This document shows, one piece after another, positions 1 to 37,989 of a DNA stretch of 37,989 nt (within the stretch, counting starts at the first letter, position 1; each line of letters begins with the position of its first letter). Position numbers and translations under genes: made by a program. The stretch covers positions 1-37,989 of the IMG/VR virus record IMGVR_UViG_3300047352_000231. One strand, 5' to 3'. A model generated the notes under the pieces. That model was not told the DNA's origin. It saw nothing but the letters and a program-made list of their open reading frames with translations, and searched no databases. This DNA comes from a virus.

Positions 1-19
1 CTGGGTGTGCGCGGGGCGC

Positions 20-700
20 TTACTGGTTCAAGTAATCGTCCAGTCGCTTCTCCGCCGCACTCTCAGCGCGCGCCGCGTTCGACTCCGCATCCGTGAAGCG
101 TGGGGTCAGCTTCTCCGCCATCTTGGCGCGGTGCGCTTCCTTGGCGGCGAGGCGCTTCTGGTACGGCGTGAGCTTGGCGGCCTTGGCCTTCGCGTCTGCC
201 TTGGCGCTGGCGATCTGCTTACCGTACCCCTTGGCGGGCTTCGCCATGTGACGCGCGAGCTGGTCCGCACGATGCGCCTTGTTAGCCTTCAGCGTCTCCG
301 CGCGGGTATCCATGTTCACCAGTGCGCCCCGTGTGTCGCGCAAGTCACGTACGTCCAGAGGCGCGTAGCACAGCGCGTCGACGTTGTACTGACCATGTGC
401 GCGCATGTAGTCCATGTCGTCGGTGTTGATGTCATGGGCGGCCTCGATGCCTGCCGCTTCACACTCGCCGTCATCGTCTACGTGTACGTCCGACTGCGCG
501 AGATTCTCACAGAAGTATTCAGCACCGTATGATGTGATCGCATCGTCTGAGTCTCTGAAGTCTACTTCGAAACCGTGCTCGGCCATGAAAGCCTCTGCCT
601 CCACTTGATTGCGCAGGCTGATATCCAGCTCGGCTTCCGTGTACGTAGCGTTAGAACCGTTGCGGGCGATGTAGTTGTAACCGTGTGTGTGCTTGCTCAT
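20..700 (-). CDS. hypothetical protein, basic helical C-terminus
   Basis: Unrecognised protein of 226 residues. I start it at the ATG at 700 because GGAGG lies just upstream on this strand; the reading frame stays open further upstream but that part looks like non-coding sequence. The N-terminal half is acidic and contains clusters of Asp and Glu. The C-terminal half (from about residue 135) is rich in Ala, Lys and Arg and is probably a long charged helix, with repeated Ala-Lys and Ala-Glu-Lys segments, which could bind nucleic acid or pack in a virion. It is the only gene left of the divergent intergenic region and reads away from the structural block, like the early genes at the right end. 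No function is assigned. Confidence 0.7.
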   Translation of the reverse strand: MSKHTHGYNYIARNGSNATYTEAELDISLRNQVEAEAFMAEHGFEVDFRDSDDAITSYGAEYFCENLAQSDVHVDDDGECEAAGIEAAHDINTDDMDYMRAHGQYNVDALCYAPLDVRDLRDTRGALVNMDTRAETLKANKAHRADQLARHMAKPAKGYGKQIASAKADAKAKAAKLTPYQKRLAAKEAHRAKMAEKLTPRFTDAESNAARAESAAEKRLDDYLNQ

Positions 701-1296
701 AGTGTTGCGCCTCCCAGCGCGTGTGTGCGGCGTCATTGCCGACTTGCTGTGCATCTTACGGGGTATGACGCCTCCGGACCACATAATGTTCCCCACTTGT
801 GACATATTACCACTTATAGAGGGGGCATGGTGTATTGCCGGGGACATGACGACCGGATCAGGTGCTTGGCGACTACTGTATAGATGTACAGTGTGGCGCT
901 GGTGCTGGCGTGGCGGCTCCCGACCCGACTCTCTCCCGCCCCGATGCGCTCGCACTGTACGCATGACCAGCACTGTATGCCCGTACAGGTGGGCGCGTTG
1001 GCGGCCGATTCGACACCCGGAGGGGGCTGATTGCGGCACGTCGCGCGGGGGGTGCCACTCAGACTCCTAAAGAGGCCGATTCGACCCCCAAGTGGTACAA
1101 GTTGGCTCCACCAAGAGCAGTTAGTGGGTGCCATTATAGTACCAACAAGCTCCTGTTATGCAACAAGTTATCGCATATTGCAACAGGAACCGCTACGACA
1201 CCGTTAAGTTCCCAACTGGAACCGTAACGACCCCTACTATAAGCCCCATGAATAGGCCCTATTACCGGCAATATGCCTCTTGATATGCAATAAGGC
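701..1296. other. non-coding divergent intergenic region
   Basis: About 600 bases separate the leftward gene at 20-700 from the rightward promoter at 1297. Open frames here are short and have no ribosome binding sites or protein-like composition. The part from about 1140 to 1296 is more AT-rich than the genes and holds a 14-base direct repeat with one mismatch (GGAACCGCTACGAC at 1186-1199 and GGAACCGTAACGAC at 1218-1231), plus two TGCAACA words at 1159-1165 and 1179-1185. A leftward -10-like TATAAT lies at 1133-1138 but has no good -35. The region probably carries the control signals for the leftward gene and could include an origin or packaging site; neither is shown by the sequence. Confidence 0.5.
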
Positions 1297-1326
1297 TTGA
1301 CTTTCACCCCTAAAGTATGCTATAAT
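1297..1326 (+). promoter_or_regulatory. sigma-70 promoter of the rightward structural block
   Basis: TTGACT at 1297-1302, an 18-base spacer, then TATAAT at 1321-1326 preceded by TGC, an extended -10. Transcription should begin near 1333, leaving a leader of about 150 bases before terS. It is the first promoter of the rightward block. Confidence 0.85.
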
Positions 1327-1368
1327 CGGTACTATAGAGTACGATATGTAGCAGACTGACTCCATCAA

Positions 1369-1479
1369 GCCCCTTTCGTCATGTCACGTGTTAGCTTAGG
1401 TATACATCTAACACGACAGCAAGACGAAAGGGCCTTAACGAAGTCGTTACGTAGTCGTAACGTACATTACGAAGGGGCC
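1369..1479 (+). promoter_or_regulatory. structured terS leader with two alternative pairings
   Basis: The leader has a perfect 10-base stem, CCCTTTCGTC (1371-1380) with GACGAAAGGG (1423-1432). Nested inside is an 8-base stem, CGTGTTAG (1387-1394) with CTAACACG (1408-1415), closing a 13-base loop. The word ACGAARGGGCC occurs twice, at 1424-1434 and at 1469-1479. The second copy contains the terS ribosome binding site AAGGGG (1472-1477), seven bases before the ATG. The 5' arm (1369-1379) can therefore pair either with the first copy or, with one bulged T, with the ribosome binding site. These two states exclude each other, which suggests translational control of terS; that function is inference from pairing alone. 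Confidence 0.6.
1436..1474 (+). repeat. four phased TWACG octamer repeats
   Basis: TAACGAAG (1436), TTACGTAG (1447), TAACGTAC (1458) and TTACGAAG (1467) are spaced 11, 11 and 9 bases apart, close to one helical turn each. GTTACG (1446-1451) and CGTAAC (1456-1461) also form an inverted repeat. The last copy abuts the terS ribosome binding site. A related set lies at 34458-34499. They look like protein-binding iterons or an operator; no binding protein is identified. Confidence 0.55.
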
Positions 1480-1484
1480 TACCT

Positions 1485-1868
1485 ATGCCTAACGAAGACA
1501 ACCGTCCTAAGAGAGGGCGGCCTTCTAAGAAAGAGCTAGCCGCTACGGACAATATGTCCAGAAGGCAGACCGCCGCCGCGATCAAGGAGTATAAGCAACG
1601 CCTATTGTTGCACCCTGACTCGCCGCGTGTAATCAACTCTATCGTAGAGGCCGCATTGAATGACGAGCACAAGCACCAAGCCATCGCGTGGAAGCTCATG
1701 CTCGACCGTATCGCGCCCATCGCGTCATTCTCGGCAGAGAATCGCGCAACGCCGTCCGTCGAGATCACGATTAAGGGGATCGGTGAGGACGACGTTAGAG
1801 ATATCACTCCTGATGGGGCTGATAGTGGTGATGACATTCTGGACGTGGAGTTCAGCGATGTCGAGTGA
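1485..1868 (+). CDS. terminase small subunit (TerS)
   Basis: Protein of 127 residues that would recognise phage DNA and direct the large terminase subunit during packaging. The assignment rests on position directly ahead of the lysin and TerL, on size, and on composition: an AT-hook-like KRGRPSKK at residues 9-16, a helical centre (about 26-80) and an acidic C-terminus rich in Asp that could contact TerL or the portal. The ATG has AAGGGG seven bases upstream, and that site can be masked by the leader. The gene overlaps the next by 11 bases. No enzymatic motif is expected in this family. The sequence alone does not prove the role, but the context makes it likely. Confidence 0.75.
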   Translation: MPNEDNRPKRGRPSKKELAATDNMSRRQTAAAIKEYKQRLLLHPDSPRVINSIVEAALNDEHKHQAIAWKLMLDRIAPIASFSAENRATPSVEITIKGIGEDDVRDITPDGADSGDDILDVEFSDVE

Positions 1869-2352
1869 AGTAACGCGCACAGGCGCTATACTTAATATGA
1901 TCGCCAAGCACGAGAGTGGCGGCAAGTACGACATCATGTACGGGGGCAATGAAGTCCCACTGACCAAGATGACCATCGGGGAAGTCATGGCGTACCAAGA
2001 CTACCTCGCGAAGCAGGGTGCAGACTCCGTGGCCGCTGGTAAGTACCAGATCATCGGCAAGACCATGAAAGACTTGTCCCGCCGTAACCCCAAGGACTTC
2101 GGTCCTGAGCGTATGTTCGACGAAGAGGCGCAGGAGTGGGCCGCTTTGACGCTGATGAACCGCCGAGGGTACGATAAGTTCCTTAGCGGTGAGATGTCAG
2201 ACGAGGAGTTTGCGCTTGAGCTGGCCAAGGAGTGGGCGTCCCTGCCGGACCCCAGCACGGGCAAGTCGTATTACGAGAAGGATGGGCTGAACAAGTCCCA
2301 CCACAAGACAGAAGACGTACTGAAGACTCTGAACGTACTTGAGGGGTCATAA
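1858..2352 (+). CDS. endolysin, lambda R-like muramidase/transglycosylase
   Basis: Protein of 164 residues that cleaves the glycan strands of host peptidoglycan at lysis. Residues 15-30 carry a likely catalytic Glu19 followed by Gly-Gly and a Tyr-Asp-x-Met-Tyr-Gly-Gly stretch, then AAGKYQI at about 59-65 and EWASLP near 125; these match the order of motifs in the lambda R lysozyme-like fold. No signal peptide or SAR anchor is visible, so export should depend on a holin. I start at the ATG at 1858, seven bases after a GGAG, overlapping terS by 11 bases in another frame. The longer open frame upstream is a terS shadow. Its stop and the terL start overlap as TAATG. Placement between the two terminase genes, 22 kb from the holin-like and spanin-like genes, is notable. 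Confidence 0.8.
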   Translation: MSSEVTRTGAILNMIAKHESGGKYDIMYGGNEVPLTKMTIGEVMAYQDYLAKQGADSVAAGKYQIIGKTMKDLSRRNPKDFGPERMFDEEAQEWAALTLMNRRGYDKFLSGEMSDEEFALELAKEWASLPDPSTGKSYYEKDGLNKSHHKTEDVLKTLNVLEGS

Positions 2353-3602
2353 TGGCTAAGCTGAACATTGAGCTGGTGCCGTGGCAACGAGAAGTACTGA
2401 ACGACGAGAGCCGATTCAAGGTTATTGCGGCTGGGCGTCGTTGCGGGAAGAGCCATCTGGCCGCCGTGTCGCTGATCCTAGCGGGTCTTGACGGCGGGCC
2501 GGGAGACATCTTCTACGTAGGGCCTACACAGGCACAGGCCCGTGACGTGATGTGGAGCAAGCTGTTCGAGCTGGGCAACGACATCATCGAGAGCAGTAAC
2601 ATTAACAACCTTGAGATCAAGCTGGTCAATGGAGCCAGCATCAAGCTCAAGGGTGCAGACAGACCGGACACGATGCGTGGTGTCTCGCTCAAGCACTTGG
2701 TGCTGGACGAGGCGGCGTTCATGAAGGCGGACATATTCGAGACGATCCTCCGCCCCGCTCTGTCAGACAAGAAGGGTAGCGCCATATTCATCTCCACACC
2801 GGAGGGGCGCAACAACTTCTACGACATGTTCATCAATGCACAGGTGTGGGACAACTGGAACGCATGGACGTTCACGACCTACGACAACCCGTTCATTGAC
2901 CCGGAGGAGATAGAGCACGCCAAGGCTACCCTCCCCGGCTGGGCCTTCCGTCAGGAGTATGCCGCTAGCTTCGACAGCCGAGGCAGTGAGTACTTCGACG
3001 CGGAGACGTTCGAGTACTACGACGATCGCCCCACGCACGACGGCGACTACTACGTGGCGGTGGACTTGGCGGGCTTCGAGACGGAGCGTGCAGGCAAGAC
3101 GAAGCGCCGCGACAACAGCGCAATGGCGATAGTCTTCGTGGACGACAGCGGCACATGGTGGGTAGAGGATATCATACACGGACGCTGGACGTTGGACGAG
3201 ACGGCGCAGAACATATTCGACGCGGTCAACAAGTACAAGCCGATCAGCGTTGGGATTGAGAAAGGCATCGCACAGCAGGCGGTAATGAATCCGCTGGACG
3301 ACGTGATGCGCCGGACGCACAGGGTGTTCCGTATAGACCTACTGAGCCACGGCAACCAGAAGAAGCAAGACAGGATACTCTGGGCCTTACAGGGCCGTCT
3401 TGAGCATGGCAAGATCAAGTTCAAGCAGGGCGACTGGAACAGCAAGATCGTAGACGAGTTCAGCGCGTTTCCATCACAGCTTGTGACGGATGACCTTATC
3501 GACGCACTGGCATACATCGACCAGATGGCTGTGGTACCATACCGCTCCGATCTGGAAGACTACGATGACTATGAACCTATTGACGCGATAGCGGGGTACT
3601 AA
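2352..3602 (+). CDS. terminase large subunit (TerL), ATPase and nuclease
   Basis: The packaging motor, 416 residues, which docks on the portal, pumps DNA with ATP and cuts the concatemer. Visible ATPase motifs are the Walker A AAGRRCGKS (26-34), Walker B LVLDE (116-120) and the coupling motif STPEG (149-153). The RNase H-like nuclease domain has acidic residues in AVDLAG (D238), GIEKG (E303) and DLIDALAY (about D381/D384). The length is short but within the range of phage TerL proteins. It overlaps the lysin and the portal gene by one base each as TAATG. The protein is intact with all expected motifs, so the assignment is firm. Confidence 0.95.
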   Translation: MAKLNIELVPWQREVLNDESRFKVIAAGRRCGKSHLAAVSLILAGLDGGPGDIFYVGPTQAQARDVMWSKLFELGNDIIESSNINNLEIKLVNGASIKLKGADRPDTMRGVSLKHLVLDEAAFMKADIFETILRPALSDKKGSAIFISTPEGRNNFYDMFINAQVWDNWNAWTFTTYDNPFIDPEEIEHAKATLPGWAFRQEYAASFDSRGSEYFDAETFEYYDDRPTHDGDYYVAVDLAGFETERAGKTKRRDNSAMAIVFVDDSGTWWVEDIIHGRWTLDETAQNIFDAVNKYKPISVGIEKGIAQQAVMNPLDDVMRRTHRVFRIDLLSHGNQKKQDRILWALQGRLEHGKIKFKQGDWNSKIVDEFSAFPSQLVTDDLIDALAYIDQMAVVPYRSDLEDYDDYEPIDAIAGY

Positions 3603-5632
3603 TGAGCGACACTAACATCTTCGAGCATGAGTTCGATGGCGAAGTCTCCTACGAGGGCGTACTGGCTGATTGGGTAATCAGCAAGTGTAACGACTGGCGG
3701 GACCACTACGAGAGTAACTACTCTCAGAAGCATGAGGAGTACTACCGCCTCTTCCGTAACCAATGGTCAGCAGAGGATAGCGAACGTGGATCAGAACGAA
3801 GCAAGCTCATCGCCCCGGCCCTCGCACAAGCCGTGGAGAGTAACGTCGCCGAGGTGGAAGAAGCTACCTTCGGCCGTGGTAAGATCTTCGACGTCCGTGA
3901 CGATGTCATGGATCAGCAGAACGGCGACATGGTGTTCCTCCGTAAGAAGCTCCACGAGGACTTTCATCACGCTCGTGTACGTAGCTCCGTGGCTGAGGTA
4001 CTTGTCAACGCCGCTGTGTATGGTACTGGCATCGCTGAAGTAACGATCGAAGAGCAGAAGGTATATCAGCCTGCTACCCAGCCCATGATGGAAGGCGCGT
4101 TGACAGCCATTGGCGTTAACGAGACTGTCCGTCCGCTGGTCAAGCTGAACCCCGTACAGCCCAAGAACTTCCTAATCGACCCGACTGCGGCGTCTGTTGA
4201 CTCCGCTATGGGATGCGCTATCGACGAGTATGTCAGCCGACACATCGTCGAGGAGTTGCAGGAGCAGGGAGTCTACAAGGCAGACGCATACGTAGGAGAG
4301 GCGGCCGCAGATGAAGAGATCGAGTTCGACTCGAAGGTGGACAGCAGAGCCAAGGGACGCATACGTCTCACCAAGTACTACGGGAAAGTTCCCCGCGAGT
4401 ACCTCATCGCAGAAGGTGTGGACGAAGACGACATCGACGAATCAGGTAGCCTTGTGGAAGCCATCGTCGTCATCGCTAACGAAGGCACGCTACTGAAGGC
4501 TATCCCCAACCCCTACATGTGTCAGGACCGTCCGGTCGTGGCCTTCCAGTGGGACATCGTTCCCAACATCTTCTGGGGTCGCGGTGTCTGTGAGAAGGGC
4601 TACATGTCCCAGAAGGCACTCGACGCAGAACTCCGAGCACGCATCGACGCGCTCGCCCTTACGACCCACCCAATGATGGCTGTTGATGCGACACGTATCC
4701 CTCGCGGCCACAAGCTGGAAGTACGTCCGGGTCGTATGCTTCTGACCAATGGCGCGCCACAGGAAGCTGTGATGCCGTTCAACTTCGGTCAGCTCAATGC
4801 CATCACGTTCCAGCAAGGAGCGGCTCTACAGCAGATGGTATCTCAAGCTACTGGCGCATCTGACGGTTCAATGCCGCAGGTTCAGAATGATGTTACGGCC
4901 GCAGGCATGTCCATGTCGCAGGGCGGAATCGTCAAGCGCCAGAAGCGAACCTTGGTGAACTTCCAAGAGAACTTCCTGATCCCGTTCGTCAAGAAAGCGG
5001 CGTATCGGTACATGCAGTTCAACCCGGAAGAGTACCCTATCGGCGACTATAACTTCGTACCGTTCTCCTCGCTCGGCGCTATGGCGCGTGAGTACGAGGT
5101 CGGTCAGTTGTCGCAGATCCTTCAGACTATACCCGCAGACTCCCCGGCACACGGGGCTATCGTTAGTGCGATCATCGACCACCTCAACGTGTCCAACCGC
5201 GAGGAGCTTATCGCCGCTATCGAACAGGGTAGTCAGCCAGACCCGCAAGCCGCACAGGCCGCACAGCAACAACAGCAGATGCAGATGGCTGTCACGCAGG
5301 GTCAGGTACAACTTCTCAACGCTCAGGCCGCAGAGTCGCAGTCGCGAGCGCAGAAGTACAACGTCGAAGCACAGCTTGCACCGCAAGAGGTGTCCCTCAA
5401 GTACAGCGATCAGAACAACGATGGCGAGGTAGACAAGGACTTCGAGAAGCGAATCAAGATGTCAGAGCTGTTACTCAAGGAGCGAGAACTAGAGGGCAAG
5501 GAGAGGGCCGCAATGGAGTCGTCCAAGGCCAAGGCAGAGGCAGAGCTTATCGAACGCCTCGTAGCTATGGACGAGCAACGCGGGCAAGCCCCAGCACCAA
5601 CTAACGCTATACCAACAGGAGAGAACGCTTAA
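3602..5632 (+). CDS. portal (head-tail connector) protein
   Basis: Protein of 676 residues expected to form the ring at one capsid vertex through which DNA enters and leaves and on which TerL and the tail tube assemble. Evidence is position directly after TerL, length, and the typical N-terminal helical region (about 15-75) with an Arg-Ser-Lys-Leu and repeated Val-Glu stretch followed by a long alpha/beta core. From about residue 540 the chain is rich in Gln and Ala, then Glu and Lys, probably the coiled-coil barrel. It fits portals of podophages of the T7/P22 type better than the shorter siphophage portals. It overlaps the following gene by one base. Confidence 0.9.
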   Translation: MSDTNIFEHEFDGEVSYEGVLADWVISKCNDWRDHYESNYSQKHEEYYRLFRNQWSAEDSERGSERSKLIAPALAQAVESNVAEVEEATFGRGKIFDVRDDVMDQQNGDMVFLRKKLHEDFHHARVRSSVAEVLVNAAVYGTGIAEVTIEEQKVYQPATQPMMEGALTAIGVNETVRPLVKLNPVQPKNFLIDPTAASVDSAMGCAIDEYVSRHIVEELQEQGVYKADAYVGEAAADEEIEFDSKVDSRAKGRIRLTKYYGKVPREYLIAEGVDEDDIDESGSLVEAIVVIANEGTLLKAIPNPYMCQDRPVVAFQWDIVPNIFWGRGVCEKGYMSQKALDAELRARIDALALTTHPMMAVDATRIPRGHKLEVRPGRMLLTNGAPQEAVMPFNFGQLNAITFQQGAALQQMVSQATGASDGSMPQVQNDVTAAGMSMSQGGIVKRQKRTLVNFQENFLIPFVKKAAYRYMQFNPEEYPIGDYNFVPFSSLGAMAREYEVGQLSQILQTIPADSPAHGAIVSAIIDHLNVSNREELIAAIEQGSQPDPQAAQAAQQQQQMQMAVTQGQVQLLNAQAAESQSRAQKYNVEAQLAPQEVSLKYSDQNNDGEVDKDFEKRIKMSELLLKERELEGKERAAMESSKAKAEAELIERLVAMDEQRGQAPAPTNAIPTGENA

Positions 5633-7185
5633 TGGCGATTGACTTATCAACATACGAGCGCGGCTACTACGGGTATCTTAATGACTCCGTACGTGAGGCG
5701 CTCGGCGAACTACAAGACACGGGGGCTGTACGGGCTATAGTAACCTCTGCCTCGGAGCTGGCGTCTATCGCCGATCCTAAGACCAGAGATCTAGCTGTAG
5801 TCGTGGACGAACAGCAACTATACGCTTGGAACGAATCAGGCGGATCTTGGCTAGCCATCGGTGCTAGTCAGTCTGTACTCCAGAACCTCATCGACGGATC
5901 GTTCGACGGAGGAGTTAGCACTATCCTGAGCACCAACGCGGCTGTCTACGCAGACGGAACTGCCGGTGTGCCAGACCCGCTGAACACTACGTCAGGCTGG
6001 TACTACAAGAACAGCTCAGACTTGACCGACAAGGTTAACTGGTACTACGCATCTAACAGCAACCCCGCAGTCACCATGACGCTGGCTAACTTCACGTCCC
6101 AGTACGCGGTGGTGGACGTACGGGCCGCAGGCTCGCCCTTCTTCGTCGTATACACCAAGCCTACAGGCTCGGGCGACGCGGGTGGCTGGTACAAGTCACG
6201 TCTTGTATACTCGCCCGCAGACCCCTACATGGACCTCACGGCCTACGTCGGCCAGACAGTCTTCATGCACTGGGGCGTAGACACAGGCGACTTCCCAACT
6301 CTGCCTCGCGTAGAGTGTACGTTGGATAGCTTCGCCTCTAACGGCACGCAAGCCCCTACTGAAGAGCTTCTGGTTGCTAACCTAAGCACCAGCACTAGCT
6401 ACCCCTCGGGTCACTACGAGTTCGTAGTATCTGAGCTAGGGTACGAGTTCAACAGCTCTGACGTGCAGTTCACGCTGTCCGCGCCGTCCTCTACTGGCGA
6501 CGCTCCGGCTACGCTGGACGAGGCGTTCGTACGTATGGACGGCGTCAACGACTACATCAGCCTGTCAGGTACAGGAGCTATCTTGGACTACACAGCGTCG
6601 TGGACCGTCGCTTGTGAGATCGTCGAGATGCCCAGCAACACCACCGACAGCAAGTTCATGACGTTCTTCCGGTCTGGCGACAACGCCCTGACCCTACGAC
6701 GTGGCGGCACTAACTGGGGCTTCTACGCATGTAACGGCTACTACTCAGTAGCGCAGGCTAACACTTGGTACGCTCCCTCGGCGGGATCACGTATCTTGAT
6801 TGAGTGTGACGGCACTAAGATCAGCTATTGGCTGGACGGCGTCCGTCGGTCACACACCACTATGAACGCAACCTACCGTGACGCGTCTTCGCACGTCAAC
6901 GACAGCATCGACTTCGGCCGTGGCGGCATCAGCTTCGCCCAAGGTCCAGTCGTAGACTTCGAGGGCGGCATCGACAACTTGCTCTTCACCAACGGCATCC
7001 TGTCCTCCTCTGAGAAGGCAGAATGGTTCGCTGGCGGAGACGTCACAACCCACAGCTACTACAGCGCGGCGCGCGACTTCGTACCCTGCGGTGAGGGAAC
7101 CTTCCCCAACGTGGTGGGCGAGAAGAGCAACGTAACTGGTAGCCTTGTCAACGGCACATCTGATGACTTCGTGGAGCGTACATAA
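5632..7185 (+). CDS. virion protein with LamG/concanavalin-like domain
   Basis: Protein of 517 residues, rich in Ser, Thr, Gly and Tyr. Residues about 298-470 look like a LamG (concanavalin-like) fold: FVRMDGVNDYI at the start, a WTVACEI strand, an ISYWLDGVRR strand and a repeated pattern of alternating hydrophobic residues. Such domains bind glycans or proteins and are common in phage fibres and head decorations. Residues 1-80 form a separate module with a 'TSASELASIADPKTRDLAVV' stretch like other phage tail-fibre N-termini. The product is probably a receptor-binding or decoration protein. Its place between portal and scaffold, away from tail genes, leaves the role open. Start follows the portal stop as TAATG. 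Confidence 0.6.
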   Translation: MAIDLSTYERGYYGYLNDSVREALGELQDTGAVRAIVTSASELASIADPKTRDLAVVVDEQQLYAWNESGGSWLAIGASQSVLQNLIDGSFDGGVSTILSTNAAVYADGTAGVPDPLNTTSGWYYKNSSDLTDKVNWYYASNSNPAVTMTLANFTSQYAVVDVRAAGSPFFVVYTKPTGSGDAGGWYKSRLVYSPADPYMDLTAYVGQTVFMHWGVDTGDFPTLPRVECTLDSFASNGTQAPTEELLVANLSTSTSYPSGHYEFVVSELGYEFNSSDVQFTLSAPSSTGDAPATLDEAFVRMDGVNDYISLSGTGAILDYTASWTVACEIVEMPSNTTDSKFMTFFRSGDNALTLRRGGTNWGFYACNGYYSVAQANTWYAPSAGSRILIECDGTKISYWLDGVRRSHTTMNATYRDASSHVNDSIDFGRGGISFAQGPVVDFEGGIDNLLFTNGILSSSEKAEWFAGGDVTTHSYYSAARDFVPCGEGTFPNVVGEKSNVTGSLVNGTSDDFVERT

Positions 7186-7691
7186 TGAGTAAGAGATACT
7201 TCGTTGTGCGGAACGTATCCGCAGTTAAGGACGGCGTACAGGTAGCGTCAGGCTCCGTGCCAGCTACTTCCCCGGACTTGTTCACCAGCGGCAACAAGAC
7301 GTCAGGCGACTGGTACTTCTACAAGGTTCCTGCTGAGGGAGAGATCCCCACGGGCGCAGAGGTACATGAGCTGACGGTCGAAGAGGCCCGTCTGGCGGTA
7401 CAGTCAGAGCTGTTCAACGGCGGGACTACCACTACAGAGTTCGTCGCTAAGGAGCAGGAAGTTGCACAGATGCTCCGCGCTGAGTTCATGGTGGCACAGG
7501 CCGCGCTGGACGTCGGGGCGGCTGAGGCACTGTTCACGGCTCTGGAGCCTACGTCACACGCCTTGTCGGCAGGTTCGCTTAACATCGCGTACTTCCGGTT
7601 CAACAACTCTGCCGTAGATCAGACGACCAAGGATGCGTTCAACCCCTTGTTCGAGACGTTCTTCTGCAAGTTCCCGCGTAACTTAACATGA
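7185..7691 (+). CDS. hypothetical protein, probable virion partner of the LamG protein
   Basis: Unrecognised protein of 168 residues. Its N-terminal 60 residues are beta-rich (YFVVRNVSAVKDGVQV) and the remainder is helical and Ala-rich. The start overlaps the stop of the LamG gene as TAATG, so the two are probably translated together and may act together, for instance as a fibre and its adaptor or chaperone (inference). The stop overlaps the next small gene as ATGA. No membrane segment or signal peptide is visible. Confidence 0.7.
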   Translation: MSKRYFVVRNVSAVKDGVQVASGSVPATSPDLFTSGNKTSGDWYFYKVPAEGEIPTGAEVHELTVEEARLAVQSELFNGGTTTTEFVAKEQEVAQMLRAEFMVAQAALDVGAAEALFTALEPTSHALSAGSLNIAYFRFNNSAVDQTTKDAFNPLFETFFCKFPRNLT

Positions 7692-7867
7692 CGACGTGGA
7701 CCCTCTGGCTCCTCCTTCACACCATGTCCGGTGAGTACGTGGCGCTAGAGGGTCGCACCTATACGAACGGTAACCGCTGTATGGAAGTGGCTGACGGTAT
7801 ACTAGGCCGTCCCATTACCGGAGCTGTGGTCTATAGAGCAATATGCAAGGAGAAGATAGATGTGTAA
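7688..7867 (+). CDS. small protein with hydrophobic N-terminus and two cysteines
   Basis: Protein of 59 residues starting at the ATG that overlaps the previous stop (ATGA). Residues 4-13 (WTLWLLLHTM) are hydrophobic and could be a short signal or membrane segment; Cys31 and Cys53 lie in the following domain and could form a disulfide if exported. The coupling of start and stop with neighbours on both sides supports it as real. Function unknown. Confidence 0.65.
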   Translation: MTTWTLWLLLHTMSGEYVALEGRTYTNGNRCMEVADGILGRPITGAVVYRAICKEKIDV

Positions 7868-7922
7868 GACATGCGGATGCAAGGGCAAGAAGTGCAACTG
7901 TGGCGGTGGAGGCTACAAGTAA
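7860..7922 (+). CDS. 20-residue cysteine-rich microprotein
   Basis: A 20-residue protein with five cysteines at positions 2, 5, 7, 13 and 15 (CxxCxC, then CxC) and a Gly-rich end. AAGGAG stands eight bases ahead of the ATG. The start overlaps the previous gene in another frame and the stop overlaps the next start as TAATG, so it is placed like a translated gene. The Cys/Lys/Gly content suggests binding of a metal ion such as zinc, which is inference. Ordinary gene callers would miss it. Confidence 0.6.
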   Translation: MCKTCGCKGKKCNCGGGGYK

Positions 7923-8167
7923 TGCCCGTTAAGAAAGGCCCAGCTAAGGGCAAGGCGAGAGTCAAGAAGACGGCAAGCGGCAAGAAGGTCAGCTACGGCC
8001 AGAAGGGCGCTAAGGTCAAGCCGGGAACTAGCAAGGGCGATAGCTACTGCGCTCGCTCTAACGGTATCAAGAAGGGCCTAAGCAAGAAGAAGCAGAACGA
8101 CCCGAACACGCCGAACAACTTATCACGCAAGCGGTGGAAGTGCAAGGGGTCTAAGTCCACCAAGTAA
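7922..8167 (+). CDS. small basic phage protein with C-terminal LSRKRWKC motif
   Basis: Protein of 81 residues, very basic (Lys over a quarter of the N-terminal half). The C-terminal part has SYCARSNGI and NNLSRKRWKCKG, a pair of motifs I recall from small proteins encoded near head genes of many marine phages, whose role is unknown to me. I start at the ATG overlapping the microprotein stop; the frame opens 17 codons earlier but without a ribosome binding site. The charge suggests DNA or RNA binding. It ends the first transcription segment, just before the promoter at 8171. Confidence 0.75.
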   Translation: MPVKKGPAKGKARVKKTASGKKVSYGQKGAKVKPGTSKGDSYCARSNGIKKGLSKKKQNDPNTPNNLSRKRWKCKGSKSTK

Positions 8168-8170
8168 TGC

Positions 8171-8199
8171 TTGACTTCTGCTCCAGAATGTGCTATAAT
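8171..8199 (+). promoter_or_regulatory. sigma-70 promoter for the scaffold/capsid segment
   Basis: TTGACT (8171-8176), a 17-base spacer and TATAAT (8194-8199) preceded by TGC. Transcription should begin near 8206. An inverted repeat, TAGGGG (8199-8204) and CCCCTA (8232-8237), flanks the start site and could bind a regulator. Placement ahead of scaffold and capsid fits the need for extra capsid transcript. Confidence 0.85.
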
Positions 8200-8262
8200 A
8201 GGGGGTATAGACGTACGTAATGTGCGCTATTCCCCTACAACATGGCCTTCAAGGAGATAACC

Positions 8263-8409
8263 ATGCACACCCCAGTAACCCAAGATAAGTTCGACGAGCT
8301 TGTCGCCTCAACTACTAAGTACCTTCAGCTCCTCATGGACAAGGCAACCGCACTAGACGAGCGGATCGCTAAGCTAGAGAGCAAGAAGAAGGCTACTAAG
8401 GATGAGTGA
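8263..8409 (+). CDS. 48-residue coiled-coil protein
   Basis: Protein of 48 residues, first gene after the 8171 promoter, with AAGGAGA seven bases before the ATG. It is almost entirely helical with heptad-like Leu spacing (residues 21-40) and a Lys-rich end, suggesting a short coiled coil. It overlaps the next gene by eight bases. Function unknown; its place suggests a head-assembly role. Confidence 0.65.
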   Translation: MHTPVTQDKFDELVASTTKYLQLLMDKATALDERIAKLESKKKATKDE

Positions 8410-8638
8410 TAAGTACTTCGAGCAAGCACGTGAGATGTTCCTGACGGAAGGGTGGAAGAACTTCCAAGAGGAGATCAACGAAGCAATCGAGTCATGCCAA
8501 GTCGACAGCCTTAACAGTGCTGACGAGTTCTGGCTCGTAAAGGGAAGACTACAACTGCTACGGCAGATGGCTGGCTATGAATCAGTCATGCTCGCGGCAG
8601 AAGCTCAGGCGGAGGAAGACGATGAAGAAGTTCGTTGA
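8402..8638 (+). CDS. small helical head-region protein
   Basis: Protein of 78 residues, predicted helical, with a central FWLVKGRLQLLRQM segment (about residues 43-56) and an acidic tail of Glu and Asp. I recall similar short proteins next to scaffold genes of phages related to this one, with no established role. It overlaps genes on both sides, indicating coupled translation. Confidence 0.75.
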   Translation: MSDKYFEQAREMFLTEGWKNFQEEINEAIESCQVDSLNSADEFWLVKGRLQLLRQMAGYESVMLAAEAQAEEDDEEVR

Positions 8639-8837
8639 CGTTCGCTGTAAGAGCTGTAACAGTGTACAAGAGGAGTACGGCTACCTCACTGACTCGTTCC
8701 GGTGCGGAGCCTGTGGTGGAGAAGCCGTACGAATCATAAGCCCAGTCAAGTGTTCGCTTGATGGCACGTCAGGGGACTTCCCCGGCGCGGCGATCAAGTG
8801 GTCACGGGACCGGACTAAGCGGGGCGGCAACTCCTAA
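8622..8837 (+). CDS. zinc-ribbon protein upstream of scaffold
   Basis: Protein of 71 residues with two Cys pairs, CKSC (9-12) and CGAC (28-31), typical of a small zinc ribbon, and a C-terminal FPGAAIKWSRDR segment often seen in this phage family. I start at the ATG at 8622, preceded by GGAGGA. A longer frame opens 15 codons earlier without support. The conserved place just ahead of scaffold suggests a role in head assembly or gene control; neither is shown. Confidence 0.8.
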   Translation: MKKFVDVRCKSCNSVQEEYGYLTDSFRCGACGGEAVRIISPVKCSLDGTSGDFPGAAIKWSRDRTKRGGNS

Positions 8838-8892
8838 GCCGGGAATCGCCCTTACATCAACATCCTCCCAATAGGGATAAAGGAGTTCTAAT

Positions 8893-9738
8893 ATGGCTAA
8901 CATCGTAGATGCTGAAGACTTTAAGCGTGAGGCAACCGTCATTGACGACGACGTTAACGCTACCAAGGAAGAGTTCGCTGAGTTACCTGAGACGGCCGAA
9001 GAGGCCCCAGTAGTAGCCGAAGAGCCAGCCGAGGTAGAGGCGTCAGAATCAGAGGACGATCTCCCTGAGAAGTATGTAGGCAAGTCTGCCGCAGACATAG
9101 CACGTATGCACCAAGAGCTTGAGAAGCGATTGGGACAGCAGTCACAAGAAGTAGGTGAACTGCGTCGTCACTTCGACGACTACGTACAGTCATCCATTGC
9201 GGCGCAATCTGCACCGGAAGTTCCAGCAGAAGACGAAGCGGTTGACTTCTTCGCTGATCCGCAGGCCGCCGTTGCGCGTGCTATTGAGAACCACCCTACG
9301 CTGAAGCAGGCGCAAGCCGTAGCGGCAGACATGGCGAAGTCTCAGGCGCTCAACAAGCTGAAGACTGCACACCCAGACATGGACACGGTACTCAAGGATG
9401 AGTCGTTCAAGGACTGGGTACGCGCTTCAGAGGTCCGTACGGAGATGTACCGCGAGGCTGATCAGAACTACAACTTCGCCAAGGCTAACGAGTTGCTCAA
9501 CCTCTACAAGGAGCGAGCGCAAGTCGTCAAGCAGACGGAGACTGTAGAGAAGCAGGCTCGGAAGAACGACATCAAGAAGGCTTCTACTGGCACGGCACGT
9601 AGTAACCCCGAGGGCACTTCGCCCAAGAAGGTCTACCGTCGCCGTGATATTATCGAACTCATGAACTCTGATCCGAAGCGTTACGAGGCACTTATGCCTG
9701 AGATCATGAAAGCGTACGCTGAGGGACGAGTTAAGTAA
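8893..9738 (+). CDS. capsid scaffolding protein
   Basis: Protein of 281 residues expected to guide coat-protein assembly and leave the head. The N-terminal third is strongly acidic (Glu, Asp, Ala), the centre is helical with coiled-coil character (about 65-100) and the C-terminus is basic, including an RRRDI stretch, which in known scaffolds binds the coat protein. It lies directly before the major capsid gene. A clear AAAGGAG precedes the start. The sequence similarity within scaffold families is low, so position and charge pattern carry the call. Confidence 0.85.
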   Translation: MANIVDAEDFKREATVIDDDVNATKEEFAELPETAEEAPVVAEEPAEVEASESEDDLPEKYVGKSAADIARMHQELEKRLGQQSQEVGELRRHFDDYVQSSIAAQSAPEVPAEDEAVDFFADPQAAVARAIENHPTLKQAQAVAADMAKSQALNKLKTAHPDMDTVLKDESFKDWVRASEVRTEMYREADQNYNFAKANELLNLYKERAQVVKQTETVEKQARKNDIKKASTGTARSNPEGTSPKKVYRRRDIIELMNSDPKRYEALMPEIMKAYAEGRVK

Positions 9739-9764
9739 TCTAACCCTCTATTGGAGATATCATC

Positions 9765-10631
9765 ATGGCACTTGGTTCTAACCACGTCACTAACACGACG
9801 GCCGCTACTTTCATTCCAGAGATCTGGAGTGACGAGATCATCGCTTCTTACGAGAAGTCCCTTGTTGTTAAGCCCCTTGTCCGCGCTATGTCTATGGTTG
9901 GCAAGAAAGGCGACACCATTCACATCCCTAAGCCCGACCGTGGCGACGCGTCTGCAAAGGCCGCTGAGTCTCAGGTCACTTTGATCGCTGGCACTACTGG
10001 CGAGTTGACTGTGTCTATCGACCAGCACTTCGAGTACAGCCGTCTGATCGAAGACATCACCGACGTACAAGCTCTGAACAGCCTGCGTCGCTTCTACACC
10101 GAAGACGCTGGTTACGCGCTGGCTAAGCTCGTTGACTCTGCTATCATCGCTGAGTCTGCTGGCTTCACTGCCCAGCTCGACGCTACTGCTGGTGGCGTAG
10201 CCGCCGCTGGTGGTGCCGCTGTTGCGTTCAACGACGCCGCGTTCCGTGCCGCTATCCAAGTACTGGATGACAACGACGTTCCCGGCGACAGCCGTGTCTT
10301 CGTTATCCCGCCTGCGGTTAAGCGTGAGATGCTCGGCGAGAGCCAGTACATCTCTAGCGACTTCGTAACGGGTCGTCCGGTTGAGAACGGCAAGATCGGT
10401 TCTCTGTACGGTGTTGACATCTACGTCACCACTAACCTGCCTACCGCCAACGGCGAGACTGGCTGTCTGCTGATGCACAAAGACGCTATCGTCTTCGCTG
10501 AGCAGTTGGGTGTTCGTGTACAGACTCAGTACAAGCAGGAGTTCCTTGCTGACCTGATGACTGCCGACACTCTGTACGGTACCGAGACTTACCGTCCGGA
10601 AGCTGGTGTAGTTCTGAACTGCGCTGTCTAA
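9765..10631 (+). CDS. major capsid protein
   Basis: Protein of 288 residues that forms the head shell. It follows scaffold, has GGAG before its ATG, and shows strongly biased codon choice compared with neighbours, as expected for the most abundant protein. Features consistent with the HK97 fold are an N-terminal helical segment, an extended loop with Gly-Lys-Lys-Gly-Asp around residue 46, a long spine-helix-like region (about 100-130) and a beta-rich C-terminal part with YGVDIYVTTNLP. The C-terminus contains ADTLYGTETYRPEAGV, a coat-like ending. The gene is intact. Confidence 0.9.
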   Translation: MALGSNHVTNTTAATFIPEIWSDEIIASYEKSLVVKPLVRAMSMVGKKGDTIHIPKPDRGDASAKAAESQVTLIAGTTGELTVSIDQHFEYSRLIEDITDVQALNSLRRFYTEDAGYALAKLVDSAIIAESAGFTAQLDATAGGVAAAGGAAVAFNDAAFRAAIQVLDDNDVPGDSRVFVIPPAVKREMLGESQYISSDFVTGRPVENGKIGSLYGVDIYVTTNLPTANGETGCLLMHKDAIVFAEQLGVRVQTQYKQEFLADLMTADTLYGTETYRPEAGVVLNCAV

Positions 10632-10703
10632 GTGACACTCAGGGGGAAAGCACGGCGAGTACCCCTACTCTCCCTACGGGGAAGAGACTCATAGGAGATC
10701 CCG

Positions 10704-11507
10704 ATGACCATCACTTACAACCCTTCCACTAACTTCGGACAGAAGGACTCACTGCCCGTCAACGATCCCGACAAGGTGATCTACGGCGCTGAGTTCACTA
10801 CGGAGTTCAACGCTATCCAGACCGCGTTCTCGACTGCGGCACCTACCAACTCACCCACCTTCACGGGCACCGTCACGTTCAGCGGCGACGTAGCCCTTAA
10901 CGGGTCTGTCAACATCGGCTCCGAGTCTGTGTCCGACACGGACGTGCAAGGCTGGAACGCCACCAAGGCTACCGTTGACGCAGGCGCTAGCAACTGGGAC
11001 GAGGCTTACGGCTGGGGCGACCACGCGCAAGCGAACTACTCGCCTACATACTTCACGGACATTAGCGGCACGACGAACAACAACACTATTCAACGAATCG
11101 GCGACGCGCTTCGCGTATCCGCCTTGCCCGGTACTCTGTACTCGGACATTAATGGCGACGGCTCCGCTTCGTTCATGAATGGCATCACCGCTGAGAATGG
11201 CGGAACGTCTGCGCAGTGGAACACAGCTTACGGATGGGGCGACCACTCGCAGGCAGGGTACTCCTCGTCTGACACCACGTACTCGGGCGGCACTAACATC
11301 ACGCTGTCGGGCACTACGTTCAACCTCGACTCCTCGCTCACCGGCCTCAGCGACGTCACTACGTCTTCTGTCAGCATCGGCTCTTGGGAGATCAAGCTGG
11401 ACGGTAACGACCTTCGGTTCGTCTACAACGGTACTGACCGTGTCCGCTTTACTACCAACGGTACAGTGATTGCGGAGAACAACGTAACAGCATACGGTAG
11501 CGCATAA
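10704..11507 (+). CDS. fibre-like virion protein with AYGWGDH repeats
   Basis: Protein of 267 residues rich in Ser, Thr, Gly and Asn. Two similar modules contain AYGWGDHAQANYS (from residue 101) and AYGWGDHSQAGYS (from residue 175), 222 bases apart, a repeat type I recall from tail fibres of marine phages. The C-terminal 45 residues (IKLDGNDLRFVYNGTD ... NVTAYGSA) resemble a module found at the ends of phage fibre proteins. The N-terminus has a NSPTFTGTVTFSGDVAL beta-helix-like stretch. It is probably a fibre or head-surface protein; which structure it joins is not shown. It has GGAG ahead of its start and overlaps the next gene by one base. Confidence 0.65.
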   Translation: MTITYNPSTNFGQKDSLPVNDPDKVIYGAEFTTEFNAIQTAFSTAAPTNSPTFTGTVTFSGDVALNGSVNIGSESVSDTDVQGWNATKATVDAGASNWDEAYGWGDHAQANYSPTYFTDISGTTNNNTIQRIGDALRVSALPGTLYSDINGDGSASFMNGITAENGGTSAQWNTAYGWGDHSQAGYSSSDTTYSGGTNITLSGTTFNLDSSLTGLSDVTTSSVSIGSWEIKLDGNDLRFVYNGTDRVRFTTNGTVIAENNVTAYGSA

Positions 11508-12148
11508 TGGCATTACAGACCAGCGGGCCTATCTCCCTCAACGATATTCACATCGAAGCAGGCGGGACCTCGGGAACGTCGGCCTCGCTAAACGACTCGG
11601 ACATCCGAGACATGATTAGCAAGGGGAGCGGCGCTACGTCGTCGTTCAGCGAGTACTACGGAGCGTCATCAACGGCTACACTCAAGTGTAGTCACATCGG
11701 CTCCATTCCCAAGCTCAGCCTCGGAGACTGTAATCCGGGTGGCTACTTCGGCGCAGGGATTGCTACTGCTATCGAAGGCTATAGAGCTTTCCCCGAATCA
11801 CTATCCGGTAGCCTAGCCCCTTACTTCGAGGACGTAGTAATCGGGCTGGACCTGACCTACTACGCCGGACACTTCTTGATTCTGGTCTACAAGGACGGTA
11901 TGTCTGGAGCGGGCGCGGGGCTTTCTAACATTACGCTTACCCGAGACGACGGAGGCTACACTAACTCTTCGCCGATACAAGACAACCGCGGCGTATACGG
12001 TAACTGGAATAGCGACCAGACGCGTCGTCTTGCGCTGTTCAGTGAGATAGACACATATCCGGGCGTGTCTAGCTGGTACAACAGTCTGGTGTACAATGCG
12101 CCCGGATCATTCGGCAACACCGAGCCGCTAACCATCACGCTTACATAA
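11507..12148 (+). CDS. fibre-like protein with SGPISLNDI N-terminal module
   Basis: Protein of 213 residues. The first 50 residues (LQTSGPISLNDIHIEAGG, then SFSEYYGAS) form a module I recall at the N-terminus of many marine phage virion proteins whose C-termini differ. The rest is beta-rich, with a Cys pair near the middle. This modular pattern suggests a fixed attachment domain plus a variable exposed part, that is, a fibre or decoration. It follows the AYGWGDH protein with overlapping stop and start. Confidence 0.65.
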   Translation: MALQTSGPISLNDIHIEAGGTSGTSASLNDSDIRDMISKGSGATSSFSEYYGASSTATLKCSHIGSIPKLSLGDCNPGGYFGAGIATAIEGYRAFPESLSGSLAPYFEDVVIGLDLTYYAGHFLILVYKDGMSGAGAGLSNITLTRDDGGYTNSSPIQDNRGVYGNWNSDQTRRLALFSEIDTYPGVSSWYNSLVYNAPGSFGNTEPLTITLT

Positions 12149-12156
12149 GGACTAGC

Positions 12157-13551
12157 ATGGACCCTAAAGAGAAGGATCAAAGCGCGCGCCAGATGGCTGA
12201 GATGCGCCGTATGTTAGCTCAGGTAGGTGAGGGCGGCTTACTAGGACTTGGTATCTCCTTACCCGGCGGCGATGACGACCGCAGAGAGAGTGCCTACATT
12301 GACGAGCTGTTCGAGGTGTCTGAAGAACAGAGACTCCCCGAAGGCTTTGTTGTAAGGGACGCAGAGTCAGATCCTAACGCTGGTCGAACGGCGACCTTCG
12401 AGAATCATTACGGCGGTGCGCCTGTTCAACGATACGCTACCGAGCAGGAACGCTACAATGCTAACAACCCTCCCGGCGGAGACTACGACCGCTGGCACTG
12501 GGTCCCTACACTGGGCTGGCAGTATCGCGGAAGCGAGTCAGACGGTACGCGGGGCAAGTCTTCATACTTCACGGACTCAGGCGAGCGAGCACACTATGAC
12601 TCTCCTCAGCAGATGTACCGGGACCCTCGCTGGTGGGACCCTAAGCGGGCAACCATTGGCCTGCGAGAGGTGTGGGAAGGAGGTGGCGACGTGCTGGCGG
12701 AGTACCGCTACGACGATGAGAACCCCTACGTCTACACCCCCGAGATGCAACGACAAGCAGAGACGGCCTATACTCCCGCTAACTACGGCGTATACGATCC
12801 GACCACCGACACGACTATGTTCGGCGGCATGGCCTACCAAGGCAACCAGACTGTCGGCAAGACGCAGGCAGACTACAGCCCCGAAGACTGGCAGTACTTA
12901 GAACATGATAGGTACTACACGGGACACAGCCAGTTCAGGCCTGAAGGAAGCACGGCCCTTAGCGAAGCGTTAGGCGGACGAGCCGCTGGTAACCCGTTCG
13001 TTAACACGTACGAGCAGGACGTAGATAGACAGCTCCAGTACTTAGGAGACTCCGCATGGAACCCCTTCTACGGGTATCACGGACGCATCCACCAAGACGT
13101 TATCGACGGTCAGCGAGCATCAGGCGTACTTGGAGAGGAGCTTACAGCATACGAGAAGCGTAGCGACAACAACGCTATGGACTACCTATACAACGCTCTA
13201 AGCTCTCGTGATCAGGTAGGTAACAGACGCGCTGTTCGCGATCGCTGGGACAAGTACCTCGGCGACATGAACCTCAGCGCAGACAACTTCTACAACGCCA
13301 AGATGACCAAGAACCTGTTCAACCGTCTTGGCCTCAGCGACTTCGGCCTAGAGTTCGACTCGTCCTTCGGCGGCGACAGCGGCATGATGGGTGGGACAGG
13401 CTTCAAGCTACCCGAGCAGTATCAGTCAGGCTCAAGCAGTCAAGGTATCGAGCAGAACCGAGGCGGCTTCATGAAGTCATACATGGAAGAACGGAACAAG
13501 ATCAAGCCGAGCGTCATGTCCTTGTTCGATGAGATGGAGAACTTCGAGTAA
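12157..13551 (+). CDS. hypothetical virion-associated protein
   Basis: Unrecognised protein of 464 residues, rich in Gly, Asp, Tyr and Arg, with many aromatic residues between 90 and 250. No signal peptide, membrane segment or enzyme motif is visible. It begins with a charged segment and has a Gly-Gly-Asp-Asp-Asp cluster near residue 37. AAGGA lies ahead of the ATG. Position among capsid, fibre-like and tail-tube genes, and the overlap with the next two genes, suggest a virion or assembly protein. Confidence 0.7.
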   Translation: MDPKEKDQSARQMAEMRRMLAQVGEGGLLGLGISLPGGDDDRRESAYIDELFEVSEEQRLPEGFVVRDAESDPNAGRTATFENHYGGAPVQRYATEQERYNANNPPGGDYDRWHWVPTLGWQYRGSESDGTRGKSSYFTDSGERAHYDSPQQMYRDPRWWDPKRATIGLREVWEGGGDVLAEYRYDDENPYVYTPEMQRQAETAYTPANYGVYDPTTDTTMFGGMAYQGNQTVGKTQADYSPEDWQYLEHDRYYTGHSQFRPEGSTALSEALGGRAAGNPFVNTYEQDVDRQLQYLGDSAWNPFYGYHGRIHQDVIDGQRASGVLGEELTAYEKRSDNNAMDYLYNALSSRDQVGNRRAVRDRWDKYLGDMNLSADNFYNAKMTKNLFNRLGLSDFGLEFDSSFGGDSGMMGGTGFKLPEQYQSGSSSQGIEQNRGGFMKSYMEERNKIKPSVMSLFDEMENFE

Positions 13552-13868
13552 TGCTATACAACGCCGAGACATTCGAGCAGACTACATCGGTGACCCGCTT
13601 CGAGCGGGCGCATCGCATTGAGATGAGCAACCCCCTTAACGGCGTACCGTCTGTAGCGTTCATCACCTCATGGGTAGAGCGCGACAACGAGACGGGCGAG
13701 GAGGTGCAGAAGGAGCTACACCGCACTGTGACGGACGTAGTGAACCCTGACGAGACGTTCTCGGTATACGATGCCGAGGGTAACCTTGTCGCTAACATGC
13801 CGTACGGAGACGTAGCGGGCATCCTGTACAACCTCTTCTTCCACGTAGCAACCAAGGCTGATTCATGA
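13551..13868 (+). CDS. hypothetical protein
   Basis: Unrecognised protein of 105 residues, probably a compact beta-rich domain (VAFITSWVERDNETG, then FSVYDAEGNLVANMP). It overlaps the previous gene by one base and the next by four, so all three are likely translated together. It may assist assembly of the large neighbour, which is inference from coupling only. Confidence 0.7.
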   Translation: MLYNAETFEQTTSVTRFERAHRIEMSNPLNGVPSVAFITSWVERDNETGEEVQKELHRTVTDVVNPDETFSVYDAEGNLVANMPYGDVAGILYNLFFHVATKADS

Positions 13869-16840
13869 GCGAGTTAGACAACCCACTGCTGGCGAACGAG
13901 CTCGCTGAGTTCGACCCTAGCGCGATCGACATGGACGCTCTGCGTGCTTCCTTAGATCCACGCTCTCACGACAGCAATGGCGACGGTATACTGGACCACT
14001 GGAACCAAGAGCTAGCCCCTATTCACTCGAACCATCGCGGCTACATAGGCGACGACGGTCAGCTCTACCGCAAGGAGATCACTTACACAGGCGACGGTCA
14101 GCTCCCCGACGATTGGGAGTACGGAGACGAGGCTAACCCTGACGACTGGCAACGCGAGTACACGGACGAGCGTCTGTACTTCTGGACGCCTCCGAAGGAG
14201 CTAGGCAGAGCGCCCGATAGAGAAGAGGATCGTGAGAGGGCTATGGCCGGACCTGACGGATTCGGAGCGGCGGGCCTCTACACCGAAGCGGAGATCAAGG
14301 CCGCGTGGGACGCTGAGGAGGGAATGGGCTACCTCAAGCAACACACCACATGGGACAAGTACTGGAACTTCATTCAGAGATCCACAGAGCTGTTCACTGA
14401 CTCCGAGTACAACGACATGACCGACGGCAACCTGTCCGGTAGTAACTGGCAGGATAGCCCTGAGTACATGGCCCTGCTGGAAGAGACAGGCATTCCTACT
14501 CAGTACATCAACGACGACGGTGACGTGTTCAACTTCAACGGCACGACTTACGTCAAGGACTACAAGTTCGACGACAGTATCTCCGGCAACCAGCTCATGG
14601 GTATCGGCCTCGGCCTCATTGGAGGCTTCGTTGCTGGTCCTATCCTTGCAACTGCGCTCGGCCCTACGCTGGGCGTGGCAGGCGCTAAGGCGGCTTCTTC
14701 AGCTATCGTTAGCATGGCTAGTCAGTACATGCAGAACGGCGATATCGACTTCACGCAGGCTCTTATCTCTGCGGCCACCGCGTACGGCGGCGCTAAGCTA
14801 GGCGATGTAGTGAAGGGGGCCGGAGCGTTCGGCGAGATCGGCGAGAAGATGTCAGAGGTGCAGGACAAGTTCAATGACCTCCTCAGCACAGGCAACAGCA
14901 TAGCAGACGCGGCCATCAAGGCAGGCGGTATGTCCCTGCTGACTCAGCTAGTCACTACTGGCGATGTAGACATCAAGACGGCAGGCATCGCGGCCTTGAT
15001 GGCTGGCGGTACGCAGGCGTTCAGTGAGTGGACCACAAGCATGTACGACGCTGGCGAGACTGTTAGCGACGAGCTGTTGGAAGAGATCACTGTCGAGGCC
15101 AAGCGCGTAGGTAACGACTTGGGCAACGGCATGTACGAGTTAGACGGTGTCGTGTTCAGCGAGACTGGCGGCTACATCGGCAACATGACCGATCTGGATC
15201 TGAACGGTGACGGCACACTGTCGGGCGCAGACTTGCAGAACATCACGACGCCTGACCGCGATCTGGTTGATCCTAACCTTCCGTCCCTGCCGGGGCCGAA
15301 CGAGTACTACGACGCAGACGGCGACGGTAAGTACACCCCCGGAGTGGACAGGGACTTAAGGGCTCCTTCCAGCGTAGGCGGCGCGTACGACCTCTCTAGC
15401 CCAGACTACGTCAAGCAGTTCGATGCGTACTCTGACACGCAGATGATCGACAAGCTAGATCAGATGGGCGTTCAGGTGCTCACGCGAGAAGACGGTAGCT
15501 TGTACATCAACCCCGAGGCTGACATTGACCCAGCCATCAAGGACAACCTGATCGACTACCTTGACGCTCGTAACCAAGAGACGTACTTGACCATGAATCA
15601 AGTCGATCACGGTGGCGGCCTTATTGAGTACAAGGACCAGCCCTACACGGTTGGCATTACTGACGAGGGTCAGCACTACATCATCAAGACGGACGAGCTG
15701 GGTAACTCTAAGTACGTCTCTATCGGGGAAGAAGAATACAACAAGCTTGCTGACTTCCAAGACAACGAGAACTACGACGCTATAGACTCCTACCTGTCAA
15801 AGCATGGGATCGGAAGCACGGGCACGGAGTTCGGGGAATACAGGCCTGACGGTACGATGGTGGGCGATCTGAACGGCGACGGCATTATCTCCTCTGACGA
15901 GATACAATCTGGCTCTTCGACCGTTACGGACGGAGACGGATGGCTCGTTCTGGACGAGGGTGCAGGGGACAATGCAGTCCAAGTAGACGACTTCACGGAC
16001 GCTACGGAGACGCCGGACAATACGCCCGACACTTCGGACGACTCCGCACCTACTGGTGATCCTAACGAGGACACAGACGCCACAGGAGACGGCTCTGGTG
16101 GTGGCGATACGACTTCTACTGGCGGGTCAGCAGACCCCGGCGCAATAGGCGGTGGTGGTAAGCCCGGCGGTGGGGCCGATCCGGGCGGTAGCGGCGGAGA
16201 CATCAACGATCTCCCTCCGCTCTTCCTGCCTCCTCTGTTCCCGCCCGTAACGCCCGGCACTAGCGGCGGCCCCGGTGGTGAAGTGATCGATAGCACTGGA
16301 GATAGCACTACAGATGGCAATGGCACCACCAGCGGCGGTACCACAGGCGGTACCACAGGCGGCGACAACGACGGCGACGGGACAGGCGGGGACGGCGACA
16401 ACGACGGGACTGGTGACGGAACCTCAGACGGCGATAGCTTGGGCGACGGTACTGGCACTGGCGATTCAGGCGATGGCTCAGGAACCAGCGGTAGTGGCGA
16501 CGGTACAGGCGACGGTACTGGCGAGGGCGGCGGTGCTGGAGACGCCGGCGGTACGGGTGGCGGCACTGGCGGAGGCGCTGGTGGTAGCACAGGCGGCGGC
16601 ACAGGCACGACGACTGGACCTACGTACGGTACTTCACCCGGACCCGGAGGCACAGGCACGGGCGCAGGCGGCGGCGGAGACGGCGGCATGTTGTCTGGCG
16701 GTAGCGGAAGCGGCGGAGAAGACTTCAACCCATCATGGGGCGAGATGTTCGCTTACCACACTCCACAAGGATACCAGAAGAAGGCCGTAGCACGGCAGTA
16801 CAAAGACTACATTCAAGAAGCTAAAGGATACCTATCATGA
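13865..16840 (+). CDS. large virion-type protein with EF-hand-like loops and Gly-rich tail
   Basis: Protein of 991 residues. At least four Asp-x-Asn/Asp-Gly-Asp-Gly loops resemble calcium-binding EF-hand or dockerin loops: DSNGDGIL near residue 36, DLNGDGTL near 445, DADGDGKY near 482 and DLNGDGII near 668. Residues about 238-285 form a long Gly/Ala/Leu hydrophobic stretch that could insert in a membrane. Residues about 720-955 are low complexity, mostly Gly, Asp, Ser and Thr, with a short Pro-rich break (LPPLFLPPLFPP). The C-terminal 30 residues are normal and basic. It lies just before tail tube A with overlapping stop and start. It may be an adhesion or ejection protein; no close family is recognised. 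Confidence 0.7.
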   Translation: MSELDNPLLANELAEFDPSAIDMDALRASLDPRSHDSNGDGILDHWNQELAPIHSNHRGYIGDDGQLYRKEITYTGDGQLPDDWEYGDEANPDDWQREYTDERLYFWTPPKELGRAPDREEDRERAMAGPDGFGAAGLYTEAEIKAAWDAEEGMGYLKQHTTWDKYWNFIQRSTELFTDSEYNDMTDGNLSGSNWQDSPEYMALLEETGIPTQYINDDGDVFNFNGTTYVKDYKFDDSISGNQLMGIGLGLIGGFVAGPILATALGPTLGVAGAKAASSAIVSMASQYMQNGDIDFTQALISAATAYGGAKLGDVVKGAGAFGEIGEKMSEVQDKFNDLLSTGNSIADAAIKAGGMSLLTQLVTTGDVDIKTAGIAALMAGGTQAFSEWTTSMYDAGETVSDELLEEITVEAKRVGNDLGNGMYELDGVVFSETGGYIGNMTDLDLNGDGTLSGADLQNITTPDRDLVDPNLPSLPGPNEYYDADGDGKYTPGVDRDLRAPSSVGGAYDLSSPDYVKQFDAYSDTQMIDKLDQMGVQVLTREDGSLYINPEADIDPAIKDNLIDYLDARNQETYLTMNQVDHGGGLIEYKDQPYTVGITDEGQHYIIKTDELGNSKYVSIGEEEYNKLADFQDNENYDAIDSYLSKHGIGSTGTEFGEYRPDGTMVGDLNGDGIISSDEIQSGSSTVTDGDGWLVLDEGAGDNAVQVDDFTDATETPDNTPDTSDDSAPTGDPNEDTDATGDGSGGGDTTSTGGSADPGAIGGGGKPGGGADPGGSGGDINDLPPLFLPPLFPPVTPGTSGGPGGEVIDSTGDSTTDGNGTTSGGTTGGTTGGDNDGDGTGGDGDNDGTGDGTSDGDSLGDGTGTGDSGDGSGTSGSGDGTGDGTGEGGGAGDAGGTGGGTGGGAGGSTGGGTGTTTGPTYGTSPGPGGTGTGAGGGGDGGMLSGGSGSGGEDFNPSWGEMFAYHTPQGYQKKAVARQYKDYIQEAKGYLS

Positions 16841-17496
16841 CCTATCTGGACCTAGTGAACGACGTGCTGATTCGCCTGCGCGAAGACACGATCGACGCTA
16901 TCGGCGGTAGCGCACAGCAGGAGCTAGACGATCCTGTGGCGACTATGGTCAAGCAGTTCGTCAACGACGCCAAGCGTCTTGTTGAGGACTCGCATACATG
17001 GAACGGGCTACGCGCTGAGTGGACATTCACCACGGTGCCGGGGACTGCTGTCTACCCCTTGACAAACGCCCAAGAATATGCTATAATAGAAGACATATAC
17101 AGCGTTAATGGCGATGAGCTTGACGAGTCACCGCTTCCCAAGATCAGACGGGACGCACTCAGACAAGGTCAGAACACGCCTCGCTACTATGCAGTTGACG
17201 GAACAGACGCGTCAGGCGACGTGCAGTTAAGACTGTCACCTACTCCTAACGTAGCCGTTGAATACCACACATACGGGTACCAACGAACGCCAGATCTACA
17301 GGCCGATACCGACAAGCTGAAAGTACCGTCTAAGCCTGTGGTCTACTATGCCTTGGGACTTGCCGCACGAGAGCGTGGCGAAGTCGGGGGCCAGACCTCT
17401 ACGGATATCTTCGCTATGGCTAAGGCCTACCTTAACGACGCCATTGCGCTGGATGCCTCCCTCAACTCTCTTGACGACATCTGGTTCACGATCTAA
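16837..17496 (+). CDS. tail tubular protein A (gp11-like adaptor)
   Basis: Protein of 219 residues expected to form the ring between portal and tail nozzle. The N-terminus (YLDLVNDVLIRLRE, then VATMVKQFVNDAKRLVED and HTWNGLRAEW) has the helix arrangement seen in T7 gp11 and related head-completion adaptors, and the length matches. It precedes tail tubular protein B, as in T7. A consensus promoter is buried in its coding sequence at 17059-17087, read as LTNAQEYAII. It overlaps its neighbours by four bases and one base. Confidence 0.85.
   Translation: MTYLDLVNDVLIRLREDTIDAIGGSAQQELDDPVATMVKQFVNDAKRLVEDSHTWNGLRAEWTFTTVPGTAVYPLTNAQEYAIIEDIYSVNGDELDESPLPKIRRDALRQGQNTPRYYAVDGTDASGDVQLRLSPTPNVAVEYHTYGYQRTPDLQADTDKLKVPSKPVVYYALGLAARERGEVGGQTSTDIFAMAKAYLNDAIALDASLNSLDDIWFTI
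17059..17087 (+). promoter_or_regulatory. consensus sigma-70 promoter inside tail tube A gene
   Basis: TTGACA (17059-17064), a 17-base spacer and TATAAT (17082-17087) preceded by TGC. Both hexamers are perfect. It lies inside the tail tube A reading frame and would transcribe tail tube B, the ejection proteins and the lysis genes. Confidence 0.75.
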
Positions 17497-19205
17497 TGCC
17501 TGCACAACAACAGCAGAACATCACGATCCCTGCGCCGGGGAGCATGGGCCTTAACACTGAGCAGTCACCCACGGCTCAGGACGGCTCCTTTGCGCTCAAG
17601 GCAGACAACGCGGTCATCGATCAGTTCGGCCGTGTCGGCTCGCGTAAGGCGTTCGCTGAGCTGACTACTATATACAACCTCTCGTACTCGTCAGCCATTG
17701 GTGTAGTGTCTACCCAGAAGGAAGTCATCACGATGGCTACCGGCACCATTGACGGCGACCAGTACGTACTCGTCTTGGTACGCGTAGACCAGTACAACAT
17801 CGGCAACACCGTGATCCAGAGCGACTGGGCGCTGTGTACGATGGATCAGAACGGTACGGACTGGGAGCTTAACGAGATCACCACGCCCGCGTTCGCTGTA
17901 CCTACAGCACTGAGCAAGGCGAAGATCGTATCGTTCAACGACGCGTTCTACCTGTTCTCTGCGGGCAACGAGTGTGTCGTATGGGACGGCACGACCGCGC
18001 AGAAGCTCTTCACGGGCGTAGCTGACACAGACTACATCGCGCCGCAAGATGACGCTGGTACGTTCGGTAACGGCATCATCGACGGCGACATCGCCTGCGC
18101 GGCGTACGGCCGCTTGTGGGTGTCAGGTGTTGGCGACGACTACAACGTCATCTACTTCTCAGACTTGCTGATCGGTACACAGTGGTACGACGGGCGCGGT
18201 ACGCCTGCCGAGCCGCTGAACACAGCAGGCATCATTGACTTGCGCGAGTACTGGCCGGAAGGGTCAGACGACGTGCGCGCTATCGTGGCGCACAACAACG
18301 CGCTGTTCGTATTCGGGCGACGCTCTATCCTAGTGTGGGGCAACCCGTCAGGCGATCCGGCCGCAGAGGGCGGCATCTTCCTGCAAGACGCGATCTCTAA
18401 CATTGGGTGCGTCACGCAAGACGCGATAGCCGTGACCGGCAACGACGTACTGTTCGTTGACGACACAGGCGTACGCTCTCTCGGCCGTACCATTCAAGAG
18501 AAGTCTGTACCGCTGGGCGACTTGACCCAGAACGTACGCAAGGACATCTCTACTATCATCCAGACTACACGCGACAAGGACAGCATCAGCATCGACTACT
18601 GGCCCGAGGAGTCTGTCTCGGTTGTCACGTTCCCTGAGCAGTCTATGGCCTACGTACTGGACATGCGCGTACCGTCAAGCACTGGCGGTAGCAAGATCAC
18701 ACGATGGACTAACTGCGTACACAGGCGCTCGCTGTACGTGGAGCTAACTACAGGCTCTATGGTATTGCTGGGCAGTAACAACGATCAGGGCGTGCTGGAG
18801 TACAGAGGCTATCAGCAGTGGAACGACAAGGCGTTCGTATTCGCCTACGCTTCGCCCTCGCTGACATTCGGCCAGCCCGCTAACTTGAAGTTCATCAAGC
18901 AGATCGACTACACATGCGTATCGACCTTCAGCGAAGGAACGGCGACAGCGCGATGGGCATGGGACTACGAGAGCCCCGGACGATCGCGTTCCGTGGTGGT
19001 AGGCGCTACGCCTCCGTCTCGGTTCGGCGTATCTCAGTACGCGGTAGACATATTCGGCGGGGCGGTTGCCACGATCAAGCGATACAAGATCAACGCTAAG
19101 GGGAGCGGGGAAGCTCTCATCGTTGGTATCGACATGAACGTGAACGGCAACAGCTTCAGCCTACAGGAAGTTAACATTCAGACTCTACTAGGGAGAACAT
19201 TGTAA
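17496..19205 (+). CDS. tail tubular protein B (gp12-like nozzle)
   Basis: Protein of 569 residues expected to build the tail nozzle below tail tube A. The N-terminus (TIPAPGSMGLNTEQSP, then FALKADNAVIDQFGRVGSRKAF) matches the start typical of gp12-type proteins, and the body is beta-rich with regularly spaced Gly, consistent with a propeller fold. It is shorter than T7 gp12 (794 residues), as in several marine relatives. Its start overlaps the tail tube A stop by one base. Confidence 0.8.
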   Translation: MPAQQQQNITIPAPGSMGLNTEQSPTAQDGSFALKADNAVIDQFGRVGSRKAFAELTTIYNLSYSSAIGVVSTQKEVITMATGTIDGDQYVLVLVRVDQYNIGNTVIQSDWALCTMDQNGTDWELNEITTPAFAVPTALSKAKIVSFNDAFYLFSAGNECVVWDGTTAQKLFTGVADTDYIAPQDDAGTFGNGIIDGDIACAAYGRLWVSGVGDDYNVIYFSDLLIGTQWYDGRGTPAEPLNTAGIIDLREYWPEGSDDVRAIVAHNNALFVFGRRSILVWGNPSGDPAAEGGIFLQDAISNIGCVTQDAIAVTGNDVLFVDDTGVRSLGRTIQEKSVPLGDLTQNVRKDISTIIQTTRDKDSISIDYWPEESVSVVTFPEQSMAYVLDMRVPSSTGGSKITRWTNCVHRRSLYVELTTGSMVLLGSNNDQGVLEYRGYQQWNDKAFVFAYASPSLTFGQPANLKFIKQIDYTCVSTFSEGTATARWAWDYESPGRSRSVVVGATPPSRFGVSQYAVDIFGGAVATIKRYKINAKGSGEALIVGIDMNVNGNSFSLQEVNIQTLLGRTL

Positions 19206-20197
19206 TGACCGACACTACGGCTAACCCCTTCGGTGGCCTGTTCGATGCCGTTCAAGGAATAGGAGCGGCCGCTGGCGGTCTTGCGTATGCCGACCTTATC
19301 TCTGATCGCGGACAACAGTACGCCGACCAGATGGGCACTCTTGCCGGACAGCTTCAGAACGATTCAGCGTTCAAGGGCTACGGCGTAACGACTGGCGTAG
19401 GTACATCTACGATCGGCGCTGACGGCTCCTTGAACCTTGGGGCTGGGCCTGATGCGGCCATGACGGGCGCGGGGTACGGCGCTACGCAGGGCGGCTTGAA
19501 CATGATGAATCAAGCAGGCGCGGGCCTTGGCGGCTTCCAGAACGCCAACATGGCGGCGTCACAGCAGGCCATGCAGAACAGTATGATGGGCACTGCGGGA
19601 CGTGAGCAGGACATCTACAACCGAGCAATGGCTATGCAACAGCCTATGCTAGACCAGCAACGCGCACAACAGCAGGCCCGTGAGTTCGCTCAGGGCAGAG
19701 GCGGTATTCGCGGAAGTCAGTTCGGCGGTACCGGGGAAGACGCGGCTATGGCTCGAGCACAAGCACAAGCACAGAACAACGCGGCCTTCCAGTCAATGGG
19801 TCAGGCTCAGCAGGAGATGATGAACCAAGGTCAGCTTGCTCAGATGTACGGCGGTCAAGGACTTAGCGCGGCTCAGGCGGCTGGACAGCTCGGTCAAGGC
19901 ATGGGCCAGATGGGCAACCAGATGTACCAGATGGGCTACATGCCTGCTAACTTCCAGCTCAACGCATTGCAGGCCGCACAGGGTGGCGCTGACATGGCTC
20001 AGACTGGACAGCTCACCGGAACGGGCTACGGCGCACAGCTTGGCCTTGGCGGTATCCAGACTGCTGTCAACGCTGACAAGGCTGGCTCCGAGCTGACTGG
20101 TAATGTCATCGCGGCTATCATGAACAACGCTAACTCAAGCGAGAGTGGCCAGTCTAGCTGGCTCGGCGGCTTGCTTGGTGGCATGGGGATTATCTAA
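19205..20197 (+). CDS. ejection-type internal virion protein, Gln/Gly/Met-rich
   Basis: Protein of 330 residues in the position of T7 internal core protein gp14. The N-terminal 30 residues include a Gly/Ala hydrophobic stretch (GIGAAAGGLAYADLI) suited to membrane insertion. Residues about 95-260 are rich in Gln, Met, Ala and Gly and probably helical. Proteins of this composition are common after the nozzle gene in marine podophages. By position it may be delivered into the cell envelope during DNA entry; no sequence motif proves it. Confidence 0.65.
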   Translation: MTDTTANPFGGLFDAVQGIGAAAGGLAYADLISDRGQQYADQMGTLAGQLQNDSAFKGYGVTTGVGTSTIGADGSLNLGAGPDAAMTGAGYGATQGGLNMMNQAGAGLGGFQNANMAASQQAMQNSMMGTAGREQDIYNRAMAMQQPMLDQQRAQQQAREFAQGRGGIRGSQFGGTGEDAAMARAQAQAQNNAAFQSMGQAQQEMMNQGQLAQMYGGQGLSAAQAAGQLGQGMGQMGNQMYQMGYMPANFQLNALQAAQGGADMAQTGQLTGTGYGAQLGLGGIQTAVNADKAGSELTGNVIAAIMNNANSSESGQSSWLGGLLGGMGII

Positions 20198-21843
20198 TGG
20201 CAGGACGAGATCAGTCAGTTAACCTGAGCGGTATGCTCGGGCAGATTGCCGACACGGTTGGCGAGATGGGCAAGGCGTACGACCCCGTCATGAAGGCGGC
20301 TATGCGTCCTAGAGGCAGTATGCAAGACCCGAACCACCTCAACCGTCTGGCTGAGTGGGCCTCTAGCAATGGCGACAGCGCCTCTGCTACGCGCTACACT
20401 AACCAAGCGAGCCAGCTACAGGACGATATGGACAAGGCGCGTGGCTTGGAGTTCGCTAAGGGCACAGCAGAAGCGGCAATGGGCGGACAACGTGCCGCCA
20501 CCACTGGTGACGTCACGAACCTTGATCGAGCCATCTCCAACATCAACGAACGTGTGCAGTCTGCTCCGGACCAAGCGTCCGTTAACGAGCTACTGCGACA
20601 GCGCGAGCGTCTGGAAGGTATGCGCCCCGAAGCCAAGAAGGTAGAGGTAGGCAACCACGTAAAGGCTATCGGCACTATCGACAAGACTCTGGATGATCCT
20701 CAGTTGGACGCAGTCGCGCGCAAGGGCCTCACCGATCGACGCGCTCAGTTGCTTGAGAACCCCGACGTGCAGATGCAGTTCAACCAGCAGGAGATTGCTA
20801 AGTGGGATCAAGAGCAGTCTATGCTCAAGATGGAAGCCGACCAGTACGTGATGGCTAACACTGCCGCGTTGAACGATGCGATCACCACGGGCGACTCTGA
20901 TGAGATGTTCCGTATCGTAGACGACGCTCCGCCTATGGCGCAGAGCGCGTTACGTCAGATGCAGACAACACTCCAAGGCTTCGCCGACGACTTCGACAAG
21001 GTCGAGCAACTTACAGCAGACACGGCAGTGGCGTTCGACTTCGATACGTTCGAGACAGACGTGCGCGCGAATGTGCCGGAAGACCTACGCGCTGAGGTTG
21101 ACGCCGCCATGTCAGCGTTACGTAAGAGCGAGGCCAACCGCGCAGGCGGCGAGCTAACTCAAGGCGAAGCTATCCGTAACCAAGGCCTACGTAAACAGCT
21201 TAACGATGCCGTAACGGCGGCGCACAAGGCGGCAGGACAGCAACGCTACCAGCAGACCGTGGCGCAAGAAGCGGCCACGGCTCGTAAGGTAGCTGAGCTG
21301 GAAGCCCAGCGTGACAACTGGTCCCCTGCTACAACAGACGTAGTACGTGAAGCTAAGATGATGGCTGACGCGGTGTTCGAGCAATCCGGAGGCAAGGCAG
21401 ACGACCGTTCGGCTACGGACTACACTCAGTACATCCCCCAAGCTAAGGCGATACTCACGGAGCGTCACGTTACTAAGACTAACGGCGAGATCCTTGCGCT
21501 CGTAGGTACAGAGGAAGCGCAGGCTGAAGCGTACAGCTCTGAGCAGGAGGCAGTCATTGAGCAAGGCATGGCTAAGGGAGCGTCTCGCGAGGAAGTGATT
21601 GCTTACATCGAGGCTAACGGTGGCTTCGACGCGGCTATGGCTGGCTCTCAGTTATCAGAGGTCAGCGTACCGAAGCGTGACTTACGTAGCGGAGAGCTTC
21701 CTCCTCCTAAGAACAAGACAGCCGCTAGTTCTGTCTACGGCGAGTCAGGAATCACACAGATGCTCGAAGCTATCCGTGACGGCCTTGCCGCAAAGGGCGA
21801 GAGAGCACGTAATAAGATAGAAGATAACCCTTATGGCGGATGA
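20197..21843 (+). CDS. long helical internal virion protein
   Basis: Protein of 548 residues, almost wholly helical by composition, rich in Ala, Glu, Gln and Asp, without Cys. It occupies the place of T7 gp15 between the Gln-rich protein and the 922-residue protein, and is the likely coiled-coil core component. The C-terminal 20 residues are basic. No enzyme motif is seen. It overlaps the next gene by 11 bases. Confidence 0.65.
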   Translation: MAGRDQSVNLSGMLGQIADTVGEMGKAYDPVMKAAMRPRGSMQDPNHLNRLAEWASSNGDSASATRYTNQASQLQDDMDKARGLEFAKGTAEAAMGGQRAATTGDVTNLDRAISNINERVQSAPDQASVNELLRQRERLEGMRPEAKKVEVGNHVKAIGTIDKTLDDPQLDAVARKGLTDRRAQLLENPDVQMQFNQQEIAKWDQEQSMLKMEADQYVMANTAALNDAITTGDSDEMFRIVDDAPPMAQSALRQMQTTLQGFADDFDKVEQLTADTAVAFDFDTFETDVRANVPEDLRAEVDAAMSALRKSEANRAGGELTQGEAIRNQGLRKQLNDAVTAAHKAAGQQRYQQTVAQEAATARKVAELEAQRDNWSPATTDVVREAKMMADAVFEQSGGKADDRSATDYTQYIPQAKAILTERHVTKTNGEILALVGTEEAQAEAYSSEQEAVIEQGMAKGASREEVIAYIEANGGFDAAMAGSQLSEVSVPKRDLRSGELPPPKNKTAASSVYGESGITQMLEAIRDGLAAKGERARNKIEDNPYGG

Positions 21844-24601
21844 CTTCTTTGCAGGGCTGAACAAGGAGAAGGACGAAGACGACTTCTTCTCCGGCCTCGG
21901 TACAGGCAAGAGCGGCAAGAGCGGTAGCGCAACCGAAGGCGACTTCTGGGCCAACTTGGGCAAGGAGGAAGAGGTTGAGTACAGCACCGGACGGCAGTCT
22001 GTCGTGTCCTTCTTCGAGGGCGCGCTGGGTGTCGGTACGGAAGCTGATGCTTTCTTCCGGTCTATCGGCTCGGACATGTCGTACTCGGATGCGCTGGCTG
22101 AGACGCAGAAGCGTCAGCGTGCCTTCCGTGAGGACAACGACGCACTGGCTACGGCGACTGAGTGGGGCGGCATTGCGGCTGGCTTCTTGGTTCCGGGCGG
22201 TGTGCTCGCTAAGTCAGGGCAGGCGGTCAGCAAGGCACGACAGGTCGGCCTAGCGGCTGGCGAGGGCGCGGCCTTTGGTGCGTTCTACGGCGGCATGACC
22301 GAGGATCTGGAGACAGGTGAGCGCGATCCGCTGACGGGTGCGCTGGTGGGTGGTGCCGTTGGCGGCATCGCTGGCAAGTTCCTGCTGAAGAACCAAGACG
22401 AACTGGCTAAGATCGAAGCGGACCTACGCTCAGTCGAGGGACGCAACACGCACATCTGGGGTGACGACGGCATCGCACAGGGCGACATCGCCAAGGTCAA
22501 GGAGCCTACCAAGACCACGGGCCAAGAGACGTCAGCGCAGGAGAAGCAGAGAGGCCTCGCCACGCTGAAGGAGAAGGCGGCTAGTGCCTTGATGTCCGAG
22601 CGCGGTCTGCTCAAGGAGACAGGCGACAAGCTCGACTGGGCCACGCTAGGTACACGCGAGTGGCTGGAGAAGAACGCAGGCCTACGCGGTGCGCGTCTGG
22701 TGTCGTACGCTGAGCAAGAGATGCGTAGGATGGATCAGAACATCACCGAGATCATGGCACCCTTCGAGAAGGCCGCGCGTGAACAGCTCGACGCTAGTCC
22801 CGCCCTGACCGAGGCGTTCGTCAACATGGGCCGTCAGGGTCCTGTAGGCAAGAAGGGTCCGCAGATACCCAAGAGCTGGGACGAAGCCCGTAAGCTGTTC
22901 TCCGAAGACTCGCCTATGGGGCAAGTGTCCAAGATGTTCGACGAGGTTAATGCGAACGACTTGCCTAACTGGAAGGACAGCTCTCAGCCCATCCCTGACT
23001 ACTTCCCGTCTGCCTCTAAGGGGGCCATGAAGAACGGCGTGCAGGCGAGGGTAGATGACTACCACGATCCTGTCACCACGTTCCGAGAGTACACAGAGGA
23101 CGTCATGAACGCCCGTACGTTGGCCTCTACGTTCTTCAAGCAGGACGCTGACGACGTACTCGCCAAGCTCGAGCCCGCATACGATGGTCAGTCACGTACT
23201 GATGCTCTCATCTCAGCCATTGAGGCCGAGGCGAAGAAGCAGGGCGGGGGCACAGAGACAGCAGGGATCGCGGCGCATAACTTGGCGGCTGGTCTACGAG
23301 CTACGCTCATAGCGTCCAAGCAGGGCGGCGACAAGGTTGGCTCCATGACACGTAAGCTGTCGTCCACGGGCCTGTTGGCTAACTGGTCTAACGCCATGCT
23401 GAACCTGATCGAAGGTGTGACGCTACCGGTCTACGCTAACGGCGTGGTTGCTACGGCACAGTCTGCCATCCCAGCGATAGGCGGCACGATCAACAGCATC
23501 GCACGTCAGGCAGGCAAGAAGAACCCCGTGTTCAAGATGGAGTGGATCAACAACCAGCAGATGGGACTTGATCGACAGTTCATGGGTGAGGTACACGCCG
23601 ACGCCAAGAAGGGTATCGGCAAGCTGGTTGACGGGCTGTCAGAGATCGGCTACAAGGTATCGGGCGTACACACCGTGAACACGATGGGGCAGGAGATCGC
23701 AGGCAACAGCGGCGTGAAGCGCGCTATAAGCGAAGCGAAGAAGGCTGTCAAGTCGGGAGATTACAGCAAGTACGCGAAGCTCAAGGCTAACCGTGGCATG
23801 ACTGAGAAGGAGCTACGGGACTCAGCACGCGGCTTGTCCGAGTACGGGTACAAGAGCAAGTGGGCGAGGGAAGCATACGCTCAGACGCTTGGCCTGCTAC
23901 AGCCGGGGTACGCGTCGTCCATGCCGATGGCGTTCAACAACCACCCGAACGGGCGTATGTTCTACGGTATGCTGTCGTACATGAACAGGCAGTACAACCG
24001 CATCCGCACCGACATCTACCAGAACGCGTACGACGTACAGCGATTCGGTATCAACACGATAGAAGGCAAGCAAGCATACAAGGCGGCACTGCGTAACGCC
24101 ACCATGTACGCCGCCACTATGGGCCTAGCGAACGGTATCTGGGACGACTTCCGTAAGGACGTCATGGACGCTGACGAGCGGGACGAGTGGGGAGAGTACT
24201 TCAGCGGGGACGCACGCATACGCGGCTACGAGATCGCGGACATTAACGATGCCGTCGCGTTCATGGCGAGTACAGCAGGCAACCAGCTAGCGAGCAACAC
24301 CACTAGCGGCCTGTTCAACGTACGTGCCGAGGAGTATGGCGGCCAGATGTTCAACCCGCTTGGTGCGCCTGCGCCGACGATGGCGATCAAGGGTGTCAAC
24401 GCGCTGGCTGATGCGGCCACCGGAGACTTAGAGAAGTTGGGAAGGTTCACGCAGACGTACGTACCCGGAGCCGCGCAGGCTGATAGGGTGACACGCGCCG
24501 TGACGGGTGACCGACTCATGGAAGCGGTAGATAACATAGGACGTCCACAGCAGGGAGGTATGCTGAGCAACGAAGAGTTGTATAAGCTGATAGGGGAATG
24601 A
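21833..24601 (+). CDS. large internal virion/ejection protein
   Basis: Protein of 922 residues in the place of T7 gp16. The N-terminus repeats a short acidic-aromatic motif: DDFFAGL (3-9), DDFFSGL (16-22) and DFWANL (37-42). Two Gly-rich hydrophobic segments (about residues 115-130 and 162-180, with a Gly-zipper ALVGGAVGGIAG) could insert in a membrane, as expected for a protein that forms a channel for DNA entry. The rest is helical. I see no lytic transglycosylase motif of the type found in T7 gp16, so the cell-wall step may be done elsewhere. It overlaps the holin-like gene as ATGA. Confidence 0.7.
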   Translation: MADDFFAGLNKEKDEDDFFSGLGTGKSGKSGSATEGDFWANLGKEEEVEYSTGRQSVVSFFEGALGVGTEADAFFRSIGSDMSYSDALAETQKRQRAFREDNDALATATEWGGIAAGFLVPGGVLAKSGQAVSKARQVGLAAGEGAAFGAFYGGMTEDLETGERDPLTGALVGGAVGGIAGKFLLKNQDELAKIEADLRSVEGRNTHIWGDDGIAQGDIAKVKEPTKTTGQETSAQEKQRGLATLKEKAASALMSERGLLKETGDKLDWATLGTREWLEKNAGLRGARLVSYAEQEMRRMDQNITEIMAPFEKAAREQLDASPALTEAFVNMGRQGPVGKKGPQIPKSWDEARKLFSEDSPMGQVSKMFDEVNANDLPNWKDSSQPIPDYFPSASKGAMKNGVQARVDDYHDPVTTFREYTEDVMNARTLASTFFKQDADDVLAKLEPAYDGQSRTDALISAIEAEAKKQGGGTETAGIAAHNLAAGLRATLIASKQGGDKVGSMTRKLSSTGLLANWSNAMLNLIEGVTLPVYANGVVATAQSAIPAIGGTINSIARQAGKKNPVFKMEWINNQQMGLDRQFMGEVHADAKKGIGKLVDGLSEIGYKVSGVHTVNTMGQEIAGNSGVKRAISEAKKAVKSGDYSKYAKLKANRGMTEKELRDSARGLSEYGYKSKWAREAYAQTLGLLQPGYASSMPMAFNNHPNGRMFYGMLSYMNRQYNRIRTDIYQNAYDVQRFGINTIEGKQAYKAALRNATMYAATMGLANGIWDDFRKDVMDADERDEWGEYFSGDARIRGYEIADINDAVAFMASTAGNQLASNTTSGLFNVRAEEYGGQMFNPLGAPAPTMAIKGVNALADAATGDLEKLGRFTQTYVPGAAQADRVTRAVTGDRLMEAVDNIGRPQQGGMLSNEELYKLIGE

Positions 24602-24984
24602 ACGAAGCGGAGATAACACGGCGGTTAAGCCACGTCGAGAAGGAACTCGCGACGCACTCTACAGTGCTGGCGGCTAACGCCGAGTCAATGAAGAGCCTGA
24701 TGGAGCGGAGCGACGAACGCCTCGACTACATCAAGGAGAGGTTCGACGAGGGCGCAGGGAGGTTCGACAGGCTAGAGCATATCATAGCCGGTAACATGAT
24801 AGAGATACTGGCGGCACGACGGCGTATCATCGGGGCCGCGACGACCGTGTTCTGTACCGTCCTCACTGCCGCGTGGTTCGTGATCGTGCTACCCATGCAG
24901 GAACAGCTAGCGTACTTAGATAGGAGATTGATGGATGCTGAGAAGCGTATTGCTGTGCATCTGCATGACGACGGTCCTGCCTAG
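24598..24984 (+). CDS. holin-like protein with one membrane segment
   Basis: Protein of 128 residues. Residues 1-70 are a charged coiled coil, 77-99 (from IIGAAT to VLPM) form a single membrane helix, and the rest is a short charged tail. The layout and the position before a spanin-like lipoprotein suggest a pinholin or holin that lets the endolysin (1858-2352) reach the wall. An inner-membrane spanin subunit is an alternative, because its C-terminal part has the coiled-coil look and the next gene starts inside it. The start overlaps the 922-residue gene as ATGA. Confidence 0.6.
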   Translation: MNEAEITRRLSHVEKELATHSTVLAANAESMKSLMERSDERLDYIKERFDEGAGRFDRLEHIIAGNMIEILAARRRIIGAATTVFCTVLTAAWFVIVLPMQEQLAYLDRRLMDAEKRIAVHLHDDGPA

Positions 24985-25306
24985 CTGTAGTACTATCGCC
25001 CCGCTAGCCAAGGATGTGCTCCTAGGAGGCGCTGAGAGGGGCATAGAGGCACGTGCTAACGTAGGACAGGCCAAGGTAGAGGGTGACGATGCCGTCGCTC
25101 AGAACGCGAATACGGCCGTCTCAGTGGATGCAGGAAGTAGGCAGGACTACGGGGCTGTAGATACGGTTGTCAATGAGAGTGGCTTACCGTTCCACGTGTT
25201 GTTGTTGTTAGTCCTGCTGGCGGGGTGGGCTATACCTAGTCCCGAAGAGATGGGACATGGAATCGTTCGTCTGATACGCGGGATACGTTCCACCGGACAC
25301 GGTTAA
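24935..25306 (+). CDS. probable unimolecular spanin (lipoprotein with C-terminal TM)
   Basis: Protein of 123 residues with an N-terminal signal and lipobox ending at Cys18 (VLPSC), a periplasm-sized middle (19-83) with a VDTVVNE stretch, and a C-terminal membrane segment (84-100, LPFHVLLLLVLLAGWAI) followed by a short basic tail. A lipid anchor for the outer membrane plus a C-terminal inner-membrane helix is the u-spanin layout known from T1 gp11; spanins fuse the two membranes at lysis. It starts inside the holin-like gene in another frame, with GGAG upstream, and its last 71 bases overlap the 3' end of the opposing metalloprotease gene. Confidence 0.65.
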   Translation: MLRSVLLCICMTTVLPSCSTIAPLAKDVLLGGAERGIEARANVGQAKVEGDDAVAQNANTAVSVDAGSRQDYGAVDTVVNESGLPFHVLLLLVLLAGWAIPSPEEMGHGIVRLIRGIRSTGHG

Positions 25307-27188
25307 GAGCGTACGCCTCGTCTGTCCCTTGAGGACCACGATAGCCTCGGGCGTCACCGAACGCGCCGGGGCTTTCTTTCGCCTGCGAACACGACAGCTT
25401 GGAGTTGCTCCAGCCTAGTCGCTTGTTGCCGTAGGACATGACGCTCTGCACGTTGGCGCAGATGCCTAGCCGTCCATTAGACCAGCCCTGTCCGAAGTCT
25501 AGGAAGAAGCTCCCTCCGCCTGCGGGCAGGCCGCCCCAGATGCCGTGACCTAAGCCCATGACGTGGCCCAGCTCGTGCAATACGGTGGTCCATGTGCCGC
25601 CTTGAAGCGCGGGCGGCTCTTGTCCGGGCACGAAGGACCTCTGTAGGTACGCCTCGCCACCTGTCGGGCCGGGGCACCAGCCGACTACGATGTCTGCCTT
25701 GCCTCGGTAGAGCTGGCGTGGTACTTGATCGACGCCAAAGCATGACCCAGCCCACATAGCGGGGCCAGCAGAGAAGTGTATGCGGACGTCGCTGTTGAGG
25801 TTGACGCGGTTCATCTCATCTAGCCATGACTGGAACTCGGCAAGTATCTCGGGGTCCGTGATCGTCTCCCCCTGTACGCCTCCGTTGCGTGCTAGGCCTA
25901 GCGTGATGGTGGCAATGCGGGGGTCATCCTCGCCTGCCCACGTGAGCGACTGCGCCACGGTGTTGTAGGCGTGCCCGTAGCAATCGACAGCGGTATATCC
26001 TCGTATCTCCTTGTCGCATGTCTGCTCCTCGTACTGCGCTGGCTCCTTGGCGAACTCGTCATGGATCAGCGCCACGTCGTACCGGACGCGGTTGAAGGCG
26101 TAGGCAGTGGAGCTGACTTCCAGCGATCCGGCAGGCTCGTCTGCGTACTGGTCGTTGAAGCCCATCTCTCCGCACGTCATCTTGTGGTTCGTGAAGAACT
26201 TAGTGTTGGTAGCGCCGCCGTACTGCATGTAGTCGGAGCGCGCACCGCACCACTGGCTACCGTGTGCGAATGACAGGAACGTAGCGCCGTAGCCTTCGTT
26301 CTGTTGCTGGTCGCCATGCCCCAAGCCTATGGTGTGGCCTAGTTCATGTAGGAAGGACCAAGCCCCGCATCCGAACAGAGGACGCAGGGGTGACACGCGG
26401 TCGCGGAACGTGGTGGTCTTGCCCGCGTAGCCACAGATTCCGGCAGGCAGTGCGCCCATGATAGCGAGGACGTCAGACTCAACGAGGTAGTCCTCGGGTA
26501 GCTTCTGCGGGTCGAACGATCCGTTAGGGTTGGGAGTACCTATCACCTGTACCAGCTTGAGCTTGACGAATATGCCACTACGCTCGAACTGTTCGTTCGC
26601 CCATGCAATCATGCTCTCCGCTTCGTCTGTCAGGCGGGCGTCAGGCTCTACTACGTAGTCCTCTCCCTTAGCTCTTCCGACGTACACGACTTCCCACTCT
26701 ACGACGCGCTCATCGTCCTCGCCGTAGTAGATGTAGAAGTCACTACCCGACCCTTGCTGTAGGCCTTGGCAGTCGATGACCGTCAGCCCGTCTCGTGTGC
26801 CTTCGCATACGGGCATGTCCTCGAAGCGGAGCATGTACTCCTCGTCGTTGATGAGGATAGGATGATCCCCAAGCTGTCCGTTACTGAACACCTCAATGCC
26901 CTCGGGCGTCTCGAAGTAGTACCCCTCGGGTAGCTCTACATCGACAGGCTGAGGGATGTCATCGATCGTGTACGTGACGTTGATGACGGCAGGCTCCCAG
27001 TAGTCGGCCGTGCTGGATACCACCTCGACGTCGAACACCACGACAGGCTCAGGTGTAGGCTGTGGCGTGGGCTCAGGCGTGGGTGTAGGGGTGGGCGTCG
27101 GGGACGGGGAAGGCTGGGAGGAGGAACCCCCGCCGCCGCACGACGCCGTGACTGCTAACAAGACGGCCAGCAGTAGATACTTATACAT
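25236..27188 (-). CDS. lipoprotein with tandem metzincin metalloprotease domains
   Basis: Protein of 650 residues. Residues 1-16 form a signal ending in a lipobox-like VTASC (Cys17), then Gly/Ser, then a Pro-Thr linker to about residue 48. Gly after the Cys favours the outer membrane. Two zinc-binding motifs follow: HELGHTIGLGHG (281-292) and HELGHVMGLGHG (538-549), each the full HExxHxxGxxH of metzincins. Each has a plausible Met-turn (YMQYG near 320; VMSYG near 583) and a shared closing segment (AYAFNRVRYDV, AYALNRVRWNV), so the enzyme arose by tandem duplication. Both sites look intact. It is last in the leftward block, its start overlapping the previous stop by eight bases, so it should be made before lysis. 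Likely roles are trimming host surface receptors or blocking superinfection (inference). Confidence 0.85.
   Translation of the reverse strand: MYKYLLLAVLLAVTASCGGGGSSSQPSPSPTPTPTPTPEPTPQPTPEPVVVFDVEVVSSTADYWEPAVINVTYTIDDIPQPVDVELPEGYYFETPEGIEVFSNGQLGDHPILINDEEYMLRFEDMPVCEGTRDGLTVIDCQGLQQGSGSDFYIYYGEDDERVVEWEVVYVGRAKGEDYVVEPDARLTDEAESMIAWANEQFERSGIFVKLKLVQVIGTPNPNGSFDPQKLPEDYLVESDVLAIMGALPAGICGYAGKTTTFRDRVSPLRPLFGCGAWSFLHELGHTIGLGHGDQQQNEGYGATFLSFAHGSQWCGARSDYMQYGGATNTKFFTNHKMTCGEMGFNDQYADEPAGSLEVSSTAYAFNRVRYDVALIHDEFAKEPAQYEEQTCDKEIRGYTAVDCYGHAYNTVAQSLTWAGEDDPRIATITLGLARNGGVQGETITDPEILAEFQSWLDEMNRVNLNSDVRIHFSAGPAMWAGSCFGVDQVPRQLYRGKADIVVGWCPGPTGGEAYLQRSFVPGQEPPALQGGTWTTVLHELGHVMGLGHGIWGGLPAGGGSFFLDFGQGWSNGRLGICANVQSVMSYGNKRLGWSNSKLSCSQAKESPGAFGDARGYRGPQGTDEAYALNRVRWNVSRVSDERFHVPSLRD
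25343..25379 (+). terminator. rho-independent terminator of the rightward block
   Basis: AGCCTCGGGCG (25343-25353) pairs with CGCGCCGGGGCT (25362-25373), 11 pairs with one bulge and one G-T pair, closing an eight-base loop; TTTCTTT (25373-25379) follows. It lies 37 bases after the spanin stop and inside the C-terminal coding region of the leftward metalloprotease gene. Confidence 0.7.
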
Positions 27189-27354
27189 CGTCTTGCTCCT
27201 TGTCGGTGACGATAGCCTCGTATGCCTGCTCCAATGCGAACGTGGCGAGGCTTAGGGCCATGCGATACCGACGCATGACGGAGTGTTGGTAGGTAGCATA
27301 CCCGCCTAGCATGAACACGGCGGCTACTAGTGTTGCTTCTGTTCCTGTAATCAT
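27181..27354 (-). CDS. 57-residue membrane miniprotein
   Basis: Protein of 57 residues with a hydrophobic N-terminal segment (residues 8-20, LVAAVFMLGGYAT) likely to cross the inner membrane, then a basic and an acidic half-helix. The ATG overlaps the previous stop as ATGA and its stop lies beyond the start of the metalloprotease gene, so it is translated together with that gene. Role unknown. Confidence 0.65.
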   Translation of the reverse strand: MITGTEATLVAAVFMLGGYATYQHSVMRRYRMALSLATFALEQAYEAIVTDKEQDDV

Positions 27355-27674
27355 CGCTCAAGCTCCTCTGGGTAGTACTTCAGTTGGTGTAGCATCTGCA
27401 AGAGATTGCACATCGCGTGGCCTAGGTGAGATCGTCCAGACTCGGGGTCCAGATCCTCGCCTGCTTGCCATGCGCTCATGTGTCGCATCAGGCAGGCGTA
27501 GCTCACCGTCCAGTGGGTGGGCCTCTTCCAGTTGTCTCGCTCGTACTTACTTGCCCCGTACTCCAGTACCCGTGCCGCCTCTTCGAGAAGCTCCATAGGC
27601 ACGAGGGAGTAGTCGGGCTTGCCTTCGTTGTAGCGCAGGCTACGATCAGTGGATGCTGGTTGGCTCATCGTCAT
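27351..27674 (-). CDS. dATP/dGTP diphosphohydrolase-like protein
   Basis: Protein of 107 residues with the pattern I associate with the phage family named dATP/dGTP diphosphohydrolase N-terminal domain: LRYNEGKPDYSLVP (about 13-26), VLEYGASKYERDNW (36-49), LMRHMSAWQAGEDLDPESG (62-80) and LGHAMCNLL (83-91). The conserved Arg, Lys, Glu and His residues of these motifs are all present. It could hydrolyse dNTPs to adjust the pool during replication; a catalytic role has not been shown for every member. GAGG sits nine bases before an alternative ATG at 27668, which may be the true start. It overlaps both neighbours. Confidence 0.65.
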   Translation of the reverse strand: MTMSQPASTDRSLRYNEGKPDYSLVPMELLEEAARVLEYGASKYERDNWKRPTHWTVSYACLMRHMSAWQAGEDLDPESGRSHLGHAMCNLLQMLHQLKYYPEELER

Positions 27675-27921
27675 AGTCCTCGTTCAAGTACTGCATAATG
27701 ATTGCTGTCTTGCCTAGGTCAAGCATGGTGTTGATGCCGTCGTTGCCTGTCTCGCTGTTGCCGCACAGTGCGACGCCTACGTCAGGTACGAGGGCCACGC
27801 CTGCTACTTCGACTTCTAGGCCTTCCATCTCGAACTGCTCAAGCGTATCGGCGAACTGACGCAGTGCGTCTGCCGCAGAGATACGCTCTGGCTTACCGCC
27901 GGGGAACTCTATCACGCTCAT
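27646..27921 (-). CDS. hypothetical protein
   Basis: Unrecognised protein of 91 residues. It has a short beta-rich centre (VEVAGVALVPDVGVALCG) and an acidic C-terminus. It overlaps the next gene by 29 bases and the previous one as ATGA, so it belongs to the same coupled string of small leftward genes. No motif is visible. Confidence 0.7.
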   Translation of the reverse strand: MSVIEFPGGKPERISAADALRQFADTLEQFEMEGLEVEVAGVALVPDVGVALCGNSETGNDGINTMLDLGKTAIIMQYLNEDYDDEPTSIH

Positions 27922-28079
27922 TCGTCTATCTCCAAGTAGTCGTTGAACTTCGCTCGGTTATCTACGATGTGATCGCGCAACGCTTCGAGCAGTACGTCCA
28001 TGTCAAGGTCCAACACCTCGACGATCTCGTCTGCATCCATGCGGTGGGCGATCTCGTATATCAGTCCATCGTTACTCAT
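27918..28079 (-). CDS. small acidic protein
   Basis: Protein of 53 residues, acidic and helical, with a DADEIVEVLDLDMDVLLEAL stretch that looks like a small helix-turn-helix or a dimerising helix pair. I start at the ATG at 28079, which lies inside the end of the previous small gene. I recall similar short proteins in marine podophage genomes without an assigned role. Confidence 0.7.
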   Translation of the reverse strand: MSNDGLIYEIAHRMDADEIVEVLDLDMDVLLEALRDHIVDNRAKFNDYLEIDE

Positions 28080-28179
28080 CGTCATGATCTCCGAAGTTAC
28101 CCAGCATGAAGGCCATGAGGCAAGCTGAGAATGTAGCGGATGCGGCGAGGGCCGCGTAGTAGTACAGTCCATGACTCAT
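28072..28179 (-). CDS. 35-residue membrane miniprotein
   Basis: Protein of 35 residues: a short Tyr-rich start, one hydrophobic segment (residues 9-27) likely to cross the membrane, and an acidic tail (DHDDE). GGAGG precedes the ATG, which overlaps the previous stop as ATGA. Too short for most gene callers. Role unknown. Confidence 0.6.
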   Translation of the reverse strand: MSHGLYYYAALAASATFSACLMAFMLGNFGDHDDE

Positions 28180-28301
28180 CGTTCCCTCCGGCTGAACATT
28201 CTCTCTGCGTCGCACGTGTCGAACAGTGACAGGCTCAGTAGGATGCTGAAGGTGGTGACGAGGGTGATGGCCCCGTACTCTAAGCTGAAGTCTCCGAACA
28301 T
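28176..28301 (-). CDS. 41-residue membrane miniprotein
   Basis: Protein of 41 residues with a hydrophobic segment (residues 11-27, AITLVTTFSILLSLSLF) and a basic C-terminus (ERMFSRRER). The ATG at 28301 has AAGGAG upstream and overlaps the metallophosphoesterase stop as TAATG. It pairs with the next gene as two consecutive membrane miniproteins. Role unknown. Confidence 0.65.
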   Translation of the reverse strand: MFGDFSLEYGAITLVTTFSILLSLSLFDTCDAERMFSRRER

Positions 28302-28987
28302 TATACTCTCCTTACCTTCTTGCCGAGGTTCATGTACTCGACGTGAGGCTCGCCGTCGATGACAACGCCGCACGCTACGACAGGCTTCTTAGCGAAGTGC
28401 TTACCGTACGCGAAGGCCATGTGTGTGTGATCCACCCCGCACCCTACAGCCATGCCCCATACTAGCTCCTGATCGGTAGCCGTGGCGCTGATGCCTGCGT
28501 TGCTGTGGTTGTGGCCTGACACGGTGCATCGCATACGAGTCTCGGCGTCCTTACGGAAGCCGTTGATGCCGCCTGCTGTCTCGCCGTGGTGGTACAACAC
28601 GTCATCGATCTCCACTTGGTCAGCCACGGTCCAGCCTTCGGGCATACCGAACAGCTCCTTGACGGGCTTCATGAAGATGCTAGGGGCCATGCCCAGCTTG
28701 GCTAGCTGACGTGCCGGGATGCGGTCGTGGTTACCCATGATGAGGGTAGCCTTGGGGAACGCCTCGTACCAGTCCTTCGCTCGCTCGAACGCAGACTCGT
28801 ACTCGCCCATGACGTTATGCAAGAGCGGCTCGCTGTCGTGGAATGACAGGCTGTGGTTGTCGAACATGTCGCCAATGTGTACGATGGTGTCTACGTCCCA
28901 CGCGGCGAACGTCTCCTGACAGAAGTCAAGGTATCCGTCCAGCTCGAACGGTAGATGCGTGTCACCAATGATTCCTACTCTGCTCAT
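28301..28987 (-). CDS. calcineurin-like metallophosphoesterase
   Basis: Protein of 228 residues with the full set of metal-binding motifs of the calcineurin-like family: GDTH (8-11), GDMFDNH (39-45), GNHDR (85-89), HHGE (133-136) and GHNH (158-161). It should hydrolyse phosphoesters with two metal ions; the substrate (nucleotide, nucleic acid end or protein) is not evident. It sits between the HNH nuclease and small membrane proteins and overlaps both neighbours. A role in DNA or nucleotide metabolism is likely because of its neighbours. Confidence 0.85.
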   Translation of the reverse strand: MSRVGIIGDTHLPFELDGYLDFCQETFAAWDVDTIVHIGDMFDNHSLSFHDSEPLLHNVMGEYESAFERAKDWYEAFPKATLIMGNHDRIPARQLAKLGMAPSIFMKPVKELFGMPEGWTVADQVEIDDVLYHHGETAGGINGFRKDAETRMRCTVSGHNHSNAGISATATDQELVWGMAVGCGVDHTHMAFAYGKHFAKKPVVACGVVIDGEPHVEYMNLGKKVRRV

Positions 28988-29349
28988 TGCTTCTTCCTCG
29001 CGGATCGTTCTTGGTTAGTCTTGTCCTGATGGCACGCCTTGCACAAGACTTGGAACCCCTCGGCCTCACAGAACATGCGCTCCACGAATCCGGGTAGGTC
29101 GTCGTACTTGCGTAGGCTACCACAAGGAACGATGTGGTCTACCTGTGTGTCCTTGGATAGGAACAGCCCGTCGCATGACGCACAGCGCCAGCGTGCCCCA
29201 TCGTCTGTCATCTCCTTCACGGATGCCTTGACGTGGGACTTGACGGGGTACTTGATAAAGGCGGCGCGGAGCGCAGACCGAATGAACCCGAAGTATCGGG
29301 CCTCGGTCCACGTCCCACCGCAACGGGTACGCTCTACTCGCTTGGGCAT
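28984..29349 (-). CDS. HNH endonuclease
   Basis: Protein of 121 residues with a zinc-bound HNH fold: CASC (56-59), VDHIVP (70-75) with the catalytic His72, and CKACH (103-107) followed by QDKT. It is a free-standing gene in the replication string, so it may process replication or packaging intermediates rather than act as a mobile homing nuclease, though homing remains possible. I start at the ATG at 29349 after GGGAG; the frame opens earlier inside the exonuclease gene. It overlaps the exonuclease by 16 bases and the phosphoesterase as ATGA. Confidence 0.8.
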   Translation of the reverse strand: MPKRVERTRCGGTWTEARYFGFIRSALRAAFIKYPVKSHVKASVKEMTDDGARWRCASCDGLFLSKDTQVDHIVPCGSLRKYDDLPGFVERMFCEAEGFQVLCKACHQDKTNQERSARKKQ

Positions 29350-30077
29350 GGTGGCTCCCATATCTGCCCTGCTTCTCGGCGTATCCAAAGGCACCGTCCC
29401 TGCTCCAACAGCCACCGCTCTACGTCGGCTTGGTCGCTCGGGGCGTTACGCTCTGCAACTGCGTCCATGTATACGGAGAGAACGTACTTGTACATGTCGG
29501 CAGGAGAGTCAAGCTCACCCAGTGGTGCCTTTACTGCGGGCATCGCCTTCTTACCAGTGCGATTGAACAGCCCTTGAATGTTATCGGTGGAGTCTCCGGT
29601 AAGCATCTGCGTGTAGAAGAAGCGGTCAGCCTCTACTTCGCTGACGTGGTACAAGCCCTCTCGCTTGCCCTTCCACACGTAATGCCAGCCGGGTACTCCA
29701 TCGAGATCCTTGTCAAGAGAGGCAATACCCCAGCCCTCTTGTACAGCGTGTATGCCTAGCTCGTCATCCGCTTCCTGCCCGTCCGACACGATAGCGTCGA
29801 GGGTGGATACCATGTACTCCTTGATGTCGTCAAGGTGGCGTGGCTTGGCAACGTCTGTGCGGTTGCCTTTGTAGTCGGTGGCGTACTCATGGCGGTAGTT
29901 ATCCTTGCCTGTCAGGAACAACTGAGCGTAGCGACAAGAGCACCCGTCCATCACGGCCTGTGTTAAAGACCGTGTGGACAGGATAGCCTCGTCAACTGGA
30001 TCGCTCTCGGACGCAAAGCCTACGCTGTAGGCAATGATGTCCGCGTCGATTCCCCAGATGCTAGGCTGTTCAGACAT
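29334..30077 (-). CDS. 5'-3' exonuclease (T7 gp6-like)
   Basis: Protein of 247 residues of the FEN/5'-3' exonuclease family, which removes RNA primers and digests DNA ends. Acidic metal ligands are visible in GIDADIIAY (Asp11, Asp13), QEADDELG (102-108), SLDKDL (Asp122, Asp124) and GDSTDNI (161-167). The segment after the last motif, where other members have a helix-hairpin-helix, is somewhat changed (GLFNRTGKKA). It lies between SSB and HNH nuclease, the T7-like replication order. Its start overlaps the SSB stop as TAATG. Confidence 0.85.
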   Translation of the reverse strand: MSEQPSIWGIDADIIAYSVGFASESDPVDEAILSTRSLTQAVMDGCSCRYAQLFLTGKDNYRHEYATDYKGNRTDVAKPRHLDDIKEYMVSTLDAIVSDGQEADDELGIHAVQEGWGIASLDKDLDGVPGWHYVWKGKREGLYHVSEVEADRFFYTQMLTGDSTDNIQGLFNRTGKKAMPAVKAPLGELDSPADMYKYVLSVYMDAVAERNAPSDQADVERWLLEQGRCLWIRREAGQIWEPPCPSE

Positions 30078-30523
30078 TACAGTACTACTTCGTCTGCGTC
30101 GTCTGCTACTGACTCAGGAGACTTCAGCTCCTCGACGGACAACTGCACAAGCGAGGGCAGTACGTTACCATTGCGGGTAGTGTACGGCTTGATCTTCGCT
30201 CGGACAACTGAACCGTATCCGATAGCCTCGGGCTCGCCCTCGAACAGGGTCTTGCCGTCGGCCTCGAACAACTGGTTGAAGCGCCCGCCGTTGCGGATCG
30301 GGTACTGCGACTTGCAGTCGATGAATGAACCACGCTCGTAAGCGTCAGCTTCCTTCGACTTGATGGTGATGCCCAGCTCTTCCAGCTTCTCAACCGCAGG
30401 CTGTGACAGGTTGGCAAGCTGTAGACCATACTTGCCAGTGGGCGCGCCCTGATATCGGATCTCCTCAGTGAGTGAGGGGAACGATACAACTGCGCGAACT
30501 GTAACGGTGTCATTAGCGATCAT
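30077..30523 (-). CDS. single-stranded DNA-binding protein (gp2.5-like role)
   Basis: Protein of 148 residues, beta-rich, with a C-terminal acidic tail (ADDADEVVL) typical of phage and bacterial SSB proteins, where it recruits replication enzymes. The fold is not confirmed by motif, so the call rests on size, tail and place between exonuclease and polymerase. The ATG at 30523 has AAGGAG upstream; the longer frame includes the promoter leader and is not used. It has its own strong promoter with an operator-like palindrome, consistent with high and controlled expression. Confidence 0.7.
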   Translation of the reverse strand: MIANDTVTVRAVVSFPSLTEEIRYQGAPTGKYGLQLANLSQPAVEKLEELGITIKSKEADAYERGSFIDCKSQYPIRNGGRFNQLFEADGKTLFEGEPEAIGYGSVVRAKIKPYTTRNGNVLPSLVQLSVEELKSPESVADDADEVVL

Positions 30524-30542
30524 AATGATCTCCTTGTTAGTC

Positions 30543-30557
30543 CGGTCACCGTGACCG
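30543..30557. promoter_or_regulatory. 15-base operator-like palindrome at the SSB promoter
   Basis: CGGTCAC and GTGACCG flank a single C, a perfect inverted repeat. It lies 7-22 bases downstream of the -10 of the SSB promoter, over the likely transcription start, where a bound repressor would block initiation or where the RNA start could fold. I did not find a second copy. Confidence 0.5.
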
Positions 30558-30564
30558 TAATACC

Positions 30565-30593
30565 ATAGTAGCACGACTGGCGTAGCGTGTCAA
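30565..30593 (-). promoter_or_regulatory. leftward sigma-70 promoter of SSB
   Basis: On the minus strand: TTGACA (30593-30588), a 17-base spacer, TACTAT (30570-30565) preceded by TGC. It stands in the only sizeable gap of the replication string, between polymerase and SSB, and should drive SSB, exonuclease and the genes to their left, including the metalloprotease. Confidence 0.75.
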
Positions 30594-30596
30594 CAC

Positions 30597-32237
30597 TCAG
30601 TGTGTGTCACGCCACGAGTCACCTATTGAGTAGTCGCCTTCAAGTGGACAACGTAACTCGAAGTGTCTGCCCGCCTCACGTATAGCGTTGCGGAAGCAGA
30701 TGGCTACGCGTTGCGCGTCAGCCTCAGCACATTCTATCTGCCACTCATCATGCACGACAGCTACGATGTTGAAGTCGAGGCCGTATGCCTTCGCCTTGTC
30801 CATGCCGATCTGCTGTGCCTTCTTCATGACGATAGCGCCTGCCGATTGTAGCAGGCTGTTGAGCGCGGCGTGCTCGCTACGAACGTGGATGCGCCGCCCA
30901 TCCAGTCCGGGTACTGTGCCCTTGCCAGCGATGCGAGTAACTCTGGCGATAGTCTCCTGATAACAGGGCCACCGCTTCTCGTACGAGGCGCGCATTGCAC
31001 GTCCCGCGTTACGTCCCTTGCCGACAACACTCCCTAGCTTCTCGTCTCCGGCCCCGTACAGCAGGGCGTAGATGAGAGTCTTGGCTTGGTCGCGAGTAGC
31101 GCACCCGAAGGCGTGCTGGTTCGCGGTATGTATGTCACCCTCAAGTAGCTCGGTGGTGAACTCTTCGTCCTTCATGTAGTGCGCAAGCATACGTAGCTCA
31201 AGGCCCGATGCGTCCACGCCTACCAGCTTCTTGCCCTCGGGCACCACGAAGCAGGAGCGGTACTCTCCACCGCTGGGGATCTGTGCGAGGTTAGGTCGGG
31301 CATGTGTCATGCGTCCAGTCACAGCGCCATTGCTGTTGACGTAGCCGTGTATGCGTCCGTCCTCCTCGTATGCGTTGAGCCACGACAGGATCATGGCACT
31401 GCGCTTGCCTAGCGTCAGGTACTCTAGGACCAGCGACGCCTCTGGGACATGCGCGTTGTCAGCGAGGGTGTTCTCGTCAACAACAATCGAGCCTTTCTCT
31501 GTGCGCTTCTTCCACTTCGCACCCTTGCTCTCAAGACGGCGGGCAATCTGTTGCCTCGACGCGACATTGAACTCCTCGACGTGGTCCTTGAGTCGCTTGC
31601 CTGTCTTCTCGCTCCACCTCTCAGTGACGATGGGAGGGAAAGTCTCCTTGAGGATCTGGTCAATCTCATTCATTCTCTCCTTCTGTTCAGAGTACAGCGT
31701 AGCGCCCTGCTCGTAGTCGAACATGAACCCGTACTCCTCCTGCGCTCGGAGCGCCTTGGAGATGTAGTGCTCAAGCTCAAGGCACTCGCCCTTGAATCCG
31801 TACTGCTCGTACTCATTGAGTAGGAACTGGTACGCATCCCAGTTAGCGACGCAGTCTTGCAGGCAGTAGTCAATCATCTTCTGCGTGACGGGGCCGTCGA
31901 AGTCTGCCTTGTCGAAGTCATCCTTCAGCTCACCGCCCGCACGCTCGGCGATAGCCTTGAGACTGTTGTGTCCCTTGGCGGGGTTGACTAGCCTCGCAAG
32001 TACGAGAGTGTCAACCACCTCTCCGTCCCACGTCCAGCGCCATACGTCACGCAGTACTGGAAGGTCGAAGTGATGTAGGTTGTGGCCCACGATGTGCGTC
32101 ACACCACTCAGCGTATCGGCTAGCGACGTCGGAGAATCGCACCACGTCTTGGTGCCCGTGTCCGGTACGTACACTCCGGCTCCGTGTATGTGCTTGTGGT
32201 CGAGGGTTGTCTCGATGTCGAGTACGGCGTATGTCAT
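30597..32237 (-). CDS. DNA polymerase, family A, T7-type
   Basis: Replicative polymerase of 546 residues with a 3'-5' proofreading domain: DIET (7-10), HNLHHFDLP (52-60) and YCLQD (124-128). Polymerase motifs are VDASGLELR (A, 341-349), RDQAKTLIYALLYG (B, 382-395) with the T7-type Tyr, and VVHDEW (C, 494-499). The GLDGRRIHVRS segment and the HAALNSLLQSAGA that follows are nearly T7. It is about 160 residues shorter than T7 gp5; the thumb region appears to lack the thioredoxin-binding insert, so processivity must come from elsewhere. A small out-of-frame gene overlaps its start. Confidence 0.95.
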   Translation of the reverse strand: MTYAVLDIETTLDHKHIHGAGVYVPDTGTKTWCDSPTSLADTLSGVTHIVGHNLHHFDLPVLRDVWRWTWDGEVVDTLVLARLVNPAKGHNSLKAIAERAGGELKDDFDKADFDGPVTQKMIDYCLQDCVANWDAYQFLLNEYEQYGFKGECLELEHYISKALRAQEEYGFMFDYEQGATLYSEQKERMNEIDQILKETFPPIVTERWSEKTGKRLKDHVEEFNVASRQQIARRLESKGAKWKKRTEKGSIVVDENTLADNAHVPEASLVLEYLTLGKRSAMILSWLNAYEEDGRIHGYVNSNGAVTGRMTHARPNLAQIPSGGEYRSCFVVPEGKKLVGVDASGLELRMLAHYMKDEEFTTELLEGDIHTANQHAFGCATRDQAKTLIYALLYGAGDEKLGSVVGKGRNAGRAMRASYEKRWPCYQETIARVTRIAGKGTVPGLDGRRIHVRSEHAALNSLLQSAGAIVMKKAQQIGMDKAKAYGLDFNIVAVVHDEWQIECAEADAQRVAICFRNAIREAGRHFELRCPLEGDYSIGDSWRDTH

Positions 32238-32280
32238 CCTCTTCCTCCTGTTGTAGAATCCATTGTCCCATCTTGCTCAT
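32047..32280 (-). CDS. small protein overlapping the polymerase start
   Basis: Frame of 77 codons whose ATG overlaps the previous stop as ATGA and whose last 190 bases lie inside the polymerase gene in another frame. The first 16 residues (MSKMGQWILQQEEEDD) look like genuine protein and I recall similar short leaders ahead of podophage polymerases; the rest is Arg-rich and looks like a polymerase shadow. Translation may serve to couple polymerase initiation. Only the N-terminal part is convincing. Confidence 0.35.
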   Translation of the reverse strand: MSKMGQWILQQEEEDDIRRTRHRDNPRPQAHTRSRSVRTGHGHQDVVRFSDVASRYAEWCDAHRGPQPTSLRPSSTA

Positions 32281-32525
32281 ATCTGCTCCTTAGCTCGGAA
32301 GCTCCGGCCCACGTAGTGCGACAACTCGCAGTGATCCTTCTCGCCGAACAGCTTGAACACACTATCAATGATAGCACGGCAGATTGCATAACGCAAGAGG
32401 TGCCGTCGCAAGTAGCATGTCTCGCTGAATGTGTACGGGTACGGTGCGTTGCCGAAGTGTACCGTCTGGTTGAACAGTATACTCAGGCACGCCCACCATG
32501 CACGTGCTCTATACCAGAAGCTCAT
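32277..32525 (-). CDS. hypothetical protein between helicase and polymerase
   Basis: Protein of 82 residues, basic, with many Trp, Tyr, His and Cys. The pattern FSETCYLRRH (33-42), then a hydrophobic helix and GEKDHCELSHY (61-71), looks like a conserved phage family whose role is unknown to me; paired Cys and His could bind a metal. The start overlaps the helicase stop as ATGA, the stop overlaps the next start as ATGA. Confidence 0.65.
   Translation of the reverse strand: MSFWYRARAWWACLSILFNQTVHFGNAPYPYTFSETCYLRRHLLRYAICRAIIDSVFKLFGEKDHCELSHYVGRSFRAKEQI
32368..32396 (-). promoter_or_regulatory. possible leftward promoter for polymerase
   Basis: On the minus strand TTGCGT (32396-32391), a 17-base spacer and TATCAT (32373-32368) preceded by TGC. 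It has the extended -10 of the other promoters but weaker hexamers and lies inside a coding gene, so it may be chance. Confidence 0.3.
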
Positions 32526-34180
32526 AGTGCATCCTCCTGCGCTTCCTCGGGGAAGTACTCAACCAGCCTGCCAGTGTCGGGCTGATACAACAGGTGCCCG
32601 GCGGGTCCGGTGATGCCGCTGAAGCGGTTCTTCAGTACACGCATGTGCGTGGTGTTGCGCTCCGTCTCATCCTCGGCTTGGCCGTTACGCTCAAGGCCGA
32701 TCACGAAGTCTGATAGCTGTGCGATAGACGCTGACCCACGTAGCTGTGCCACGCTAGTAGCCGCGCCTTCCTCATGGCCCTTACCGTCAGGCCGCTTGAG
32801 GTGGGACACTGCGAACAGCACGATGCCTGTGTCCTGTGTCAGTGTGCGTAGCTTGGTCATGATCTCGTCGAGCGCACGTCGCTCGTCTCCGTACTGTCCA
32901 CCCGATACGAGGATCGAGATGTGGTCGAGCACGATGACCTTACAGTCAAGCGCCTTAGCCATGAAGCGTACACGGCTGACCACTTGGTCAACGGTAGCGC
33001 CTGTGTCGAACGATGCGTCCATGATGGACAACTGCCCGTCACCGAACACTCGGTTGAAGGACTGCTTGTACTCCTCGTCACCACGCTTCACGTACGAGGT
33101 AGGCAGATGCACTGGCGTCGAGAGATCGACACCCATGAAGCCCTCTGCTGTACGCTCGACGCTCTCCTCCATGAACAGCACGCCGATCTTGTTGTCGGTG
33201 TTGTCCTTCACGTGCATGACGATCTCACGTAGGATGGATGACTTGCCCAGCCCTGAGCCTGCGCAGATGGTGACCAGCTCGGTAGGCCGGAAGCCGTACG
33301 TCAGTGCGTTGAGGCTGGCCCACGGGTAGTCGCCCATAGCGTCAGGTCGCTCACGGTTGAGGCGTTCCCACAACTCGTCGGTAGACAGCACGCCTGCCGG
33401 TGTGAAGGGCGACGCCGCATAGCACAAGTCCTTGAACACTGCGCTCTGCTTGTTAACCAGATAGTCGCACGCGTCCTTGCCCACGCTGGGGTCCATCTTG
33501 ACAACCTTCAGCTTGCCGCCGAAGATGTCAGCCGCATCGGTGACAGCCTTCTGGCCTGCCTCGTCTGCGTCGAACGCCACGATGATCTCGTCGAACCCGT
33601 CGAGCCAGTCGTAGCTGGTCTTGAAGTCCCGCTTGACAGACGATGCGCCCTTGCTCAGGGACACCACGGTCATGCCGCCTTGCACCATCTGGCGTGCGGC
33701 CATCGCATCGAACTCGCCCTCGGTCACAAGCACACGGTTCTTGCCGACGCCGGAGCCTACCTTGTTACTACCGAACAGCATCGCCTCCTTCATGTCGCCG
33801 ACGGTGCTGAACTGCTTGGCATCCTTGCGTCGGATCTTGAAGCCGCACGGCTCGGGGTCCATGCTGTTGAAGTAAGGGAACAGGTACTCGGTACCCGTGT
33901 CAACGAGGCCGAAGTATCCACCATGTTCAGGCGTGATGACACGATCAGGCACGCCACACTTCTTGCCTGCCTGCCATAGCTGGCGGTAGCGGTCGAGCCT
34001 GTGCGTGTCAGGCTGTAAGTCTACTTGCTTGGTCACTGGCTTGTCTCCTGTCGGTGGGGTGTAGGCCTCACATACGAAGCAGTATGCGTGACCATCGTCA
34101 TAATGCTGATTGCCGTCACTACTGCCACAGCTATCGCAACTTCCTTTATGTGTTGCATTAGAATCTCTCGTCGTATTCAC
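32522..34180 (-). CDS. primase-helicase (T7 gp4-like)
   Basis: Protein of 552 residues that makes primers and unwinds DNA at the fork. In order: a zinc motif CDSC (15-18) and CFVC (34-37); a TOPRIM core TEGEFDAMA (153-161) and FDADEAG (203-209); Walker A GSGLGKSS (308-315); Walker B VIVLDHI (415-421); and a C-terminal RGSASIAQLSD and KNRF (517-520), a likely arginine finger. All match gp4. The start is a GTG at 34180, five bases after GGAGG and inside the end of the previous gene; no in-frame ATG precedes the zinc motif. Confidence 0.95.
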   Translation of the reverse strand: MNTTRDSNATHKGSCDSCGSSDGNQHYDDGHAYCFVCEAYTPPTGDKPVTKQVDLQPDTHRLDRYRQLWQAGKKCGVPDRVITPEHGGYFGLVDTGTEYLFPYFNSMDPEPCGFKIRRKDAKQFSTVGDMKEAMLFGSNKVGSGVGKNRVLVTEGEFDAMAARQMVQGGMTVVSLSKGASSVKRDFKTSYDWLDGFDEIIVAFDADEAGQKAVTDAADIFGGKLKVVKMDPSVGKDACDYLVNKQSAVFKDLCYAASPFTPAGVLSTDELWERLNRERPDAMGDYPWASLNALTYGFRPTELVTICAGSGLGKSSILREIVMHVKDNTDNKIGVLFMEESVERTAEGFMGVDLSTPVHLPTSYVKRGDEEYKQSFNRVFGDGQLSIMDASFDTGATVDQVVSRVRFMAKALDCKVIVLDHISILVSGGQYGDERRALDEIMTKLRTLTQDTGIVLFAVSHLKRPDGKGHEEGAATSVAQLRGSASIAQLSDFVIGLERNGQAEDETERNTTHMRVLKNRFSGITGPAGHLLYQPDTGRLVEYFPEEAQEDAL

Positions 34181-34370
34181 TCATGCCTCCGGTGTTGAAT
34201 CGGCCCAGACTATCATAGTCCTCGTTACGATCTCGCCACGGTGCGGCCAGCCTGTCCACCACGTCGAAGTAATGGTCACGCAGGAACTCACCTTCCTCTT
34301 GCGAGATGGGTACTTCATCAGCATACCACTGATTGTCTAGGCGGTAAAGCCTACTGTGAATAATCTCCAT
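34158..34370 (-). CDS. hypothetical protein upstream of primase-helicase
   Basis: Protein of 70 residues, acidic, with several Tyr, Trp and Arg. AAGGAGG precedes its ATG. It is the first gene after the gap at 34371-34502 and its end overlaps the GTG start of the primase-helicase by 23 bases, so it probably couples translation of that gene. No motif recognised. Confidence 0.7.
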   Translation of the reverse strand: MEIIHSRLYRLDNQWYADEVPISQEEGEFLRDHYFDVVDRLAAPWRDRNEDYDSLGRFNTGGMSEYDERF

Positions 34371-34386
34371 GCTTCCTCCTTGGGGC

Positions 34387-34415
34387 TTGACAGCTTTCGA
34401 GGCTGACGTTATAAT
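34387..34415 (+). promoter_or_regulatory. rightward consensus promoter inside the leftward block
   Basis: TTGACA (34387-34392), a 17-base spacer and TATAAT (34410-34415), both perfect, on the strand opposite to all genes around it. Transcription would start near 34422 and run antisense to the small early genes. The sequence after it matches the leader after the 1297 promoter. Confidence 0.7.
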
Positions 34416-34426
34416 GCAGTTAAGAG

Positions 34427-34501
34427 CCTTTCGTCATGCTACTTGATTGCTAGAGTATAACAACAATACATAACAAGACATAACGAAGACGTAACGTAGT
34501 C
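34427..34501 (+). repeat. partial copy of the terS leader with phased TAAC repeats
   Basis: CCTTTCGTCATG (34427-34438) is identical to 1372-1383. The 21 bases at 34481-34501 match 1436-1456 with two mismatches. TAACAACA (34458), TAACAAGA (34471), TAACGAAG (34481) and TAACGTAG (34492) are spaced 13, 10 and 11 bases, near one helical turn. The stretch 34440-34490 is AT-rich. The partner arms for the leader stem are missing here. A promoter followed by AT-rich phased repeats resembles a replication origin; that is inference. Confidence 0.55.
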
Positions 34502-34502
34502 A

Positions 34503-34727
34503 TCACGACTCGTCTGCCAGATCTTCTAACTCATCCCGGCCCATCGGTTCCCATCTGCCTACACGTGCCATGATCTCAGGCAACGGATCATAAGGTAGGT
34601 ACTCCACCTCGCCACCGTTAGCGAGGAATGTCTCGGTGTCAGCGGCCAGCTTCTCACGCCACTGCGCCTTGCTCATTCCAAGAACGTCGTCCTCGTAGTA
34701 GTTACTGAACTCTAATCGCTCGTCCAT
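34503..34727 (-). CDS. small acidic early protein
   Basis: Protein of 74 residues, acidic, with a C-terminal Glu/Asp tail. I start at the ATG at 34727, after GGAGC and overlapping the previous stop as TAATG; the frame opens six codons earlier. It is the last gene of its string before the non-coding gap at 34371-34502. No motif recognised. Confidence 0.7.
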   Translation of the reverse strand: MDERLEFSNYYEDDVLGMSKAQWREKLAADTETFLANGGEVEYLPYDPLPEIMARVGRWEPMGRDELEDLADES

Positions 34728-34939
34728 TAGCTCCGCTCCACGCACCGCTTGAGTGCTTCAATCTCATCGATAGACAGGGGAGCCTCGACTCGCTCCTGCC
34801 CTTGTACTTGCACACGTTGCAAGCGTACGTTCTTGTATCCCTTGGCAACCAGTCTGTCCTTGTCGCATAAGGCGTCGGCCTCATGAGCGTAGATCATACG
34901 TAGCTTGCCTTCGTTGTACATGACAATCACTTCATTCAT
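34727..34939 (-). CDS. small early protein
   Basis: Protein of 70 residues. I choose the ATG at 34939, eight bases after AGG of a GAGAGGTG site, though an ATG three bases earlier is possible. The chain has an N-terminal strand (EVIVMYNEGKLRMIYAH), a strand with VRLQRVQVQG and a C-terminal helix. No recognised family. Confidence 0.65.
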   Translation of the reverse strand: MNEVIVMYNEGKLRMIYAHEADALCDKDRLVAKGYKNVRLQRVQVQGQERVEAPLSIDEIEALKRCVERS

Positions 34940-35024
34940 CATCGTCACCTCTCTCATTCCACTGAGATATAACAAGGGACAGCATGAACACAAGTAATAT
35001 CCCAATCGCTAGGTCAGCCATCAT
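34932..35024 (-). CDS. 30-residue membrane miniprotein
   Basis: Protein of 30 residues, nearly all one hydrophobic segment (LAIGILLVFMLSLVIS, residues 5-20) followed by a charged tail ending DDDE. It starts at ATGATG overlapping the previous stop as ATGA, with AGGAGAA upstream in the gene before it, and its end overlaps the next start. Role unknown. Confidence 0.55.
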   Translation of the reverse strand: MMADLAIGILLVFMLSLVISQWNERGDDDE

Positions 35025-35242
35025 CGCAGGTTCTCCTCGCTGAAGCGTTGCACCACGTCACGGATCTCACGTAGCTCGGTGACCCTCTCGCACATGTCGT
35101 CGAGGATGCCTTCGAGCGTGACCAATGCGGCCTGCGCTACCCAATCATCCGTCTGCGACATCTCGTAGCACGCTTGAGCAAGTGCATCACATGCCCTGTC
35201 TAAGTGCTTGATGTTACTCTTGTTCTTGTCTACCTCTTTCAT
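35021..35242 (-). CDS. small helical early protein
   Basis: Protein of 73 residues, helical, with possible coiled-coil spacing of Leu and Val (from about residue 20). The ATG at 35242 has AGGAG upstream; the longer frame runs back into the previous gene. It overlaps the previous stop as ATGA. No recognised family. Confidence 0.7.
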   Translation of the reverse strand: MKEVDKNKSNIKHLDRACDALAQACYEMSQTDDWVAQAALVTLEGILDDMCERVTELREIRDVVQRFSEENLR

Positions 35243-35475
35243 ATGTATTCTCCTCCGAGTGCTTCCTCGGACACAGCCTCGGGCAGTGCGCCGTCGATCT
35301 GGTTCATCAGGTTGGTGTAGTGTGACACGTTCAGCCATGTCTGGTCGTGCTCGTACTCCCCGCTTGGCATCTTGGTTGTTGACTCAAGCAGTAGCCATGC
35401 TCGCTCAAGCTGATCGTCCTCTCCAAGCGTGACCTCAAGCGTCACCTTCAACGGTACTCGTACAATCTTATTCAT
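35239..35475 (-). CDS. small early protein
   Basis: Protein of 78 residues with a beta-rich N-terminal half (KIVRVPLKVTLEVTLGE) and a helical C-terminal half. I use the ATG at 35475, which overlaps the previous stop as ATGA; a GTG three codons earlier is less likely. Function unknown. Confidence 0.7.
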   Translation of the reverse strand: MNKIVRVPLKVTLEVTLGEDDQLERAWLLLESTTKMPSGEYEHDQTWLNVSHYTNLMNQIDGALPEAVSEEALGGEYI

Positions 35476-35705
35476 AGGTAGCACTCCACTGTATGCTCTG
35501 CGGTTATGTATTCCTCCAGCTTCTCAACCATCCATCGCGTCTCCTTGAAGCCGCGCAAGCTGGCGTGTATTAGCTTGTCGTCCACGATGTTGGTAAGCTC
35601 AATGCCGTAGTCGTACAGTACGATGCTCTCGTCTGTGTCGAACGTGTACTCGACGTAGACGTCCATGCCTTGGAGGATGTCGTCTTGTATCAGTAGCTTA
35701 CTCAT
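35472..35705 (-). CDS. small early protein
   Basis: Protein of 77 residues, acidic, beta-rich in the first half (VYVEYTFDTDESIVLYDYG) and helical later. GGAAGA lies ahead of the ATG. It overlaps the previous gene by eight bases. No recognised family. Confidence 0.7.
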   Translation of the reverse strand: MSKLLIQDDILQGMDVYVEYTFDTDESIVLYDYGIELTNIVDDKLIHASLRGFKETRWMVEKLEEYITAEHTVECYL

Positions 35706-35907
35706 TGTTGTCTTCCTCCAGTTGTGCCTTCAGTCTCAGCTCACCCGCATCGGTCATGCCCTGTAGGTACGCTCGGGCGGCACTCAGCTCACCACGTATG
35801 ACTGCGGCCATGCCGTGCTGGCTGATCTCCAATGCCTCGGCATACTGTGCGGTCAGGTCGTTGACTCGTTGCATCCCTGCCTTCAATGCGTCAGTGTACT
35901 CACTCAT
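35698..35907 (-). CDS. small helical early protein
   Basis: Protein of 69 residues, helical, Ala/Glu-rich, ending in an acidic EEDNNE. It begins right at the stop of the previous gene with one base shared and overlaps the next by eight bases. No recognised family. Confidence 0.7.
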   Translation of the reverse strand: MSEYTDALKAGMQRVNDLTAQYAEALEISQHGMAAVIRGELSAARAYLQGMTDAGELRLKAQLEEDNNE

Positions 35908-36119
35908 TAGTACTCCTCCATGTTAATCGGCTGGTACTCACCCAGCACGCGTGACTCCTCGACCACTCTGACCGCTCGTATGCGGCAGAAAGCGTGGTTG
36001 TACGTTCCGATGTGCGTAATGTACGCCTCTTGGATCAGCGACAGATCTCTGTACTCTGTCTGGGTGATCCACTCCTCATCGCCCTCGAAGCGGTACTCTA
36101 GAATGAACTTCGTTCTCAT
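35907..36119 (-). CDS. small early protein
   Basis: Protein of 70 residues with a beta-strand start (TKFILEYRFEGDEEWITQTEY) that resembles the start of the protein at 36523-36729 (IEYVLEYKAEGSNRWVPF), so the two may be paralogues. It overlaps the previous gene as ATGA. Confidence 0.7.
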   Translation of the reverse strand: MRTKFILEYRFEGDEEWITQTEYRDLSLIQEAYITHIGTYNHAFCRIRAVRVVEESRVLGEYQPINMEEY

Positions 36120-36325
36120 TGCTTCCTCTCCTTGTTAATGAACTCGGCCACAGTCAGGTCGGACTTGCTCGCCCGATCCCAGAAGTTATGTAGCTCGTTG
36201 ATACTCCAGCCCACTTGCGTCTCGTGCAGGCAGTCGAGGATGAAGGAGCAGTATATCTCCTGCGTCATCGCTGACCTCACCAGCCTGTCGGTGTTGGGTA
36301 CCCACTCGTCACGCTTACCTAACAT
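36116..36325 (-). CDS. small early protein
   Basis: Protein of 69 residues, helical, with two Cys (26 and 32) and a C-terminal basic tail. GGAG lies eight bases before the ATG. It overlaps the previous gene by 11 bases. No recognised family. Confidence 0.7.
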   Translation of the reverse strand: MLGKRDEWVPNTDRLVRSAMTQEIYCSFILDCLHETQVGWSINELHNFWDRASKSDLTVAEFINKERKQ

Positions 36326-36530
36326 AGGTCCACTCCAGTATCACACAGTCCTCGCCGATGTAATCCACGCGTCGCTCCAGTGAGGGGTCGCCGGTCTGCA
36401 TCCGCATGGCGTCAGCGTACGTCTCCAGCATGTCACGCCGTGTGAAGTGGATCGTCTGCGTTGCACCACGCGGCATCGTCTCGCCCTCGCGGTAGTGGAA
36501 CTTGATGTGGTCTGCTGATAGCCTACTCAT
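36315..36530 (-). CDS. small early protein
   Basis: Protein of 71 residues, with a basic first half and a C-terminal strand (DCVILEWTYVR). I start at the ATG at 36530, which overlaps the end of the previous gene; the frame reaches back 65 codons through that gene but without support. No recognised family. Confidence 0.65.
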   Translation of the reverse strand: MSRLSADHIKFHYREGETMPRGATQTIHFTRRDMLETYADAMRMQTGDPSLERRVDYIGEDCVILEWTYVR

Positions 36531-36729
36531 CGTCAGTCTCCTTTGGCGGTAGCTCCACCGTGACTGTATCAACCCGCTTGACGACGCGGTGCGCCGTGCG
36601 TGGGTCGGAATCAGCGTTCTTGCCAAGTGCCACGTAGGCCTCGACCATGTCTGCCGTGTAGGCAAACGGTACCCACCTGTTTGAGCCCTCGGCCTTATAC
36701 TCCAGAACGTACTCGATTGTATCACTCAT
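36523..36729 (-). CDS. small early protein, possible paralogue of 35907-36119
   Basis: Protein of 68 residues, starting at the ATG at 36729 after GGAGAG; it overlaps the previous gene by eight bases. Its first 20 residues resemble those of the protein at 35907-36119 (LEY, then a charged turn and WV/WI, then a Tyr). The C-terminus is acidic (PPKETDDE). Confidence 0.65.
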   Translation of the reverse strand: MSDTIEYVLEYKAEGSNRWVPFAYTADMVEAYVALGKNADSDPRTAHRVVKRVDTVTVELPPKETDDE

Positions 36730-37201
36730 TAGTCTCTCCATACCATGTCATCGGTCTACCCTTGGCGGCCCACTCGTCGGCCTTGGCGTTGTAGTAAGTT
36801 AAGTATGCGAGCACGGTGTCGTCGCGCTTGCACTCGTCGTACATGCACTGCGGCGGGTCGACGATAAGGCGGTTACAGTACGTGAGGGCGTCCGGCAGAC
36901 GACGCAAAGCATGTGCGTGCTCGGTAATGGTCTTATGTTCTTTGCCGTATCGCTTCGTATACTCGCGGCCTAGGGCCAGCATATGCCGGTAGGCCCACAG
37001 GTACGCGGCGGCATTAGAGCGTACCCACACTGTGCTCGGGTGGTTCTTATGCGTGGCCTTGTACGCCACTTGCTTACCGTCAAGCTCAAGGTGTGCAGTC
37101 GATAGCATCTGAGCCGTCTCCAGTATCATCTTGACCACGTGTCGGTCGCACTGTAAGCGTGCGGCGTTGACGGGGTCACGGTCTAAGTAGAATAGATTCA
37201 T
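36722..37201 (-). CDS. conserved phage protein of unknown function
   Basis: Protein of 159 residues, of a type I recall as widespread in phages and bacteria without a settled role. Distinct segments are NLFYLDRDPVNAARLQCDRH (2-21), VVKMILETAQMLSTAH (22-37), YKATHKNHPSTVWVRSN (47-63) and DPPQCMYDE (115-123). Several His, Cys and Asp residues in these segments could form a metal site. The true start is the ATG at 37201; the frame has a TTG two codons earlier. It overlaps its neighbours at both ends. Confidence 0.75.
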   Translation of the reverse strand: MNLFYLDRDPVNAARLQCDRHVVKMILETAQMLSTAHLELDGKQVAYKATHKNHPSTVWVRSNAAAYLWAYRHMLALGREYTKRYGKEHKTITEHAHALRRLPDALTYCNRLIVDPPQCMYDECKRDDTVLAYLTYYNAKADEWAAKGRPMTWYGETNE

Positions 37202-37374
37202 TGGCAATTCCCCTTAATATTCCACATGTGCTCCGGCCGGTCCCATACGTACTGATAAGCGGCCGATCTCGCTTCCTCGAAGGTGACGACGCCCAAGAAC
37301 AGCACGTGGCGACCGTCTACTCGGAACTCTACGTTCCCGTTGTCATGCTTGATTACTTCAAGTAGTTTGCTCAT
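37198..37374 (-). CDS. 58-residue small early protein
   Basis: Protein of 58 residues beginning MSKLLEVIKHDNGNVEFRVD with a strand-turn-strand and then a helix (FEEARSAAYQYVW). AGGAG precedes the ATG, and both ends overlap the neighbours as ATGA. It is too short for common length cut-offs. No recognised family. Confidence 0.7.
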   Translation of the reverse strand: MSKLLEVIKHDNGNVEFRVDGRHVLFLGVVTFEEARSAAYQYVWDRPEHMWNIKGNCQ

Positions 37375-37583
37375 ATTAACTCCTGTAAGTCAATACCTAG
37401 GCGCTCGAACTCCTGCTCCAGCGCCACCATAGCATCGTACTCATCCGCTTGCAAGTCGCGGTAGTACTCCTCGGCGTAGTCATCCCCGCTCTCGACGGCA
37501 TCCAGCGCATCGTCACAGCACTGGTCGTAGAACGCGGCGTGGTCGAGGTACTGCTGTACCATTGCGTTAATCTCAACGATCAT
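37371..37583 (-). CDS. small acidic early protein
   Basis: Protein of 70 residues, strongly acidic and helical, with Asp/Glu/Tyr clusters (YDQCCDDALDAVESGDDYAE). I start at the ATG at 37583 after AGGAGG. Upstream codons lie in the stem-loop gap. The acid-rich surface is reminiscent of DNA-mimic inhibitors, but many small phage proteins look like this, so no function is given. Confidence 0.7.
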   Translation of the reverse strand: MIVEINAMVQQYLDHAAFYDQCCDDALDAVESGDDYAEEYYRDLQADEYDAMVALEQEFERLGIDLQELI

Positions 37584-37708
37584 AATGTTCCTCCTGTCAC
37601 CCCTTACGGGAATGCGAATGATTGTCACTTACAATAGAAAGAGCCGGTGAGCGGTGGCTTTCAGAGGCACGCTCCTATTAGGTTAAGAGCCGCCCACCAG
37701 CTAAACTG
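37584..37708 (-). other. non-coding gap with strand-biased stem-loop
   Basis: On the minus strand GGTGGGCGG (37698-37690) can pair with CCGCTCACC (37654-37646), nine pairs including one G-T, followed by GGCTCTTTCT. On the plus strand the same place has an A-C mismatch, so the fold is better in the leftward transcript. It may be a partial terminator, a processing site or a leader of the downstream gene. No gene is visible. Confidence 0.4.
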
Positions 37709-37989
37709 TTAGACACCCATCAGCAGGCGTCCGCTGTTGCGTTGCATGAAGAAGCTCGTAACGACCTCACGCAGGAAGCACACGGCCAAGCAGAGCGTGT
37801 GGTCGGCGTGGTCATCGAAGTCCATACCTTCCATGCCCAGCTCGGCATCGTTCAGCCAATCGCCCCAGTTGTGGCGGGCCTCCTCGACTATGTCGTATGC
37901 GTCCGAGTAGTATACGATCTCACACTCGTCGTGTATCATCTCGTTTATGAGATCGTCGAGGCTCCACTTGTACGTGGGCCACTCGTCGA
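37709..37989 (-). CDS. partial protein running off the right edge
   Basis: Open frame that stays open to the last base, 93 codons within the window before its stop at 37709. The visible part is acidic and helical with several aromatics (WPTYKWSLDDLINEM at the edge, then YYSDAYDIVEEA) and a basic C-terminus. An ATG at 37939 could start it, but the codons further upstream look equally protein-like, so the start is probably outside the window. No recognised family. Confidence 0.65.
   Translation of the reverse strand, partial: DEWPTYKWSLDDLINEMIHDECEIVYYSDAYDIVEEARHNWGDWLNDAELGMEGMDFDDHADHTLCLAVCFLREVVTSFFMQRNSGRLLMGV

Follow-up and report, generated by a model that had tools for sequence, protein, structure and literature searches.

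The window, by which we mean the whole 37,989-nucleotide stretch of viral DNA analysed here, encodes a 650-residue protein that is probably exported and lipid-anchored and that carries two intact metzincin domains. The family to which it belongs, made up of exported proteases of uncultivated phages, is large and has hardly been described. The gene encodes a new viral version of a known kind of enzyme, the metzincin. We tentatively favour, with a confidence somewhat short of even, a reading in which a CpaA-like protease with two active sites would be exported and tethered before lysis and would trim variable (glyco)proteins in the envelope or on the surface of the infected cell.

The features of the gene and its neighbours are collected in Table 1. 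An earlier note made from the letters alone had described a signal with a lipobox, a Pro-Thr linker, two HExxHxxGxxH motifs, two plausible Met-turns and a shared closing segment, and all of these were found again (the ranges given there for the motifs, 281-292 and 538-549, include the Gly that follows each). The ORF has an ATG start. Its lipobox fits the usual pattern, though with Thr at position -3, and is kept in a close relative, L001; lipidation at this cysteine is predicted. Twelve further cysteines fit an oxidising compartment. The closing segment has the consensus AYAxNRVRxxVxxxxDE; in the models it is the metzincin fold's C-terminal helix in each of the two halves, which are joined by a short interdomain linker (residues 383-424) and are homologous to each other (28% identity, E 2e-13, BLASTP). 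Chance does not produce such motifs readily, as none of 20,000 shuffles of the 650-aa protein gave even one of the HExxHxxGxxH type.

Table 1. The tandem metzincin gene and its neighbours in the window (residues are those of the 650-aa protein).
Feature	Position	Strand	Basis
Tandem metzincin lipoprotein gene, 650 aa	25236..27188	-	ORF listing; 79% identical homologue in L001
Signal peptide and lipobox, residues 1-17, LLAVTAS-C17, then GGGGSSSQ	27138..27188	-	sequence; lipobox regular expression over family
Pro/Thr-rich linker, residues about 26-48	27045..27113	-	sequence
N-terminal all-beta domain, residues 49-160, family-conserved	26709..27044	-	AlphaFold model, family alignment, CpaA alignment
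Type A metzincin catalytic domain, residues 161-382	26043..26708	-	pLDDT 87.4, pTM 0.86; PDB 6o38 CpaA E 2.4e-8
Zinc-binding motif A, HELGHTIGLGH, residues 281-291	26316..26348	-	invariant in 37 aligned family rows
Met-turn A, SDYMQY (M321)	26220..26237	-	Met and Tyr invariant in family alignment
Closing helix A, AYAFNRVRYDVALIHDE, residues 362-378	26055..26105	-	helix in model; N, R, R invariant
Type B metzincin catalytic domain, residues 425-650	25239..25916	-	pLDDT 84.1, pTM 0.86; PDB 6o38 CpaA E 1.7e-7
Zinc-binding motif B, HELGHVMGLGH, residues 538-548	25545..25577	-	intact in 5/5 type B domains
Met-turn B, QSVMSY (M584)	25431..25448	-	SVMSY intact in 5/5 type B domains
Closing helix B, AYALNRVRWNVSRVSDE, residues 625-641	25266..25316	-	helix in model
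57-aa single-TM ORF	27181..27354	-	sequence; counterparts in L001 and L186
dATP/dGTP diphosphohydrolase-type gene, upstream, same operon	27351..27674	-	PF18909 E 2.8e-30
Convergent small lipoprotein, C-terminal TM, spanin-like shape	24935..25306	+	matches only a family of unknown function

The earlier note had proposed structure prediction and a structure-based search as a check on the fold, and these gave a metzincin fold for both halves. AlphaFold, given 37 sequences of the family, returned a confident model of each half (Table 1). In both cases CpaA of Acinetobacter (6o38) is the top PDB match, with ADAM and snake-venom metalloproteases next in rank; TM-scores against CpaA reach only 0.46–0.51 on the query (A 0.46, B about 0.5). 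By sequence, too, CpaA ranked first with the family profile (E 5.9e-6 over 90 positions), in an alignment that includes two cysteines flanking the active-site region. Pfam reprolysin models score above their cut-offs on the 650-aa protein; the NCBIfam CpaA model gave 18.5 bits against a cut-off of 750, and a fold search of BFVD returned no match at E < 0.001. Both domains thus have a predicted metzincin fold, the zinc motif and the Met-turn, and zinc binding and proteolysis are predicted.

CpaA (MEROPS M72) is an O-glycoprotease secreted by the type II secretion system (T2SS), with Ig-like domains preceding its metzincin domain (PMC7542363). The likeness to the window protein lies in a beta domain followed by an adamalysin-like metzincin domain with a Cys-flanked active site. 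In CpaA, by contrast, four Ig-like repeats precede a single catalytic domain, there is a membrane chaperone (CpaB) and secretion is in soluble form (PMC7542363). The window protein has one beta domain and two catalytic domains and lacks four tandem Ig-like repeats, and the ORF coupled upstream of its gene encodes only 57 aa with one TM segment. Moreover, CpaA is a bacterial gene, and identity is about 15%. As glycoproteases are indistinguishable from other proteases by sequence (PMC7542363), the resemblance makes glycoprotein substrates plausible rather than demonstrated. The strongest NCBIfam match was to Mep72, a biofilm-associated metzincin (NF052434), but it covers the active-site stretch only (E 5e-9) and with 35 bits against a cut-off of 645 the window protein is not a member. 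StcE, TagA and SslE are likewise exported metalloproteases that act on surface glycoproteins, SslE being a lipoprotein, but they belong to other peptidase families and match weakly (M66 at E 0.016; SslE to the linker only).

In single-sequence scans, the sole relative was L001, with both motifs intact, and the genome contigs gave no match; alignment-based scans were required to detect the family beyond it. These found relatives encoded on at least 87 viral contigs, and not a single family match in 50,697 phage records; 73 distinct sequences of the family were collected. Among the matches listed for genome contigs, one was clear (L034, a contig from a MAG) and one was weak, and full-length matches were confined to one of 369 gammaproteobacterial genomes, namely that of L034 itself, a contig that may be viral and have ended up in a bacterial bin. 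The rarity in cells rests mainly on these 369 genomes of one class, and as pattern-based scans miss relatives, all absences hold for the collections and the sensitivity used. IMG/VR contigs are often fragments, several of them near-copies of one another, and the gene calls at the loci compared are simple ORF calls.

Most family members have a single catalytic domain, and nearly all complete ones begin with a hydrophobic signal. A lipobox is present in some, and long P/T/E-rich linkers are restricted to these; the many relatives with plain signal peptides indicate that tethering is not essential to the family. Three members (L004, L005, L099) carry one or more copies of a Cys-containing repeat, GCSKxYPGVxWFxYxDGxGG...CG, before the protease domain, perhaps a binding module. 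Two small proteins encoded next to metzincin genes have the look of mini-zincins and no Pfam match: a 126-aa lipoprotein with HEIIHCLYGKWH (L118, 723-1103) and a 107-aa protein with HEYSHCMGWQH (L134, 7367-7690).

The two catalytic domains are old paralogues. A tree built from the catalytic domains separates type A (window d1, L001 d1, L118 g1, L007 d2, L034 g2) from type B (window d2, L001 d2, L118 g2, L007 d1, L034 g1) at 98/98 support, and each type B domain found, in five instances, is accompanied by a type A domain. The pair is fused as A-B in the window and in L001 and as B-A in L007; L034 has adjacent separate genes, B then A, and in L118 a small lipoprotein ORF lies between A and B. 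An A gene alone is visible in L184, but at the end of the contig. That the fused genes occur in opposite orders suggests that an older pair was fused twice, independently, with the caution that there are only five instances and that branches in the tree are long. We had also considered a recent duplication within the window phage, which is rejected as both domains are common to other phages. An IscU/NifU-like gene lies beside the B and A metzincins in L034 (10257-10652) and L007 (6967-7350), with ClpX or ClpP nearby.

Tandem enzymes often retain one inactive copy, and by this general rule one domain might still be a working enzyme while the other has become a regulatory or binding module. We consider this very unlikely here, as the zinc motifs, with their His and Glu residues, and the Met-turn residues are retained in all 10 domains of the five A/B pairs, and as dN/dS between the window and L001 is similar for the two catalytic domains (0.18 and 0.20), indicating purifying selection of similar strength. 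Since the domains are distinct paralogues of long standing that are kept together, fused or not, both sites are probably used, and on different substrates.

The gene had been placed at the end of a leftward replication block, and the arrangement indeed proved to be a tightly coupled operon, where the stop of the pyrophosphohydrolase gene overlaps the start of the 57-aa ORF by 4 nt (ATGA), the end of the latter overlaps the metzincin start by 8 nt, suggestive of translational coupling, and AAGGAG lies 7 nt upstream of the metzincin ATG. The block also contains helicase-primase, DNA polymerase, exonuclease, HNH and metallophosphoesterase genes, and because of its position at the end of this operon the metzincin should be made together with replication proteins, before lysis. 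In the window, a scan for promoters and terminators gave nothing above chance, PADLOC reported no defence-system match and no tRNA genes were found. The DNA polymerase is nearest to those of Pelagibacter and Roseobacter phages (38–40% identity), yet G+C is 53–60%. A 991-aa protein (13865-16840) with no family match and no relative in the loci compared is possibly a tail or fibre protein. Two small genes at 24598-25306, one encoding a single-TM protein and the other a lipobox and a C-terminal TM, have the shape of a holin and a unimolecular spanin, and both match only families of unknown function. The second overlaps the metzincin 3' end by 71 nt; it is a neighbour but not necessarily a partner.

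Lysis proteins often show lipobox-plus-TM or one-TM shapes, and these convergent neighbours thus raise the possibility that the protease assists lysis or release by weakening the envelope. It would cut proteins of the periplasm or outer membrane, or a partner lipoprotein, and lysis would be more complete, in the way proposed for the phage-derived Mtz-Tim pair of Listeria. The small lipoprotein gene between the two protease genes of L118 would agree with this, as would a precedent from Listeria, where Mtz, a secreted metzincin of phage origin, together with a lipoprotein raises sensitivity to phage lysins (PMC8235301). Like the window protein, Mtz is a phage-derived metzincin placed at the envelope, and a lipoprotein takes part in its action; the Mtz-Tim pair differs in its Gram-positive setting and in that the protease is separate from an inhibitor-like lipoprotein, a comparison made by description only (PMC8235301). 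Nevertheless, we hold a role in lysis to be unlikely, as the metzincin belongs to the replication operon on the strand opposite to the convergent genes, most loci examined have no lipoprotein partner adjoining the gene, and a constant lysis step would not need strong swapping and divergence of the protease.

Such swapping is seen in the relatives of the window phage. Two contigs, L110 and L186, share its gene order but carry different protease architectures: identities to the window are 94% and 87% for the pyrophosphohydrolase and 71% and 66% for the convergent small lipoprotein, but 32% and 29% for the protease. Against L001, the protease has a dN of 0.166 vs 0.011 for the DNA polymerase and a dS of 0.88 vs 0.21, with a dN/dS of about 0.19 that indicates purifying selection. 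Judged from these sequences, the difference looks like allelic replacement combined with faster change.

Elsewhere the metzincin gene lies after ribonucleotide reductase, before a tail spike or before terminase; the immediate upstream position to terminase in the L111/L134/L160 group means that co-expression with replication genes is not universal. In an NrdAB-carrying group, which gene content alone marks as probable T4-like myoviruses, the gene immediately after the protease encodes a spike that has Mtd_N and pectate-lyase-like domains; this holds at 38 loci, of which about 12 are distinct. Pairwise identities in this group have medians of 55% (protease) and 47% (spike), compared with 84%, 88% and 93% for the upstream nuclease, NrdA and NrdB, respectively. 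Clean swaps of the protease or of the spike alone occur, and in one pair the flanks and spike are 98–100% identical while the proteases share 48%. In another phage (L103, 11009-16747), the metzincin neighbourhood holds curli genes (CsgG, curlin repeats) and genes for FecR- and CHASE2-like proteins; pelagiphages are known to carry curli clusters, in two papers that make no mention of peptidases or proteases (PMC7029224, PMC9599517).

The spike neighbourhood is pertinent to two further readings. One is a virion-associated protease that cuts a surface layer during entry, which we regard as extremely unlikely, since a secretory signal would export the protein from the cytoplasm, where virions assemble, and since the window gene sits in a replication operon. 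The other is an enzyme that destroys the receptor of its own phage, as a catalytic analogue of Llp of T5, whose gene adjoins the receptor-binding gene much as protease and spike genes adjoin each other in the NrdAB group (PMC4728585). Llp of T5 and BF23 is likewise a phage lipoprotein made during infection; it acts in superinfection exclusion and so offers a precedent for protection of the cell surface by such a protein, and unrelated versions fill the same place in related phages, as with the proteases in this study; however, Llp blocks the receptor by binding, while the window protein is a predicted enzyme of 650 aa (PMC4728585). The identities of protease and spike in the NrdAB group are uncorrelated (Spearman 0.03 over 66 pairs) and each is swapped without the other, which weakens own-receptor destruction and makes it quite unlikely. 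This comparison covers the NrdAB group only, and the final receptor binder may be a protein other than the spike, which could be a depolymerase. The earlier proposal that the enzyme cuts receptors and excludes other phages is retained as a possibility, but the narrower idea, in which protease and spike of one phage are matched to each other, found no support in this group.

The note had also placed the protein on the outer face of the host. The sequence at the lipobox cysteine, CGGGGSSS, resembles the Gly/Ser sorting signals of T2SS surface lipoproteins, for which a Gly/Ser or Asn/Asp motif directly after the Cys is required but not sufficient in the T2SS/GspN pathway; GGG after the lipid Cys leads to inner-membrane retention in Pseudomonas (PMC12802150). 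The motif would thus fit T2SS surface display but could also mean retention in the inner membrane.

An exported, often tethered and fast-swapping protease suggests substrates that are variable and extracellular or in the envelope. Digestion of extracellular protein to feed the infected cell would be an auxiliary-metabolism role in keeping with the frequent occurrence of the gene in phages with nucleotide-synthesis genes such as ribonucleotide reductase. We assign it little probability, as bulk digestion needs neither a membrane tether nor diverse swapped versions, and no transporters or other peptidases lie alongside the gene. In the surface-trimming reading that we favour, the lipoprotein with its two CpaA-like adamalysin-type domains would be exported by Sec, having been synthesised alongside the replication genes ahead of lysis; it would be lipidated at C17, and its flexible Pro/Thr linker would hold the enzyme off the membrane. 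Both active sites would be used, each on different substrates, in trimming variable (glyco)proteins of the infected cell's envelope or surface before lysis. The most likely benefit would be that adsorption of other phages is stopped and that progeny escape entrapment in debris and matrix; exclusion of other phages and release from cell debris are both possible.

Phage exclusion lipoproteins of the best-known kind bind receptors and so block them. A wider proposal, which we consider rather doubtful as a whole, is that exported, virus-specific glycoprotease-like metzincins are an interchangeable surface-editing tool of uncultivated phages; that in certain lineages the A and B paralogues, each specialised for other substrates, became a fixed pair and were fused independently in both orders into an enzyme of dual specificity tethered to the infected cell; and that they would exclude rivals enzymatically. 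The family is absent from curated phage records, and we found no description of it in the open-access literature searched. The paired A and B domains make the hypothesis of two substrates directly testable, and new glycoproteases would also be useful as laboratory tools. Phage metzincins probably reshape the surface of the infected cell before it bursts, and a family of exported proteases distributed over several phage types would represent a new, enzymatic way to rework that surface.
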